From positions 62,001 through 126,000 of the forward strand of contig NZ_JASXSH010000011.1 of the NCBI RefSeq assembly GCF_030315745.1: 64,000 nt of DNA. Direction: 5' to 3'. Below are positions 1 through 64,000 of the stretch, piece by piece. Below the pieces are notes generated by a model, which had not been told where the DNA came from, ran no database searches, and worked only from the letters and a program-made list of their open reading frames with translations. The position numbers and the translations under genes are program-made. The DNA is from Gordonia heveisoli. Lineage in GTDB: Bacteria > Actinomycetota > Actinomycetes > Mycobacteriales > Mycobacteriaceae. Every line of letters starts with the position of its first letter. Position 1 is the first letter of the stretch.

Positions 1-159
1 GTTCAGGGGCCTGTCGGCGGCCGATCGCTGCGAATTTTGCGAGCCGGCTGAAAAACGGGCGAATCGCCGAGTGTGCGGCCCTGGTGGACAGACCCGCATC
101 TGGTTTCGTAACCTTTCTGAGACCTTTGCAGAGCGTCCCGCTTCACCAAGAAGTGGTCT
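1..159. other. Non-coding region before the riboswitch
   Basis: No credible gene lies here. The stretch should carry the promoter for the downstream leader RNA. A TAACCT hexamer at 109-114 is a candidate -10 box, but I cannot place the transcription start with confidence. Confidence 0.4.
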
Positions 160-345
160 GCACGAGGTCATCGCTTAATCGCCCTCGTGGCGAACCGGGG
201 AACCACCATCTTCGGACGTTGTCCGAATCGGGGTGAATCGCGTGCGTAATGCCGTGCGTGTCATATCGACACGTCGGGATCCCGCATGTGTAGGGCCACT
301 CTTCCGGCCCGAACCCGACAGCTAACTCGGTAGGCGATAGAGGGA
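160..345 (+). ncRNA. c-di-AMP riboswitch (ydaO-yuaA type)
   Basis: The leader carries the conserved blocks of the ydaO-yuaA class in order: TCGCTTAATC at 171-180, an ACCGGGGAACCAC-like block near 193-206, GGGTGAATC near 231-239, and CCGAACCCGACAGCTAAC followed by GTAGGCG at 309-336. This class binds cyclic di-AMP. In actinobacteria it is known to precede cell-wall hydrolase genes, and here it sits directly before an NlpC/P60 gene. It probably lowers hydrolase expression when c-di-AMP is high. The boundaries are approximate. Confidence 0.9.
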
Positions 346-366
346 GAAATAAGGAGAACTCGCTTC

Positions 367-1044
367 GTGGCCAAACATCGTTTGGAACAGCCCAACCGCG
401 GGGGCAGTGTTGCCAAGAAGGCGGTGATCGCCGGATCGATCACGGTCGGTTCGCTCGCCGCTGCTGCCGGTCCCGCCCTGGCTGCCCCAATTCAGGTCCC
501 CGGCCTCGGTGCCATCGAACTGCCCGGCGCCCATCACCAGGCCACACCGGTCAAGAAGCAGCAGCCTGCCAAGAACCAGGCCGCGACCGTGGAGATTCCG
601 AATGTCGGAACCTTCACCGTCCCCGGACTCACCCAGAACCAGATCCCGGATCAGTTCAAGCCTCACGGCGGCAAGGCCTCGCCGTTCGGGATGCCGCAGC
701 TGACCGCCGGTGAGAAGGCTGTGCGCGCCGCTGAATCCAAGCTCGGCGCCCCCTACTCGTACGGATCGGCCGGACCGGACGCATTCGATTGCTCGGGTCT
801 CGTCTACTGGTCCTACAAGCAGGCCGGACGCACCCTTCCCCGGGACAGCTACGGACAGCTCGGCGGCGGCCGTGCCGTGTCCTACGCCGATGCCAAGCCC
901 GGCGACGTCCTGATCTTCAACGGTGGCGGCCATGCCGGCCTGTACATCGGCAACGGCATGTTCATCCACGCCTCCACCTATGGCGTGCCGGTGAAGAAGG
1001 CCGCAGTCAAGGAGTGGTCGCTCGTCGGCGTTCGGCGTTACTGA
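367..1044 (+). CDS. Secreted NlpC/P60 peptidoglycan endopeptidase
   Basis: This 225-residue exported hydrolase is expected to cut the peptide stems of peptidoglycan outside the membrane. A signal sequence with an Ala-rich core covers about residues 18-40. A Pro/Lys/Gln-rich linker follows, and the NlpC/P60 domain spans about 115-225. The catalytic Cys is residue 142 in the FDCSG motif, with His189 in GGHAGLYIG and His201 in FIHAS. The GTG start at 367 has an AAGGAG ribosome site at 351-356. The upstream c-di-AMP riboswitch implies control by that second messenger. It has the architecture of small RipD-like proteins. The next gene is a longer member of the same family. Confidence 0.92.
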   Translation: MAKHRLEQPNRGGSVAKKAVIAGSITVGSLAAAAGPALAAPIQVPGLGAIELPGAHHQATPVKKQQPAKNQAATVEIPNVGTFTVPGLTQNQIPDQFKPHGGKASPFGMPQLTAGEKAVRAAESKLGAPYSYGSAGPDAFDCSGLVYWSYKQAGRTLPRDSYGQLGGGRAVSYADAKPGDVLIFNGGGHAGLYIGNGMFIHASTYGVPVKKAAVKEWSLVGVRRY

Positions 1045-1074
1045 GCCGTACGACGATGGAGTGACATCTGGTGA

Positions 1075-1105
1075 TGGGCGGGTCGCGCACAGCGTGATCC
1101 GCCCA
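1075..1105 (+). terminator. Possible hairpin between the two NlpC/P60 genes
   Basis: TGGGCGGGTC at 1075-1084 pairs with GATCCGCCCA at 1096-1105, with one G-U pair and an 11-base loop. No T-run follows, so its role as a terminator is uncertain. Confidence 0.35.
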
Positions 1106-1153
1106 CACCTGTCATCTGGCCCAAACGGCTTGATGTAGAGGAGAGATGACAGA

Positions 1154-2236
1154 GTGGTATCCCGATCGGGAAGCGGTCGCATCGCCGCGATGATGCATTC
1201 GCGTTCCTTCCCGGCCATCATCGCGGCGGGTCTGATGTCCGTCGTGCTCGCGGTTCAGGTCGGTATCTCCGGAGACGCCGGCCAGGCGAACGCCATTCCG
1301 GCCCGGACCGCCGACCAGCTGGTCGCCGATTACAAGAAGCTCGGTGTCGACGCCGAACGTACGACCGAGGCGATGCACAACGCCCAGATCGAGTACGACA
1401 AGCAGCGTCGGCTGGTGGTCACCTCGCGCAAGGCCGCCGCGGATGCGCAGCGTCAGCTCGACACGACCGGTGCTCAGCTGGCCGTCTACCAGAAGCGTGT
1501 CGACGGGATCGTCCGCGCCAGCTACCGCGGTGCCCGCATCGGCGGCCTGTACGCCGTGCTGGTCGCCGATTCGCCGCAGCAACTCCTCGATCAGATGTCC
1601 GGGCTGGACATGATCGCGCGGCAGGCCGCCCGCGACCTGGCCCAGCTCAAGGACAGTCGCAAGCGGATCGTCGCCGCCAAGGCCGACGCCGAGGAGACCG
1701 CGTCCACCGCTACCGAGGCCGTGTCCAAGGCCGAACGTGTCCGCGGAGACCTCCAGGCCAAGCAGGCCGACGTCCAGCTGCAGGCGATCCGGATCCGGGC
1801 CGTCTACAACTCGATGACCGGCCGCCAGCTCGCCGCCCTCAAGGGACAGAAGTTCGACTTCGACCCGCGGATCGTGCCCAGGGGCACCTCGGCGGCGCTG
1901 ATCGCCGTCCAGGCCGCGCTCACCAGAATCGGCGATCCTTACGTGTGGGGTGCCACCGGCCCCGACCAGTTCGACTGCTCGGGCCTGATGGTGTGGGCCT
2001 TCAAGCAGGCCGGCCGGACTCTGCCGCGGTCGAGCCAGGCACAGATGGGGTCGGGAACTCCGGTCGACCGCAAGGATCTGCAGCCCGGCGACCTGATCAT
2101 CTACTACGGCGGTGCCACGCACGTCGGGATGTACGTCGGTGACGGTTACGTCATTCACGCCTCCACCTTCGGCGTTCCGGTCAAGGTCGTTCCGGTCGAC
2201 GAGGCCGGGCCGTACAACACGGCTCGGCGGTACTGA
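1154..2236 (+). CDS. NlpC/P60 endopeptidase with coiled-coil N-terminus (RipC-like)
   Basis: This 360-residue secreted hydrolase matches Rv2190c (RipC) by architecture and position. A signal sequence covers about residues 15-50. A long Ala/Arg/Gln-rich coiled-coil region runs about 55-225 and resembles those used for control by FtsX-like partners. The NlpC/P60 domain fills the C-terminal 115 residues, with catalytic Cys275 (FDCSG), His323 (THVGMYVG) and His335 (VIHAS). The GTG start at 1154 is supported by GAGGAGAG at 1138-1145. It lies 110 bases after the first NlpC/P60 gene and starts a tight run with the lipoprotein and pimB' genes. Confidence 0.92.
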   Translation: MVSRSGSGRIAAMMHSRSFPAIIAAGLMSVVLAVQVGISGDAGQANAIPARTADQLVADYKKLGVDAERTTEAMHNAQIEYDKQRRLVVTSRKAAADAQRQLDTTGAQLAVYQKRVDGIVRASYRGARIGGLYAVLVADSPQQLLDQMSGLDMIARQAARDLAQLKDSRKRIVAAKADAEETASTATEAVSKAERVRGDLQAKQADVQLQAIRIRAVYNSMTGRQLAALKGQKFDFDPRIVPRGTSAALIAVQAALTRIGDPYVWGATGPDQFDCSGLMVWAFKQAGRTLPRSSQAQMGSGTPVDRKDLQPGDLIIYYGGATHVGMYVGDGYVIHASTFGVPVKVVPVDEAGPYNTARRY

Positions 2237-2247
2237 CACCGACCGCG

Positions 2248-3657
2248 GTGCGACGATCCCGCATGTCCGGCGCGATCGTCGGGCGCGCACTGACCGGCGC
2301 ACTCGTCGTCGCCCTGTCCGGGTTCGCCCTCACTGGCTGTAGCGGCGGTGAGACGCCGTCGCCGGGACCGTCATCGGTGGTCGGGGTATCGGGTGGGAGT
2401 GGACCGACCACCGCACTCAACGTCTACGAACGCCAGCGTGCCGACGGTGTCGGCGCACTGCTGGACAGCTTGAGCGCCGCACTGCTGCGCGGCGACACCG
2501 CGACGGTGGCCGCGCTGCTCGACGATTCTGCGTCCCCGGGGTTCCGGACCCGGATCATGACCGTGGCAAGCAACCTCGCCCGGACCGCGCCCGGACCGCG
2601 CGGCCGGTCGCTGCGTCCCCGGCTGCTGAGTCTGCGGCTGGCGCCCACCGAAGAGGCCGAACGCCTTCTGCCCGAGGCCGTCCAGTCGCGACTGGACGCC
2701 CAGGGCAGTTCCGATTCCTGGCTGGCGCCGGTCGATGTTCATCACGCGCTGGGGGGTGCGTCGACGCCCGGAGCCGACGAACCGGAGATCGTGCAGTCCT
2801 ATCCGCTCGTCGTCGCGCGCTACGGGGACAGCTGGAAGCTGGTGGGGGACGCGACGCTGGTCGCCGAGACGCCACCGGCCACCCAGTTGTGGGAGCTGCC
2901 GGGTCTGGCCGCGACCGACGTGGCCACCGCAGGCGGGACGTCGGTGATCGCCTCCTACCGGGGTACCGACACCGAGGTGGCCCGCGTGCGCCGGCTGCTG
3001 CCCGGTGCCATCGCCGCCGTCACCGCGTTCTGGGGCGGGGAGTGGCCGCAGCGCGCCGTGGTGGTTGCCACCGGATCTGACGACGAATTCGCGGCGCTCG
3101 CCGCCGGTGGCGGGGTAGGAACCGCGGCGGCCACCGTCTTCGACCGGATCGACACGCGAAATCAGGTGGTGATCGGGCAACGGGTGATCCTGACCCCGGC
3201 GGCGCGCGACCTGCCCGAACCCGCGCTCGGCGTGGTGCTGCGCCATGAACTGACTCACGTCGCCGCCCGGCTGCGTACCTCGACGGCGGCGCCGATGTGG
3301 CTCACCGAAGGCGTACCCGAATATGTCGGCCGGAAGGGCACTTACACTCGGATCCCGGATGCCGCCCCCGATCTCGCGGAAGCGGTGCGGTCGTCGGGGG
3401 CGCCTGCCGGACCGCCGGCCGACGCCGACTTCCTCGCGGGTGGGGCGCAAGCTCAGCTGGCCTACCAATCGGCCTGGTCGATGGCGGCCTACGTCGCGCA
3501 ACGGTTCGGCGAGGATCGGCTGAAGAACCTGTACCTTGGCGTGGCGGCCACGGCCGATCGGGGCCGAGCCGACGCCGCCGTCCAGGCCGCGCTGGGCATC
3601 ACCCGCACCCGGCTCGTCGCCGACTGGCGCAGCTGGCTCACCGAACAGGTCCGCTGA
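2248..3657 (+). CDS. Lipoprotein with HExxH metalloprotease-like domain
   Basis: This is a 469-residue predicted lipoprotein: the lipobox LTGC places the acylated Cys at residue 31. The C-terminal half carries HELTH at 333-337 with a downstream WLTEG whose Glu354 would be the third zinc ligand, as in gluzincin (peptidase MA-like) proteins. The substrate is unknown. It starts 11 bases after the NlpC/P60 gene and its stop abuts the start of pimB', so it belongs to an envelope operon. GTG at 2248 is used; ATG at 2263 would also keep the signal peptide. It occupies the slot of Rv2189c, which I recall as shorter. Confidence 0.8.
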   Translation: MRRSRMSGAIVGRALTGALVVALSGFALTGCSGGETPSPGPSSVVGVSGGSGPTTALNVYERQRADGVGALLDSLSAALLRGDTATVAALLDDSASPGFRTRIMTVASNLARTAPGPRGRSLRPRLLSLRLAPTEEAERLLPEAVQSRLDAQGSSDSWLAPVDVHHALGGASTPGADEPEIVQSYPLVVARYGDSWKLVGDATLVAETPPATQLWELPGLAATDVATAGGTSVIASYRGTDTEVARVRRLLPGAIAAVTAFWGGEWPQRAVVVATGSDDEFAALAAGGGVGTAAATVFDRIDTRNQVVIGQRVILTPAARDLPEPALGVVLRHELTHVAARLRTSTAAPMWLTEGVPEYVGRKGTYTRIPDAAPDLAEAVRSSGAPAGPPADADFLAGGAQAQLAYQSAWSMAAYVAQRFGEDRLKNLYLGVAATADRGRADAAVQAALGITRTRLVADWRSWLTEQVR

Positions 3658-4782
3658 ATGAATCGAACGCTGCTGATCACCAATGACTACCCGCCGCGTG
3701 CGGGTGGCATCCAGTCGTATCTGCAGAACCTCGTCGACCTGCTGCCGCCTGAGCAGATCGTCGTCTACGCCCCGCGGTGGCGGGGTGATTCGCATGTGGA
3801 GTTCGACGCGAAGGTGCCCTATCGCGTGTACCGGCACCCGACGACCCTGATGCTGCCGACCCCACTGGTCGCGCGGCGGGCCGCGAAGATCATCGAACGC
3901 GAACAGATCGATACCGTGTGGTTCGGGGCGGCGGCGCCACTTGCGGTGCTGGCGCCCGCCGTCCGCCGTGCCGGCGCGCAGCGGGTGGTGGCGAGTACCC
4001 ACGGGCATGAGGTGGGCTGGTCGATGCTGCCGGGCGCCCGGCAGGTGCTGCGGTTCATCGGCGCGAACACCGACGTGATCACCTTCGTGAGCCGGTATAC
4101 CCGTGGACGTTTCGCCGCCGCCTTCGGTGCTCAGGCGTCCCTTGAGTATCTGCCGCCAGGGGTGGACATCAACCGTTTCGCCCCGAATCCGGCGGCACGG
4201 GAACAGATGCGGGCGACGTTGGGAATCGGCGATCGGCCGACGATCCTGTGTCTGTCGAGGCTGGTGCCGCGGAAAGGACAGGATGCCCTGATCCGGGCGC
4301 TGCCGCTCATCCGGCGCGAGATCCCCGACGTCGTACTCGTCATCGTCGGCGGTGGCCCGTATGCCGAACGGCTGCACCGGCTGGCCGCCGACGAGGGCGT
4401 CGCCGACGACGTACTGTTCACCGGAGGCGTTGCGGGAGAAGACCTTCCGTCCTACCACAATATTGCCGATGTCTTCGCCATGCCGTCGCGTACGCGGGGT
4501 GGCGGGCTCGATGTGGAAGGTCTGGGCATCGTCTACCTGGAGGCGTCCGCGAGTGGGGTCCCCGTGGTTGCCGGTACCTCGGGTGGGGCGCCGGAAACGG
4601 TCCGGGAATCGATCACCGGAACCGTGGTGGACGGCACCGACGTCGACGCCGTCGCGCTGGCGGTGTTGTCGATCCTGTCGAATCGAGAGGCGGCGGCGGA
4701 CATGGGCCGTCAGGGACGGGAATTCGTCATCGAGAACTGGCAGTGGCGACAGATGGCGGCGCGACTGGCGCAGCTGCTCTGA
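3658..4782 (+). CDS. pimB: GT4 mannosyltransferase PimB'
   Basis: This 374-residue cytoplasmic GT-B glycosyltransferase is the counterpart of Rv2188c. It is expected to add the second mannose to phosphatidylinositol monomannoside using GDP-mannose, an early step to PIMs, lipomannan and lipoarabinomannan. The N-terminal TNDYPPRAGGIQSY block and the C-terminal E-x7-E motif (Glu287 and Glu295, within DVEGLGIVYLE) are typical of the GT4 family. The ATG directly follows the TGA of the lipoprotein gene, indicating coupled translation. Length agrees with the family. Confidence 0.9.
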   Translation: MNRTLLITNDYPPRAGGIQSYLQNLVDLLPPEQIVVYAPRWRGDSHVEFDAKVPYRVYRHPTTLMLPTPLVARRAAKIIEREQIDTVWFGAAAPLAVLAPAVRRAGAQRVVASTHGHEVGWSMLPGARQVLRFIGANTDVITFVSRYTRGRFAAAFGAQASLEYLPPGVDINRFAPNPAAREQMRATLGIGDRPTILCLSRLVPRKGQDALIRALPLIRREIPDVVLVIVGGGPYAERLHRLAADEGVADDVLFTGGVAGEDLPSYHNIADVFAMPSRTRGGGLDVEGLGIVYLEASASGVPVVAGTSGGAPETVRESITGTVVDGTDVDAVALAVLSILSNREAAADMGRQGREFVIENWQWRQMAARLAQLL

Positions 4783-4806
4783 CTCGACTGCGAGACAAGG
4801 TATCTG

Positions 4807-4854
4807 GACGACGATCGCCCCGCACCGGATGGCCGGTGCGGGGCGATCGTCGTC
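4807..4854. terminator. Bidirectional hairpin between pimB and fadD15
   Basis: A perfect 22-base-pair stem (4807-4828 with 4833-4854) encloses the loop ATGG between two convergent genes. The lack of a T-run on either side is common for actinobacterial terminators. Confidence 0.8.
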
Positions 4855-4860
4855 AGAAAC

Positions 4861-6669
4861 CTACTTGGCGTAGATCGCGGCGATGTCGGCGGCGAACTTC
4901 TCCGCGACGACGTTGCGCTTGACCTTGAGGGTCGGGGTCATCTCGCCGGTCTCCTCGGTGAAGTCGACACCCAGGACACGGAACTTCTTGATCGCCTCGG
5001 CATGTGACACGGTCTCGTTGGCCTTGTCGATGGCGAGCTGGACGGCGGCACGCAGGTCCGGGTCGTCGGTGAGGTCGGCCACGGTGGCGTCGGCGTCCTT
5101 GCCGTTGCGTTGTTTCCAGGCCGGGAACGCTTCCGGGTCGATGGTGATCAGGGCGGCGATGAACGGCTGCGCGTCACCGACGACCATCGCCTGGGATACC
5201 AGTGCATCGGCCCGGATTACGTCTTCGAGACCGGCGGGGGAGACGTTCTTGCCGCCCGCGGTGACGATCAGTTCCTTCTTGCGGCCGGTGATGGTGATGA
5301 AGCCGTCGGCGTCGACGGTGCCCAGATCGCCGGTGTGGAACCAGCCGTCGGTGATCGCGGAGGCGGTCGCCTCGGGATTGTGCCAGTACTCGCCGAAGAC
5401 GACGCCGCCGCGCAGCAGCACCTCACCGTCGTCGGCGATCATGACGGCGTTACCGGCCAGCGGCTTGCCGACGGTACCGATCCGGACGCCGTCGGGGGTG
5501 TTCACGGAGAAGGCTGCGGTGGTCTCGGTCAGACCGTAGCCCTCGTAGACCGGGATGCCGACGCCGGAGAAGAAGTGGCCCAGACGTGCGCCGAGCGGTG
5601 CGCCGCCGGAGATGGCCATCGCACATTCGCCGCCGAGGGCGGTACGCAGCTTCTTGTAGACGAGGGCGTCGAAGATGGTGTGCTTGATCTTGAGCAACAG
5701 GCCTGCCTGGCCACGTTCGGTGGCGGCGGAATAGGCGATCGCGGTTTCGGCCGCGGCGTCGAAGATCTTGCCCTTGCCCTCGTCGTGCGCCTTCTGGCGA
5801 GCGGTGTTGTAGACCTTCTCGAAGACACGCGGCACCGACAGGATCAGCGACGGTTTGAAGACCGCGAACTCGGGCACCAGGTTGGCGATGTCGCTGGTGT
5901 GACCGACCTCGGCACCGGCCTCGATGGCGACGAGGGTGATGGCGCGGGCCAACACGTGCGCGAGAGGCAGGAACATCAGCAGGCGCTTGGAATCTCGCTT
6001 GATCAGCTCGTCGAGGATGTCGCCCTCCAGGACGGCGCGCACCTCCGACAGCATGTTCGCGTGGGTGAGTTCGCAACCCTTGGGGCGGCCGGTGGTGCCG
6101 GACGTGTAGATCAGGGTGGCCGCATCCTTGGCACCGACGGAGGCGCGGCGCTTGGCCACCTCGTCGTCGTGCAGGTCGGCACCGCCCGCGACCAACTGCT
6201 CGACCGCTCCGGGGCCGTCGGTGCGGTCGATCTGGAAGACCGAGACGGCGTTGGGCAGGCCGTCGATGGATTCGAAGGCGGCGCGGTGGCCGTCGTCTTC
6301 GAGGACGATGGCGGTGGCACCGGAGTCGCGCAGGATCCATTCGATCTGCGCGGCCGACGACGAGTCGTAGATCGGGACGGTGATGGCCCCGGCCGACCAG
6401 ATCGCGAAGTCGAAGAGATTCCACTCCAGGCGGGTTCGGGAGAGCAGTGCCACCCGATCGCCTGCGTTGATGCCTGCGGCGATGAGGCCCTTGGCGATCG
6501 CACTGATCCGGTCGGCGGACTCGCGAGCGGTCACCGGAACCCAATCGGCTCCTTGCTTATGGCGGAACACCACCTGTTCGGGGTTCTTCGCCGCGATGCC
6601 GAAGATGATGTCGGTGCAGTTCTCGTCATCGGCGATGGAGAACTTCGCCGGCACGCTGAACTCGGTCAT
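4861..6669 (-). CDS. fadD15: Long-chain fatty-acid CoA ligase, FadD15 type
   Basis: This 602-residue adenylate-forming enzyme should activate long-chain fatty acids to acyl-CoA. It carries the AMP-binding signature YTSGTTGRPKGCE, the EGYGLTETTA block, the WFHTGDLG motif and the C-terminal GRKKELIVTAGGKN hinge, in family order. Position and sequence match Rv2187. I chose ATG at 6669, which has GAAAGG seven bases upstream, over the in-frame GTG at 6684, which overlaps that site. A TAACAT box at 6750-6745 is a candidate promoter element. It is convergent with pimB and divergent from the SRPBCC genes. Confidence 0.93.
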   Translation of the reverse strand: MTEFSVPAKFSIADDENCTDIIFGIAAKNPEQVVFRHKQGADWVPVTARESADRISAIAKGLIAAGINAGDRVALLSRTRLEWNLFDFAIWSAGAITVPIYDSSSAAQIEWILRDSGATAIVLEDDGHRAAFESIDGLPNAVSVFQIDRTDGPGAVEQLVAGGADLHDDEVAKRRASVGAKDAATLIYTSGTTGRPKGCELTHANMLSEVRAVLEGDILDELIKRDSKRLLMFLPLAHVLARAITLVAIEAGAEVGHTSDIANLVPEFAVFKPSLILSVPRVFEKVYNTARQKAHDEGKGKIFDAAAETAIAYSAATERGQAGLLLKIKHTIFDALVYKKLRTALGGECAMAISGGAPLGARLGHFFSGVGIPVYEGYGLTETTAAFSVNTPDGVRIGTVGKPLAGNAVMIADDGEVLLRGGVVFGEYWHNPEATASAITDGWFHTGDLGTVDADGFITITGRKKELIVTAGGKNVSPAGLEDVIRADALVSQAMVVGDAQPFIAALITIDPEAFPAWKQRNGKDADATVADLTDDPDLRAAVQLAIDKANETVSHAEAIKKFRVLGVDFTEETGEMTPTLKVKRNVVAEKFAADIAAIYAK

Positions 6670-6865
6670 CGTCGAACCTTTCACTATGACGTTGATGGGC
6701 CGCCGACCCCGGATGCAAGGTGTCCGAGCGTGGCTGCGTCCTAGATGTTAGACCTGCCTTCCCCGTAGGTTACCGGCGAGTCGGTTTCCGGGTAGGCGGT
6801 CTGAAGAGCACCAGATGACGCAGGGCACCTGTCCGGGCGTGGCGCGAATATGTGAAGCTAATGAC

Positions 6866-7270
6866 GTGACGAGTATTCAGGTGGCCGACGAGACCTTCGT
6901 CGCCGCGGCTCCCGCGCTGGTCGCCGACGTGATCGGCGAGCGCGCCAACTGGCGTCGCTGGTGGCCCGACCTGCGGTTGACGGTCACCGAGGACCGCGGC
7001 CCACAGGGTATGCGGTGGACGGTCGACGGCCCGCTGACCGGAACCATGGAAATCTGGTGCGAGGCAGTCCTCGACGGATTCGTCCTCCACTACTTCTTGC
7101 ATGCCGAACCGGTCGCGTCGCTGCCGGACGCGCCGGAGGCACGCGCGGACGTCCTCGCCGAGGCCAACAAGTTCCGGCGGGTGGCGGGCAAGGTCATGTC
7201 GTTCGAGGTCAAGGACCGGTTGGAAGCCGGCCGGGAGATCGGTGCCCCGGCCGTCACGGCGGAAGGGTGA
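6866..7270 (+). CDS. SRPBCC (polyketide cyclase-like) protein
   Basis: This is a predicted 134-residue protein with an SRPBCC/START-like fold of unknown ligand, matching the Rv2186c position. The pattern of an N-terminal strand (SIQVADETFVAA), WRRWWPDLRL and a C-terminal amphipathic helix fits the fold. I start it at GTG 6866, which gives VTSIQVADE; an earlier in-frame start at 6815 would add 17 residues without evident function. It lies 3 bases before a second SRPBCC gene and is probably cotranscribed with it. Confidence 0.75.
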   Translation: MTSIQVADETFVAAAPALVADVIGERANWRRWWPDLRLTVTEDRGPQGMRWTVDGPLTGTMEIWCEAVLDGFVLHYFLHAEPVASLPDAPEARADVLAEANKFRRVAGKVMSFEVKDRLEAGREIGAPAVTAEG

Positions 7271-7273
7271 GCA

Positions 7274-7711
7274 ATGGCCGACCACACCGAGCGTGACATC
7301 GTCATCAATGCGGATGCGGCCGACATTCTCGCCGTCATCGCCGACTTCGAGCACTATCCGGACTGGGTGGGTGCGGCCCGCGAGGTTCAGGTGCTGGCCA
7401 CCGACGCGCAGGGTCGGGCGAGTGAAGTTCGCTTCGTGCTCGACGCCGGTGTCCTGCAGGACACCTATGTGCTGGCCTACGAGTGGGATCGGGACGGCAC
7501 CGGGGTGTCGTGGCGGTTGGTGTCTAGTGACCTGCAGGCCGATCAGCGCGGCCGGTACCTCCTGTCCGAACAGGTGCCCGGTTCGACGAAGGTCACCTAC
7601 GAGCTGATGGTCGACCTGGTCGTGCCGTTGATCGGTGCCCTCAAACGCCGTGCGGAGAAGGCGATCACCGACGCGGCCCTCAACGACCTCAAGAAGAGGG
7701 TCGAAGGCTGA
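7274..7711 (+). CDS. SRPBCC (cyclase/dehydrase) protein, TB16.3-like
   Basis: This 145-residue protein is the counterpart of Rv2185c (TB16.3). Features of the fold include the N-terminal ERDIVINADAADILAVIADF block, the YPDWVGAAREV segment typical of coenzyme-Q-binding Coq10-like members, and the C-terminal helix ending LKKRVEG. The ligand is unknown. A GGAAGGGTGA ribosome site overlaps the stop of the previous gene. Its own stop probably overlaps the start of the next gene. Confidence 0.85.
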   Translation: MADHTERDIVINADAADILAVIADFEHYPDWVGAAREVQVLATDAQGRASEVRFVLDAGVLQDTYVLAYEWDRDGTGVSWRLVSSDLQADQRGRYLLSEQVPGSTKVTYELMVDLVVPLIGALKRRAEKAITDAALNDLKKRVEG

Positions 7712-8955
7712 TCGACCTCACACCCATCCACCTGGTACTCGGGCCGGGCGGGTCGGGGGTATCGGTGGCGGCAGCGGCCGCTGCGGCCCAACGGCCCCGG
7801 GCCCGGGCGGTTCAGCACACCCAGATGACCGCCCCCGACCGGCATACCCTGCTGATCACTCTCGACCGACGATCGCCGATCACCTCGTGGGCCGGGGTCT
7901 ACCGGCAGCCGGGGGAGGCGGTCGCGGTCACCGCTCACCTGCACCTGCTGACGCTGGAACGACTCGACCTCACCGAGCAGACCTGGTCGGCGTTCGTCGC
8001 GGTGCTCGCCGACACCCTCGGACAGTCGCGGATCGCGTTACCCGGCCTTGGACGGGTAGCCGAGATCGATGCCGCGGAACTGACCGCGCTGCCCGGGATC
8101 GAGGACTTCCTGCTGTTGCGCCGCATCCGCGACGAAGCCGTCAGCGGCCAGTGGCAGCGCATCGTCGTCGACTGTTCGGGTATCGGCGACCCGAGTGCGC
8201 TCCTGCGTTCCGGTGCTGTCCTGGCCCAGGCCCTCAACCGGTTCTGGCCCCGCCATCGGCGGTTGGCGGTCGCCGCCGAACGCCCGGCCCTGGCGGCGAT
8301 GGTCGCCGCGGTGGACTCCATCGACCGCGACTGCGCCGATATCGCCGAGGTGTTCACCGATCCGCACGCGGTTGCCGTCCATGTGGTGCTCGGCGCCGAC
8401 GACCGCGGCCGGCGGCTGGCGCAGCCGATCCTCGCCGACCTGGATCTGATGGGATTGCCGCTGGCGTCGGTTCTTGTCAACGAGTCGGCGGTGGGCGCCG
8501 ATCCAGCCGGCACCGTCGAACTGACCGCCCACCTCGACGAGGTGCTCACCGTCCGCACCGACGACCCGACGGTTGCGATCACGGTGATCCGGCGCTCGCC
8601 GGAGCCCATCGACCGGGTCGCGCGGTTACGCAAACTCGGGGTGAGCTTCGCGCCTCCGCACGGTCGCGCGCAGGGCTCGTCGTCGGCGACGGTGGCGGTG
8701 CTCGGCGGCAGCGGACTCGACACCACCTTCGAATTGTCCTGGCCGCAACTGCTCCCCGAACCCGATCGGCTGCGTCTGGGGCGTAGCGCCGACGATCTGC
8801 TCGTGACGGTGTCGGGGTTCCGGCATCCGGTGCGCCTGCCGTCGGTGCTGCGGCGGTGCCAGGTCGTGGACGCGGCCTGGGATGGCGTACGGCTGCGGAT
8901 CCGGTTCGTACCCGATCCGGCCGTGTGGCCGCAATCGGGAACCGGCCGGGGCTGA
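7708..8955 (+). CDS. Degenerate P-loop (ArsA/MinD-like) protein
   Basis: This cytoplasmic protein has 415 residues if started at CTG 7708. The only ATG/GTG start near the front is GTG 7765, but that would cut off the segment HLVLGPGGSGVSVAAAAA, which looks like a Walker A region. CTG 7708 overlaps the upstream stop as CTGA and has AAGAGGG at 7694-7700, so I prefer it. The loop reads GPGGSGVS, lacking the Lys-Thr of GKT, so ATP hydrolysis may be lost. The position matches Rv2184c. The N-terminal half has ArsA/MinD-like strands such as IVVDCSGIGD. The C-terminal part resembles an ArsA HSP20-like domain. Confidence 0.65.
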   Translation: MIDLTPIHLVLGPGGSGVSVAAAAAAAQRPRARAVQHTQMTAPDRHTLLITLDRRSPITSWAGVYRQPGEAVAVTAHLHLLTLERLDLTEQTWSAFVAVLADTLGQSRIALPGLGRVAEIDAAELTALPGIEDFLLLRRIRDEAVSGQWQRIVVDCSGIGDPSALLRSGAVLAQALNRFWPRHRRLAVAAERPALAAMVAAVDSIDRDCADIAEVFTDPHAVAVHVVLGADDRGRRLAQPILADLDLMGLPLASVLVNESAVGADPAGTVELTAHLDEVLTVRTDDPTVAITVIRRSPEPIDRVARLRKLGVSFAPPHGRAQGSSSATVAVLGGSGLDTTFELSWPQLLPEPDRLRLGRSADDLLVTVSGFRHPVRLPSVLRRCQVVDAAWDGVRLRIRFVPDPAVWPQSGTGRG

Positions 8956-9096
8956 GCGTGGCGCGACCGCCGCGGGTGGCCTGGCTACCCTGGATGCGTC
9001 AGACCCCGGTCACCGGGTAGCGTTTTGCACCTGAGCCGGGGTGTGAACCTCGCGGTGACGGAAACGACCTTGCCTCCGGAAGGAGTACGCCCGGCG

Positions 9097-9492
9097 ATGA
9101 CCACGGACGACGAACACGCCGCCGGAGAGGATCCGGCGGGCGCCGACAGCGGAGATCCGGTCCGGGAACTACTTCTCACACTCGCCAATCAGATCGATCA
9201 GATCGCCATGTTGTTCGGTGGCGGACGGGGTTCCGGGCCGACCGTCGGGTTCGGCGGTCTGGATTCGGTCGGGGTGGGGCTGGCCGACGTGTCCGGCGAG
9301 ATCTCTGGACTGTTCAGCGAGATCGGCGACCTACTCGCCCGTCTTCTGGCCGCTCTCATCGCGGTGCTGGAATCCATTGCTGCCGCACTGCGCTCGGATC
9401 CGATCGCCCCGCAGGCGCCCCGACAGTACGAGCCGATCGAGGTTCGGATCAGCCCCGGTGACCGTAGCGCCGGTGGGCCAGATGAGCGGTGA
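9097..9492 (+). CDS. Small hypothetical protein (Rv2183c position)
   Basis: This 131-residue protein has no recognised domain. The centre (about residues 55-100) is a Leu/Ala/Ile-rich amphipathic helix, with acidic residues before it and a Pro-rich tail. The ATG at 9097 is supported by GGAAGGAG at 9078-9085. It lies between the P-loop-like gene and the ROK kinase, 6 bases before the latter, in the same conserved run as in mycobacteria. I assign no function. Confidence 0.7.
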   Translation: MTTDDEHAAGEDPAGADSGDPVRELLLTLANQIDQIAMLFGGGRGSGPTVGFGGLDSVGVGLADVSGEISGLFSEIGDLLARLLAALIAVLESIAAALRSDPIAPQAPRQYEPIEVRISPGDRSAGGPDER

Positions 9493-9498
9493 GAGCTG

Positions 9499-10464
9499 AT
9501 GGGCGCGTTGACGATCGGTATCGACATCGGCGGTACCAGCGTGCGGGCGTCGGTGGTCGATGATCGTGGCACGATGCTCGACACCCTGCGGGCGGCCACC
9601 CCGCCGACCGCGCAGGCCCTCGAACACTGTCTGGATCGGCTGACCGGCGAATTGACCTCGCGCTGGACGGCGGAGGCGGTCGGGCTGGCCATCGCCGGAT
9701 TCCTGACCCCCGACCGTGAGATCGTGCGGTTCGCGCCGCATCTGCCCTGGCGGGAGGCGCGCGTCGCCGCCGAGATGAGTGCACGGGTGGGGTTGCCGGT
9801 TTTCGCCGAACACGACGCCAATTCCGCGGCCATCGCCGAGTATCGCTTCGGCGCCGCGGCCCGCGGGCACAACACGCTGGTGCTGGCGATCGGCACCGGC
9901 ATCGGCGCGGGACTTCTCCTCGACGGCGAGATCTACCGCGGAAGTTATGGCGTCGCACCCGAATTGGGTCATCTGACGGTGGTGCCCGACGGTCGGCCGT
10001 GTTCCTGCGGCAAGCGCGGCTGCTGGGAACGCTACTGCAGCGGTACCGCCCTGGTCGACAACGTCGTCGAACTGCTCGCCGACGACGATTGGGGCCGAAG
10101 CCAACTCGCGGCCGACGTCGCCGCCGATCCGGGTTCGCTGACCGGCCGGCGGGTCGCCGGTGCCGCCGCCGACGGTGATGCGGTCGCCGCCGCGGCGATG
10201 GCAGGGTTCGCCGGTTCGCTGGGGCAGGGGCTGGCGATGATCGCCGACATCTTCGATCCCGACCTGATCGTGCTCGCCGGTGGGGTGGGCGCCGCATCCG
10301 GATTGTTCCTGGACGAGGCCCGCGAACATTACGCCCGATTGGTGACCGGTCCCGGCCATCGGCAACTGGCGCGGATCCGAGGCACCCAGCTCGGCGAATC
10401 GGCCGGCGTGATCGGTGCGGCCGAGATCGCGCGGCAAGGTCTGTTGCGCACATCCGAGCGGTGA
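9499..10464 (+). CDS. ROK-family glucokinase
   Basis: This 321-residue kinase should phosphorylate glucose or a related sugar with ATP in the cytoplasm. The N-terminal GIDIGGTSVRASVVD phosphate-binding motif, the EHDANSAAIAEYRFG sugar/catalytic region, GTGIGAGLLLDG, and the zinc-binding CSCGKRGCWE (the ROK CxCGxxGCxE motif) are all present. Substrate choice is inferred from family; N-acetylmannosamine kinases share these motifs. It begins 6 bases after the hypothetical gene. Confidence 0.87.
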   Translation: MGALTIGIDIGGTSVRASVVDDRGTMLDTLRAATPPTAQALEHCLDRLTGELTSRWTAEAVGLAIAGFLTPDREIVRFAPHLPWREARVAAEMSARVGLPVFAEHDANSAAIAEYRFGAAARGHNTLVLAIGTGIGAGLLLDGEIYRGSYGVAPELGHLTVVPDGRPCSCGKRGCWERYCSGTALVDNVVELLADDDWGRSQLAADVAADPGSLTGRRVAGAAADGDAVAAAAMAGFAGSLGQGLAMIADIFDPDLIVLAGGVGAASGLFLDEAREHYARLVTGPGHRQLARIRGTQLGESAGVIGAAEIARQGLLRTSER

Positions 10465-10571
10465 ATCCGAGGACTGTGATGGGCAATCTCGGCTACCCGG
10501 CGAGGCCGGTTCCGCGGTGGGTAGAGTTCGGATGGGATGTCGTTCCGGTGAGGTGTGGGTGAGGAGAAGCG

Positions 10572-11279
10572 ATGTGGTACTGGGCGTTCAAATATGTCTT
10601 TCTGGGTCCGCTGCTCCGTGTGCTCGGGCGGCCGAAGATCGAGGGACTGGAGAATCTGCCCGAGGAGGGTGCCGCGATTCTGGCGAGTAACCATCTCGCC
10701 GTGATGGACAGTTTCTTCCTGCCGCTGATGGTGCCGCGGCGCATCTACTTCCTGGCCAAGTCCGAGTACTTCACCGGCACCGGGCTCAAGGGTGGTTTCC
10801 AGCGCTGGTTCTTCACCGCGGTCGGCCAGATCCCCATCGACCGGTCCGGTGCCGAAGCCGCCGAGGGTGCGCTGATCTCGGCACGCAGGCAATTGTCGAA
10901 GGGCGAACTGATGGGGATGTACCCGGAGGGCACCCGCTCCCCGGACGGGCGACTGTTCAAGGGCAAGACGGGCCTGGCGCGGATCGCCCTGGACACCGGT
11001 GTGCCGGTCATCCCGGTCGCGATGATCAACACCGACAAGTTCAATCCGCCCGGGACCATCTTTCCGCGGCCGTCGAAGGTCGTCGTGCGCATCGGTAAGC
11101 CGCTGAACTTCGCGCGCTACGAAGGTATGCAGGGCAACCGGTTCATCGAGCGATCGATCACCGACGAGATCATGTATGAGCTGATGCAGCTCTCCGGTCA
11201 GCAGTACGTCGACATCTACGCGGCCAGTCTCAAGGACCCGAAGCCTGCGCCGGAGCCGCCGGCCGCGACCGCCGCCTGA
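10572..11279 (+). CDS. plsC: 1-acylglycerol-3-phosphate acyltransferase (PlsC)
   Basis: This 235-residue membrane-associated acyltransferase transfers an acyl group to lysophosphatidic acid in phospholipid synthesis. The catalytic HX4D motif is His41 to Asp46 (NHLAVMDS) and the glycerophosphate-binding EGTR block is at 119-122. It matches Rv2182c. GAGGAGAAG lies just upstream of the ATG. The conserved pairing with mannosyltransferase genes suggests a role in PIM or membrane lipid supply; other acyl acceptors are possible. Confidence 0.88.
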   Translation: MWYWAFKYVFLGPLLRVLGRPKIEGLENLPEEGAAILASNHLAVMDSFFLPLMVPRRIYFLAKSEYFTGTGLKGGFQRWFFTAVGQIPIDRSGAEAAEGALISARRQLSKGELMGMYPEGTRSPDGRLFKGKTGLARIALDTGVPVIPVAMINTDKFNPPGTIFPRPSKVVVRIGKPLNFARYEGMQGNRFIERSITDEIMYELMQLSGQQYVDIYAASLKDPKPAPEPPAATAA

Positions 11280-11285
11280 CGCTTC

Positions 11286-11327
11286 TACGACGAACCGCCC
11301 GGGAATGATCCCGGGCGGTTCGTCGTA
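11286..11327 (+). terminator. Terminator after plsC
   Basis: A perfect 19-base-pair stem (11286-11304 with 11309-11327) with an ATGA loop lies between plsC and the convergent GT87-Nudix gene and may serve both. Confidence 0.8.
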
Positions 11328-11364
11328 TGCGTGGGGCTGCGGGCGCCGGGTCGATGCCGGCGGA

Positions 11365-13083
11365 TCAGACCTGCGGTGAGGTGGGTTCGTGTTCGCCGAG
11401 CGCGTCGATCAGGGCGGGTAGCCAGGCACGGTCGGCGGGCACCATCGTGTCGAGGTCGAAGTCGCGCAACTCCGCCGCCGATACCCAGCGCAGGTCGAGA
11501 TGTTCCAGTGCCCGCGGTGCCCCGGAGACGAGGCCCGCGCGGTAGGCCCGCAGGACTCGCTGCGCGGACAGTGCCACCTCACCGCCGAGCTGTTCGGCGG
11601 GTTCGACGTCGACGCCGAGTTCCTCCCGGATTTCCCGGCGCACCGCATCGTGCGCGGTTTCGGCGGGTTCGACGCGGCCGCCGGGCAGTTCCCATTTGCC
11701 TGCCAGCGCCGCCGGCCGTGACCGTTGGGCCAGCAGCAGGCGTCCGCCGTCGATGATGGCGGCGGCGACGACGACCGCGGGCTCACCGTCGACGGCGCCC
11801 GAGTTGGCATCTGATGTGGTCGTCGTCGATGCGGCCGCATCGGGCGTGGTGTTGGCCGGTTCGGGCCGAATGTCGGCGACGGCGATCCAGATCAGGGTGG
11901 CCAGGGCCATCAGCGACCAGGACGCCCCGAGGATGTCGGCGGGCACGTTGGGCAGATTCCAGCCGACCTGGGTGAAGATCTTGAGTAGCCACGGGATTCC
12001 TGCGGCGGACAGGATGAACCAGATCCCGAAGACGACCGGGGCACCGCGCCGCCGGCGGCCGCCGCCGTGGATGAGCCAGATCGCGATCGGCAACAGCCAG
12101 ACCCAGTGGTGGGTCCAGGAGATGGGGGAGATGAGCAAACCCAGCAGCTGCACCACGATCAGCACGCCGAAGGTGTCCTCGCGCAGCTTGCGCCATGCGG
12201 CGATGGCGAGGATCAGCGCCACGAGTGCCGCGATCATCCATATCCACGAGGTGCCGACGTCGTGGCCGACGATCCGCGTCAGCGCCCCGCGCAGACTCTG
12301 GTTGATCGGGCGGGCGACCGGGCCGATGCGGTCGGCGTCGCCGATCAGGTCGCGGTAGTAGGTGCGGGTGATGTCGGGAAAGAAGATGTAGCAGCCGATC
12401 ACGGTCGCCAGGAAGGCGATCGCCGCCGACACCGCACCCAGTGGCCGCCGGATCGCCAGATACCAGAGTCCGGTGATCGCGGGTGTCAATTTGATGCCGG
12501 CCAGCAATCCGATGAGCGCACCACCGGCCAGGACGCCGCGTGAGCTGCGTGCCCAGGTCGCTGCGAGCAGGGTCGCGAACATCAGGAAGACGTTGATCTG
12601 TCCGTAGTCGAGGGTGACACGTACCGGTTCGCACCAGATCGCCCCCGCCGACCACAGTGCCGCGGTCGCGTAGGCGCCGGTGGCCATCCCGCACAACCGC
12701 AGCGCGAGGACGGCACTGCCGTACAGGGCGGCGAAGGTCGCCACCTGCCAGACGAGGGCCACCACGGTCCACGGGATCAGCGACAGCGGGTACAGGACGA
12801 CCGCGGCGAACGGCGGATAGGTGAACGGCAGCGCGAAGTCGGTCGCACCGGTGTAGGTGAAGTGGTAGAGCGAACCGTCGGTGAGGCCGGCGGAGCCATC
12901 GCGATAAACGTGCAGGTCGACGAAGTTCCTGCCGTTGACGGTCAGCGTGTCCCACACCAACCGCGAGATGATCGACGCCGCCAGGATCGCGGTCGCCAGC
13001 ACAGACCTGGAGCGCACGGGTTCCAAGGGTAGCGAGCGCGGTGCGGACCTTCTCGGCCGAGTCAGTTGGGAGGCCGCTGCCAT
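11365..13083 (-). CDS. GT87 mannosyltransferase fused to a Nudix hydrolase
   Basis: One 572-residue reading frame joins two unrelated enzymes. Residues 1-405 form a polytopic GT-C/GT87 glycosyltransferase with about 12 membrane segments. An acidic VDLHVYRDG loop after the first segment (near residues 55-63) fits the polyprenol-phosphomannose-dependent class, and it matches Rv2181, an alpha-1,2-mannosyltransferase of lipomannan. A Thr/Ala-rich linker (405-434) leads to a MutT-like domain at 435-565. That domain has a complete Nudix box from Gly469 to Val491: Glu475, Arg483, Glu484, Glu487, Glu488 and Gly490. An even segment count would leave the Nudix domain in the cytoplasm. The ATG at 13083 has GGGAGGGA upstream. 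The reading frame is continuous. Confidence 0.88.
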   Translation of the reverse strand: MAAASQLTRPRRSAPRSLPLEPVRSRSVLATAILAASIISRLVWDTLTVNGRNFVDLHVYRDGSAGLTDGSLYHFTYTGATDFALPFTYPPFAAVVLYPLSLIPWTVVALVWQVATFAALYGSAVLALRLCGMATGAYATAALWSAGAIWCEPVRVTLDYGQINVFLMFATLLAATWARSSRGVLAGGALIGLLAGIKLTPAITGLWYLAIRRPLGAVSAAIAFLATVIGCYIFFPDITRTYYRDLIGDADRIGPVARPINQSLRGALTRIVGHDVGTSWIWMIAALVALILAIAAWRKLREDTFGVLIVVQLLGLLISPISWTHHWVWLLPIAIWLIHGGGRRRRGAPVVFGIWFILSAAGIPWLLKIFTQVGWNLPNVPADILGASWSLMALATLIWIAVADIRPEPANTTPDAAASTTTTSDANSGAVDGEPAVVVAAAIIDGGRLLLAQRSRPAALAGKWELPGGRVEPAETAHDAVRREIREELGVDVEPAEQLGGEVALSAQRVLRAYRAGLVSGAPRALEHLDLRWVSAAELRDFDLDTMVPADRAWLPALIDALGEHEPTSPQV

Positions 13084-13114
13084 GAGTCGCTGATCCCTCC
13101 CGTCGCGGGGCGCC

Positions 13115-13120
13115 TAACCT
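13115..13120 (+). promoter_or_regulatory. -10 box for leaderless exoribonuclease gene
   Basis: TAACCT fits TANNNT and ends 8 bases before ATG 13129. There is no ribosome site, so the transcript probably starts at the ATG. Confidence 0.55.
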
Positions 13121-13128
13121 CTCTGGTT

Positions 13129-15049
<1,921 letters not shown>

Positions 15050-15073
15050 TCCCGCAGCAGTGGGGGCCGCCGC

Positions 15074-16351
15074 TCAGCCGAGACTGAGCAGGTGGTGGCC
15101 CAGCCACCAGCAGGCGACGCCGGCACCGACCGCGACGAGCAGCACGAAGCCGAGCCACAGCACCGCCCGCAGCGCGGGCACGGTGTGGTCTTCGACGGTG
15201 GCGAGTCCCGCGCGCCGCACGATCTCCGAAGGCCGTTGGCCGCGGGCGGGATCGGCGTGTGCCGGATCGGCGTACAGCTGATCGGCGTGTGCCGGTTCGC
15301 TGCCGGGTTCCGGCGCCGGATCGGGTTGCCGCGCATCATATGTCCCACCGCCGGGTGCGGGGGAGGGTGCGCCCGTCGAGTCCGGCAGAAACGGTCCGGG
15401 GTTCGACTGCACGCGCGTACCACCCAGCCGGGGGCCGGCCGGCCGATGCCGCGCCATCGTGGCCTGCTCGGCGGACCGGTGTGGCGCGGGCACCGTGAAC
15501 GGCGGTAGATCGAGCGCGTCGGCCATGTCCAGCAACGCGTCGCGCATCGCGAATCCGTCCGGGAAACGTTGCGCCGGATCACGTTCGGTGGCGCGCAGGA
15601 TGATCTCATCGAGTTGCGGCGGCACGCCATCGACCACATCGCCCGGTGTCGGGACGTCGTAGTTGAGGCGCTGATAGGCCAGGGCCATCGGGGTGTCACC
15701 GCGGAACGGTGTTCGGCCGGTGAGTAGTTCGAAGAGCATGACGCCCATCGAGTAGACATCGCTGCGTGCGTCGGCGTGCGCGGACTCGACCTGTTCGGGC
15801 GACAGGTAGGCGGCGGTACCGAGGATGACGCTGGCCGAGGTGACGCCGGCCTCGGCGACGGCGCGGACCAGTCCGAAGTCGGCGATCTTCACCTCGCCGG
15901 CATGGGAGATGAGGATGTTCTCGGGTTTGACGTCGCGGTGGACGAGGCCGGCGGCGTGCGCGGTACCCAGGCCACCGAGTACGGGGTCGGCGACCGCCAC
16001 GACCGCATGCGGCGGCATCGGCCCGCGCTCGCGAAGCAGTTCCCGCAGGCTGCCGCCGTCGACGAGTTCCATGACCAGGAACACGATGTCGTGATCGGTG
16101 CCCTGGTCGTACACCGCGACCAGCCCCGGATGTTTGAGACCGGCGACCGCGCGGGCTTCGAATTCGAAGCGCCGCAGGAAGAGCGGGTCCCCGGTGTAGC
16201 GGTGGTCCATGACCTTTACCGCGACATCGCGGCCCAGCCGCAGATCCACCCCGAGATAGACCGCCGACATCCCGCCGCGGGCGATCAGCGCGTCAATGCG
16301 ATACCGGTCCTCGATCACGATGCCGAGGAGAGCGTCGGCCGGACTGTTCAT
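15074..16351 (-). CDS. pknL: Serine/threonine protein kinase PknL
   Basis: This 425-residue membrane-anchored kinase has ATP-binding Lys46 (AVKVM), the HRD catalytic loop with Asp140 (HRDVKPEN), the DFG motif (Asp158) and GTAAYLSPEQV, all complete. A Pro/Ala/Asp-rich juxtamembrane stretch follows (about 285-390), then one membrane span near the C-terminus and almost no outer domain, so there are no PASTA sensors. It matches Rv2176. ATG 16351 follows a TAGATT box (16365-16360) by 8 bases, so it is probably leaderless. The divergent gene encodes the likely substrate. Confidence 0.92.
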   Translation of the reverse strand: MNSPADALLGIVIEDRYRIDALIARGGMSAVYLGVDLRLGRDVAVKVMDHRYTGDPLFLRRFEFEARAVAGLKHPGLVAVYDQGTDHDIVFLVMELVDGGSLRELLRERGPMPPHAVVAVADPVLGGLGTAHAAGLVHRDVKPENILISHAGEVKIADFGLVRAVAEAGVTSASVILGTAAYLSPEQVESAHADARSDVYSMGVMLFELLTGRTPFRGDTPMALAYQRLNYDVPTPGDVVDGVPPQLDEIILRATERDPAQRFPDGFAMRDALLDMADALDLPPFTVPAPHRSAEQATMARHRPAGPRLGGTRVQSNPGPFLPDSTGAPSPAPGGGTYDARQPDPAPEPGSEPAHADQLYADPAHADPARGQRPSEIVRRAGLATVEDHTVPALRAVLWLGFVLLVAVGAGVACWWLGHHLLSLG

Positions 16352-16359
16352 GGTTGCCG

Positions 16360-16385
16360 AATCTACCGGTAGCGCCGGGTACTGT
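16360..16385. promoter_or_regulatory. Divergent leaderless promoters of pknL and its partner
   Basis: On the minus strand TAGATT (16365-16360) lies 8 bases before the pknL ATG. On the plus strand TACTGT (16380-16385) lies 7 bases before GTG 16393. The 41-base gap thus holds two back-to-back -10 boxes and no ribosome sites. Confidence 0.6.
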
Positions 16386-16392
16386 ATCGGAT

Positions 16393-16758
16393 GTGGGTTC
16401 GCTGCCGTTGTCTCCCGACACTCTTCCGCCCGATGTGGCCATCCTGACGACCGATGACGTCGCCAAGCGACTGAAGGTGTCGTCCGGCCGTGTCCGGACA
16501 CTCATCCATGAGCATCACCTGCTCGCGGTGTCCCGTGATGGGCAGGCGGCGGTGCCGGAACTGTTCTTCGACGATCTCGGTATCACCAAACATTTCGTCG
16601 GTCTCGTCGCCGTCCTCTTCGACGGCGGGTTCACCCGCGACGAGGCGATGTCGTGGTTGTTCACCGTGCAGGACGATCTGGGGATGTATCCGGCGGCCGC
16701 GCTCCACACCGACTCGGCGCGCGAGGTCATCCGCCGGGCGCAGGCGCAGGCATTCTGA
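16393..16758 (+). CDS. DNA-binding protein, PknL substrate (Rv2175c-like)
   Basis: This 121-residue protein has a winged helix-turn-helix around TTDDVAKRLKVSSGRVRTLI (about residues 19-38) and a C-terminal ligand-like domain ending EVIRRAQAQAF. It corresponds to Rv2175c, a DNA-binding protein phosphorylated by PknL near its N-terminus. The short N-terminal arm here (VGSLPLSPDTLPP) also contains Ser and Thr. I use GTG 16393, which follows TACTGT at leaderless spacing. The 3' end overlaps the convergent crtB gene by 32 bases. Confidence 0.88.
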   Translation: MGSLPLSPDTLPPDVAILTTDDVAKRLKVSSGRVRTLIHEHHLLAVSRDGQAAVPELFFDDLGITKHFVGLVAVLFDGGFTRDEAMSWLFTVQDDLGMYPAAALHTDSAREVIRRAQAQAF

Positions 16759-17749
16759 GGGTTGCCGCGGCGACCCTGGCGAGTCGACGTCGCCGGGTGA
16801 CGATCACCCGGTGATCCAACACCGCGTAGTCGCAGTCCTCGATCGCGGTGAGGATGTCGTGATAGGTGGTCGCCGCGGCGGTGATCGCCGGCGCCGAATA
16901 TCCCGGTAGCGCAGCAATTCCCGGCCAGGCACGCCGGTACTGGTCGCGATTGACGGCGATCAGGTGGGCCAGTGCCCGGCGCAGTGGTGTGCTCGTGCGC
17001 CCGGCGAGCCGGTCGGCGCGCAGCGCCGCCTCGTCGACCCCGAATGCGGCGAGTTCGTCGGTGGGTAGATAGATCCGGTCGCGGTCGAGGTCCTCGGCGA
17101 CGTCACGCAGGAAGTTGGTCAGCTGGAAGGCCTCGCCGAGCGCGGCGGCAGCGGCGGCTGTCGACGGTGTCGGGTCGGCGCCGAGGACGGTGAGCAGTTG
17201 CAGCCCGATCACCGCGGCCGATCCGTAGGTGTAGCGAGCCAACTCGTCGAAAGTGCGGTACCGGTCGGTGAACTCGGCGGTACCGGGGACATCCATGCGC
17301 ATCGACCGCAGAAAGGCGTCGAAGGTGTGCGGGGCGATCTCGTAGCGGAGCACCGTCTCGTGCAGCACCGGCAGGATCGTGGCAAGCCGATCGTCGGTGT
17401 CCACCGGTCCGCTGGGATCGGTCGATCGATCGACGGCGAGCGTCGCGTGCAGGGCCGCGGCGATCTCATCGAGTCGACGGGCGGCGTCGGGCCGGGTCGG
17501 ACGCGGACCGCCCGCACTGGGCACACCGCCGGTCACGTTGCCGTCGACGGTCCCATCGACGACGTCGTCGACGATGCGGGCGAAGGCGTAGAGCGCGAAG
17601 ACCGCTGCCCGGCGTTGCGGCGGAAGGAGATGCGCGGCCAGGAAGTAGGTGCGGCCCCCGTGCGCGGTGATCGTGCGGGCCAGCCGGTGTCCGGCGGCGA
17701 GCCGATCGGCCGCGGCCACCGGGACAAGCGGGTTCGGGTCGGGGGTCAT
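16727..17749 (-). CDS. crtB: Phytoene synthase CrtB
   Basis: This 340-residue enzyme joins two geranylgeranyl diphosphates into phytoene, the first committed carotenoid step. The two Asp-rich substrate motifs are present: DDVVDG (about residues 61-66) and DVAEDLDRDRIYLP (about 220-233). A FARIVDD block and GEAFQLTNFLRD support the family. Its ATG overlaps the stop of mptA as ATGA, making it the last gene of the idsA-crtI-mptA-crtB unit. The 3' end overlaps the Rv2175c-like gene in the opposite direction. Confidence 0.9.
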   Translation of the reverse strand: MTPDPNPLVPVAAADRLAAGHRLARTITAHGGRTYFLAAHLLPPQRRAAVFALYAFARIVDDVVDGTVDGNVTGGVPSAGGPRPTRPDAARRLDEIAAALHATLAVDRSTDPSGPVDTDDRLATILPVLHETVLRYEIAPHTFDAFLRSMRMDVPGTAEFTDRYRTFDELARYTYGSAAVIGLQLLTVLGADPTPSTAAAAAALGEAFQLTNFLRDVAEDLDRDRIYLPTDELAAFGVDEAALRADRLAGRTSTPLRRALAHLIAVNRDQYRRAWPGIAALPGYSAPAITAAATTYHDILTAIEDCDYAVLDHRVIVTRRRRLARVAAATLRMPAPAPGG

Positions 17750-19242
17750 GTCGAGGTCGGCACCGGCTGCCGGGACGGGTCACCGGCACCATGCCACGCC
17801 CAGCGGCCGAACCGGCCCAGGCGCAACGGGTCCGGGTGCAGCAGCGACCAGCCCGCGAGCAGTGACAGCGCACCGGCCAGCAGGAGTGCACCCGGCTGGT
17901 AGAACGCGATGGCGTCGTCGGGCTGGAAGACGATGAGCAGGAAGGTCGACGCCCCCACGATGGTGGCCCGCGCCCAGCCGGGCAGCGTGAAGGCCACCGC
18001 GATGCCCAGCGCCCAGGTGTAATACCAGGGCAGTGTGGATGGTTCGAGGATGAGCACGGCGAGCATCGCCCATGCGATGCCGGCCACCGCGTCGCGTTCG
18101 TCGTGCCGGTGGCGCCACCACAGCGTCACCAGGATCACCGCGAGCAGTCCGGATCCGATCGTCCGGGTGACCTCCAGTACCGGTTGCAGATTCAGCGCCA
18201 CGAACGGAGCCGCCACCAGGGTGACCAGGTGCGCGGCCAGGGTAGGTGCCGTGAACCAGTTGATGATGACGTCGGCGTAGCCGAGTCCGGTGAGCCAGCC
18301 CAGCCCGAGACCGACGATCAGCGTCCAGGCGCCGAACACCGCCACCGTCACCCCGATCACCGCGGCGAACACGCCGACGACATCGCGGGCGGTGACCGGG
18401 CGGCGGGAGCGGATGTGCGACAGCCAGATCCACACCGCGAACGGGATGGCCACGCCGGCGGTGATCTTGATCGAGACGGCCAGACCGAGGACGGCCAGCC
18501 CGCTGAGGTGGCGTCCGGTCACCAGCAGCGTCAGCCCGGCCAGCAGTACGCCGATCATCAGCAGTTCGACATGCGGCCCGGCGACCAGGTGGATGAGGAC
18601 CATCGGGTTGAACAGCAACAGCCACAGTCCGGCCTGCGGCGACGCCCCGAAGTGCTTGGCCAGGCGCGGGACCGCCCACAGTGACAAGAAGAGTCCGGGC
18701 AACAGCACCAGGCGCATCACCAGCACTCCGAGGATGACGTGGTCGCCGGTCACCTCGGTGACCGCGCGGATCATGCCGACGAACATCGGACCGTAGGGTG
18801 CCGAGGTGGTGGCCCACACCTGAGCCATGCTGTCCAGGAGTGGACCCGGATGGTGGGCCGGACCGTCGGCGTAGGGGTCGAAGCCCGCGCCGAAGACCGC
18901 GCCCTGCGCCAGGTAGGCGTAGACGTCACGGCTGTAGACGGGGACGGTCAGCGTCAGTGGCGCCGCCCAGGCGAGCACCCAACGCTGCAGCGACGCCACC
19001 GACACCCCTGATTCAGGCGCGTGGACGAGTCTGCCCAGGCGTACCCACGCGAACACCATGGCTGCCACCCCGGCCCAGAAGAGGATGGCGCACAGGGTCT
19101 TCCCGTGACCGTAGGTGAGCCAGCTCAGACCAAGGTCGGTCAGCAGCCGATGATTGCGCGGCGGGTCGCCGACACCGAAGGCGCCCAGGCATACCAGCAC
19201 CGCGCCGACGGTGCCGAGGACGAGTTCGCGTCGGGCGGTCAC
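17746..19242 (-). CDS. mptA: Polyprenol-phosphomannose alpha-1,6-mannosyltransferase MptA
   Basis: This 498-residue GT-C membrane enzyme extends the lipomannan backbone on the outer face of the membrane. It has about 12 hydrophobic segments. The first large loop carries VPVYSRDVYAYLAQG, the acidic catalytic region of the MptA/MptB family, and the second has the SAPYGPMFVG block. It matches Rv2174. GTG 19242 overlaps the crtI stop as GTGA and its own stop overlaps crtB as ATGA, so a mannan gene is embedded in a carotenoid operon. A longer upstream reading frame is only the shadow of crtI. Confidence 0.9.
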   Translation of the reverse strand: MTARRELVLGTVGAVLVCLGAFGVGDPPRNHRLLTDLGLSWLTYGHGKTLCAILFWAGVAAMVFAWVRLGRLVHAPESGVSVASLQRWVLAWAAPLTLTVPVYSRDVYAYLAQGAVFGAGFDPYADGPAHHPGPLLDSMAQVWATTSAPYGPMFVGMIRAVTEVTGDHVILGVLVMRLVLLPGLFLSLWAVPRLAKHFGASPQAGLWLLLFNPMVLIHLVAGPHVELLMIGVLLAGLTLLVTGRHLSGLAVLGLAVSIKITAGVAIPFAVWIWLSHIRSRRPVTARDVVGVFAAVIGVTVAVFGAWTLIVGLGLGWLTGLGYADVIINWFTAPTLAAHLVTLVAAPFVALNLQPVLEVTRTIGSGLLAVILVTLWWRHRHDERDAVAGIAWAMLAVLILEPSTLPWYYTWALGIAVAFTLPGWARATIVGASTFLLIVFQPDDAIAFYQPGALLLAGALSLLAGWSLLHPDPLRLGRFGRWAWHGAGDPSRQPVPTST

Positions 19243-20825
19243 GGCGTCCTCTCGTCGATGGCGCTCGATGCCGCGATCGGATGATCGGGACCGAGGAGTC
19301 GTTGGGCCGCGAGATGGCCGGAGACCAGGACCGGCGGGATGCCGACGCCGGGCAACGTCGAGCTGCCGGCGAGGAGCAGATTCGGCAGCCCGGGCCACTG
19401 GTTGGGGGTGCGCAGTGGACCGGTCTGGCGCAGCAGATGAGCTGCGCCGAACGGGGTGCCGTCGGGCAGGCCCGCGTCGGCCCAGGTCCCGGGGTGATCG
19501 ACCTTGGCGACGGTCATCGACGAGATGCCCTGATAGCCACGATGTTCGAGGGCGCGCAGACATTCGCTGACGTAGGCGGGTGTCAGGGCGTCCCAGTCCA
19601 GCTCGGCGACCGCGAGGTTCGGGCACGGTGCGAGTACCGACACCGCTTCGCGGGTGCCGCTGGTGAAACCGTCCGGATCGGTCACCGCGGGACGGGTGAT
19701 GAGAAAGGACGGATCGCGCATCGGCCGGCCCGGCGCGCGGGTGAGGTCGGCGAAGGTCTGTGCCCAGGCGTCGCCGAAGTCGACGGTGTGGTGGGCGCGC
19801 GGCCACTCGGCGCTGATCTGTGTGTCGACCGTTCCGTGTATCACCAGGGCCGACGGTGAATGCCGGATGTTGCGCCAGCGCGGACCCCGGGGTCGTTGGG
19901 TGGCGAGCAGGCCGGTCAGCCCGGCGATCGGCACGGTGGCGACGACGGCGTCGGCGGTCAGGAATTCCTCGCCGCCCGCGGCATCCCGGACCGTCACGCC
20001 GTCCACGCGCCGACCGTCGGTTCGGATCGCGGTGACCGTGGTGGACAGGCGTAGCTCGCCGCCGGCGCCGGTCAGGCCGTCGGCCAGGACCCGGCCGATG
20101 CGGCCCATTCCACCGCGCGGATGCCAGGCGCCGCGGCCGATGTCCATGTGGGCGATGACCCCGTAGATGGCTCCCGCTCGCTGTGGTGCCACACCGGCGT
20201 ACAGGGACTGGAAGGTGAAGACCCGTTGCAGTCGCGGATCGGTGACGAAACGCCCGATGGCCGGGGTGAGCCTGCGCAAGGCGCCCATGCCGACGAGCCG
20301 GGCGGCGGCGCCTGCCAGCTGAGGGTCGATCAGATCGCTTGTCCGACTGAGGTTGTGGTCGATGAAACCGTCGAACTCGGCATCGTAGAGGTCGGCCAGC
20401 CAGTCGCCGAGCGCGTCCACGCCTGCGGCCTCGTCATCGCCGAAGACGGTGGCCACCGCGGCCCGCAGTTCGGTGCGATCGCGGGGGACCGGGAGTTGGG
20501 TGCCGTCGGCGAAGCGGGTGAGATAGGTCGGTGCCACGTCGATCAGATCCAGTTGGGCACGCGTGGCGGCAGCGTCGAGCCCGACCGCGGCCAGCGGTGC
20601 CGTGATCAGTTCGGGCATCGTGAGCACGGTTGCGCCGGTGTCGAATCGAAGGCCGTCGATGGTTTCGGTGCGGACCAGGCCACCCGGTACGCCGGCCCGT
20701 TCGACGACGGTCACGGCGCAGCCGGCGCCGCGCAGCCACAGTGCGGCTGACAATCCGGCCAGGCCGGCGCCGACGACCACCACATGGGAGCCGTGCACCG
20801 GACGATCGAGCGGTGCGGCTCTCAT
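19239..20825 (-). CDS. crtI: Phytoene desaturase CrtI
   Basis: This 528-residue FAD enzyme introduces double bases bonds into phytoene, giving lycopene or a shorter desaturated product. The N-terminal dinucleotide fold VVVVGAGLAGLSAALWLRGAG and the C-terminal FAD signature near LLLAGSSTLPGVGIPPVLVSG mark the CrtI family. The ATG at 20825 shares one base with the idsA stop, and the stop overlaps mptA. No lycopene cyclase is in the window, so the final pigment cannot be predicted. Confidence 0.88.
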   Translation of the reverse strand: MRAAPLDRPVHGSHVVVVGAGLAGLSAALWLRGAGCAVTVVERAGVPGGLVRTETIDGLRFDTGATVLTMPELITAPLAAVGLDAAATRAQLDLIDVAPTYLTRFADGTQLPVPRDRTELRAAVATVFGDDEAAGVDALGDWLADLYDAEFDGFIDHNLSRTSDLIDPQLAGAAARLVGMGALRRLTPAIGRFVTDPRLQRVFTFQSLYAGVAPQRAGAIYGVIAHMDIGRGAWHPRGGMGRIGRVLADGLTGAGGELRLSTTVTAIRTDGRRVDGVTVRDAAGGEEFLTADAVVATVPIAGLTGLLATQRPRGPRWRNIRHSPSALVIHGTVDTQISAEWPRAHHTVDFGDAWAQTFADLTRAPGRPMRDPSFLITRPAVTDPDGFTSGTREAVSVLAPCPNLAVAELDWDALTPAYVSECLRALEHRGYQGISSMTVAKVDHPGTWADAGLPDGTPFGAAHLLRQTGPLRTPNQWPGLPNLLLAGSSTLPGVGIPPVLVSGHLAAQRLLGPDHPIAASSAIDERTP

Positions 20826-21958
20826 CAGGCCTCGCGATGGGCGGTGCGATGGGCGACCGCGGTCAGTTCGGTCCGGATCGCCGGATCGATCGCGGACGAC
20901 GACAGGGTGGCGAGTGCGGAGTCGAGCAGTGTCGAGATCTGGCCCTCGATCTCGGCGACGGCGCCGACCTCGACGAGAATATTTCGCGCAGAAGCCAATT
21001 CATCTTCGGACAGCGGATGGCCGATCGACGCGCGCAGGGCGCAGGCCAGTGCGGGATCGTGCTGCCGGGCACGGTCGAGTCCGATCGCCAGCAGGGTGGT
21101 GCGCTTGCCGTCGATCAGGTCGTCTCCGGAGGGTTTCCCGGTGCGCGCCGGGTCGCCGAACACCCCGAGTAGGTCGTCACGCAACTGGAAGGCGATACCC
21201 AGATCGTGTCCGACCGCACGCAGCTCGTCGATGACCGATGGGTCGGCACCGGCCAGCCGTGCGCCGAGTTCGAGGGGGCGCGCCACGGTGTAGGCGGCCG
21301 TCTTGTACCGCATCACCCGGTAGGCGGCGTCGGCCGATTCGTCGCCACTGGCCTCGTTGACGATGTCGAGGTACTGACCGGCCAGCACCTCGGTGCGCAT
21401 CGCCGCCCAGGTGTCGCCGACACCCGCGGGGAGGGCGGCTCCCGGACGGGGATCGTCGTCGGGCCCGGACGGGGTGTGGCCGTGGATGAGGTCGTCGGCC
21501 CAGGACAGCGCGAGGTCGCCGGCGAGGATGGCGGCCGACACCCCGAAATGTCCGGCGTCCCCGGCCCACGACGCGTCCGCATGGCGGGCTTCGAAGGTGC
21601 GGTGCACGGTCGGGCGTCCACGGCGGGTGTCGGAGCGGTCGATGATGTCGTCGTGGATGAGGGCACAGGCCTGTACCAGTTCGAGGGCTGCGCCGACGCG
21701 CAGCGCCACGTCGGCCCCGGTCGTGGGGTCGGTGTGGTCGGGCTGTCCGCAGCGCCAGCCGGCGTAGGCGAAGACCGGACGGATGCGTTTGCCGCCCTGC
21801 AGCACGAAGTCGCGCACGGTCTCGGCCGCGACCCCGACGACGGGGGAGATCTCGGCGGCCACCGCCACCGCGCTGTCGAAGAACGTGCCCAGCACGGCCT
21901 CGACGGCCGCGGGCACCTCGTCCAGGGACGCCGGGGGTGTTGGGCTCGGGGTGCTCAC
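20825..21958 (-). CDS. idsA: Geranylgeranyl diphosphate synthase (IdsA/CrtE)
   Basis: This 377-residue trans-prenyltransferase has the first Asp-rich motif DDIID at 103-107 within IHDDIIDRSDTRRG. The second is RDDLLGVFGD, with Gly at the usual last Asp position but matching the Rv2173/IdsA2 form. It should supply C20 diphosphate to CrtB and possibly other prenyl pathways. GTG 21958 follows TAGCCT (21970-21965) by 6 bases, so it is probably leaderless. It is the first gene of the carotenoid-mptA operon and is divergent from metF. Confidence 0.9.
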   Translation of the reverse strand: MSTPSPTPPASLDEVPAAVEAVLGTFFDSAVAVAAEISPVVGVAAETVRDFVLQGGKRIRPVFAYAGWRCGQPDHTDPTTGADVALRVGAALELVQACALIHDDIIDRSDTRRGRPTVHRTFEARHADASWAGDAGHFGVSAAILAGDLALSWADDLIHGHTPSGPDDDPRPGAALPAGVGDTWAAMRTEVLAGQYLDIVNEASGDESADAAYRVMRYKTAAYTVARPLELGARLAGADPSVIDELRAVGHDLGIAFQLRDDLLGVFGDPARTGKPSGDDLIDGKRTTLLAIGLDRARQHDPALACALRASIGHPLSEDELASARNILVEVGAVAEIEGQISTLLDSALATLSSSAIDPAIRTELTAVAHRTAHREA

Positions 21959-21964
21959 CCTGTC

Positions 21965-22010
21965 AGGCTATGCGACCGGCCAGGGTGCACCGCAGGTGAG
22001 TCCGTATGAT
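21965..22010. promoter_or_regulatory. Divergent leaderless promoters of idsA and metF
   Basis: TAGCCT (minus strand, 21970-21965) is 6 bases from the idsA GTG. TATGAT (plus strand, 22005-22010) is 6 bases from the metF GTG at 22017. The two starts are 58 bases apart. Confidence 0.65.
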
Positions 22011-22016
22011 GGTCGA

Positions 22017-23012
22017 GTGACTCCAACTCTGCCCAACCGAGCAGGTCAGCCCGGCTCCGATCGCGCGCCGTCGATCGTCGAGCGGCTGGCGGCCCCGCAC
22101 CGTGGACCGGTGCCCTTCTCCGTCGAGTTCTTCCCGCCGCGCGACGCCGATTCCGAGGCGCGGTTGTGGCGTGCGGTCCGCACCTTCGAGCGGCTCGGGC
22201 CGGCTTTCGTGTCGATGACCTATGGTGCGGGCGGCTCCACGCGCGACCGTACGGTGCGGATCACCGGCGAGCTGGCCGCCCAGACGACGCTGCTGCCGGT
22301 CGCCCACCTGACCGCGGTCAACCACAGCATCGCCGAACTCCGCGCACTCGTCGGTGCCTACGCCGACCAGGGCATCACCAACATCCTCGCGCTGCGCGGT
22401 GACCCACCCGGCGATCCGCTCGGCGAATGGGTGGCCCATCCGGCGGGCGTCGAATATGCCGCCGAGCTGGTGAGTCTGATCGACAGTCTCGGCGATTTCC
22501 ACGTCGGTGTGGCCTCCTTCCCGGAAGGCCATCACCGATCACCGGACCTCGATCACGACACGGCCAATCTGGTGCGCAAACTGCGCGCCGGTGCCCAATA
22601 TTCGATCACCCAGATGTTCTTCGACGTCGACCACTATCTGCGGCTGCGCGACCGGGTGTCGGCGACCGACGCCGAGCAGGCCCGCAAGCCGATCATTCCC
22701 GGTCTGATGCCGATCACGTCGCTGGCCAGCGTGCGCCGGATGGTCGAGCTGTCGGGCTCGGTCCTGCCGCCTGCGGTCGAGGCGCGGCTGGCCGCGGCCG
22801 CGGGCGACGGTCCCGAGGAGGACCGTGCGGCAGTGCGTGCGGTCGGTATCGACCTGGCCACCGAGATGGCGGAACGATTGATCGCCGAGGGAGCACCCTG
22901 CCTGCACTTCTGCAGCCTGAACTTCGCCAAGGCGACCTCTGAGGTGCTCGAACGTCTCGGCGTGGACGTCGGCGACGCGCTCAGCGCGCCCGCGCTGGCC
23001 GGCGGTTCCTGA
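22017..23012 (+). CDS. metF: Methylenetetrahydrofolate reductase family protein (MetF)
   Basis: This 331-residue TIM-barrel enzyme is expected to reduce 5,10-methylene-tetrahydrofolate to the 5-methyl form for methionine synthesis. Motifs include FSVEFFPPRD, FVSMTYGAGGSTRDRT, NILALRGDPP, QYSITQMFFD and HFCSLNF, in family order. It matches Rv2172c. GTG 22017 lies 6 bases after TATGAT, so the gene is probably leaderless. It is convergent with lppM 3 bases downstream. The flavin or F420 preference cannot be read from sequence. Confidence 0.92.
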   Translation: MTPTLPNRAGQPGSDRAPSIVERLAAPHRGPVPFSVEFFPPRDADSEARLWRAVRTFERLGPAFVSMTYGAGGSTRDRTVRITGELAAQTTLLPVAHLTAVNHSIAELRALVGAYADQGITNILALRGDPPGDPLGEWVAHPAGVEYAAELVSLIDSLGDFHVGVASFPEGHHRSPDLDHDTANLVRKLRAGAQYSITQMFFDVDHYLRLRDRVSATDAEQARKPIIPGLMPITSLASVRRMVELSGSVLPPAVEARLAAAAGDGPEEDRAAVRAVGIDLATEMAERLIAEGAPCLHFCSLNFAKATSEVLERLGVDVGDALSAPALAGGS

Positions 23013-23015
23013 CCG

Positions 23016-23939
23016 TCACGGGGTGCGGGACCCGGGCGCGCTACCCTTGGCAGCGCCCGACGTCGTCCCGGTGGTGCTCGGCGTGCCCTTCGTCGCCGAA
23101 CCGGTCGGCGTGCCCGCCGTCGTCGGGCGTCCCGGTCGCGGAGCCCGGTCCCGGTTGCGGTAGGCGATCCACACGATGATCCCCACCACCACCAGGCACA
23201 GCAGCGCGACGAACCACGACCAGCTGGAGACGGCGGCGGTCGCCGGGTCGGCATAGGTCGCGTCGGCGGTGAAGTCGGCCGGTTTACCCGACTCGGGACT
23301 CCAGGTCACCGACGAATCGCCGCTCTGCTGGCCGTTGGTCGCGGTCACCGGGCCGTCGAAGGTGATCGTCATCTGCACCTGATCGCGGCCGGCGACGAGT
23401 TCGGTCAGATCGGCGCTGCCCCGGAACCGGACCACCTCGTCACTGCGGTTGGCGGTCAGGTCGATGGTGACCGTGGTGTCGTCGAAAGCATCGGCGACGA
23501 TGTCCCCGAGCTGACTGAGCTGACCGGAGGTGAGGTCGGCGAAGCTGACCCGCGTGCCGACTCGGGTGATCCGATCGTCGGCGCCCGGTGAGTCGGAGTC
23601 CTCGGTCGGGGTCGCCGGGGTCGAATCGGGGGTACTCGGCGACGACGGCACCACTTCGGTGCTGTTGTCGGCGTCGGCGCGGAAGTCCGTGAGCGACACC
23701 TGCGACATCATCGACTCGGGAAGGTCGATACGCGGCTGACCATTGGGATTGTCCGGGGTCGTCGTGACCACGATGGTGCCCGAGTAGCGGTCGCCGACCG
23801 AGGTCGAACGTTCCAGGCAGCCGGTGAGCAGCGGTGACACCATCACCAGGAGCAGCGCCGACAGCATCGGCAGCAGACGGGCCATCGCAGGGTGTGTGGT
23901 TCGCACGGTGCTCATCGTGCCAGACATCACGGCGGTCAT
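23016..23939 (-). CDS. lppM: LppM-family lipoprotein
   Basis: This 307-residue protein has a lipobox LTGC near residue 40, a beta-rich outer domain with a Ser/Thr/Pro/Asp-rich insert, and one C-terminal membrane span (WFVALLCLVVVGIIVWIAY) followed by a basic, Thr/Gly-rich tail. It fits LppM (Rv2171), a lipoprotein affecting macrophage handling of mycobacteria. ATG 23939 overlaps the oxidoreductase stop as ATGA; the lower Met codons at 23927, 23915 and 23885 are possible alternatives. Confidence 0.82.
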   Translation of the reverse strand: MTAVMSGTMSTVRTTHPAMARLLPMLSALLLVMVSPLLTGCLERSTSVGDRYSGTIVVTTTPDNPNGQPRIDLPESMMSQVSLTDFRADADNSTEVVPSSPSTPDSTPATPTEDSDSPGADDRITRVGTRVSFADLTSGQLSQLGDIVADAFDDTTVTIDLTANRSDEVVRFRGSADLTELVAGRDQVQMTITFDGPVTATNGQQSGDSSVTWSPESGKPADFTADATYADPATAAVSSWSWFVALLCLVVVGIIVWIAYRNRDRAPRPGRPTTAGTPTGSATKGTPSTTGTTSGAAKGSAPGSRTP

Positions 23940-25612
23940 CGCAGACCGCGGCCCCCGCGCGTGCGGAACCGGCGCAGATGCCCGCCGCCGCCCAGGACCG
24001 CGTGCGCGGCGATCCGGCCACTGGCACCGGTGACGCCACCGCCGGGATGGGTGGACGCCCCGGCCAGCAGTACGCCGTCGGCGCCGGGCACCCGGTGGGT
24101 GGCGAGGTCGGGATGCGGTCGCCACATGAACATCTGGTCGATGGACATCTCGACGTGCATGATGTTGCCGCCGATCAGCCCGAGCTCGGATTCCAGATCC
24201 GCCGGCGTCTGGATGTGGCGGTGCACGATGGAGTCACCGAATCCCGGTGCGAACCGGTCGATCTCCGCGCAGACGGCGTCGGCGGCGCGTTCGGCGACGG
24301 TACTCCAGTCCTGCCCGCCGGCGAGGTGCCGGGGATGCCACTGCGCCCACGCGTTGATCACATGCCGATCCGGCGGCGCCAGGGTGTCGTCGATGGCCGA
24401 GAAGCTCATCGCGACACAGGCGGGTCGGGGCGGCAGTTCGCCGACCGCGGCCGCGGCCTGCGCGCGGACCAGCTGCGCTCGATCGGTCACCAGCAGTCCG
24501 AGTCCGGAGTGGACGCCGTGTGCGGGCAGCCCGGCGGGCAGGTCCCGGTAGTCGGGGAGGCCGGTGGTGCCCAGCCGGACCGCCATCCCGATGCCGGTGC
24601 CGACCACCACCTCGGCGCGCCACCGGGCGATGGTCGCGGCGTCGAATCCGCCCGCGGCCAGCAGATCGAGCGTGACCAAGATGTGAGCCGCGCTGATCAC
24701 CGTTGTCGCGCAGGCTGATTCGCCGTCACCGTCGCTGTCGCCGTCGCCGTTGCTGTCGCCGCCGAAGCCGACCCGCCAGTGGTCGCCGCATCGGGAGATC
24801 GTGTGCGCGGCGCTGCGGCAGCGCACCTCACCGCCGTCGGCGGCCAGGCGGTGGATCAGGGCCTCGGTGAGCGCCCCGCTGCCGCCGACCGCGCGGCCGG
24901 GTGGGATGTCGTGCATGAGTGCGGCGAAACCGATCATCGGCGCGGTGCCCGGCGCACTCATCGGCGGCCCGGACTGGGCGCCGAACCACGCCAGACCGGC
25001 CTTGAGGTGTTCGGCATCGAACCAGCGGTCGAGCAGGGCGTCGCCGGATGCCATCAGTTCCTGGGTCAACGACAGCAGCTGACCGCTGCGACGGCCGAGC
25101 GGGCCGCGGCGCGCGGTGGTGGCGGTGTCGCCCAGGCCGAGGAAGGCCGAACCGAACCGGGCCGGGGTCGCCGGTCGATAGAAGGACGACATCACCGCGC
25201 GTGCACGCGGTGCCCAGGTGCCGACGAATCGCCGGTAGGCGTCGGCGTCGCGGCGACCACAGGATCGTTCGATGGATGCGCAGGTCGCGTCGAGGTCGGT
25301 GCGGAAGACGATGGCCGGTGCGGAGTCGGTGGCCGGGACGAACGCCCATGGGTCGCAGTCGAGATATCGCAGTCCGTGAGCGGACAGCTCGAGTTCGTCG
25401 GGGATCGGGGAGTGGCGGATCATCAGGTGCGCCGACGATCCGCGGTCCACCCGGTATCCGGGGAAGCGTTCGACGGTGGAGACGGCGCCGCCGGGGATGT
25501 CGTCGCGTTCGACGACGAGTACGTCGCGTCCGGCCTGCGCGAGGTAGGCCGCGGCGACGAGGCCGTTGTGGCCTGCGCCGACGATGATCGCGTCCCGCCT
25601 CGGGTGGGTCAT
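23936..25612 (-). CDS. FAD-dependent oxidoreductase, phytoene desaturase-like family
   Basis: This 558-residue flavoprotein has the N-terminal AIIVGAGHNGLVAAAYLAQAG dinucleotide fold, EDDIPGG-like and GYRVDRGSSAH blocks, and a C-terminal LLAGASTHPGGGVTGASG motif. These place it with the COG1233 (CrtI/PYROXD2-like) family. The substrate is unknown. It is more distant from classical CrtI than the crtI gene here. A short Gly/Asp/Ser/Asn insert is encoded by an imperfect six-base repeat (about 24722-24762). ATG 25612 overlaps the GNAT stop; its stop overlaps lppM. A much longer reading frame through it is an artefact. Confidence 0.83.
   Translation of the reverse strand: MTHPRRDAIIVGAGHNGLVAAAYLAQAGRDVLVVERDDIPGGAVSTVERFPGYRVDRGSSAHLMIRHSPIPDELELSAHGLRYLDCDPWAFVPATDSAPAIVFRTDLDATCASIERSCGRRDADAYRRFVGTWAPRARAVMSSFYRPATPARFGSAFLGLGDTATTARRGPLGRRSGQLLSLTQELMASGDALLDRWFDAEHLKAGLAWFGAQSGPPMSAPGTAPMIGFAALMHDIPPGRAVGGSGALTEALIHRLAADGGEVRCRSAAHTISRCGDHWRVGFGGDSNGDGDSDGDGESACATTVISAAHILVTLDLLAAGGFDAATIARWRAEVVVGTGIGMAVRLGTTGLPDYRDLPAGLPAHGVHSGLGLLVTDRAQLVRAQAAAAVGELPPRPACVAMSFSAIDDTLAPPDRHVINAWAQWHPRHLAGGQDWSTVAERAADAVCAEIDRFAPGFGDSIVHRHIQTPADLESELGLIGGNIMHVEMSIDQMFMWRPHPDLATHRVPGADGVLLAGASTHPGGGVTGASGRIAAHAVLGGGGHLRRFRTRGGRGLR
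24722..24762 (-). repeat. Imperfect GTCGCC-type repeat inside the oxidoreductase gene
   Basis: Repeated CCGTCG/CTGTCG units encode the Asp/Gly/Ser/Asn-rich insert DSNGDGDSDGDGE. The unit phase keeps the frame, so copy number may vary without breaking the gene. Confidence 0.6.
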
Positions 25613-26289
25613 CGGGGCGATGTCCCGGAGGCGGCGCCGGTGGGGGCCTCCCCGGCCAGCGGGAGCCGCCGTCCCAGGAAGGCGAACGGTCGGGGATCTC
25701 CGGTGAAGGTGAAGTTGCGGAGCACGTCGCCGAAGCCCATCCGGCGATAGAGAGCCCAGGCGCGGTTGCCCTCGTCGGGGATCTCCGGCGTGGAGAGCAG
25801 CACCTGTTGTTCGGTGCGGCCGGCGAGCAGGCGGTTGAGCAGCAACTGGCCGACGCCCCGTCCCTGCGCGCTCGGATGCACATGCAGTTCGGTGAGTTCG
25901 AAATAGTTCCGGGTGACCGCGTCGATGTAATCGGCGGGGCGTCCGGTGTGGCGCAGCCCGAGCCGCAGCTGCTGATTCCACCACTGATCTCCGGCTCCGG
26001 TGTAGCCGTAGGCGATGCCGATCAGCACCTCGTTGTCGGCGCGGGTGATCGGGGGGCCGAGCCTGCGGCGCGCGGCGGGGGAGTTCCACGCATCCTGCGG
26101 CGGGATCTCGGCGACCGCACCTACCGCCCGCCAGCCGGGTCGGGCGATGTGTTCGCGCCACAGCGACGCGCGGTGCACCTCGGTGCCCTGGGGGTAGTTC
26201 ATCGCCGTCACATAGATGTCCAGCGCGGGTTCCAGCCACACGTGGGCATCTTGCCCGGTGAGGTTGACCAGCCGGATCGTCACGCTCAC
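25609..26289 (-). CDS. GNAT-family N-acetyltransferase
   Basis: This 226-residue acetyl-CoA-dependent transferase is the counterpart of Rv2170. The acetyl-CoA binding motif ELHVHPSAQGRGVGQLLL (about 145-162) with its Q/RxxGxG/A pattern is intact, followed by LYRRMGF. Rv2170 has been linked to lysine acetylation of a metabolic enzyme; the substrate here is not shown. GTG 26289 starts MSVTIRLVNLT. It is first of the GNAT-oxidoreductase-lppM unit, divergent from the SOS-box promoter region. Confidence 0.85.
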   Translation of the reverse strand: MSVTIRLVNLTGQDAHVWLEPALDIYVTAMNYPQGTEVHRASLWREHIARPGWRAVGAVAEIPPQDAWNSPAARRRLGPPITRADNEVLIGIAYGYTGAGDQWWNQQLRLGLRHTGRPADYIDAVTRNYFELTELHVHPSAQGRGVGQLLLNRLLAGRTEQQVLLSTPEIPDEGNRAWALYRRMGFGDVLRNFTFTGDPRPFAFLGRRLPLAGEAPTGAASGTSPR

Positions 26290-26632
26290 GTCCTCTCTGT
26301 CGGCAGGTGGAACGGATCACCGTGATCGGGACCATCACATACGCCTTGAAGGTCGGCGCTGCGCTAGCTATATTGAACGTGTCGAACGGGTGTTCGATGA
26401 ATGTGCCTCCGCAAGCTGTTCGCCATTCACCCGACGACGCGGCGGTCCGGCGGTGAGCGAGGGAAGCGCGCGCCGCCGGATCGGCCGGCAACGGTCGTCG
26501 CCCCAAGTGGTCGAGGCAGCCGATTATCGAGGCCGTCGGGGATTGTCGGACCGTTGCGGTACAACTCGCATGACGAAGGCCGGGCGGGCTCACCTGCGAA
26601 GACGTCCCGGCGGCTATGGGAGGAGCGCTGAT
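26290..26632. other. Intergenic region with promoter and long leader, no clear gene
   Basis: This 343-base divergent gap holds the LexA-boxed promoter at 26346-26397, then about 235 bases of leader before the HEPN gene. Two small reading frames (26397-26456, 19 codons; 26401-26631, 76 codons, Arg-rich) start right after the box. Neither has a ribosome site or a recognisable protein, so I do not call them as genes. Confidence 0.6.
26346..26397 (+). promoter_or_regulatory. LexA-controlled promoter (SOS box)
   Basis: TTGAAG (26346-26351) and TATATT (26369-26374) are separated by exactly 17 bases, a good housekeeping promoter. At 26382-26397 lies TCGAAC-GGGT-GTTCGA, a perfect match to the mycobacterial LexA site TCGAAC-N4-GTTCGA. 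It covers the predicted transcription start, an ideal place for repression. The next confident gene downstream is the HEPN gene at 26633. Confidence 0.85.
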
Positions 26633-27103
26633 ATGGGCAGTCATTCGGGAAGTCGCCGTGTCGGGCGCGCGACCGCTGATCCGATGATGATCGGCCGGGC
26701 GCGAGATCTGCTCGATCGTGCGTATCTGATCTTCGACAATGCCGACGCCGTGCCTGACGACGCGGAGCGGTTCCGTCAGTACTATCTGGCCGCGCTGCGC
26801 GGTGCCGGGGCGGCGCTGGCTGTTCATGAAGCCCCGACGCGGGCCCGGCGCGGCTCCACCAACGCGTGGACGCGCATTGCGATGGTTGTGCCGGCGCTGG
26901 CCGACGACGCCGACCGCTTCGCCGCGTTGTCCGCCATGCGGATGCGGATCGAGTCGGGGATTGTGCGCACGGTCGAGCCGGCCCGGGCGGACGCCCTGCG
27001 TGTCGCAGTTGCCGGATTTCTGCATCGCACCGAGGAATTGGTCATCGCTTACGAGCAGGGCAGGCTGTCCGGGATGGCCGATCCGATGGGCTACACGGCG
27101 TGA
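26633..27103 (+). CDS. HEPN-domain protein (SAV_6107 family)
   Basis: This 156-residue, mostly helical protein has a pattern (ARDLLDRAYLIFDNADAV, ERFRQYYLAALRGAGAALAVHE, an Arg-rich turn, then a helix ending FLHRTEELVIAYEQG) that fits the small actinobacterial SAV_6107-type HEPN family. HEPN proteins are often RNases or nucleotide-handling proteins; the function of this family is unknown, and the canonical RX4-6H motif is not obvious. ATG 26633 has GGGAGGAG at 26618-26625. Expression probably depends on the LexA-boxed promoter upstream. DUF3040 follows. Confidence 0.82.
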   Translation: MGSHSGSRRVGRATADPMMIGRARDLLDRAYLIFDNADAVPDDAERFRQYYLAALRGAGAALAVHEAPTRARRGSTNAWTRIAMVVPALADDADRFAALSAMRMRIESGIVRTVEPARADALRVAVAGFLHRTEELVIAYEQGRLSGMADPMGYTA

Positions 27104-27254
27104 CATCTGTCGCGGCATGATGAAGAACGGCAGGTAATGGTGGTCGCCGATGGCTTCACCTCGTATCATGGAACCAGGTAGCGCGCAGTTGTTGGCGCAT
27201 GAGCGGGTCGAGGTCGTTGTCGACGTCGATGGGACTGTTGGAGAAGGAGGGTCG

Positions 27255-27656
27255 GTGCCACTTTCGGAGCACGAGCAGCGCATGCTCGAACAGATCGAAA
27301 ATGCTCTGTACGCGGAAGACCCGAAGTTCGCGTCGAGTGTCAAGAGACGACGTCTCGGACATTCCAGTGGACGTCGGCGTCTGCAGGCTGTCGCGGTCTT
27401 CGTCGTCGGGCTCGTCTTGCTGGTCGGTGGTCTCATCATCGACGTCACCATCGGTGGCTTCCCGATCGTCAGCTTGATCGGTTTCATCATCATGTTCGGC
27501 GCCGGACTCCTCGCCCTCTGGGGTGGTGGATCCTCGGCGTCCGGACCGACCGGCGACCGCACTCGACGGGGCGGATCGAAGGCGTCGGGCGGGCCGAAGC
27601 GCAAGCTGTCCGAGCGAATGGAAGAGCGTTTCAACCGCCGTTTCGAACAGGAGTGA
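27255..27656 (+). CDS. DUF3040 membrane protein
   Basis: This 133-residue protein begins with the family hallmark PLSEHEQRMLEQIENALYAEDPKFA, then has two membrane spans (about residues 47-68 and 72-92) and a basic, Gly/Ser-rich cytoplasmic tail. It matches Rv2169c. The function is unknown, but the family sits next to mraZ across actinobacteria. GTG 27255 has AAGGAGG at 27244-27250. TATCAT at 27164-27169 is a candidate -10. It ends in a strong terminator, so it is not cotranscribed with mraZ. Confidence 0.88.
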   Translation: MPLSEHEQRMLEQIENALYAEDPKFASSVKRRRLGHSSGRRRLQAVAVFVVGLVLLVGGLIIDVTIGGFPIVSLIGFIIMFGAGLLALWGGGSSASGPTGDRTRRGGSKASGGPKRKLSERMEERFNRRFEQE

Positions 27657-27681
27657 CCACACTCCACCCCAGGCTGTAATC

Positions 27682-27719
27682 GGAGCCGCGCATCTGAGGA
27701 TGCGCGGCTCCCTTGTTTT
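27682..27719 (+). terminator. Rho-independent terminator after the DUF3040 gene
   Basis: A perfect 13-base-pair GC-rich stem (27682-27694 with 27699-27711) with the loop TGAG is followed by CTTGTTTT, a clear intrinsic terminator. Confidence 0.9.
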
Positions 27720-27806
27720 CCCCACGGCTTTGTTTCCCCACGGTGCCCCACCGCATTCCCCACGGTGCCCCACTGGCTGTGTCTCTGGCTCCCCACTTTG
27801 CCCCAC
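27718..27806 (-). repeat. Array of seven CCCCAC (GTGGGG) motifs upstream of mraZ
   Basis: CCCCAC occurs at 27720, 27736, 27746, 27758, 27768, 27791 and 27801. Three pairs have the 10-base spacing typical of MraZ boxes. An 18-base unit TTCCCCACGGTGCCCCAC is perfectly repeated at 27734-27751 and 27756-27773, with a third, variant copy at 27789-27806. Read on the minus strand these are GTGGGG repeats, opposite in orientation to the boxes at the mraZ promoter about 150 bases further on. No gene lies in the remainder, 27807-27944. Confidence 0.8.
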
Positions 27807-27944
27807 ATGGCGATATTCGCTGGTCCCTGCTGTCTCTTTGGTGCTCATCATTCACACCGTTATCGGCGTAGGCGACCGCTGACACGCGGGTCTCGCAGAT
27901 TTCCCCCACCACTTCTTATGGTCACGACCTGGTCTTTTGTGCTC

Positions 27945-28000
27945 ACGTGGGGGATTGGAGGGGGTGTGGGGGTGGAAAGTGGTGGAAAGTGGGGTACTGT
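27945..28000 (+). promoter_or_regulatory. mraZ promoter with MraZ boxes
   Basis: GTGG-type repeats lie at 27947, 27966, 27972, 27979, 27982 and 27989, several of them 10 bases apart, including GGTGGAAAGT twice in tandem (27971-27990) then GGGGTACTGT. TACTGT at 27995-28000 is a candidate -10 box. MraZ is known to bind its own promoter at direct repeats of this type with 10-base period. Confidence 0.75.
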
Positions 28001-28057
28001 GGCAGCACTGGGTGAGGCACACCGGAACGTCACTCCCAGTGGGCAGGAGGTGTCGAC

Positions 28058-28498
28058 ATGTCCGTGCGATTTGTCGGCACCTACACGCCCAAGATGGACG
28101 ACAAGGGGCGACTGACGTTGCCCGCGAAGTTTCGCGACGCATTGGCAGGAGGGGTGATGGTCACGAAGGGCCAGGACCACAGCCTGTCGGTGTATCGGGC
28201 TGAAGAGTTCGACGTGATCGCGGAGAAGATCGTCGAGGCATCGCGTAACGATCCCGAGGCGCGCGCCTTCCAGCGCTACTTCTTCGCCAGCACCGACGAG
28301 CAACGACCCGACGGGCAGGGCCGGATCTCCCTGTCCGCCGATCATCGGGCCTACGCGGGACTGACCAAGGAATGTGTGGTGTTCGGCAGTTTCGACCACC
28401 TGGAGATCTGGGACGCGGCCACCTGGCACGAGTACCAGAACCAACACGAGGAGAACTTCTCGGCCGCCAACTCGGCCGCGCTGAGCGCGGTCCTGTAG
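28058..28498 (+). CDS. mraZ: Transcriptional regulator MraZ
   Basis: This 146-residue protein has two tandem AbrB-like domains. Each carries the DxxxR box: [17 protein letters not shown] near residue 13 and [17 protein letters not shown] near residue 85. MraZ forms a ring and binds direct repeats in the dcw promoter, controlling rsmH and downstream cell-wall genes. GGCAGGAGG precedes ATG 28058. It opens the dcw cluster, followed 19 bases later by rsmH. Confidence 0.96.
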
Positions 28499-28517
28499 TC
28501 GAGAAGGACGCGGACAG

Positions 28518-29669
28518 ATGAACAGGGCTTCGGGTGGTCCGAGGCCCCGGTCCGGTCCGACCCTGGCGTACTTCCCCAACGCCAGGTGCGTGACCGGAGC
28601 GGGACCCCGCTCCACCCGGATTCATTGCAGGACCGCCGCGGTCTGCTCGTCGAGCTGCCGCGGCCTGTCGAGGTCGAGGGATACATCCGTGGACGCAGAG
28701 AATGACGACGCACAGTCATACGGGCACATTCCCGTCATGGCATCGCGGATGATCGATCTGCTCGCGCCGGCACTCGACGCAGACGGGCCGCGCATCTTCG
28801 TCGACGCCACTCTCGGTGCGGGCGGGCATACCGAGCTTGTCGCCCGACGGTTCCCCAACGTGCGGCTCATCGGCATCGATCGTGACGATTCCGCGCTGGC
28901 CATCGCGCAGGCACGGCTGGCCGAGTTCGGTGACCGGATCTCCTTTCACCAAGCCACATTTGACGAGATCTCCGAGGTTCTCGACGCCGCCGGATCGCCG
29001 GCGATCGACGCCGCGCTCTTCGATCTCGGCGTCTCGTCGATGCAACTCGATCGGGCCGAACGTGGCTTCGCCTACGCCGTCGACGCGCCGCTGGACATGC
29101 GGATGAATCCCGACGACGACCTCACCGCCGCGGATATCCTCAACACCTATTCGCACGGTGAGCTCGCCCGCGTATTGTCCGAGTACGGAGAGGAACGTTT
29201 CGCCGGGCGTATCGCGTCGGCCGTTCTGCGGGAGCGTGAGAAGGAGCCGTTCACCACCAGCGCACGACTCGTCGAACTGCTCTACGACGCCATTCCGGCC
29301 GCCACCCGGCGGACCGGCGGGCATCCGGCCAAGCGCACCTTCCAGGCCCTGCGGATCGAGGTCAACCACGAACTCGAGGCGATCGAGACCGCGGTGCCCG
29401 CGGCCACCGACGCGCTGCGGGTCGGCGGCCGGGTCGCGGTGATGAGCTACCAGTCGCTGGAGGACAAGATCATCAAGCGTGAGTTCGCAACACGCACCAC
29501 GTCCACCTCGCCGCCGGGACTACCGGTCGAATTGCCGGGTACCGCACCGGAATTCCGGCTGATCACCCGTGGTGCCGAACGGCCGGACGAAGCCGAACTC
29601 GAGCGCAATCCGCGCTCGGCGCCGGTCCGGGTCCGGGTAATCGAACGTGTCGAGAGGAGGGATGCGTGA
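28518..29669 (+). CDS. rsmH: 16S rRNA (cytosine1402-N4)-methyltransferase RsmH
   Basis: This enzyme methylates C1402 of 16S rRNA with S-adenosylmethionine. Family blocks include [34 protein letters not shown] (AdoMet loop), [12 protein letters not shown] and [15 protein letters not shown] 28518 has AGAAGGA upstream and gives 383 residues with an Arg/Ser-rich 57-residue arm before the conserved core. An in-frame GTG at 28689 would remove that arm. The stop overlaps the ftsL-like gene start. Confidence 0.92.
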
Positions 29670-30409
29670 TGACCATCCTGAACGACGAACCGCAGGTGCG
29701 CACCGCGCCGGAACGGGCACGCCGAACCGACCGTCGCGGTCGGGTCGACAGTGAGCGCGCCACCCGGTCGCGCGCGGCGCAGCGGGCGCTCGATCGACGC
29801 AACCGGCGGGTGGCCGACGGTGGGTCGGCGCGAACGGTGCGCACCTCCAAACCGTCCACAATCGTTGCTGGACCCCGGGTTTCGCTGGTCGAGCGGCTGC
29901 GCGGGGTGCCTTTCGTGGTGCCCGTCATCGCGCTGCTCGTGCTGGGTCTGGGACTCAGTCTCTGGCTGTCGACGAAGTCGACCCAGGACTCCTATCAGCT
30001 CAGCGCCGAACGCCGCACGAATCAGGCGCTCGATGATCACCTCGATTCGCTGCGGCGTGCCTACGAGTCGGCCAATTCGGCTCCCGAATTGGCGCGTAAG
30101 GCAGCGGATCTGGGGATGGTGCCGGCACCGAATGCGGCACGGATGATCGTCGATCCCAACCGCAAGCCGCGCATCGCGGGCAAACCGACCCCGGTGGCCG
30201 GACGTCCGATGGACGACCTCAACCGGCCGAAGGCGCCGAAGCCCGCGGAGACCGTCGACCCACGTGCGGTGGAGGATTCGATCGGCCTCGGTGGGGTGGG
30301 AACACCCACGCCGGCACCGAACGGCGGTGCCGCAACACCTTCGGCGGTGCCGACGGCTCCGACCGCTCAGCCGACGCCCGCGCCGGTCGTGCCGGATGCG
30401 CCGCGCTGA
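29669..30409 (+). CDS. FtsL-like septal membrane protein
   Basis: This 246-residue bitopic protein sits where ftsL lies in dcw clusters (Rv2164c position). It has a basic cytoplasmic arm (1-80), one span (VVPVIALLVLGLGLSLWL, about 83-100), a short outer coiled coil with the ELARKAADLGMVPAPNAA motif typical of FtsL, and a Pro/Ala/Thr-rich tail. ATG 29669 overlaps the rsmH stop; GAGAGGAGG at 29652-29660 fits it better than the GTG three bases earlier. It would bridge FtsQ, FtsB-like and PbpB at the septum. Confidence 0.85.
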   Translation: MTILNDEPQVRTAPERARRTDRRGRVDSERATRSRAAQRALDRRNRRVADGGSARTVRTSKPSTIVAGPRVSLVERLRGVPFVVPVIALLVLGLGLSLWLSTKSTQDSYQLSAERRTNQALDDHLDSLRRAYESANSAPELARKAADLGMVPAPNAARMIVDPNRKPRIAGKPTPVAGRPMDDLNRPKAPKPAETVDPRAVEDSIGLGGVGTPTPAPNGGAATPSAVPTAPTAQPTPAPVVPDAPR

Positions 30410-30511
30410 CCTCCGGCCGGGATTGCGGTTGGCGAATCTCATCACATCCGTCGCAACCCGCCGACGTGAAATTCCGGGCAATCGCAGTGAATCGGTGAAC
30501 AATTGACAACC

Positions 30512-32380
30512 ATGAAACGTGCGAGCAAGGGGCGGACGCGCTCGCCGATGAGTGGATCTCGGATCGCCCCGGCGGGTGGACCGCAAGCCTTCCTGTTCCG
30601 CGCCCGTGCGGCCGGTGTGCTGGTCGCGGTCGTGGTGGCGGTGGTGGCCGTCCGCATGATCGTCGTGCACACCATCGACGCCTCATCTATCGCGGCCGAG
30701 GCGGCCGAGCAGCGTCAGGTCACTCAGATCCTCACTGCCAAGCGAGGTTCCATCCTCGACCGGAACGGCCGTCCACTGGCGTACACCGACGAGGCGCGGG
30801 CGCTGACCTTCTTGCCGCGTGCGGTCCGCAAGTCGATCGACGCCGAACATCGCGATCATCCAGAGCTGCCCGATGCCAACACCCGACTGCGTGAGATCGC
30901 CAAGGGTGTATCGCAGGCGCTCGGTGGATCCATCAGCGAAGCCGACATCCTCGCCAAGGTCTCCGGCAACGACACTTTCGTCTACCTAGCCCGCTCGGTG
31001 AGTCCCGAAGTTGCCAACCGGATCATCGGTGAGTACCCCGAGGTCGGCGCCGACGTTCAGAGTATCCGTCTCTATCCGGGTGGGTCGCTGGCGGCGAATA
31101 TCATCGGCGACGTCAACTATGACGGCAACGGCCTCATCGGCCTGGAAGCCTCCCTCGACTCGATTCTGGCCGGTACCAACGGATCCAAGACCTATGACCA
31201 GGGCTCGGACGGAGCGGTCATCCCGGGTAGTACACGTAACGTCCACCCGGCGATCAACGGCGCGACGGTCCGACTGACCATCGACTCCGACGTTCAATGG
31301 TTCGTGCAGAGTCAGGTGGCCAAGGCGAAGGCGGCCTCGGGTGCGCGCTCGGCGTCGGCGGTGGTGCTCGACGCGAAGACCGGCGAGGTGCTCGCCATGG
31401 CCAACGACGGAACATTCGACGCGTCGATGCCGCTGTCCGAACAGGGACACGCCGAACTCGGCAATCCTTCGGTCACTTCACCTTTCGAACCCGGATCGGT
31501 GAACAAGGTGATCACCGCGGCGGCGGCCATCGAATACGGGCTCACGACCCCGCAGGCTGTTCATCGGGTTCCGGGCAGCATCCAGATGGCCGGCGTAACG
31601 GTCCGTGATGCCTGGGCACACGGCGTCGAGCCGTATACCACCGCGGGAATCTTCGGCAAATCCTCCAACGTCGGCACCCTGATGCTTGCGAAGAAACTGG
31701 GGGAGAAGCGTTTTGCGGATATGGTCAACCGATTTGGTCTCGGCCTCCGAACCGGGGTCGGGCTGCCCGCCGAGAGTGCCGGGGAAGTGCCCGCACTCAG
31801 TCAGTGGTCGGGCGGCTCCTTCGCGAACCTGCCTATCGGGCAGGGCCTTTCGATGACATTGCTACAGATGACCGCGATGTACCAGGCGATGGCCAACGAC
31901 GGTCTGCGTGTTCCGCCGCGAATCATGCTCAGCGAACAGACCGACGGGCACGGTCCCGATGTGCTGCGACGGCCGGATCCGGTCCGGGTGGTCAGCCCGG
32001 AGACCGCGCGCACGGTCCGCGACATGTTCCGTGCGGTCATGCAGGACGACCCGATGGGATATCAGATGGGCACCGGCGTCAAGGGGGCGGTGCCCGGCTA
32101 CCAGGTGTCGGGTAAGACCGGTACCGCCCAGCAGGTGGATCCGTCCTGCGGCTGCTACTCCAATTCGAGCTACAACATCACCTTTGCCGGGATCGCGCCC
32201 GCCGACCAGCCTCGGTTCGTCGTCGGCATCATGCTCGACAATCCGCGCCGAAGCTCGGACGGCACCGGCGGCCAGTCGGCGGCCCCGCTGTTCTCGACCA
32301 TCGCGTCGTGGATGCTGCAGCGCGACCGGGTTCCGCTGTCGGCCCGGCCGACGCCGCGGATGATTCTCACCGCCGACTGA
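30512..32380 (+). CDS. pbpB: Septal class B penicillin-binding protein PbpB (FtsI)
   Basis: This 622-residue bitopic transpeptidase builds septal peptidoglycan with FtsW. After a basic arm and one span (about residues 30-55) come the dimerisation region (RGSILDRNGRPLAYT), and the three active-site motifs: SVNK with the catalytic Ser (PFEPGSVNK), SSN (GKSSNVGT) and KTG (SGKTGTAQ). It matches Rv2163c. A Cys-containing SCGCYSNSSY patch follows KTG. The ATG at 30512 is used; TTG at 30503 is possible. No strong ribosome site is seen. Confidence 0.94.
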   Translation: MKRASKGRTRSPMSGSRIAPAGGPQAFLFRARAAGVLVAVVVAVVAVRMIVVHTIDASSIAAEAAEQRQVTQILTAKRGSILDRNGRPLAYTDEARALTFLPRAVRKSIDAEHRDHPELPDANTRLREIAKGVSQALGGSISEADILAKVSGNDTFVYLARSVSPEVANRIIGEYPEVGADVQSIRLYPGGSLAANIIGDVNYDGNGLIGLEASLDSILAGTNGSKTYDQGSDGAVIPGSTRNVHPAINGATVRLTIDSDVQWFVQSQVAKAKAASGARSASAVVLDAKTGEVLAMANDGTFDASMPLSEQGHAELGNPSVTSPFEPGSVNKVITAAAAIEYGLTTPQAVHRVPGSIQMAGVTVRDAWAHGVEPYTTAGIFGKSSNVGTLMLAKKLGEKRFADMVNRFGLGLRTGVGLPAESAGEVPALSQWSGGSFANLPIGQGLSMTLLQMTAMYQAMANDGLRVPPRIMLSEQTDGHGPDVLRRPDPVRVVSPETARTVRDMFRAVMQDDPMGYQMGTGVKGAVPGYQVSGKTGTAQQVDPSCGCYSNSSYNITFAGIAPADQPRFVVGIMLDNPRRSSDGTGGQSAAPLFSTIASWMLQRDRVPLSARPTPRMILTAD

Positions 32381-32444
32381 CCGATGTCGGTGGCGAACGC
32401 ATGCGGACCGCGGGAATCCGACCGGAGTCCGGCCGGTATCGTGA

Positions 32445-32466
32445 GTTCGTTCTGGACTGAACGAAC
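32445..32466 (+). other. 8-base inverted repeat between pbpB and murE
   Basis: GTTCGTTC (32445-32452) and GAACGAAC (32459-32466) are perfectly complementary with a 6-base loop in the 162-base gap. It could be a weak RNA hairpin or operator. There is no T-run. Confidence 0.4.
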
Positions 32467-32542
32467 GACGCCGGGCGGATGTCGGTCCACCCGGAACCGA
32501 TTATGAAGTCGTGCAAGGCGCAGATGAGGAGGCGTGGCCAGG

Positions 32543-34180
32543 ATGTCGTCTGACCGTCGTCGCCGGGGCCCGCTGCGCCCCCGGACCGTGACACCGATCC
32601 CGGTCGGGGTGCTCTCGGCCTCCACCGGCGCCCGGCTCGACCTCATCGGCACCGCCGACACCGACACCGTGGTGACCGGGGTGACACTGCGCGCCCAGGA
32701 CGTGCGTCCGGGCGATCTGTTCGCGGCGCTGCCCGGCGGCAGCACCCACGGCGCCCGGTTCGCCGATCAGGCCGTCGCCGCGGGTGCGGTCGCGGTGCTC
32801 ACCGATCCGGCCGGACGTGCCGAACTGGCCGCGGTCCTCCCGCCGGAGTCCTCGCTGGTCGTTCTGGTACATCCGCAGCCCCGTACCGTGCTCGGCGCGC
32901 TCAGTGCGCGCATCTACGGGAATCCGTCTCAGCGGCTCAAACTCATCGGCATCACCGGAACCTCCGGCAAGACGACGACCGCCTACATGGTCGAGGCGGC
33001 TCTGCTCGCTGCCGGCCTGTCGGTCGGACTGATCGGCACGGTCGAGACCCGCGTCGACGGCGTCGCCCAGCCAAGCTCGCTGACCACTCCCGAGGCACCG
33101 ACCCTGCAGGCGATGCTCGCGGCGATGGTGGAGCAGGGGGTCGATGCGGTCGTGATGGAGGTGTCGAGCCACGCGCTGTCCCTGGGCCGGGTCGACGGCG
33201 CACATTTCGCGATCGGCGCCTTCACCAACCTGTCGCAGGATCATCTGGACTTCCACCACACGATGTCGGCCTACTTCGACGCCAAGGCACAGCTGTTCCA
33301 CCCGGCGTCGCCGACGCATGCGGTGCGCTCGGTGATCTGCGTGGACGATGACTGGGGGCGACGGATGGTCGAGGTGGCCCGGACCAAGGTCGCGGGCGGG
33401 GGCACACAGACGCCCCCGGTGACCGTTTCCACCGGTGAGGTGCGTGCGACCTGGCAGATCGAATCCGTGGCGGTGGCACCGGACGGAAGTTCGCAGGCCG
33501 TCGTTGCGGGTCCGGACGGTGCTGCCGAACTCGTGGTACCACTGCCCGGCCGATACAACGTCGCCAATGCGTTGCTGGCCGTCGCGACCGCGACCTGCGC
33601 CGGTGTCGACACGGCCACCGCGGTCGGGGCGATCGCATCGGTGACCGTGCCCGGCCGCCTACAGCGCATCGACCGTGGACAAGACTTTCTGGCACTTGTG
33701 GACTACGCGCACAAGCCGGGGGCGGTGCAGGCGGTTCTGGGTACCTTGCGCAGGCAGGCGCAGGCCGCCGGGGCCGGCGGGCGGGTGGCGATCGTCATCG
33801 GCGCCGGTGGCGACCGGGATATGGCGAAGCGTCCGCTGATGGGGGCCGCCGCCGCCCGGGGAGCCGAACTGGTCATCGTGACCGACGACAATCCGCGGTC
33901 GGAGGAACCGGGCGCCATCCGCGCCGAGGTGAGCGCCGGGGCGCGGGCGGTGGCGACGTCGGATCGTCCGGCCGGAGCGCAACCGGTCCAGGAGATCGGG
34001 GACCGCGCTGCGGCGATCACCGCCGCGATCGCCTGGGCGCGGACCGGCGACACGGTGCTGATCGCGGGTAAGGGACATGAGACCGGTCAGGAGATCGACG
34101 GAGTGAAACATCCATTCGACGACCGGGAGGTCACCGCGGCGGCTCTGGACGCGCGGCAGACGAACGGCGCCGACGCATGA
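32543..34180 (+). CDS. murE: UDP-MurNAc-tripeptide synthetase MurE
   Basis: This 545-residue ligase adds the third amino acid, here meso-diaminopimelate, to UDP-MurNAc-L-Ala-D-Glu. The ATP loop GTSGKTTT is at about residues 139-146, the central [10 protein letters not shown] block is present, and DDNPRSE near the C-terminus is the motif that binds mDAP. Rv2158c is the counterpart. The AGGAGG at 32527-32532 fits ATG 32543; the GTG at 32534 is too close to it. The stop overlaps the next start as ATGA. Confidence 0.95.
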
Positions 34181-34701
34181 GCGCGACGGTGACGGTGATC
34201 CGCGCGGCGGTGCCGTCGTCGGTCGACGAGGTCCGCACCTTGCTACGTGAGCTGGCGCAGGCCGGGGCCACGGCACGCGCCGAAGCTACCGCGGCACGCG
34301 CCGAAGCTACCGACCGCACGATCCGGACCTGGGCGTTCATCGGCGACCTGACCGTCGAGGACGGGCTGAGTGAGAACGAGCGCGTCGTCGAACACGATCG
34401 CATCGGCCGACAGGCGGTCCGGCTGGCCGTCGACAAGACGCTGTGCATCGGGGACTCACGAGCCGTGCATGCGCTGCACCAGGGTGCGGTGATGGAGGGC
34501 TCCTGGGGTGAGGAGGCCGCGATCGTGGCTTCGGCGGAGGCGGCCGGCCGACTGCTGTGCGACGATGCGAGCTGGCGACCCGGTGACGGCGACGTGGTGC
34601 TGGTGGCGGCGAACTCGGCGTCGGTGGCGGGCCTGCTCGACACGGTCGCCGGTGACCTCGCATACACACTGAACGACCATCGCGGCAATGCTGCCCGGTG
34701 A
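34177..34701 (+). CDS. MurF C-terminal-domain-only protein
   Basis: This 174-residue reading frame occupies the slot of murF but has only its third (C-terminal) domain. The frame from VTVI onward follows MurF domain [37 protein letters not shown] and [15 protein letters not shown]. There is no UDP-binding domain or GKT ATP loop, and about 1 kb is missing between murE and mraY compared with a normal murF. The DAYNANP signature is replaced by RAAVPSS. A 21-base tandem duplication (34271-34311) encodes [14 protein letters not shown]. The ATGA overlap with murE suggests it is translated. A full murF must exist elsewhere. Confidence 0.75.
34271..34312 (+). repeat. 21-base tandem duplication in the murF-like gene
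   Basis: A 20-base string at 34271-34290 is repeated exactly at 34292-34311, a period of 21 bases (seven codons), duplicating ARAEAT in the protein. Confidence 0.85.
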
Positions 34702-34782
34702 GGTCCGGGGAAGTCGCGGACACACGGTTGACGGACAAGGGGATGAGCAGGTGACGGTAGCAGTGCGGACAGGGACGGTGCG

Positions 34783-35877
34783 ATGACCCAGATCCTCATC
34801 GCGGGTGCGATCGCGATCGCCGTCTCGATCCTGCTCACCCCGGTGCTCATCAAGGTGTTCACCCGGCAGGGCTTCGGCCAGGAGATCCGGGTCGAAGGAC
34901 CGCAGAGCCACCAGACCAAACGGGGCACCCCGTCGATGGGTGGTGTCGCGATCATCGCCGCACTGTGGCTGGGCTACTTCGGATCCCACCTCGTCGGTCT
35001 GATCACCGGTGACGGAAACGGACCGACGGCGTCGGGTCTGCTGGTGCTCGGGCTGGCCACCGTCCTCGGCGGTGTCGGCTTCCTCGACGACATCATCAAG
35101 ATCCGCAAACACCGCAACCTGGGACTGAACAAGACCGCCAAGTCGATCGGGCAGTTCGGCGCCGCGATCATCTTCGGCGTGCTGGTACTGCAGTTCCACA
35201 ACGATTACGGCTATGCGCCGGCCAGCACCAACCTGTCCTACGTCCGCGACATCAACGCCATTTCGATGGGATCGGTCGTCTTCGTCATCTTCTGCTGGCT
35301 GGTCGTCGCAGCCTGGTCGAATGCGGTGAACTTCACCGACGGACTCGACGGTCTGGCCGCGGGCTCGATGGCGATGGTGCTCGGTTCCTATGTGCTTGTG
35401 ACCTTCTTCCAGTTCGTCAACGCCTGCCAGGGCGGCGCCAAGCCGACCCGGGAGATCTCCACCGCCTGCTACCCGGTACGCGACCCGCTCGACCTCGCGA
35501 TCATCGCGGTGGCCGGTGGCGGCGCGTGCCTCGGGTTCCTCTGGTGGAATGCCGCACCGGCGAAGATCTTCATGGGTGACACCGGATCGCTGGCCCTCGG
35601 CGGCATGCTCGCCGGCCTGTCGATCTGCACCCGCACCGAACTGCTCGCCGTCATCATCGGTGCGCTTTTCGTCGCCGAGATCGTGTCGGTGGTCATCCAG
35701 ATCGCGTTCTTCCGCACCACCGGCCGTCGCGTGTTCCGGATGGCCCCGTTCCACCACCACTTCGAGCTGGGGGGCTGGGCGGAAACCACGGTGATCATCA
35801 GATTCTGGCTACTGACGGCGATCGCCTGCGCCCTCGGCCTGTCGCTGTTCTACGGCGAGTTCCTCGCCAATGGCTGA
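34783..35877 (+). CDS. mraY: Phospho-MurNAc-pentapeptide translocase MraY
   Basis: This 364-residue membrane enzyme with about 10 spans moves phospho-MurNAc-pentapeptide from UDP to undecaprenyl phosphate, making lipid I. GTPSMGG, the FLDDIIK and [12 protein letters not shown] Asp motifs and the FHHHFEL histidine motif are all present. It corresponds to Rv2156c (murX). It begins 82 bases after the murF-like gene and overlaps murD by 8 bases. Confidence 0.95.
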
Positions 35878-37396
35878 TCCGACCGGACCGGCGCTGGACC
35901 TGGCCGACCGGCCCGTGCTGGTGGCCGGTGCAGGCACCGCGGGTATATCGGCGGCCGGATTCTTGGCCGAGGTGGGTGCCCAGGTCGGTATCGCCGACCA
36001 ACGGTTCGCCGATCCCGCGGCCGCCGCCGAGGCGGGTGCCGCGGGTCTGACCCCGGTCGCCATCCGCACCCTGCTCGACGACCCCGCCTGGACCGAGCGA
36101 TACTCCCTGGTCGTCGTGTCGCCGGGATTCGCCCCCGACAACGAGCTGGTCGTCGCCGCGCTCGCCGCCGGGTTGCCGGTGTGGGGTGAGGTCGAGCTCG
36201 CCTGGCACGTCGATCGCAGCGGTTTGCTCGGCGCGCCGCGCACCTGGCTGGTGGTCACCGGAACCAACGGCAAGACCACGACGACATCGATGCTCGCCGA
36301 CATCGTCGCCGCGTCCGGCCGGTCCGGAGCCGCATGCGGCAACATCGGACTGCCGGTGCTCGACGCGATGCGGATGCAGCCGCGGGTCGAGGTGTTGTGC
36401 GCGGAGCTGTCGTCGTTCCAGTTGCACTGGGCGCCGTCGGTGCGCCCGGACGCCGGAGTGGTCCTCAATGTCGCCGACGATCATCTCGACTGGCATGGGT
36501 CGTTCGCGGCCTACGCCGCAGCCAAGGCGGGCGCGCTGACCGGGACGGTCGGTGTGGTCGGACTCGACGACGAGGTGGCGTCGGGGCTGGCGGTGACCGG
36601 ACGACGTGTCGGGTTCACCCTCGACGAGCCTGCCGACGGTGAACTCGGCGTGGTGGACGGCATGCTGACCGATCGGGCCTTCGGCGCCGGGATGCTGCTG
36701 CCCGCCGATGCGATTCAGCCTGCCGGACCATCCGGCCGAATGGATGCGCTCGCCGCGGCCGCCCTGGCACTCGCGGTCGGGGTGCCGCGCGAGGCGGTCG
36801 CGGCGGCACTGTCGGACTTCCGGCCCGCAGGTCATCGCGGTGAGGTCGTCCTCGTCCACGACGGCATCGCCTTCGTCGACGATTCGAAGGCCACGAACCC
36901 TCATGCCGCGCAGGCGGCGGTGGCGGCGCATGAACGGGTGGTGCTCATCGCGGGGGGACTGCTCAAGGGTGCGCCGGTCGACGGTCTGATCACTGCCGTC
37001 CGGGATCGGCTGGCCGGGGTGGTGGCGATTGGCCGTGATCGCGACATCATCCTCGAAGCGATCGCGCGACACGCCCCAGAAGTCCCAGCCGTCACAGTAT
37101 TCACAGGGGACGATGGGCGGGTGAACGTGAACCGCGCCGGATCGGCCCCCCATGCCAGTGCCGCACCACGCAGCGCCGCACCCGGGACGACCCGGGACGA
37201 GGTTGCCGCCGTCGCGGTGATGGACCGCGCCGTCGATGTGGCGTGGGAACTGGCGCAGACCGCCGACCGGAGACCCGACGCGGTGCTGCTGGCGCCGGCC
37301 GCCGCCTCCCTGGACATGTTCGCCGGATACGGACGCCGCGGAGACGCGTTCGCCGCGGCGTCGCGCCGCGTGGCCGACGCCGGGGCGGACCGATGA
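35870..37396 (+). CDS. murD: UDP-MurNAc-L-alanine:D-glutamate ligase MurD
   Basis: This 508-residue cytoplasmic ligase adds D-Glu to UDP-MurNAc-L-Ala. It has the N-terminal [15 protein letters not shown] fold, the ATP loop [16 protein letters not shown] (about 128-143), the [12 protein letters not shown] block and a C-terminal [13 protein letters not shown] motif. A Pro/Ala-rich insertion is visible near residues 420-455. It corresponds to Rv2155c. Its ATG lies inside the end of mraY, and its stop overlaps ftsW as ATGA. Confidence 0.95.
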
Positions 37397-39180
37397 CCAC
37401 GCGTACCCACACCGGCCACGACGCCGCACCGGAGACCGCGGCCGCACCGGATGCGGCCACCGAATCCGACACCGAAGCCGGCGCAGATCGCCAGGAATCG
37501 GCCCAGCGCTCGGCGACCCGGCAACCGTCGCTGCCCGCGGTCGCCCTCGAAGGCGTGCGCAACCTGCTGTCGCGACCGCTGGCGTCATATCACCTCATCT
37601 TGACGATGGCCTTCCTGCTCACCGTCTTCGGTCTGGTGATGGTTCTGTCGGCGTCGTCGGTGGAGGGATATTCGAAGGACGGCTCGGCCTACGGCCTGTT
37701 CACCACGCAGCTGATCTTCGCCTTCCTCGGGTTCGTCATCTTCTATCTGACGTTGCGGGTGTCCGTCCGCATGCTGCGCCGGGTCGCCGCGCCGCTGATG
37801 GTGGTCACCACGATCTTGCTGGCACTCGTGCTCGTGCCGGGTATCGGCACCCTGAGCCAGGGCGCCCGCCGCTGGTTCGTGATCTATGGACTGTCCGTAC
37901 AGCCCTCGGAGCTGGTCAAACTCGCACTCTGTGTGTGGGGCGCACACCTGCTGGCGTCTCGTCGGCAGGAGAACGCCTCGCTGCGTGAGCTGCTCATTCC
38001 GCTGGTGCCGGTCGGTCTGCTGATCTGTCTGCTCATCATCCTCGAACCCAATCTGAGTACGACGATCACCATCGCGATCATCATCGGTTCGCTGCTGTGG
38101 TTCGCCGGGCTGCCCATCAAGGTATTCCTGAGTTTTGCGGTGGCCGCGATCGGCGTCGCGGTGATCCTCGCGCTCGCCGCGGGTTACCGTTCGCAGCGCG
38201 TGATGAGCTTCCTGAACAACATCGACGACCCGCAGGGCGCCGGCTATCAGGAACGGCAGGCCACCTATGCGCTCGCCAACGGCGGCGTCTTCGGCGTCGG
38301 CCTCGGCCAGAGCCGCGCGAAGTGGAACTACCTGCCGAATGCCCACAACGACTTCATCTTCGCGATCATCGGTGAGGAACTCGGCCTGATCGGCGGCCTG
38401 CTCGTCGTCTTCCTGTTCATCGTGCTCGCCTATGCGGGCTTCCGGATTGCGAGCCGTTCGACCGATCCGTTCCTGCGGCTGCTCGCCTCGACGATCACCG
38501 TCATCATCACCGCGCAGGCCTTCATCAACATCGGGTACGTGATCGGGCTGTTGCCGGTGACCGGAATCCAGTTGCCGTTGCTGTCCGCCGGTGGCACATC
38601 GGCGCTGACCGTGCTCGCGATGCTGGGCCTACTGGCCAACGCGGCGCGTCATGAACCGGAGGCGGTGGCGGCTCTCACCACCGGTCAGCCATCACGGATG
38701 TCACGTCTGCTGCGGCTACCGACGCCGGTCGCCTACCGCAAGACTCGGGTCGAGTCGCTACGTGATCGTCTCGATCAGCGACGTCGGCGGGGAGCGCCGG
38801 TGCAACCGCGTACGGCCGTGGCGCCGACCCGTCCCGGTTCGATGGCCGGACGCCGAGACGCCTCCGCGGCGCGACGCCGAGACACGTCCGCGGCCGCCGG
38901 GCGGCGTGCGGCGGCGGGATCGACGACCCGCACCGGCGGACGAACGCAGCCCGCGCGCCAACGACGTGGCGCACCTCGACACGATTCCCGGTCGCAGTCG
39001 CGCGGCATCCGCGCGATGTGGGGCAAGGCGGAGCAGGATGCTCCGGCGCCGACCACACGCACACGCGCGTCCTATACACGCGATCGGTCTGACGCGACCG
39101 GGCAGCGGGGTGTCGGCTACCGTGGCGGTTATTCGCCGGATCGGTACCGACGATCCGACACCGGGCGGTACCGGGACTAG
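37393..39180 (+). CDS. ftsW: Septal glycosyltransferase FtsW
   Basis: This 595-residue SEDS protein polymerises septal glycan from lipid II with PbpB. About 10 spans fill residues 65-415, and the family signatures are intact: GARRWFVIYGLSVQPSELVK, NLSTTITI, WNYLPNAHNDFIFAIIGEELG and GIQLPLLSAGGTS. An N-terminal arm of about 60 residues is Ala/Thr/acidic. The C-terminal 175 residues form a long Arg/Ser/Thr-rich cytoplasmic tail, a shape seen in mycobacterial FtsW where the tail contacts FtsZ. It corresponds to Rv2154c. Confidence 0.94.
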   Translation: MTTRTHTGHDAAPETAAAPDAATESDTEAGADRQESAQRSATRQPSLPAVALEGVRNLLSRPLASYHLILTMAFLLTVFGLVMVLSASSVEGYSKDGSAYGLFTTQLIFAFLGFVIFYLTLRVSVRMLRRVAAPLMVVTTILLALVLVPGIGTLSQGARRWFVIYGLSVQPSELVKLALCVWGAHLLASRRQENASLRELLIPLVPVGLLICLLIILEPNLSTTITIAIIIGSLLWFAGLPIKVFLSFAVAAIGVAVILALAAGYRSQRVMSFLNNIDDPQGAGYQERQATYALANGGVFGVGLGQSRAKWNYLPNAHNDFIFAIIGEELGLIGGLLVVFLFIVLAYAGFRIASRSTDPFLRLLASTITVIITAQAFINIGYVIGLLPVTGIQLPLLSAGGTSALTVLAMLGLLANAARHEPEAVAALTTGQPSRMSRLLRLPTPVAYRKTRVESLRDRLDQRRRRGAPVQPRTAVAPTRPGSMAGRRDASAARRRDTSAAAGRRAAAGSTTRTGGRTQPARQRRGAPRHDSRSQSRGIRAMWGKAEQDAPAPTTRTRASYTRDRSDATGQRGVGYRGGYSPDRYRRSDTGRYRD

Positions 39181-39268
39181 GACAACGCGTTGATGCGGGC
39201 CGCCGACGACGGCGAGACCTGCGGTGCGCCGGCTGGTGCGGCGTGACGATATTGGAGTGGATGTACGG

Positions 39269-40447
39269 GTGAGTTCTGCGGGAACAGGCAATTCGACGGC
39301 TGCCTCGGAGCGGCCGTTGTCGGTCGTGGTCGCCGGTGGTGGTACCGCCGGTCATATCGAGCCGGCGCTGGCGGTCGCGGACGCGGTCCGGCGACTGGAC
39401 CCGACCGCACGGATCACCGCGCTGGGTACCACCCGCGGTCTGGAGGGCACCCTGGTGCCCGAACGCGGCTATCAGCTGGAGATGATCCCGCCGGTACCGC
39501 TGCCGCGTAAGCCCGGGCTGGAACTGGCCCGGACCCCGGCTCGGCTGATCCGGTCGGTGGCGGCCACCCGCAGGGTGCTCGCCGACGTCGAGGCCGACGT
39601 GGTGGTCGGCTTCGGCGGCTACGTCGCGCTGCCCGCGTATTTCGCCGCCCGCAGTCGGTTGCGCGGCCGCAATCGGCTGCCGATCGTCATCCACGAGGCC
39701 AACGCCTCGGCCGGGATTGCGAACAAGGTCGGGGCCCGCTTCGCCGATCGGGTGCTGGCCGCCGTCGACGGTTCGGGACTCGCAGGTGCCAAGGTGGTCG
39801 GGATCCCGGTGCGCGGTGTGCTCGCCGAACTCGACCGGTCGGCGCTGCGCGCCAAGGCGCGGCACTATTTCGGCCTCGACGAGGATGCTCCGACATTGCT
39901 CGTCTTCGGCGGATCGCAAGGCGCACAACAACTCAACGACGCGGTTGCGGGTGCGGCCGGGGCGCTGGGCGACGCGGGCATCGGCGTCCTGCACGCCTAC
40001 GGTCCGAAGAATTCGATCGACCCGCAGGTGCCGGCCGGTGCGCCGCCGTACCGAGCGGTCGGCTATCTCAAGCGGATGGATCTGGCGTATGCGGCGGCCG
40101 ACCTGGTGATGTGCCGCTCGGGCGCGATGACGGTGGCCGAGGTATCGGCGACCGGACTACCCGCGATCTATGTGCCGTTGCCGCACGGCAACGGCGAACA
40201 GCGTCTCAACGCACTGCCGGTCGTCGAGGCCGGCGGCGGGGTGCTCGTCGACAACGACGACGTCACGCCGGAGTGGGTGGCGCGCGAGGTCCCGGCGTTG
40301 CTCGGCGACGCCGCGCGGTTGTCGGCGATGTCGGCGGCGGCCGCGGGCACCGGACATCGGGATGCGGCGACGGCGGTGGCGACGGACGCACTCGAGCTGG
40401 CCGCCGCCTTCCGCGACGCCCAGCCGGCCCGGGGGAGTCGACGATGA
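39269..40447 (+). CDS. murG: Lipid II-forming N-acetylglucosaminyltransferase MurG
   Basis: This 392-residue membrane-associated GT28 enzyme adds GlcNAc to lipid I. The first G-loop [20 protein letters not shown], the [14 protein letters not shown] loop, the [12 protein letters not shown] region and the UDP-GlcNAc-binding [10 protein letters not shown] and [30 protein letters not shown] blocks are present. I use GTG 39269, with GGAG 12-15 bases upstream; GTG 39257 is an alternative. The stop overlaps murC as ATGA. It corresponds to Rv2153c. Confidence 0.94.
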
Positions 40448-41946
40448 GCGACGAGCCTGCCGCGGCACTGCCCGAACAGTTGCAGCGAGTTCACATGGTC
40501 GGCATCGGCGGTGCCGGGATGTCGGGTCTGGCCCGGATCCTGCTGGCCCGTGGCGGTCAGGTTTCCGGCTCGGACGCCAAGAACGGCCGCGGGATCCTGG
40601 AGTTGCGGACCCGCGGTGCACGCATCCAGATCGGCCACGATCCCTCGGCCCTCGATCAGCTACCGGGCGGCCCGTCGGTGGTGGTGACCACGCACGCCGC
40701 CATCCCGAAGACGAATCCCGAACTGGTGGCAGCGCGTTCGCGGGGAATCCCGGTGCTGTTGCGACCCAGGGTGCTCGCCGAGCTGATGGTCGGGCATCGC
40801 ACGCTGTTGATCGCGGGCACACACGGCAAGACGTCGACGACGTCGATGGCGGTGGTCGCCCTGCAGTCCGCCGGGCACGATCCGTCCTTCGCGATCGGCG
40901 GGGAACTCAACGAGTCGGGCACGAACGCCCACCACGGTAACGACGGCGTCTTCGTCGCGGAGGCCGATGAGAGTGACGGCTCGCTGCTCGAATACAGCCC
41001 GGATGTGGTGGTGGTCACCAACATCGACGTCGACCATCTCGACTTCTTCGGTTCGCTGGACGCCTACGTGGCCGTCTTCGACGATTTCGCCGACCGGATC
41101 CAGCCGGGCGGCACGCTGGTGATCTGCCTCGACGATCCGGGTGCGGCGGCACTCGGCGGCCGGGTTGCGCAGCGGCTGGCCGCCCGCGGGGTCGCGGTGC
41201 TCGGCTACGGCGAGGGGGCCTACGCCGCGAGCGCTCCCGGTGTACCCAATGCGGCACGCCTGATCTCCTGGGAGCCCCGCGGTGTCGGCGCGGTGGCCTC
41301 GGTCGTCTTCGATCTTCCCGGTGCCGACGGCGCTGTCGAACGGACGATCTCCGTCACCCTGCCCGGAAAACATATGGCCCTCAACGGCATCGGTGCGACC
41401 CTTGGTGGTGTCGCGGTCGGCGGCGAGCTGTCGTCGGTCGCCGACGGTATCGGATCCTTCGGCGGTGTCCACCGCCGTTTCGAATTCCGCGGCAGCGCGA
41501 ACGGGATCGACGTCGTCGACGACTACGCCCATCATCCGACCGAGGTGGCCGCCGTGCTGGTGGCCGCCCGCGAGATGATCTCGGCCCGTGCGTCGTCGGT
41601 GGGGCGGCAGGGGCGGGTGGTCGCGGTCTTCCAGCCGCACTTGTATTCGCGCACCGTCGATTTCGCCGACGATTTCGCCGCGGCACTCGATCTTGCGGAC
41701 ACTGCGGTGGTCGCCGACGTCTACGGCGCCCGGGAAGAGCCGGTGCCCGGGGTGAGTGGTCGCCTGATCATCGACCGGATGACGGTTCCAGCGGTCTTCG
41801 CACCGGATCTGTCTCGGTTGGCCGGGCAGGTAGCCGAACTCGTGCGGCCGGGTGATGTGGTGCTGACGCTCGGGGCAGGCGACATCACCATGCAGGGGCC
41901 GGAGATCTTGACCGCCATCGAGTCCGGCGGCGGCGCCGCATCATGA
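40444..41946 (+). CDS. murC: UDP-MurNAc:L-alanine ligase MurC
   Basis: This 500-residue ligase attaches L-Ala to UDP-MurNAc, the first peptide step. It shows [15 protein letters not shown] at the front, the ATP loop [11 protein letters not shown] (about 124-134), [22 protein letters not shown] and the C-terminal [10 protein letters not shown] and FQPHLYSRT blocks. A long antisense or upstream extension of the frame is a murG shadow. ATG overlaps the murG stop; its stop overlaps ftsQ. It corresponds to Rv2152c. Confidence 0.95.
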
Positions 41947-42656
41947 GGCGCCCGCACCTGCCCGACCGGCTGTCGGGGCGCGGCCGGTGGCTCGGTGGCG
42001 CGGTGCTCCTCGTCGCGGTCGTCGTCGGACTCGGGCTGATCGCCTACCTGACGCCGTTGATGTCGGTGCGCTCCACCGAGGTCGACGGTGTGCATACGAT
42101 CGCCGAAGACGAGGTTCTCCGGGTCGCCGACGTTGCGTCGGGGACCCCGTTGCTGCAGGTGGACACGAGTGCGGTCGCGCAGCGGGTGGCGGCCATTCCG
42201 GCGGTGGAGACGGTGCGCGTGCAGCGCTCGTATCCCTCGACGCTGGTCATCACCGTCGTCGAACGTGTCCCGCTGGTCATCCGGCACGACGGGGACAACG
42301 TGCTTGTACTCGACCGTGGTGGGGTGACGTATATGCACTTCGACCGGCGCGGGGGAGTGCCGCCGGAGATTCTGAAGCTGCCCGCCTTCGAGACGCCAGA
42401 TCCGGGTCCGGCCGACCCGTCGACACTGGCCGCGCTCAAGGTGGTCGGTGAGTTGCCCGAACCATTGGCGCAGCAACTGGAGAAGATCTCCGCGAACTCT
42501 CCGGTGGACATCACTCTCACCCTCAAGGGGAACCGGACAGTGGTGTGGGGTGGTAGTGACCGCACCGCGGACAAGGCGCGTACGCTGACAGCGCTGCTGA
42601 CGCGTAAAGCCAAGAACTACAACGTGTCCAGTCCGGAGTTCCCCGCATACCGTTAG
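41943..42656 (+). CDS. ftsQ: Cell-division protein FtsQ
   Basis: This 237-residue bitopic protein has a short basic arm, one span ([21 protein letters not shown], about 17-37), a POTRA domain starting [19 protein letters not shown], and the FtsQ beta domain. It links early and late division proteins at the septum. The ATGA overlap with murC ends the tightly packed mur-fts unit. The following 178-base gap starts a fresh promoter for ftsZ. Confidence 0.92.
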
Positions 42657-42763
42657 CCGCCGGTGGCACACCGGACGACCAATTCGGACCCAACTTCACG
42701 ACACGCCGAGGATGAACCTGGCTCCGGCGCCGCGACATGCTTACCGTCTTGGGCATCACGGAA

Positions 42764-42827
42764 TTACTTGACATAACTCTAAATCTATGGTTCAGGTTTA
42801 GGGTTTCGGTCACCGAAACGAGGAAGG
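42764..42827 (+). promoter_or_regulatory. ftsZ promoter region with 17-base palindrome
   Basis: A TTGACA (42768-42773) and nearby TATGGT (42786-42791) suggest a promoter, though the exact pairing of -35 and -10 is unclear. Downstream at 42803-42819 lies GTTTCGGT-C-ACCGAAAC, a perfect 8+1+8 palindrome. AGGAAGG at 42821-42827 is the ftsZ ribosome site, so the palindrome sits next to it. Confidence 0.6.
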
Positions 42828-42834
42828 CGAGCGC

Positions 42835-44004
42835 ATGACGCCACCGCACAACTACCTGGCCGTCATCAAAGTCGTCGGCATCGGCGGCGGCGGCGTCAAC
42901 GCCGTCAACCGGATGATCGAACAGGGACTCAAGGGTGTTGAGTTCATCGCGATCAACACCGACGCCCAGGCTCTGCTGATGAGCGACGCCGACGTCAAGC
43001 TCGACGTCGGTCGCGACTCGACTCGCGGGCTCGGCGCGGGCGCCGATCCCGAGGTGGGCCGTCGGGCGGCCGAAGACGCGCGCGACGAGATCGAGGAACT
43101 GCTCAAGGGCGCCGACATGGTGTTCGTGACCGCGGGTGAGGGCGGCGGCACCGGCACCGGTGGTGCGCCCGTCGTGGCCTCGATCGCCCGCAAGCTGGGC
43201 GCGCTGACCGTCGGCGTGGTGACGCGACCGTTCGCCTTCGAGGGCAAGCGTCGCGGCAATCAGGCCGAGAACGGCATCACCGCGCTGCGCGAGTCCTGCG
43301 ACACGCTGATCGTCATCCCGAACGACCGACTGCTGCAGCTCGGTGACGCCCAGGTCAGCCTGATGGATGCCTTCCGCAGTGCCGACGAGGTGCTCCTCAA
43401 CGGTGTGCAGGGCATCACCGACCTGATCACCACCCCGGGTCTGATCAATGTCGACTTCGCCGACGTCAAGGGCGTCATGAGCGATGCGGGCAGCGCCCTG
43501 ATGGGTATCGGTTCGGCGCGCGGTGAGGATCGTGCGAAGAAGGCGGCCGAATCGGCGATCAACTCGCCACTGCTGGAGGCCTCGATGGAGGGCGCGCGCG
43601 GCGTGCTCATCTCGATAGCCGGCGGCAGCGACCTCGGCCTGTTCGAGATTCACAACGCGGCCACCCAGGTACAGGAAGCGGCCCACGAGGACGCCAACAT
43701 CATCTTCGGCACGGTGATCGACGACAATCTCGGTGACGAGGTGCGCGTCACGGTGATCGCGGCCGGGTTCGACGGCGGCTCCCCGCGTAAGCGGGAGACC
43801 CCGGTCGTCGCCGGCAACACGGCGGTGAGCCAGGGGCAGGCCGGTGCGGTGTCGAGTACCCGCCGCAACGACCCGCTGTTCGGGGATATGCCGAAGACCG
43901 GTGGCGACCCGTTCGAGTCGGCGGGTGAGCCGGAGAAGCCGCGACGCAACACCGTGCGCCTCGACGACGACGACGTCGACGTGCCGTCGTTCATGAAGCG
44001 CTGA
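42835..44004 (+). CDS. ftsZ: Cell-division tubulin FtsZ
   Basis: This 389-residue GTPase forms the Z ring. The tubulin signature GGGTGTG is at 103-109, [16 protein letters not shown] near the start binds GTP, and NTDAQAL and the T7 loop region are conserved. After a variable linker the C-terminal peptide [13 protein letters not shown] (about 377-389) should bind FtsA-substitute partners, here SepF, and FtsW. It has its own upstream promoter in a gap after ftsQ. It corresponds to Rv2150c. Confidence 0.97.
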
Positions 44005-44012
44005 GGCTCGAC

Positions 44013-44720
44013 ATGCGGGTGCGCCGCGTGGTCACCACGCGCGCCGGTGGTTGTTCGGTGGCTCCGTACGACTCCTTCAATCTCGGCGATCATGTCGGTG
44101 ACGACCCGAAATCGGTGGTCGCCAACCGAACTCGGCTTGCCGAGCAGATCGGTGTCGAGCCGTCGTCGCTGGTGTGGATGGAACAGATCCACAGTCGGAC
44201 GGTGACGGTGGTCGACGGTCCACTCGACGAGCCGGTGCCTGCCACCGATGCGTTGGTCACCACCACGCCGGGGCTGGCGCTGGCGGTACTCTCGGCCGAT
44301 TGTGTGCCGGTGCTGCTCAGTGATGACGAGGCCGGGGTGATCGCGGGCGTCCACGCGGGGCGTATCGGCTCGCGGGTCGGCATCGTCCCGGCGACGTTGC
44401 GAGTCATGGTCGAACTCGGGGCGAAGGTCGAGCGGATCGGCGCTCTGCTCGGTCCTGCTGCCAGCGGCGCGCGGTACGAGGTGCCGTCGCAGATGCAGGC
44501 CGATGTCGAACGGCATCTGCCGGGCAGTGCCTGTCGTACCGAAAAGGGAACGGCCGGACTGGATCTGCGTGCGGGACTGGCCCGTCAGCTGACCGCGGCC
44601 GGGGTGGCCGCGGTCGAGATCGATCCACGCTGCACCATCGCGGATCGGGCATTGTTCAGTCATCGCCGCGGCGCACCGACCGGGCGCCTCGCCTCGGTCA
44701 TCTGGATGGACCCGGCATGA
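44013..44720 (+). CDS. pgeF: YfiH/LACC1-family protein (PgeF)
   Basis: This 235-residue protein belongs to the multicopper-like YfiH family, known as peptidoglycan editing factor PgeF in E. coli, where it prevents misincorporation of L-Ser in place of L-Ala. The three metal ligands are visible: WMEQIHS (His), LSADCVPVLL (Cys) and GVHAGRIG (His). It begins 8 bases after ftsZ, matches Rv2149c, and its stop overlaps the YggS-type gene as ATGA. Confidence 0.85.
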   Translation: MRVRRVVTTRAGGCSVAPYDSFNLGDHVGDDPKSVVANRTRLAEQIGVEPSSLVWMEQIHSRTVTVVDGPLDEPVPATDALVTTTPGLALAVLSADCVPVLLSDDEAGVIAGVHAGRIGSRVGIVPATLRVMVELGAKVERIGALLGPAASGARYEVPSQMQADVERHLPGSACRTEKGTAGLDLRAGLARQLTAAGVAAVEIDPRCTIADRALFSHRRGAPTGRLASVIWMDPA

Positions 44721-45454
44721 CCTCCCCGGCCGATGATGCGCGTACCGCAGAGTTGGCCGAGCGGCTCGGTGCGGTCCGCGCCAGGCTCGCCGCGGCGGTG
44801 GCTGCGGCCGGCCGGCCGGCCGCAGCAGTCGAACTTCTCGTCGTCACCAAATACTTTCCGGCGCAGGATGTCCGGCGATTGATCGCCCTCGGTGAGCGCG
44901 CCTTCGGTGAATCGCGCGAACCTGAGGCGAGTCGCAAGGTGGCCGAGATCCGTGCCGAGGTGACCGGCGTGGCCTTCGACATGATCGGCTCGGTGCAGAC
45001 GAAGAAGGCGAAGGTCGTTGCGCGCTGGGCACGTTCGGTCCATTCGGTGGACCGCGACAAACTCGTCGTCGCTCTCGAAGCGGCCGCGGCGGCGGCGCTC
45101 GATGCCGGTGACCGTGCCGACCCGCTCGGTGTCTACCTCCAGGTGAGCCTCGACGGTGATCCGGCCCGCGGCGGTGTCGTCGCCGCAGATCTGTCCGCGC
45201 TGGCCGATCTCGTCGTCGAGGCTCCCGCTCTGGAACTGCGCGGTCTGATGGCGATCGCGCCGCTCGATGGTCCGCGAGAGCGATGGATGGCCGAACTCGC
45301 CGATGTCCACGAACGCTTCCAGGAGACGTATCCGCAGGCGGTGGGCCTGTCGGCGGGAATGTCGGGGGATATGGAACCGGCTGTTCACTATGGCTCAACT
45401 TGTGTGCGTGTCGGAACCGCGATCCTGGGGGATAGGCCGCTACTCTCTCAGTAA
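44717..45454 (+). CDS. YggS-family PLP-binding protein
   Basis: This 245-residue single-domain pyridoxal-phosphate protein has the cofactor Lys in LLVVTKYFP (about residue 51), a GENR-like GESREPEASRK segment, HSVDRDKL, and the SAGMSGDMEPAV phosphate loop. YggS/PLPBP proteins balance PLP and amino acid pools. In Gram-positives they sit between ftsZ and sepF, as here; it matches Rv2148c. Confidence 0.9.
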   Translation: MTSPADDARTAELAERLGAVRARLAAAVAAAGRPAAAVELLVVTKYFPAQDVRRLIALGERAFGESREPEASRKVAEIRAEVTGVAFDMIGSVQTKKAKVVARWARSVHSVDRDKLVVALEAAAAAALDAGDRADPLGVYLQVSLDGDPARGGVVAADLSALADLVVEAPALELRGLMAIAPLDGPRERWMAELADVHERFQETYPQAVGLSAGMSGDMEPAVHYGSTCVRVGTAILGDRPLLSQ

Positions 45455-45573
45455 TCACATTGGTAACACCAGAACCAATTAGAACAACTAGACCAACCAC
45501 AACACATGCACCACCGATGCACACAAGACCAGGCCCGGCTGCGTAGCGGCGCCGAACAACAGGGAGGCCGAAG
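45455..45573 (+). promoter_or_regulatory. AC-rich leader before sepF
   Basis: This 119-base gap is poor in G on the plus strand between about 45464 and 45530, with repeated ACCA/AACA and a repeated ATGCACC. TACTCT at 45441-45446 could be a -10 box, making this an unstructured 5' leader. A 6-base inverted repeat ATTGGT/ACCAAT (45459-45464, 45474-45479) lies at its start. GGGAGG precedes the ATG. Confidence 0.45.
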
Positions 45574-46311
45574 ATGACCACGATGCAGAAGTTCAAGGCA
45601 TATTTCGGCATGGTTCCGCCGAGCGAGTACGAGGATGACTACCTCGACGAGTCGGTGCCGCCGATGCGCGGTGTCAGCCGTGATCGCCACTACCGCGACG
45701 AGTACTACGGCGACACGTCCTATGAGCCGGAGTACGCCGAACCGTCGCTGCGCGAGGTTGGCTACCGTGACGAACTCGCTTACGAGGAACGGCGTTTCGG
45801 CGCCTATGAGGGTGGTTACGAGAAGGCCTACGAGCCGTCGATGGAGTACGCCTACGCCGGTGCGCGTGCGGTCGGCGACTCGATGGATCGTGTCCGGCCG
45901 GCGATGGCCGAGCCGCGTGCGGCCCGACTGGAGCCGCTGCAGCGTACGTCGAGCGCGTCGCTGCGCACCGCCGCCGGCGTCCGTGGCACCGAGGAGCGTG
46001 CCGAACTCGAGCGCGTCTTCGCCGGCAGCTCGCTACACAAGATCACCACTCTGCGGCCCTCCGACTACAGCGAGGCCCGCACCATCGGTGAGCGCTTCCG
46101 TGACGGAAACCCGGTCATCATGGATCTGGTCGACATGACCAACGACGACGCCAAGCGTCTGGTGGATTTCGCCGCCGGGCTGGCCTTCGCCCTGCGCGGC
46201 TCCTTCGACAAGGTGGCGACCAAGGTGTTCCTGTTGTCGCCGGCCGACGTCGACGTGTCGCCGGAGGATCGTCGCAAGATCGCCGAGACCGGTTTCTACA
46301 ACCACAACTGA
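45574..46311 (+). CDS. sepF: Cell-division protein SepF
   Basis: This 245-residue protein links FtsZ to the membrane in organisms lacking FtsA. The N-terminal [10 protein letters not shown] is the membrane-binding helix. A Tyr/Glu/Arg-rich linker with repeated [13 protein letters not shown] motifs follows (about 15-100). The C-terminal SepF domain (about 150-245) has the [13 protein letters not shown]-like region, [15 protein letters not shown] and [15 protein letters not shown]. It corresponds to Rv2147c and matches the FtsZ tail peptide found upstream. Confidence 0.94.
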
Positions 46312-46357
46312 GCGCGGCGATTCGGCGCGGACGTCACTCTTCAGGCAATCTTGATCC

Positions 46358-46693
46358 GTGGCCGAGATTATCTGGAACGTCGTGTACTTCCTGTTGTTGA
46401 TCTACTTGCTTCTTCTGCTGGGGCGGCTGGTCGTCGAACTCGTGCGGGCCTTCGCCCGCGAATGGCGACCGACCGGCATCTCGGTGATCGTCATCGAACT
46501 GGTCTTCACGGCCACCGATCCGCCGATCAAGGCGTTGCGCAAGGTGCTCCCACCCATTCCGCTCGGCCCGATCCGTCTCGATCTCTCGCTGATGATCACG
46601 ATGATCGTGGTCAGCGTCGCGATGAGTATCGTCGCCGGGCTGCGCGACCGGGCCGCGACGAACGCGGCGGCCATGATGCTCGGACTGGTCTGA
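46358..46693 (+). CDS. YggT-family membrane protein
   Basis: This 111-residue protein with three membrane spans (about residues 2-24, 40-52 and 70-95) matches Rv2146c. YggT proteins stand between sepF and divIVA across Gram-positives and are thought to help division or osmotic response; the function is not settled. GTG 46358 gives MAEIIWNVVYFLL. It follows sepF by 46 bases. Confidence 0.85.
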   Translation: MAEIIWNVVYFLLLIYLLLLLGRLVVELVRAFAREWRPTGISVIVIELVFTATDPPIKALRKVLPPIPLGPIRLDLSLMITMIVVSVAMSIVAGLRDRAATNAAAMMLGLV

Positions 46694-47034
46694 ACGAGCA
46701 TGACCTGCCCGATTCGCCCTGATTTTGGTACGGCTGTACGGGTAATGCTCGTCATGGGCGAATCCCGGGCATCTATCGTTCGGGTGTGGTGATGGACTAC
46801 CGTGGAATGTCATCATCGAGTGACTGTTCGATTGCAACAGGGCATCGAAGTCCTGCAACGAGCGGTTCGGATGTGACAGGATTGGTCGCCAGTTAAGGAT
46901 TTTGACTGGTATGTATGAAAGTGACAGCCTGGTAGTGGGTCGACCTGCGCTGTGGGTGTGCGACAGCACCCACGACAGGCTGCACGTCCCGCCAACTGAA
47001 GATGAAGCTCCATAACGACATGAGGGGAACCGAC
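46694..47034. other. Intergenic region before wag31, with nested hairpins
   Basis: I see no gene in these 341 bases. It should hold the wag31 promoter, but no clear -35/-10 pair stands out. Near its end, CAGCCTG (46925-46931) pairs with CAGGCTG (46976-46982) around an inner stem GTGGGTG (46952-46958) with CACCCAC (46967-46973), a possible structured RNA leader. GAGGGGAA near 47022-47029 is the wag31 ribosome site. Confidence 0.5.
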
Positions 47035-47847
47035 ATGCGGCTGACACCAGCTGATGTGCACAACGTCGCGTTCAGCAAACCGCCTATCGGTAAGCGCGGC
47101 TACAACGAGGATGAGGTTGATCAGTTCCTCGACTTCGTCGAGGCCGAGCTGGCCCGGCTGATCGAGGAGAACTCGGATCTCAAGCAGCGGGTTGAGGAAC
47201 TCGAAGGCGAGCTAGCCGACGCCAAGTCCGGAGCCCCGGCACCGGCGACCGAAGACCGTACCCAGGTGTTCCCGGTTGCGACGCCGGCTCCGGCCGCTGC
47301 CCCCGCGGCGCCCGCCGAAACCGAAGGTGGCGACGACGCCCACGTCCGTGCGGCTCGCGTTCTCGCACTCGCCCAGGACACCGCAGACCGGCTGACCGGT
47401 AGCGCACGCAGCGACGCCGACGCGTTGCTCGCCGATGCCAACCAGCGTGCCGACGCCACGGTGTCCGAAGCTCAGAGCAAGGCGGATGCCCTGCTTGCCG
47501 ACGCACGTCAGCGTTCCGAGGCGACCCTCGCCGACGCGCAGACCCGGTCGGAGGCGCAGCTGCGCCAGGCGCAGGAACGTGCCGACGCCCTGCAGAGCGA
47601 CGCGGAACGCAAGCACAGTGAGATCATGGGCACCATCAACCAGCAGCGTGGTGTGCTCGAAGGTCGTATCGAGCAGCTCAAGACTTTCGAGCGCGAGTAC
47701 CGTACCCGGCTGAAGACCTATCTGGAGTCGCAGCTCGAGGAGCTGCAGCAGCGCGGTAGCGCGGCCCCGGTGGAGAACGGCCGTCCCGACGCGTCGTTCT
47801 CCGCGGACCCGGGTAACGGCGGGTTCAGCAGCTACTCGCCGAGCTGA
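47035..47847 (+). CDS. wag31: Polar growth protein Wag31 (DivIVA)
   Basis: This 270-residue coiled-coil protein marks negatively curved poles and organises polar peptidoglycan growth. The DivIVA N-terminal domain [31 protein letters not shown] is intact. An Ala/Pro-rich linker (about 75-105) follows, then long coiled coils with heptad-like ADA/RSEA repeats (about 120-240). The Thr in EDRTQVFP lies where the mycobacterial protein is phosphorylated by PknA/B, which is an inference. ATG 47035 has GAGGGGAA upstream; ATG 47002 is out. It corresponds to Rv2145c. Confidence 0.94.
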
Positions 47848-47866
47848 TCTCGATCGATAGTCTGAC

Positions 47867-48559
47867 GTGTTGACGCTGGCTCTGACCGCAACCCTGATCG
47901 GGTTCGTCGTACTGGTCCTGGGTTTGGTCACCGGACAGGTGTGGCTGGCGGTCGCATGTATCGTCGTCTGCCTCATCGGACTGGGCTTTCTGCTCGCCGA
48001 TGTGTTCGGCTCGAGTCGTGACAGTGATGACCGCACGGCCGCCGGTGTGACCGGCGGCCGTCGCGGCGTTCTCGGTCGCTCCGACGACGATGACGACGCC
48101 GATGACGACGATGACGATGTGGCGTGGGGGGATGACACACCGAGTCGTGTGCGCGGTGGTGTCGACATCTCGGAGAGTGACAATCGCACTCCCGAAACCC
48201 CGGCCCCCGAAACCTCCACCCCTGATATCCCCGACGAGGCGGAGGCGCCGCAGCGGGAGGGCGATCTGTCCGATTACCTGCGTTCGGTGGGCGGGCCGGA
48301 GTTGACCGGACCGCCACGGGCGCACGATCCGCAACCGGCACCGCGACGTCCGGGACCCCAGGTCTCGGCATCCCCGCAGGCCGGTCCGCGGGACAACCGG
48401 CCATCGGCGCCCGGCCGGCCCGACAATCGGGCGGGGCGGACGGTGCCGCCGCGGCCGCAGCAGCCGTCACGGCCGCCGGAACCGCCGCGTCCGCCAACTC
48501 GGCGTCCGGCGCCGAAGTTCGATCCGTTGGACCCGAACTGGCATCCGCCTGCCGACTGA
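47867..48559 (+). CDS. Membrane protein with acidic and Pro-rich tail
   Basis: This 230-residue protein has two hydrophobic segments (about residues 4-24 and 26-46), then an Asp-rich run (near 72-82), and a long Pro/Arg-rich disordered tail. It occupies the place of Rv2144c. It has no recognised domain. It starts 19 bases after wag31; GTG 47867 is used, and TTG 47870 is possible because TAGTCT at 47858-47863 would place a leaderless start there. Confidence 0.7.
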   Translation: MLTLALTATLIGFVVLVLGLVTGQVWLAVACIVVCLIGLGFLLADVFGSSRDSDDRTAAGVTGGRRGVLGRSDDDDDADDDDDDVAWGDDTPSRVRGGVDISESDNRTPETPAPETSTPDIPDEAEAPQREGDLSDYLRSVGGPELTGPPRAHDPQPAPRRPGPQVSASPQAGPRDNRPSAPGRPDNRAGRTVPPRPQQPSRPPEPPRPPTRRPAPKFDPLDPNWHPPAD

Positions 48560-48602
48560 CCGCACCGCTCGGCGGTAATGATTTGGACCGCCGCCGGGCG
48601 AC

Positions 48603-48876
48603 CCGGCTACACTTGTCGATGCACTCGCGTGCAGCGTTGATCCGGCTATCACCGGGGAGCACCCGGAAGAACAGAGTCGCGTACTCCCAGTAGAACCGGG
48701 CGGGTTCGGCCCGTCACAGCCGTAGGACCGACTGTCCGCCGTAGTGGGTGGCGATCGGGTCCGTGAGCGGCGTCCGGTCCGGTGACCGGCGCAAGCGGGG
48801 TGGTACCGCGTAGGCCTGCGAAGGTGTGCGTCCCCGTGCCTGAGCAGAACGAGCAGCTGGCACGAGGAGACGAGCC
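48603..48876 (+). ncRNA. Isoleucine T-box leader of ileS
   Basis: The leader has the T-box bulge sequence GGTGGTACCGCG (TGGTACCGCG at 48801-48810) and, at 48648-48650, an ATC specifier in the CGGCTATCACCGGGGAGC arm, matching tRNA-Ile. Actinobacterial ileS T-boxes of this compact kind act at translation by pairing the ribosome site; there is no T-run before ileS here, in agreement. TACACT at 48608-48613 is a likely -10 box. Uncharged tRNA-Ile should raise ileS translation. Confidence 0.92.
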
Positions 48877-51800
48877 GTGAGCGATGAGACCGCCCGCACC
48901 TATCCGATGATCGACATGACCGGTGGTACCGGGCGTGGTGCGCCGAGCTTTCCTGACGTCGAGCAGGAAGTGCTGCGGTACTGGGACGACGACGGTACGT
49001 TCGCCGCATCCATCGCCAACCGTGCCGATGCCGACGAATTCGTCTTCTACGACGGTCCGCCCTTCGCCAATGGTCTGCCGCACTACGGCCACCTGTTGAC
49101 CGGCTACGTCAAGGACGTTGTTCCGCGTTATCAGACGATGCGGGGCAAGAAGGTCGAACGCCGCTTCGGCTGGGACACCCACGGGCTGCCCGCCGAACTG
49201 GAGGCCGAACGGCAACTCGGAATCACCGATAAGTCGCAGATCGAGAAGATGGGTCTGGCCGAGTTCAACGACTACTGCCGGGACTCGGTGCTGCGCTACA
49301 CCGGGGAGTGGCGCGACTATGTGACCCGCCAGGCGCGTTGGGTCGACTTCGACAACGACTACAAGACCCTCGACCTGGATTTCATGGAATCGGTCATGTG
49401 GGCATTCAAACGTCTGCACGACAAGGGCCTGGTCTATCAGGGTTACCGGGTGCTGCCGTACTCCTGGTACGAGCAGACCCCGCTGTCGAATCAGGAATCC
49501 AAACTCGACGACGCCTACCGGATGCGCCAGGACCCGGCGGTCACGGTGACCATGCCGCTGACGGTCCCCGACGGCCCGCTGGCCGCGCTCGACGGGGTCG
49601 ACGCCCTGATCTGGACCACCACGCCGTGGACGCTGCCGTCGAACCTGGCGATCGCCGTGCACCCCGACGTCGACTACGTCCATGTGCGGGCCGCCGACGG
49701 TCACGAGTACCTGTTGGCGCAGGCGCTGCTGGGCGGCTACGCCAAGGAGATCGCCGAACCCGAGGTGCTGCACACCTATTCGGGATCGGAGCTGGCCGGC
49801 CTGCGCTACACGCCGCCGTTCGACTTCTTCGTCGGACATCCCAACGCCCACCGGGTGCTGCTGGCCGACTATGTGACCACCGACAGTGGTACCGGCATCG
49901 TCCACCTCGCTCCGGCGTTCGGTGAGGAAGATATGGATGTGGCGACCGCGAACGGCATCGAGGTGGTGCAGCCGCTGGATCCGGGCGGTCGGTTCACCGC
50001 ACAGGTTCCGCCCTACGCAGGACTCAACGTCTTCGACGCCAACCCGGTGATCATCAAGGACCTCAAAACCGCGGGCCGCATTGTCCGGCATGAGACCATC
50101 GAGCACTCCTATCCGCATTCGTGGCGGTCGGGAAAGCCGTTGATCTACATGGCCGTTCCGTCGTGGTTCGTGGCGGTGACCGAGTTCCGCGACCGCATGG
50201 TCGAGCTGAACAAGCAGATCACCTGGGTGCCCGAGCACATCCGTGACGGCCAGTTCGGTAAGTGGCTCGAGGGTGCCCGGGACTGGAACATCAGCCGAAA
50301 TCGCTACTGGGGCGCGCCGATCCCGGTCTGGATCTCCGACGATCCCGAGTATCCGCGGACCGACGTCTATGGTTCGCTCGACGAACTGGAACGCGACTTC
50401 GGGGTGCGGCCGGACAATCTGCACCGCCCCTACATCGACGAGCTGACCCGGCCCAACCCCGACGACCCGACGGGTCGCTCGACTATGCGGCGGGTGCCCG
50501 AGGTGCTCGACTGCTGGTTCGAGTCGGGATCGATGCCGTACGCGCAGGTGCACTACCCGTTCGAGAACGCCGAGTGGTTCGACGGTTCCGACGATGGTGC
50601 GGCGCCGCACAATCCGGGCGATTTCATCGTCGAGTACAACGGTCAGACCCGCGGCTGGTTCTACACGATGCATGTTCTGGCCACCGCGCTCTTCGATCGT
50701 CCGGCGTTCAAAACCTGTGTCGCCCATGGCATCGTGCTCGGCGACGACGGGCAGAAGATGTCCAAGTCGAAGCGCAACTACCCGGATGTCAACGAGGTCT
50801 TCGACCGCGACGGCTCCGACGCGATGCGCTGGTTCCTGATGGCGAGCCCGATCTTGCGGGGCGGCAACCTGGTGGTGACCGAACGCGGTATCCGCGAGGG
50901 TGTGCGCCAGGCGATGCTGCCGCTGTGGAATGCCTACAGCTTCCTGCAGCTGTATGCGGATCGGCCGGCGACGTGGCGGACAGATTCCACCCACGTCCTC
51001 GACCGCTACATCCTGGCCAAACTTGCCGTCACCCGCGACGAGATGACTGCTGCGCTCGACGTCAACGACATCTCCGGTGCGTGTGACTCCTTCCGTGAGT
51101 TCGTCGAATCGCTGACGAATTGGTATGTGCGACGGTCGCGTTCGCGGTTCTGGTCCGGTCAGGACGTCGATCCCGATGCCTTCGACACGCTGTACACGGT
51201 GCTCGAGGTGGCCAGCAGGCTGGCCGCGCCGCTGCTCCCGCTGGCCACCGAGGCGGTGTGGCGCGGTCTGACCGGCGGCCGGTCGGTTCACCTGACCGAC
51301 TGGCCCGCGGCCGACACCCTGCCCGCCGATGCCGAACTGGTGGCGGCGATGGACGAGGTCCAGGCGGTATGTTCGGTGGCGTCGAGTGTCCGCAAGGCCA
51401 ACAAGCTGCGCGTCCGCCTGCCGCTGTCCGGTCTGACGGTGGCGTCGGTGGGTGCCGGGAAGCTCGAACCGTATCGCGAGCTGATCGCCGATGAGATGAA
51501 CGTCAAGTCGGTGACGCTGGCGACCGACGTGGACAGCTATGGCCGCTACGAGGTGGCCGTGAATGCGCGAGCCGCGGGTCCGCGGCTGGGCAAGGATGTC
51601 CAGAAGGTCATCAAGGCGGTGAAGTCGGGGGACTGGTCGACGGTTACCGGCTCCGACGGTACCGAGGTCGTCGTCGCAGGTGGCATCGAACTGCAGGACG
51701 GCGAGTACACCCGCAAGCTGGTCGCGGTGGAACCCGATTCGACGGCGGAACTGCCCGGCGGGCGTGGTCTGGTCGTGCTGGACACCGATGTCACCGAGGA

Positions 51801-52092
51801 ACTTGAGGCGGAGGGCTGGGCGAAGGACCGCGTGCGTGAGCTGCAGGACGCACGTCGCAACCTCGACCTGGACGTCTCCGACCGCATCGAGGTGCGTTTC
51901 GTCGTCGGCGCCGACCGTCGGGAGTGGGCCGACCGGCATGCGCAGCTCATCGCCGGTGAGGTGCTCGCCGTGGTCTTCGACGTCGCCGACGGCCCGGCAG
52001 GCAAGATCGAACTCGGCGACGGCGTCAGTGTCGACATTGTGCGAGCCGACACAGCGACGGCCGACACAGTGAGGGCTGGAACCGGTTCGTGA
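48877..52092 (+). CDS. ileS: Isoleucyl-tRNA synthetase
   Basis: This 1071-residue class I synthetase charges tRNA-Ile. The HIGH-type motif HYGHLLTG (near residue 68) and the KMSKS loop (near residue 627, [12 protein letters not shown]) are intact, with CP1 editing and anticodon-binding domains between and after. Length and the DPAGAYx-like order put it with the eukaryote-like, mupirocin-insensitive form, like Rv1536. GTG 48877 follows an AGGAGA ribosome site and the T-box. A long antisense reading frame opposite it is a shadow. Confidence 0.96.
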
Positions 52093-52134
52093 GCGAGAAT
52101 GTGATCCGAGTCGGGTGTGACATGGGTCACTGAC

Positions 52135-52161
52135 TGTCACAGGTCGGTGAGTCACGGTGTC
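52135..52161 (+). promoter_or_regulatory. ECF41-type promoter
   Basis: TGTCACA (52135-52141) is followed after exactly 16 bases by TGTC (52158-52161). From memory, ECF41 sigma factors use TGTCACA-N16-CGTC, so this is a near-perfect match with one change in the -10. It lies upstream of the oxidoreductase and the ECF41-like sigma gene, implying autoregulation. Confidence 0.65.
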
Positions 52162-52192
52162 TTGTGATTGTCCACCTTCGATAGGAGCGATC

Positions 52193-53383
52193 ATGAGCAC
52201 GACTTCAGAACACCCTCGCATCGTCGTCCTGGGCGGCGGTTACGCGGGCACCATGGCGGCCAACCGGTTGTCGGCCGCGGACGCCGATGTGGTTGTGGTC
52301 AACGCACGGCCGGACTTCGTCCACCGGATCCGGCTGCATCAGTGGGTCAGCGGGACCGGCGAAGCGGTGGCCGACTACGGCCGGGTGCTGGCCGCCGGTG
52401 TGCGGCTGTGTGTCGACACCGCCGTGCGGATCGATGTGGCCGCCGGTCGGGTGGAACTGGCGTCGGGGGAGTCCCTGGACTACGACCACCTCGTCTACGC
52501 GGTGGGATCCACCATCGTCGGCGACCCCGGTATCCCCGGCGCGGCCGAGCACGGTTTCGCGGTCGGGGAATGGGAAGCGGCGCAACGTCTTCGCGCACGA
52601 CTGGCCGATTCGGACGACGACGGTTGGGTGACGGTGATCGGTGCCGGTCTGACCGGGGTGGAGACCGCGGCCGAATTGGCCGGGGCCGGTCGTCGGGTGC
52701 GGCTGGTCGCCTCGGGTGAGGTGCTGGCGGCCTTCGCGGATCGGGGACGTCGCTACACCGCGCGTTGGCTGGCCAAGGCCGGCGTCGCTGTCTTCGACCA
52801 TCACCGCGTGGTGGCCGTGGGGCCCGACACGGTCACCGTCATCGACGGTTCCGGGGAGCGTGCGGTGGTGCCGAGTGCGACGACGATCCTGACCATCGGG
52901 TTCCGCGCGCCGGGGCTGGCCGCCGACAGCGGACTGACCACCGACTCCCTCGGCCGGCTGGTCACCGACGAGACCCTCACCAGTGTCGACGACCCGCGCA
53001 TCGTCGGAGCCGGAGACGCGGTGGCACCCTCGGGTGTCGCGTTCCGGATGAGTTGCCAGGCCGCGAATCAGCTGGGGCCGCACGCGGCCGACACTGTACT
53101 CGCCGTGATGGCGGGAGCCGCGCCGCAACCGGTGTCGGTGGCCTTCGTCGGACAATGCGCATCGCTGGGCCGCCATTCCGCGGTCATCCAGCTGACCGAG
53201 CGTGACGACCGCCCGAAGTCGCGTGCGATCTCCGGCCGGACCGGTGCATGGGCCAAGGAACTCGTCTGCCGCTCGGTGTTGTGGGGGCTTCGGATGGAGG
53301 CGCGTCGTCCCGGTTTCACGCCTGCGATGCGGGGGCAGGAGCGGTCGGCGCTGTCCGTCGGCGCGGACGCGGTGAACCGATGA
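52193..53383 (+). CDS. NAD(P)/FAD-dependent oxidoreductase (NDH-2-like)
   Basis: This 396-residue flavoprotein has two dinucleotide-binding folds: IVVLGGGYAGTMAANRL at the front and VTVIGAGLTGVETAAEL near residue 150. VGAGDAV near residue 285 is the FAD signature. It resembles type II NADH dehydrogenases and related reductases. ATG 52193 has TAGGAGC upstream. Its stop overlaps the sigma-factor gene as ATGA, and both lie behind the ECF41-type promoter. The electron acceptor is unknown. Confidence 0.85.
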   Translation: MSTTSEHPRIVVLGGGYAGTMAANRLSAADADVVVVNARPDFVHRIRLHQWVSGTGEAVADYGRVLAAGVRLCVDTAVRIDVAAGRVELASGESLDYDHLVYAVGSTIVGDPGIPGAAEHGFAVGEWEAAQRLRARLADSDDDGWVTVIGAGLTGVETAAELAGAGRRVRLVASGEVLAAFADRGRRYTARWLAKAGVAVFDHHRVVAVGPDTVTVIDGSGERAVVPSATTILTIGFRAPGLAADSGLTTDSLGRLVTDETLTSVDDPRIVGAGDAVAPSGVAFRMSCQAANQLGPHAADTVLAVMAGAAPQPVSVAFVGQCASLGRHSAVIQLTERDDRPKSRAISGRTGAWAKELVCRSVLWGLRMEARRPGFTPAMRGQERSALSVGADAVNR

Positions 53384-54282
53384 GTGGTGACGATACCGAG
53401 CATGCGCGCCGATTCACCGAGTTGCGGCCGCTGCTGTTCACCGTCGCCTACGAGTTACTCGGGTCGGCGACCGACGCCGACGACGTCCTGCAGGACAGCT
53501 ACCTGCGTTGGGCGGCAGTCGATCTGGACACCGTCACCGACTCGCGCGCATATCTGGCGAAGATCGTGACTCGGCAGGCGCTGAACGCGATCCGGTCGTC
53601 GAGTCGCCGGCGCGAGGACTACGTGGGACCGTGGTTGCCCGAACCCATCCTGCTCGACGAGCGCGACGCCTCCGACGACGTCGTGCTCGCCGAGTCGGTG
53701 TCGACGGCGATGATGGTCGTGCTGGAGAGTCTCGGCCCCGACGAACGCGCGGTCTTCGTGCTACGCGAGGTCTTCGGTTTCAGTCACGACGAGATCGGGG
53801 ACTTCCTGGGTAAGTCCCCGGCCGCGGTGCGTCAGACGGCGCATCGCGCGCGTGCGCATGTGCAGGCACGACGACCCAGGTTCGTCCCGGTCGACGACAC
53901 CAGGGCGGCCGCGGTGACCGACGCGTTCATGGCGGCCGCGTCCTCCGGGGAGGTCGAGGCGCTGATGGCGATCCTGGCTCCGGATGTGGTCTTCACCGCG
54001 GACAGTGACGGCAAGGCGTCGGCGGTCCGTCGTCCGATCTCGGGTGCCCTCGCGGTCGCGCGACTGCTGATGGGTTTTCACCGGCTGGGCAGACTCGAGG
54101 ACGATCTCCGGGTGGAGGCGGCGATCTTCAGCAGCCACCCTGGTATTCGTGTCTACTTCGACGGTCGGCTGCAGGGCGTCTTCGTCTTCGACGTCGTCGA
54201 CGGCCTGATCACGAACGTCTTCGCGATGCGCAATCCGGACAAGCTCGGCAACGTGACCGACGTGCGGCCTATCGCGCGCTGA
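53380..54282 (+). CDS. ECF41-type RNA polymerase sigma factor (SigJ-like)
   Basis: This 300-residue protein has sigma-2 (TVAYELLGSATDADDVLQDSYLRW) and sigma-4 (FGFSHDEIGDFLGKSPAAVRQTAHRARA) domains, then a C-terminal SnoaL-like domain (about 175-300). That fusion is the ECF41/SigJ hallmark, in which the extra domain controls activity instead of an anti-sigma factor. The ECF41 DGGGK motif reads DSDGK here. It is coupled to the oxidoreductase gene and its likely own promoter is upstream of that. Other ECF41 loci encode an oxidoreductase beside the sigma factor, as here. Confidence 0.88.
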   Translation: MSGDDTEHARRFTELRPLLFTVAYELLGSATDADDVLQDSYLRWAAVDLDTVTDSRAYLAKIVTRQALNAIRSSSRRREDYVGPWLPEPILLDERDASDDVVLAESVSTAMMVVLESLGPDERAVFVLREVFGFSHDEIGDFLGKSPAAVRQTAHRARAHVQARRPRFVPVDDTRAAAVTDAFMAAASSGEVEALMAILAPDVVFTADSDGKASAVRRPISGALAVARLLMGFHRLGRLEDDLRVEAAIFSSHPGIRVYFDGRLQGVFVFDVVDGLITNVFAMRNPDKLGNVTDVRPIAR

Positions 54283-54311
54283 GGTTATCGGGCGCCCGGC
54301 GTATCAGCGCG
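54275..54311 (+). terminator. Possible terminator after the sigma-factor gene
   Basis: CGCGCTGA (54275-54282) pairs with TCAGCGCG (54304-54311) around a GGGCGCCC palindrome. No T-run follows. It lies in an 88-base convergent gap. Confidence 0.45.
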
Positions 54312-54370
54312 GCTGAAGGTCGGGCCGGGACTATCGGGTCGGCGGTCTTGGCGAGTGTCCACGGAGCGGC

Positions 54371-55003
54371 TCAGTCGGGCAGCGTCCGGGCGATGATCGA
54401 CAATGCGTTACGAGGCTGGGTGCAATCGTCGGCGTCGGCGAAGGCGTCGGCGATACCGAACCAACCCTGAGTGGCGCTGCGGTAGAGCAACATGCACCCT
54501 CGGTTACCTTCGCTGACCGGTGTGTAACTGATCCGTCGCCAGTTCGCAGGCAGCGTGTTGTCCACCTTGGCCTCCTCGGACCAGCGGCGTTCCATGAAGC
54601 TGACGTCGGGTGCCCAGCTCAGGAACCAGATCGACGCGCCCTGGGGAGTGCGGCTGTCGCCGACGCCGATCCGAATGCCCATGCAGCCACGTTCGGAGGC
54701 GGCGTCGCGGCCACTCATCGGTACGGGCATCAAGGTCGTGATGCTCAGTGCGCGGATGGCCTCGGCGGGCAATTTGCACGGATCGATGAAGCCACCGCTC
54801 ACGTCGGCCTTGTCACCGGAGATGCCGCTGTTGCCGCCGGGTAGGCCGGGGATGTTGCTCATACCCGGCATGGACGGCATCCCCGGTATGCCGGCCATCG
54901 ACGGGCCGCCCGAATCGCTCGAATCGTCCGAGCATCCACTCAACGCGGTGCAGGCGACCGCTGCGAGTGCGATCAGTCCAGTCGACATCCGTGTACGACG
55001 CAT
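54371..55003 (-). CDS. Putative lipoprotein (DUF3558-like)
   Basis: This predicted lipoprotein of 210 residues has a lipobox LSGC near residue 23, a collagen-like GIPGMPSMPGMSNIPGLPG stretch (about 35-55), and a domain with conserved Cys (DPCKLPAEAIRALS, GCMGIRIG, GCMLLY, DDC) that resembles DUF3558 actinobacterial lipoproteins. The function is unknown. ATG 55003 has AGGGAG about 9 bases upstream; the ATG at 55024 and 55009 are alternatives. It follows the TetR gene in the same direction. Confidence 0.72.
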   Translation of the reverse strand: MRRTRMSTGLIALAAVACTALSGCSDDSSDSGGPSMAGIPGMPSMPGMSNIPGLPGGNSGISGDKADVSGGFIDPCKLPAEAIRALSITTLMPVPMSGRDAASERGCMGIRIGVGDSRTPQGASIWFLSWAPDVSFMERRWSEEAKVDNTLPANWRRISYTPVSEGNRGCMLLYRSATQGWFGIADAFADADDCTQPRNALSIIARTLPD

Positions 55004-55061
55004 GCGCATCAACTCCCTGGGCATCGGTCAGATCGCTTCGCACCCTAGCCGACGATCGGGG

Positions 55062-55769
55062 TCAGCGGGTCTCGGCGAACACCGTGCGGAGCCCGATGGT
55101 CAGTTGATCGTCGAACACCGCACGCGGGTCGCCGAAGGTGTCGGCGCCGTACTGGCCGAAGGCCTCCAGGCTGATCGCACCGATGATGGTGGCCCACAAG
55201 GTGGTTCCGGCGACGATCGCCGCGTCGGATAGGTGTACGCCGAACTCATCGCGAATCGCGGCCAGGTCTGCGCGAAGTGTGCTCGTCTGCGCCTGGTCGA
55301 TACGTGTCGACAGGTCGGCGGCGTCCAGTTCGCGGAGGAGCCGCCCGCTGAGTCTGGTGCCGGGGCCGACGGTCTGCTCGGCCGGTGCGGCGTAGCCGGG
55401 GACCGGGCTGCCGTAGAGCAGCGCCCAGCGGGCCGGATCGGACACCGCCCAGTCACGCATCGCGAGCGCACAGGCCCGGATCCGGCCCCGGTGGTCGGTC
55501 GGCTCGACCGCGTCGGCGGCGGCTTCCGCGGCGTCGGCGAGATCGGTGTAGGCCTCGACGACGAGGACGGTGAGCAGGTCGTCGCGGCTGGGCACATAGC
55601 GGTAGACGGCAGACGACACCATGCCGAGCTCTCGGGCGATGGCGCGCAACGACAGTCCGGCGGCGCCGTGCCTCGACAGGTGCTCGCGGCCGAGTCTGCG
55701 GATGGCGGTCTCGATCTCGGCCCGGTTCTCGGCTCGGCTCTTGTGTGTACGCGACGTCGGGGATGCCAT
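55062..55769 (-). CDS. TetR-family repressor
   Basis: This 235-residue regulator has the N-terminal helix-turn-helix LSLRAIARELGMVSSAVYRYVPSRDDLLT (about residues 37-65) and a ligand-binding domain with a TetR_C-like pattern (WAVSDPARWALLYGSPVPGY). It is divergent from the nitroreductase gene; two matching palindromes lie in the gap, so it probably represses itself and its neighbour. ATG 55769 is used; an in-frame start at 55910 would run through both operators. Confidence 0.88.
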   Translation of the reverse strand: MASPTSRTHKSRAENRAEIETAIRRLGREHLSRHGAAGLSLRAIARELGMVSSAVYRYVPSRDDLLTVLVVEAYTDLADAAEAAADAVEPTDHRGRIRACALAMRDWAVSDPARWALLYGSPVPGYAAPAEQTVGPGTRLSGRLLRELDAADLSTRIDQAQTSTLRADLAAIRDEFGVHLSDAAIVAGTTLWATIIGAISLEAFGQYGADTFGDPRAVFDDQLTIGLRTVFAETR

Positions 55770-55789
55770 GCCGCCATCCTGCCAGAAAA

Positions 55790-55804
55790 GAGAGCGGTGC
55801 TCTT
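55790..55804. promoter_or_regulatory. TetR operator 1
   Basis: GAGAGCGGTGCTCTT is a near-palindrome 21 bases upstream of the TetR gene. It shares AGAGC-N-GTGCTCT with operator 2. Confidence 0.75.
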
Positions 55805-55840
55805 GATTTATCGGGCGCGTCGATGCATGATCGATGAATA

Positions 55841-55855
55841 GAGAGCAGTGCTCTC
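55841..55855. promoter_or_regulatory. TetR operator 2
   Basis: GAGAGCAGTGCTCTC is a perfect 7+1+7 palindrome, 49 bases upstream of the nitroreductase start and 51 bases from operator 1 (centre to centre). Confidence 0.8.
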
Positions 55856-55903
55856 GAATGTCACTGAAGTGACGCGAAGCAGACTTCGGCAGGAGTGGTT
55901 CAC

Positions 55904-56353
55904 ATGACATCGCAGACGCATTACCTGGAGCCCACCCGTGGCGACCGCATCTTCGGGGCGGTGGTCCGCTGGTGTGCCGACCGCGGATTGAATCTCGCCG
56001 GAGCGCGCACGCTGACCGTCGCCGGACGCGTCAGTGGGCAGCCACAGCGCGTGCCGGTCAATCCGCTGACCTTGCCCGGTGGCGACTATCTGGTCTCGGT
56101 GCGCGGGCAGACGCAGTGGGTTCGCAACGTCCGGGCCGCCGGCCGGGCCGAACTGCGTCGCGGCCGACGCTCCGAAACGGTCGTGCCGACCGAGGTCGCG
56201 GTCGCCGATCGGGCGCCGATAATCCGTGCCTACCTGGACAGGTGGGGGTGGGAGGTGGGTCGCTTCCTTCCGGTCGGCGTCGACGCCGATGCCACCGAGG
56301 CGGAGTTGGCGCGGGTCGCCGCCGACATACCGGTGTTCGTGCTGAGCCGCTGA
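55904..56353 (+). CDS. Deazaflavin (F420)-dependent nitroreductase-family protein
   Basis: This 149-residue split-barrel protein fits the DUF385/Ddn-like family, which uses F420H2 to reduce quinones or xenobiotics. The core GRVSGQPQRVPVNPLTLPGGDYLVSVRGQTQWVRNVRAAG shows the family pattern. ATG 55904 has AGGAG at 55891-55895. The divergent TetR and its two operators imply induction by a small molecule, perhaps the substrate. Confidence 0.82.
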   Translation: MTSQTHYLEPTRGDRIFGAVVRWCADRGLNLAGARTLTVAGRVSGQPQRVPVNPLTLPGGDYLVSVRGQTQWVRNVRAAGRAELRRGRRSETVVPTEVAVADRAPIIRAYLDRWGWEVGRFLPVGVDADATEAELARVAADIPVFVLSR

Positions 56354-56446
56354 GGGCGCCGGGGTGGCCAGATGTCCCTCAGCCTGCAGTGGGTGCGCGA
56401 GCTGCCTCGGCGGTGCCAGTTAGTCAATCCGCAGGAACCGAACAAC

Positions 56447-56452
56447 TAGGAT
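56447..56452 (+). promoter_or_regulatory. -10 box for leaderless dinB
   Basis: TAGGAT ends 7 bases before GTG 56460. The gap contains no ribosome site. Confidence 0.55.
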
Positions 56453-56459
56453 TGTCGCC

Positions 56460-57899
56460 GTGTCAGCTGCATCGTCGACGAGTTCGCGATGGGTGATGCA
56501 TCTCGACATGGATGCATTCTTCGCGTCGGTGGAACAGCTCACCCGTCCGACCCTGCGGGGGCGTCCGGTGCTCGTCGGCGGTTCGGGTGGGCGCGGCGTC
56601 GTCGCCGGTGCCAGTTATGAGGCGCGTGTCTTCGGTGCATCCTCGGCGATGCCCATGCATCAGGCGCGGCGCCTGGTTGGTCCGACCGGCGTGGTGGTGG
56701 CACCACGCGGCATCCTCTATCGCACGGTCAGCGCACGCATCTTCGGGCTGCTGCGTGAGGTGATGCCGGTCATCGAGACGCTGTCCTTCGACGAGGCGTT
56801 CGCCGAACCCGCCGAACTCGCCGGTGCCACCGTCGCCGACGTAACCGACTTCGCCGAACGGATCCGTGCGCGTATCCGCGCCGAGGTCGGGCTCGCCGCA
56901 TCGGTCGGCTTCGGTAGCGGGAAACAGATCGCGAAGATCGCCTCGGGGATGGCGAAACCCGATGGGGTGATGGTCATCCCACCCGCCACTGAACTCGACT
57001 TCTTGCACGCGCTTCCGGTGCGCAAACTATGGGGAATCGGACCGGTGTCGGGAGACAGGCTGTCGCGCTTGGGGATCGACACCATCGGCGACCTGGCGGC
57101 GATGTCCACGGTCGAGGTGTCCTCGGTGTTGGGGGCGACGGTGGGGCCTGCGCTACACCGGCTGGCCCAGGGGATCGACGATCGACCCGTCGCCGAACGT
57201 GCGTCGGCCAAACAGATCAGCGCCGAGTCGACCTTCGCCACCGACATCGTCGAGATCGGCGAACTGCGTGGTGCGATCGACCGGGCTGCCGGCGACGCGC
57301 ACCGGCGCCTGGTCGCCGACGGCCGCGGTGCGCGCACGGTGGTGGTGAAGCTGAAGCGGTCGGATCATTCGATCCTCACCAGGTCGGCGACACTGCCAGC
57401 CGCGACGACCGATCTCGACGAACTCGCCCGCACCGCACGGCGTCTGGCGCTCGACCCGCAGGAGATCGGCGCGATCCGGCTGGTCGGGGTGGGCTATTCG
57501 GGGCTGTCGGCGATCCAGCAGTACGCACTCTTCGCCGATCCCGACGCGCCCGGCACCGACCCGGCCGATGCCAGTGCGGTCGATCCCGATACGGTCGAAC
57601 AATCGGAACTGCCCGCGGGGGTCCTCGACCTCGCCGGTGCCGGGTCCTCGACATCCTTCGACTCGGTGCAGCGGCCGGGAGGGGGTCGTCGGCTGGAGCC
57701 CGGATCGGATGTCGCACACCCGGATTACGGACATGGCTGGGTGCAGGGTAGCGGGCACGGCGTGGTCACCGTCCGCTTCGAGACGCGCACCTCCGGGCCC
57801 GGGCGTACCGCGACCTTCGCACTCGACGATCCGCAGCTGAGTGTCGCCGACCCGCTCGACAGTCTGGCATGGCCTGCGGACCATCTGTTCGACACGTGA
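56460..57899 (+). CDS. dinB: Y-family DNA polymerase IV (DinX)
   Basis: This 479-residue translesion polymerase shows the Y-family motifs [25 protein letters not shown] and [20 protein letters not shown] with the catalytic acidic residues. It has an extended C-terminus with a final [22 protein letters not shown] domain. It corresponds to Rv1537 (DinX). GTG 56460 fits a leaderless start. I see no LexA box in its upstream gap. It is convergent with ansA. Confidence 0.92.
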
Positions 57900-57905
57900 C
57901 CGGGA

Positions 57906-58868
57906 TTATGCTCCGGCGGTGAGGAATTCGGCGATCTGATCGGCCGGGGTGCCGGCTGTCAGCAGCGCGAGCAGGGCGATCCTGGTTTGGGAGGCCCGCA
58001 GCCAGGGCGAGACGATGGCGCCCGCGCGCTGCAGGTCGACCGCTCCGCCACCGCCGCCGTAGGTCGCAGTCACACGACCGTAGGGCACACGCGAGCACAC
58101 CGCCACGGTGACCCCACGTCGTACCGCGAGTGATACCTCGGCGGTGATGTCGGGATGCGTATTTCCCGAACCGGTGGCGGCGAGCACGATACCCGCCGCG
58201 TTCTGGGCGACAGCGGCGGCGATCAGGCCGGGGGAGACGCCGGGGTACAGGCTGAAGGCATCCACCCGGGCCAGACGTCCGCCGGGGACCGGCCCGGGCA
58301 GCGTCGGCCGCGGCAGGTCCGCACGCACGGTGTCGAAGGCGGCTGGATCGGTGGTGGAGACCTTGAACGCGCCGCGAGCAGGCAGCACCTGTCCGCCGAG
58401 TGCGATCAGTACGCCGCGTCCTCGGGTGGCGGGATCGGCGGCCAGCGCGATCGCCGCCGCCAGATTGGCCGGACCGTCGGCCCCCGGGGCGTCCGCGGGG
58501 AGCTGGGCGCCGGTGAAAACGACGGGACGGTCGTCCCGGGCATAGAGATCGGCGAGGAAGGCCGTCTCCTCCATGGTGTCGGTGCCGTGGCTGACGACGA
58601 CTCCCGCGACGGTGCCATCGGCCAGCGATTCGGAGATCGCGCGCACGATGGAGAACTGTTCGGCGACACTCATCGCCGAACTGTCCACCGCCATCAAGTC
58701 GAGTCCGACGACCTCGACCGCCTCGGCGCCGGGTGCGGTGGCGGTCAACATCTCGCCGGCGCCGAGCGCGGGTACGGCCCCATCGGGGGTGGTCTGCGCC
58801 GCGATCGTCCCGCCGGTGGCGATCAGGACGATTTTCGTCGGGCCGGATTGGGGCGAATCGTTGCGCAT
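57906..58868 (-). CDS. ansA: L-asparaginase
   Basis: This enzyme of 320 residues hydrolyses asparagine to aspartate and ammonia. The N-terminal active-site block IVLIATGGTIAAQ and the second block VVVSHGTDTMEETAFL are complete, carrying the catalytic Thr residues. No clear signal peptide is seen, so it is probably cytoplasmic. I use ATG 58868; TTG at 58904 is possible. It corresponds to Rv1538c. Confidence 0.9.
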   Translation of the reverse strand: MRNDSPQSGPTKIVLIATGGTIAAQTTPDGAVPALGAGEMLTATAPGAEAVEVVGLDLMAVDSSAMSVAEQFSIVRAISESLADGTVAGVVVSHGTDTMEETAFLADLYARDDRPVVFTGAQLPADAPGADGPANLAAAIALAADPATRGRGVLIALGGQVLPARGAFKVSTTDPAAFDTVRADLPRPTLPGPVPGGRLARVDAFSLYPGVSPGLIAAAVAQNAAGIVLAATGSGNTHPDITAEVSLAVRRGVTVAVCSRVPYGRVTATYGGGGGAVDLQRAGAIVSPWLRASQTRIALLALLTAGTPADQIAEFLTAGA

Positions 58869-58939
58869 GTGACCAGCGTCGGCGGAACTATCCGTCGTCG
58901 TCAAGCGTCAGCGAGCCGGTGACGGTGAACCAAACCGGT

Positions 58940-58990
58940 GAGAAGCGAAGCTCCGTGAAGGGCGAAGCTGAGTAAAAGCGAAGCTCAGTA
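58940..58990. repeat. Three copies of GCGAAGCT
   Basis: GCGAAGCT occurs at 58945-58952, 58962-58969 and 58978-58985, at 17- and 16-base intervals, in the gap between ansA and a lipoprotein gene. Each is close to a palindrome. Similar short repeats are scattered in some actinobacterial genomes, but I cannot show that here. Confidence 0.5.
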
Positions 58991-59116
58991 GAAGAGAAGG
59001 CCCAGCGTTGTTGGGTGCCACGCCACGGTTTGGCATAGTGGTGGGGGTTCTCGCCGGGGACGACGGTAGGACTGACCGCCCGGGCGTCTCCGAAGTACAG
59101 ACAGTGAGGGAGATCG

Positions 59117-59665
59117 TTGAAGATCCGCAAGTTTCTGACCGCGACGATGATCGCGACCGCGCTGGTGTCGGTGGCCGCGTGCGGCGACGACAGCAGTGAC
59201 GCTCCGCCGGTGCCGACCGCGAACGCCGCCACCACCACCGGCGACTCGTCGGCGGCGCCGGCGCAGCCCGGTGCGATCGGTACCGACATCACCAACAAGT
59301 CGAAGCCGCCGTCACTGACCACGCTCAACGCGATGATCACCAAGGCGCTCGACCCCGAGGTTGCCAACTCCGAGAAGGTCGTCCTCGTCGAGGGCAGCGA
59401 GAAGGACCCGGCCATCTTCAAGAAGCTGGTCGCTGCGAAGAAGGCCAACCCGAACATCAGCTACGAACTGGTCGCTCCGGTCACCCGGCAGGGACCGAAG
59501 CGGGCCAAGGTTACCGTCCAGGTTGCTACGCCGGACAACCCGCCGACCAGCGTTGACGCCACCATCGTCTACGACGACGGTCGCTGGAAGCTCTCCAACG
59601 AGACCGTCTGCCTGCTGCTGAGCGCGTACAACGAGAAGAGCGCGATGTGCCCGGCGGCCAGCTGA
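59117..59665 (+). CDS. MTB12/CFP-2-family lipoprotein
   Basis: This 182-residue predicted lipoprotein has a lipobox VAACG (Cys near residue 22), an Ala/Thr/Pro linker, and a C-terminal domain (about 65-182) that matches the low-molecular-weight antigen MTB12 family: SLTTLNAMITKALDP, KVVLVEG and DDGRWKLSNETVCLLL. The function is unknown. TTG 59117 has GAGGGAGA at 59106-59113. It ends with a hairpin terminator. Confidence 0.8.
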   Translation: MKIRKFLTATMIATALVSVAACGDDSSDAPPVPTANAATTTGDSSAAPAQPGAIGTDITNKSKPPSLTTLNAMITKALDPEVANSEKVVLVEGSEKDPAIFKKLVAAKKANPNISYELVAPVTRQGPKRAKVTVQVATPDNPPTSVDATIVYDDGRWKLSNETVCLLLSAYNEKSAMCPAAS

Positions 59666-59685
59666 TCTAGTCGCCCAGATCTGAC

Positions 59686-59726
59686 ACAGGCGCCCCGAAG
59701 CTCCAACCGAGTTTCGGGGCGCCTGT
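59686..59726. terminator. Terminator between the convergent lipoproteins
   Basis: A 14-base-pair stem (59686-59699 with 59713-59726) with a 13-base loop lies between two convergent lipoprotein genes. Confidence 0.75.
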
Positions 59727-59743
59727 CGTCGTGCCGAATCGGT

Positions 59744-60685
59744 TCAGCGCCAGGTGGTGGTGAAACCGGTTTGCTGGACGAGCGGCCGCGCGGGATCGGC
59801 GCCGACGAGTTCGCGCGCCCCGCGGAAGGTGGCCGCACCGCCCACCGGCAGTCCGCGGGTCAGGTCGACGGTCACGGTGCCGCTGCCGGTGAAGGAGTAT
59901 CGGGCGATCGTCAGGGTGTCGGCGCTACCCGGCACGGCGAACACGGAGTTCACCGGCGTCTCGTCGGCGGTGTAGGTGATCGTCAGCCGATTACCCGTCC
60001 AGGCGGTCAACGTCGCCTCGATGGTCTGGGTCACCGTCGCCGAGGCGTAGACGACGCGCTGGGCCCGCCAGGTCGCACCGACTCCGACGGCCTCGGTGGG
60101 TAGTGGCACCCACCGGGTCAGCGCGCCGGTGAGCGACTGTTCGAGGGCCAGTCGTGCTTCTTCACCCGCCGACTCCGGCGGGATCAGCCGTAGCGAGATG
60201 GGTGCCGCGCCGGGGGCCATGGCCATCCCCGCCTGAGTGCCGTTCGCCCCGCCCAACTGGTCGTTCAGCGTGGCGTCCGGTGAGGTTGGGGTGCCGGTGA
60301 CCAACTCGAGGTCGCTGCGGTCGGTGCAGGCGAACCGTGCGGTGAACGGGGTCTCGATCGCTTCGGACTGCCGATCGGTCGGCGACGAGGCCACCGTCGA
60401 GGTGGTGACGAGGGTGACGCGTTGAGGCGTCGACAGATCCGGTGTCAGGGCCGGGACCCGACGTACGCCGGTTCCGTAGTCGGTCACCGCGACCTTCGCG
60501 GGCGGAATCGAGATCAGATTGACGTCGGTGCGCCCGGTGGTGGTCGCGCTCGCGCAGCCGGCCGAGTCGTCGGATGCGGCGGGGGAATCGTTGTCGTCGG
60601 AGCCGCAACCGGCGACGATCACGGTGGTCGCCAGCGCGAGGATCACACTCTTGAGAACGGTCGATGGCAGGCGGGGGCGGGACAC
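59744..60685 (-). CDS. Putative lipoprotein of unknown function
   Basis: This 313-residue protein has a lipobox VAGC (Cys near residue 27) after a signal sequence, followed by an Asp/Ser-rich stretch and a beta-rich domain with no recognised family; Thr, Val and Ala dominate. GTG 60685 follows TACGCT (60698-60693) by 7 bases, so it is probably leaderless. An in-frame start at 60739 lacks this support. It is divergent from lspA and convergent with the MTB12-like gene. Confidence 0.75.
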
Positions 60686-60709
60686 GGCAGCCAGCGTATT
60701 CCACGCGTC

Positions 60710-61354
60710 ATGGATGATGGGATGGTGGATGACGATCAACCTCGCGCGGAGACCGCCGACACCGCGGCGCTGGGTGCACTACGCGTGATGGGTGCGTTGT
60801 CGGCTGTCGCGGCGATCGCGGTGGGGCTGGATCTGCTCACCAAGACGATCGTGGTGGCGACCCTCAACCCGAACGAACCGGTGCACATCATCGGCGATGT
60901 GGTGACGCTGCATCTGGTGCGCAACAGCGGTGCCGCCTTCTCGATGGCGTCCGGATACACCTGGGTCCTGACGGTCGTCGCCTTGCTGGTGGTCGCCGCG
61001 ATCGTGCGCTACAGCGGCAGGCTCCGGTCGTGGTGGTGGGTGGTCGGCCTGGGTCTGGTACTCGGCGGTGCGATCGGTAACCTGATCGACCGCATCTTCC
61101 GCGACCCCAAGCCGCTGCAGGGGCACGTCGTCGACTTCATCTCGGTCGGTTGGTGGCCGGTGTTCAACGTCGCCGACTCGGCGGTGGTGTGCGGTGCGGT
61201 GCTGCTGGTGGCGCTGTCCCTGCTGGGTTACGACTACGACGGCACCCGCACCGGCTGGGCGGCGCGTCGTCGGCGGTCGGACGCGGATGCGCCGGCCCGC
61301 GACGGGACCGATGACAATCACGGGGAGGAAATCGAGGATGGCAGCCATGCGTGA
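60710..61354 (+). CDS. lspA: Lipoprotein signal peptidase LspA
   Basis: This 214-residue membrane peptidase removes lipoprotein signal peptides after Cys acylation, so it acts on the several lipoproteins in this window. Four spans and the catalytic Asp motifs GNLIDRIF and FNVADSAV are intact. ATG 60710 or 60722 are the likely starts; upstream reading frame is the shadow of the divergent gene. It overlaps the pseudouridine synthase gene by 17 bases and corresponds to Rv1539. Confidence 0.92.
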
Positions 61355-62273
61355 GTCGCGGACCCTGCCGGTACCCGACGGCTTGCACGGTATGCGCCTG
61401 GACGCCGGTCTCGCCCGGATGCTCGGCCTGTCCCGGTCTGCGGTGGCGACGTTGGCCGAGGACGGCGACGTCTTCGTCGACGGCGTGACGGTCGGCAAAT
61501 CCCACAAACTGGTGGCGGGCAGTCTGCTGCACGTCGTCCTGCCCGAACCGGACCGGCCGCTGGAGATCGAACCGACCCCGGTGGAAGATCTCGAGATCAT
61601 CTATCACGATTCCGACATCGTGGTGGTGGACAAACCGGTCGGCGTCGCGGCGCATCCGTCGCTGGGCTGGACCGGACCGACGGTGATCGGTGCGCTGGCC
61701 GCGGCCGGCTACCGGATCTCCACCTCCGGGGCGCATGAACGGCAGGGCATCGTGCACCGGCTCGACGTCGGGACATCGGGAGTCATGGTCGTCGCGGCCT
61801 CCGAACGTGCCTATACGCTGCTCAAGCGGGCGTTCAAACAACGCACCGTCGACAAGGGCTATCACGCACTCGTGCAGGGTCATCTGGATCCGCCGTCGGG
61901 GACGATCGACGCCCCGATCGGCCGCCATCGCGGCAACGACTGGAAGTTCGCGGTGACCGCGGCGGGTAAACCGAGCGTCACGCACTACGACACGCTGGAG
62001 ATGTTCGCCGCCGCGTCGCTGCTCGACGTCCACCTGGAGACCGGCCGGACCCACCAGATCCGCGTCCATCTGTCGGCGCTGCACCACCCCTGTTGCGGCG
62101 ACCCGACCTACGGCGCGGATCCCACCCTGGCCGCCCGGCTGGGGCTGGAACGTCAGTGGCTGCATGCGCGGACCCTCGGTTTCGCACATCCCGCCGACGG
62201 TCGGCGGGTGGAGTTCACCAGCGACTATCCCGACGATCTGCAGCACGCGCTCGACGTCCTGCGCGAGGGCTGA
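61338..62273 (+). CDS. RluD-family 23S rRNA pseudouridine synthase
   Basis: This 311-residue enzyme has an S4-like RNA-binding N-terminus ([21 protein letters not shown]) and the catalytic [14 protein letters not shown] motif with the essential Asp (about residue 139). It should modify uridines in 23S rRNA helix 69 or nearby. GGGGAGGA at 61321-61328 supports ATG 61338, inside lspA. It corresponds to Rv1540. Confidence 0.9.
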
Positions 62274-62341
62274 TCGTCTTCTCTTCTGCCTCATTCGTCA
62301 CCCCTGGGCGTGGGGATTCGGCGACTGTCGGTGCTCGCGCC

Positions 62342-62347
62342 TAAGGT
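62342..62347 (+). promoter_or_regulatory. -10 box for leaderless dnaE1
   Basis: TAAGGT ends 8 bases before GTG 62356, with no ribosome site between. Confidence 0.5.
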
Positions 62348-62355
62348 GGTCCACT

Positions 62356-64000
62356 GTGACGGATTCATTTGTTCACCTGCACAATCACACCGAGTACTCG
62401 ATGCTCGACGGTGCGGCCAAAGTGTCTCCGTTGTTTGCCGAGGCCAAGCGTCTGGGGATGACCGCGATCGGTATGACCGACCACGGAAACATGTTCGGCG
62501 CCAGCGAGTTCTACAACACGGCGGTCAAGAACGACATCAAGCCGATCATCGGTATCGAGGCTTATATCGCGCCCGACTCGCGCTTCAACACCAAGCGGGT
62601 GCAGTGGGGTACGCGCGACCAGAAATCCGACGATGTGTCGGGTTCGGGTGCCTACACCCACATGACGATGGTCGCCGAGAACGCGACCGGACTGCGCAAC
62701 CTGTTCAAACTGTCCTCGCTGGCCTCCATCGAGGGACAGTTGGGCAAGTGGGCGCGTATGGATCTCGACTTGATCGCCGCCCACGCCGAGGGCATCATCG
62801 CGACCACCGGCTGTCCGTCCGGTGAGGTGCAGACCCGGCTGCGGCTGGGACACGACCGCGAGGCTCTGGAGGCGGCCGCGAAGTGGCAGGAGATCTTCGG
62901 GCCGGACAACTTCTACCTGGAACTGATGGAACACGGCCTCGAGATCGAGCGTCGGGTGCGCGACGGTCTGCTCGACATCGGCCGTCAGCTCGGGATCAAG
63001 CCGATCGTCACCAACGACTGTCACTACGTGACCAAGGAACACGCGGCCGCGCACGAGGCGCTGCTGTGTGTGCAGACCGGTAAGACCCTGTCGGATCCGA
63101 CCCGTTTCAAATTCGACGGCGACGGCTACTACCTGAAGTCGGCCGCAGAGATGCGCGCGCAATGGGATTCGGTGGTGCCCGGGGCATGTGACAACACCCT
63201 GGAGATCGGGGAGCGAGTCCAGTCCTACAAGGATGTCTTCACCCACCGGGACCGGATGCCGATCTTCCCGGTGCCCGACGGTGAGACCCAGCCGAGTTTC
63301 CTGCGTAAAGAGGTGATGGCCGGACTGGGTCGCCGGTTCCCGTCCGGGCCACCCGAGGAGTACGTCCGGCGGGCCGACTATGAGCTCGACGTCATCATCC
63401 AAATGGGCTTCCCGGCCTACTTCCTGGTGGTCGGTGACCTGATCCGACATGCGCTCGAAGTCGGCATCCGCGTCGGCCCGGGCCGTGGTTCGGCGGCCGG
63501 GTCGCTGGTCGCGTGGGCGTTGGGTATCACCAATATCGACCCGATTCCGCACGGATTGCTGTTCGAGCGGTTCCTCAACCCCGAACGTGTGTCGATGCCC
63601 GATATCGATATCGACTTCGACGATCGTCGTCGCGGTGAGATGGTGCGCTATGCCACCGAGCGGTGGGGCAGCGAGAAGGTGGCCCAGGTCATCACCTTCG
63701 GCACGATCAAGACGAAGGCGGCGATCAAGGATTCGGCGCGTGTGCAGTTCGGTCAGCCCGGTTTCGCGATCGCCGACCGCATCACCAAGGCGCTGCCGCC
63801 GCCCATCATGGCCAAGGACATCCCGGTCTGGGGTATCACCAATGCCGAGCATGAGCGCTACGGCGAGGCCACCGAGGTGCGCACGCTCATCGAGACCGAC
63901 CCGGATGTCAAGAAGATCTATGACACCGCACTCGGTCTCGAAGGGCTGATCCGTAACGCCGGGGTGCACGCCTGTGCGGTGATCATGTCCTCGGAGCCGC
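62356..64000 (+). CDS. dnaE1: DNA polymerase III alpha subunit DnaE1 (partial)
   Basis: This replicative polymerase is cut by the window end after about 548 codons; the full protein is near 1180 residues. The N-terminal PHP domain begins [18 protein letters not shown], with TDHGNMFG. The palm domain shows the catalytic acidic motif [15 protein letters not shown] and [18 protein letters not shown] 62356 follows TAAGGT (62342-62347) by 8 bases, consistent with a leaderless start. It corresponds to Rv1547. Confidence 0.95.

Follow-up and report, generated by a model that had tools for sequence, protein, structure and literature searches.

An orphan MurF domain III encoded beside murE in Gordonia and related genera, a putative docking subunit kept after replacement of the MurF ligase

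In Mycobacteriales, the native MurF (UDP-MurNAc-tripeptide--D-Ala-D-Ala ligase) is encoded in the dcw cluster between murE and mraY. The motifs NDxYNANP, MxELG and KxS are signatures of the MurF active site and have a catalytic role. When such a resident enzyme is replaced horizontally, its gene usually vanishes entirely. Replaced enzymes of this kind, fusions of Mur proteins and Mur-ligase homologues working in other complexes are all already known. In Bordetella, MurE and MurF form a natural bifunctional polypeptide (PMC6420597; PDB 8f5d), which binds MurG (PMC6420597). PAP11, a nearly complete MurE-like protein, is a subunit of the plastid-encoded RNA polymerase (PDB 8w9z, 8r6s). In M. tuberculosis, the Mur synthetases contact FtsZ, FtsW, FtsQ, Wag31 and SepF, MurF contacts PknA and PknB in vivo, and NamH contacts MurF alone (PMC3605390).

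We analysed a stretch of 64,000 nucleotides from Gordonia heveisoli (contig NZ_JASXSH010000011.1, positions 62,001 to 126,000), called here the window. Between murE and mraY it holds a 525-bp gene with an intact frame (ATG start, 174 codons plus stop), whose product resembles each of the systems above and differs from each of them. With the native MurF it shares the fold of domain III, the murE/mraY locus and the residues HDxxGRxxVR and QGAxMEGSWGxE, but it is without the N-terminal and central domains and has lost NDxYNANP, MxELG and KxS. In some other Gordonia species it is fused to MurE, so that, as in Bordetella, MurE is followed by MurF-derived sequence in one polypeptide; however, the Bordetella MurF is complete and active, whereas the Gordonia fusion carries domain III alone, with no catalytic residues. 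Like PAP11 it would be a Mur-ligase homologue serving as a subunit elsewhere, but PAP11 belongs to a transcription complex while the orphan is a single MurF domain encoded in the dcw cluster. As in other horizontal replacements, a foreign-type ddl-murF pair supplies the activity and the resident-type ddl is gone, yet here one resident domain stays under selection. Our search of literature open without subscription found nothing on Gordonia with MurF nor on a truncated or second MurF, and no description of a MurF domain that stands alone, has lost the active-site motifs and is kept clade-wide after enzyme replacement. The features of the locus are as follows, in window coordinates.

34177 to 34701, + strand: orphan MurF domain III gene, 174 aa (ORF and translation, hhalign, structure model)
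34177 to 34180, + strand: ATGA overlap between the murE stop codon and the orphan-domain start (sequence)
34201 to 34224, + strand: residues 9-16 (RAAVPSSV), at the place of the catalytic N-D-x-Y-N-A-N-P of MurF (alignment)
34270 to 34320, + strand: 21-bp tandem duplication in the domain's first helix (TRF, 2.4 copies, score 88)
34393 to 34515, + strand: residues 73-113, kept segment HDxxGRxxVR...GxxR...QGAxMEGSWGxE, proposed docking surface (conservation comparison)
34606 to 34614, + strand: residues 144-146 (AAN), at the place of the catalytic K-A/G-S of MurF (alignment)
32534 to 34180, + strand: murE, coupled gene upstream and fusion partner in other species (NF001124 and TIGR01085 above cut-off; fusions in 12 loci)
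34783 to 35877, + strand: mraY, next gene downstream (TIGR00445 above cut-off)

No Pfam model matches the orphan protein. The NCBIfam model TIGR01143 (murF) gave a weak match over residues 49-145 (E=0.003), its 16.5 bits standing against a curated cut-off of 288.6 bits, and a profile search of the sequences of solved structures returned a chance-level match only, to an unrelated protein (E=0.029). When 18 orthologues were compared profile to profile with the full MurF of Nocardia and Rhodococcoides by hhalign, they matched with a probability of 99.9 and E=5.9e-33, and this match was limited to MurF positions 353-484, which correspond to domain III. An AlphaFold2 model built from 54 sequences was confident nearly end to end (mean pLDDT 94.2, pTM 0.90). 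Its best nine solved neighbours were all MurF domain III (Z 12.8-14.2), the next matches being MurC (Z 11.5) and MurE (Z 10.5), and Foldseek alone also ranked MurF first (E=1.2e-3). The orphan protein is therefore the equivalent of MurF domain III alone: it has the fold and the sequence kinship of a MurF ligase, and it lacks the score, the two other domains and the catalytic residues of one.

The initial annotation, made from the letters alone, had described the 174-residue frame as MurF domain III only, and the hhalign alignment, one of the checks it proposed, bears this out together with the structure comparison. It had also stated that the UDP-sugar and ATP domains are missing and that the frame is intact and ATGA-coupled to murE; we found indeed that the unbroken ORF begins at the domain III boundary, with neither the N-terminal (UDP-substrate) nor the central (ATP) domain, and overlaps murE. 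Its reading of RAAVPSS in place of the DAYNANP signature holds, IRAAVPSS aligning with INDSYNANP in the profile-profile comparison, and the 21-base duplication that it reported was recovered by TRF. This duplication (an ARAEATA repeat) extends the domain's first helix, which is variable in length, and was present in none of the aligned Gordonia congeners.

Exactly one copy of the orphan domain was detected in 59/59 Gordonia genomes searched, single-contig genomes among them, and the order murE - domain - mraY was found in the 25 Gordonia loci checked for all three genes. The same truncated arrangement, again with a single copy, is present in Williamsia and in four further genus-level groups (g23, g26, g28, g32). 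It thus spans at least six genera, an extent that the initial annotation had not foreseen. A full MurF with a DAYNANP-type motif occupies the locus in Nocardia, Rhodococcoides and the other genera examined. In a tree of MurE and MraY, the truncated loci formed one clade, sister to group g46, which has a full MurF, and one change from full to truncated is enough to explain them; the branch uniting the truncated clade has a support of 81, not starred, and the wider clade including g46 has a support of 96, starred. Matches to named loci and the position of the window on this tree both point to the genus Gordonia. The dN/dS of the orphan domain was 0.06-0.28 (16 pairs), and in the same pairs it was 0-0.08 for mraY and 0.06-0.20 for murE, the murE value including the domain in fused species. 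The domain is clearly under purifying selection, which in most pairs is weaker than on its neighbours murE and mraY. Having lost its catalytic residues while remaining under such selection, it counts as a Mur-ligase derivative that no longer catalyses but has kept a function. Comparison of the locus in relatives and a test of selection had both been suggested beforehand, and their outcome upholds the claim of an intact frame without decay. Chance, misassembly, a deletion in a single strain and recent decay are ruled out by the conservation in 59/59 congeners.

As the initial annotation had anticipated, a full-length MurF, and only one, is encoded on another contig of this genome (4.46 Mb, 65 contigs), at 24193-25425 of C24, scoring 386.6 bits against the cut-off of 288.6. 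Exactly one full MurF above the curated cut-off was likewise found elsewhere in 47/47 truncated genomes checked. In the 7 genomes checked that have a full native MurF, the native MurF alone was above the cut-off. One genome with a full dcw MurF (G062) has a second MurF-like match below the cut-off (C5:62042-62974, E=1e-35, 124 bits), which is possibly another Mur-ligase family. The MurFs encoded elsewhere in the six truncated groups formed one clade (support 99, starred), which joined the MurFs of family f43 (100, starred) far from the native dcw MurFs; f43 and f58 belong to another class of the same phylum, and two f58 sequences, the best matches, were left out of this tree. In every case examined, the acquired murF adjoins ddl in divergent orientation, and the same divergent ddl-murF pair was present in the four genomes of the foreign class that were examined.

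The replacement MurF came with a foreign ddl, which had not been foreseen either. Each of 13 genomes searched contained one ddl above cut-off, and no resident-type ddl was found in the orphan-domain genomes among them. The acquired-type ddl shares about 49-59% identity with the ddl of the foreign class and 40-43% with the main ddl of native-MurF genera. In the genome of the window, the sole ddl (6968-9429 of locus L227, G000:C24:16000-30738) is of the foreign type, like the acquired murF, its divergent neighbour. Another genome (G038) carries a second ddl-like gene at C1:4422030-4422950, whose 238 bits are slightly under the curated cut-off. The most parsimonious account is that the ddl-murF pair was acquired horizontally once and that the resident ddl, along with most of the resident murF, was then lost. 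This history is well supported, and the wider distribution of the native type suggests the direction of the transfer.

A column-by-column comparison covered 56 orphan domains, 55 dcw MurFs of the native type and 25 acquired MurFs. NDxYNANP, MxELG and KxS were found in 100% of the acquired and native MurFs and are lost in the orphan domains. A second set of residues (D74, G77, R78, V81, R82, G92, R95, Q102, G103, E107, G108, S109, W110 and E113) is common to the orphan and native proteins and absent from the acquired ones. The whole segment HDxxGRxxVR...GxxR...QGAxMEGSWGxE shows no variation among the orphan domains and almost none in native MurF, and acquired MurF lacks it; EGSW(G) belonged to the extraction pattern, so that its perfect score is partly by construction, while none of the other positions played a part in extraction. 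Two native full MurFs (L265 and L261) have EGSFDN and EGSWNN in place of EGSWG, meaning that the segment is not strictly invariant beside catalysis. In two small-genome genera of the same family (g19 and g21), a full MurF is present and the orphan-domain profile found no match, which suggests that the retained segment has diverged in them. EGSWGEES also occurs in the MurF of family f18, of the same class, and the second residue set is therefore older than the truncated clade. The retained residues are a lineage-specific set already carried by the native MurF, a point that the initial annotation did not contain. Its proposal of a retained non-catalytic role agrees with the loss of the catalytic residues, the invariance of the other set and purifying selection. 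In the model of the orphan, the lost motifs are located in the loops after strands 1, 2 and 5, at the edge where folds of this kind usually have their active site, and EGSWG is located between helix 3 and strand 4. Judging from the strand order only, the EGSWG surface would be on the edge opposite the catalytic loops.

The tree includes 56 truncated loci. In 12 of them the domain is fused to the MurE C-terminus, and in the other 44 it stands free; the fused state changed at least four times. An open frame of at least 676 residues, the size of a fusion as judged by length only, lies at the locus in 18/59 Gordonia genomes. A 4-base NTGA overlap with murE and an in-frame start were seen in 40/44 free-standing loci, a tally in which locus L045 was entered as overlap not shown. 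In the predicted structure of the G. hirsuta fused protein, the MurE part matches mycobacterial MurE structures, and the terminal helix of MurE (507-525) is followed by the domain's first strand (528-534) with almost no linker; this model (pLDDT 91, pTM 0.78) is of moderate global confidence and defines no docking onto MurE. What follows MurE in the fused species is domain III only and no complete MurF, and in the window murE and the domain are separate genes. Repeated fusion is a classic hint that two proteins act together; like the coupling, it is indirect. Because of the coupling and the repeated fusion, MurE would be the first candidate partner of the orphan domain. MraY, whose sole argument is synteny, is a possible partner, as are MurG, NamH and division proteins; the initial annotation had named MurE or MraY.

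Altogether, we consider it fairly probable that the orphan is a non-enzymatic docking subunit of a MurE/dcw precursor complex, kept after a horizontally acquired enzyme took over MurF catalysis. An ancestor shared by Gordonia, Williamsia and the four other groups would have gained a divergent ddl-murF pair, the donor being a bacterium of the same phylum but of another class. D-Ala-D-Ala ligation would have passed to this new MurF and the resident ddl would have been lost, while the resident dcw murF would have shed its UDP-substrate and ATP domains and retained domain III because of a second, non-catalytic task that was beyond the foreign MurF. This task would most likely be docking: a surface formed by helix 2, helix 3 and the loop with EGSWG would hold a partner belonging to the cytoplasmic precursor assembly that the dcw cluster encodes. 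Homology, intactness, distribution, selection, the pattern of residue loss and retention, the foreign-type ddl-murF pair and the fusions are all seen in the data, and the docking role and its partner are our interpretation of them. The in vivo contacts of M. tuberculosis MurF (PMC3605390), the binding of MurG by the Bordetella polypeptide (PMC6420597) and the confident, complete fold also speak for docking. In its broader form, to which we give an even chance, domain III of the MurF of this class has a second non-catalytic function kept as stubbornly as catalysis, the foreign MurF providing catalysis and the orphan providing docking to MurE or to a membrane assembly.

The same conserved surface could also serve regulation. 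PknA/PknB or the hydroxylase NamH would then influence precursor synthesis by way of the domain, as a platform for docking or phosphorylation, and MurE would be a mere genomic neighbour. The contacts of all M. tuberculosis Mur ligases with PknA/PknB and of NamH with MurF only (PMC3605390) speak for it; we nevertheless hold it to be rather unlikely, as it fails to predict the repeated fusion to MurE, and EGSWGEES in family f18 shows that the residue set is wider than this family. A further alternative makes the domain an accessory subunit of the acquired MurF, which it would modulate or complete in trans; this would fit the occurrence of both together in every truncated genome checked. It is judged very unlikely because every motif is present in the domain III that the acquired MurF itself possesses; relatives of this MurF in the other class share its architecture, and no fusion of the domain to the acquired MurF was seen.

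Could the frame be kept merely as a spacer or a translational link between murE and mraY? Its NTGA coupling to murE and its site in an operon-like cluster would suit such a passive remnant, but purifying selection acts at the protein level, about 15 residues are invariant in a confident fold, and the domain persists in fused forms that lose the murE stop, which makes this highly improbable. A passive spacer is contradicted by selection and by the invariant residues. As for an assembly artefact or a recent deletion in one strain, the one point found in its favour is that the assembly is a draft of 65 contigs, and the same arrangement in 59/59 Gordonia, single-contig genomes included, and in other genera leaves it next to no credit.

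The docking reading bears on a long-standing open question, the existence of a working cytoplasmic Mur-ligase complex. Here, two conserved residue sets of MurF domain III have been naturally split into two genes, both kept across several genera. The orphan offers a handle for finding its partner: it is small, non-enzymatic and probably soluble, and about 15 of its residues are invariant. That the domain was kept beside murE and repeatedly fused to MurE suggests that catalysis was not the only task of MurF; if this is true, the corresponding MurF surface of other Mycobacteriales would be a site of interaction that has gone unrecognised.
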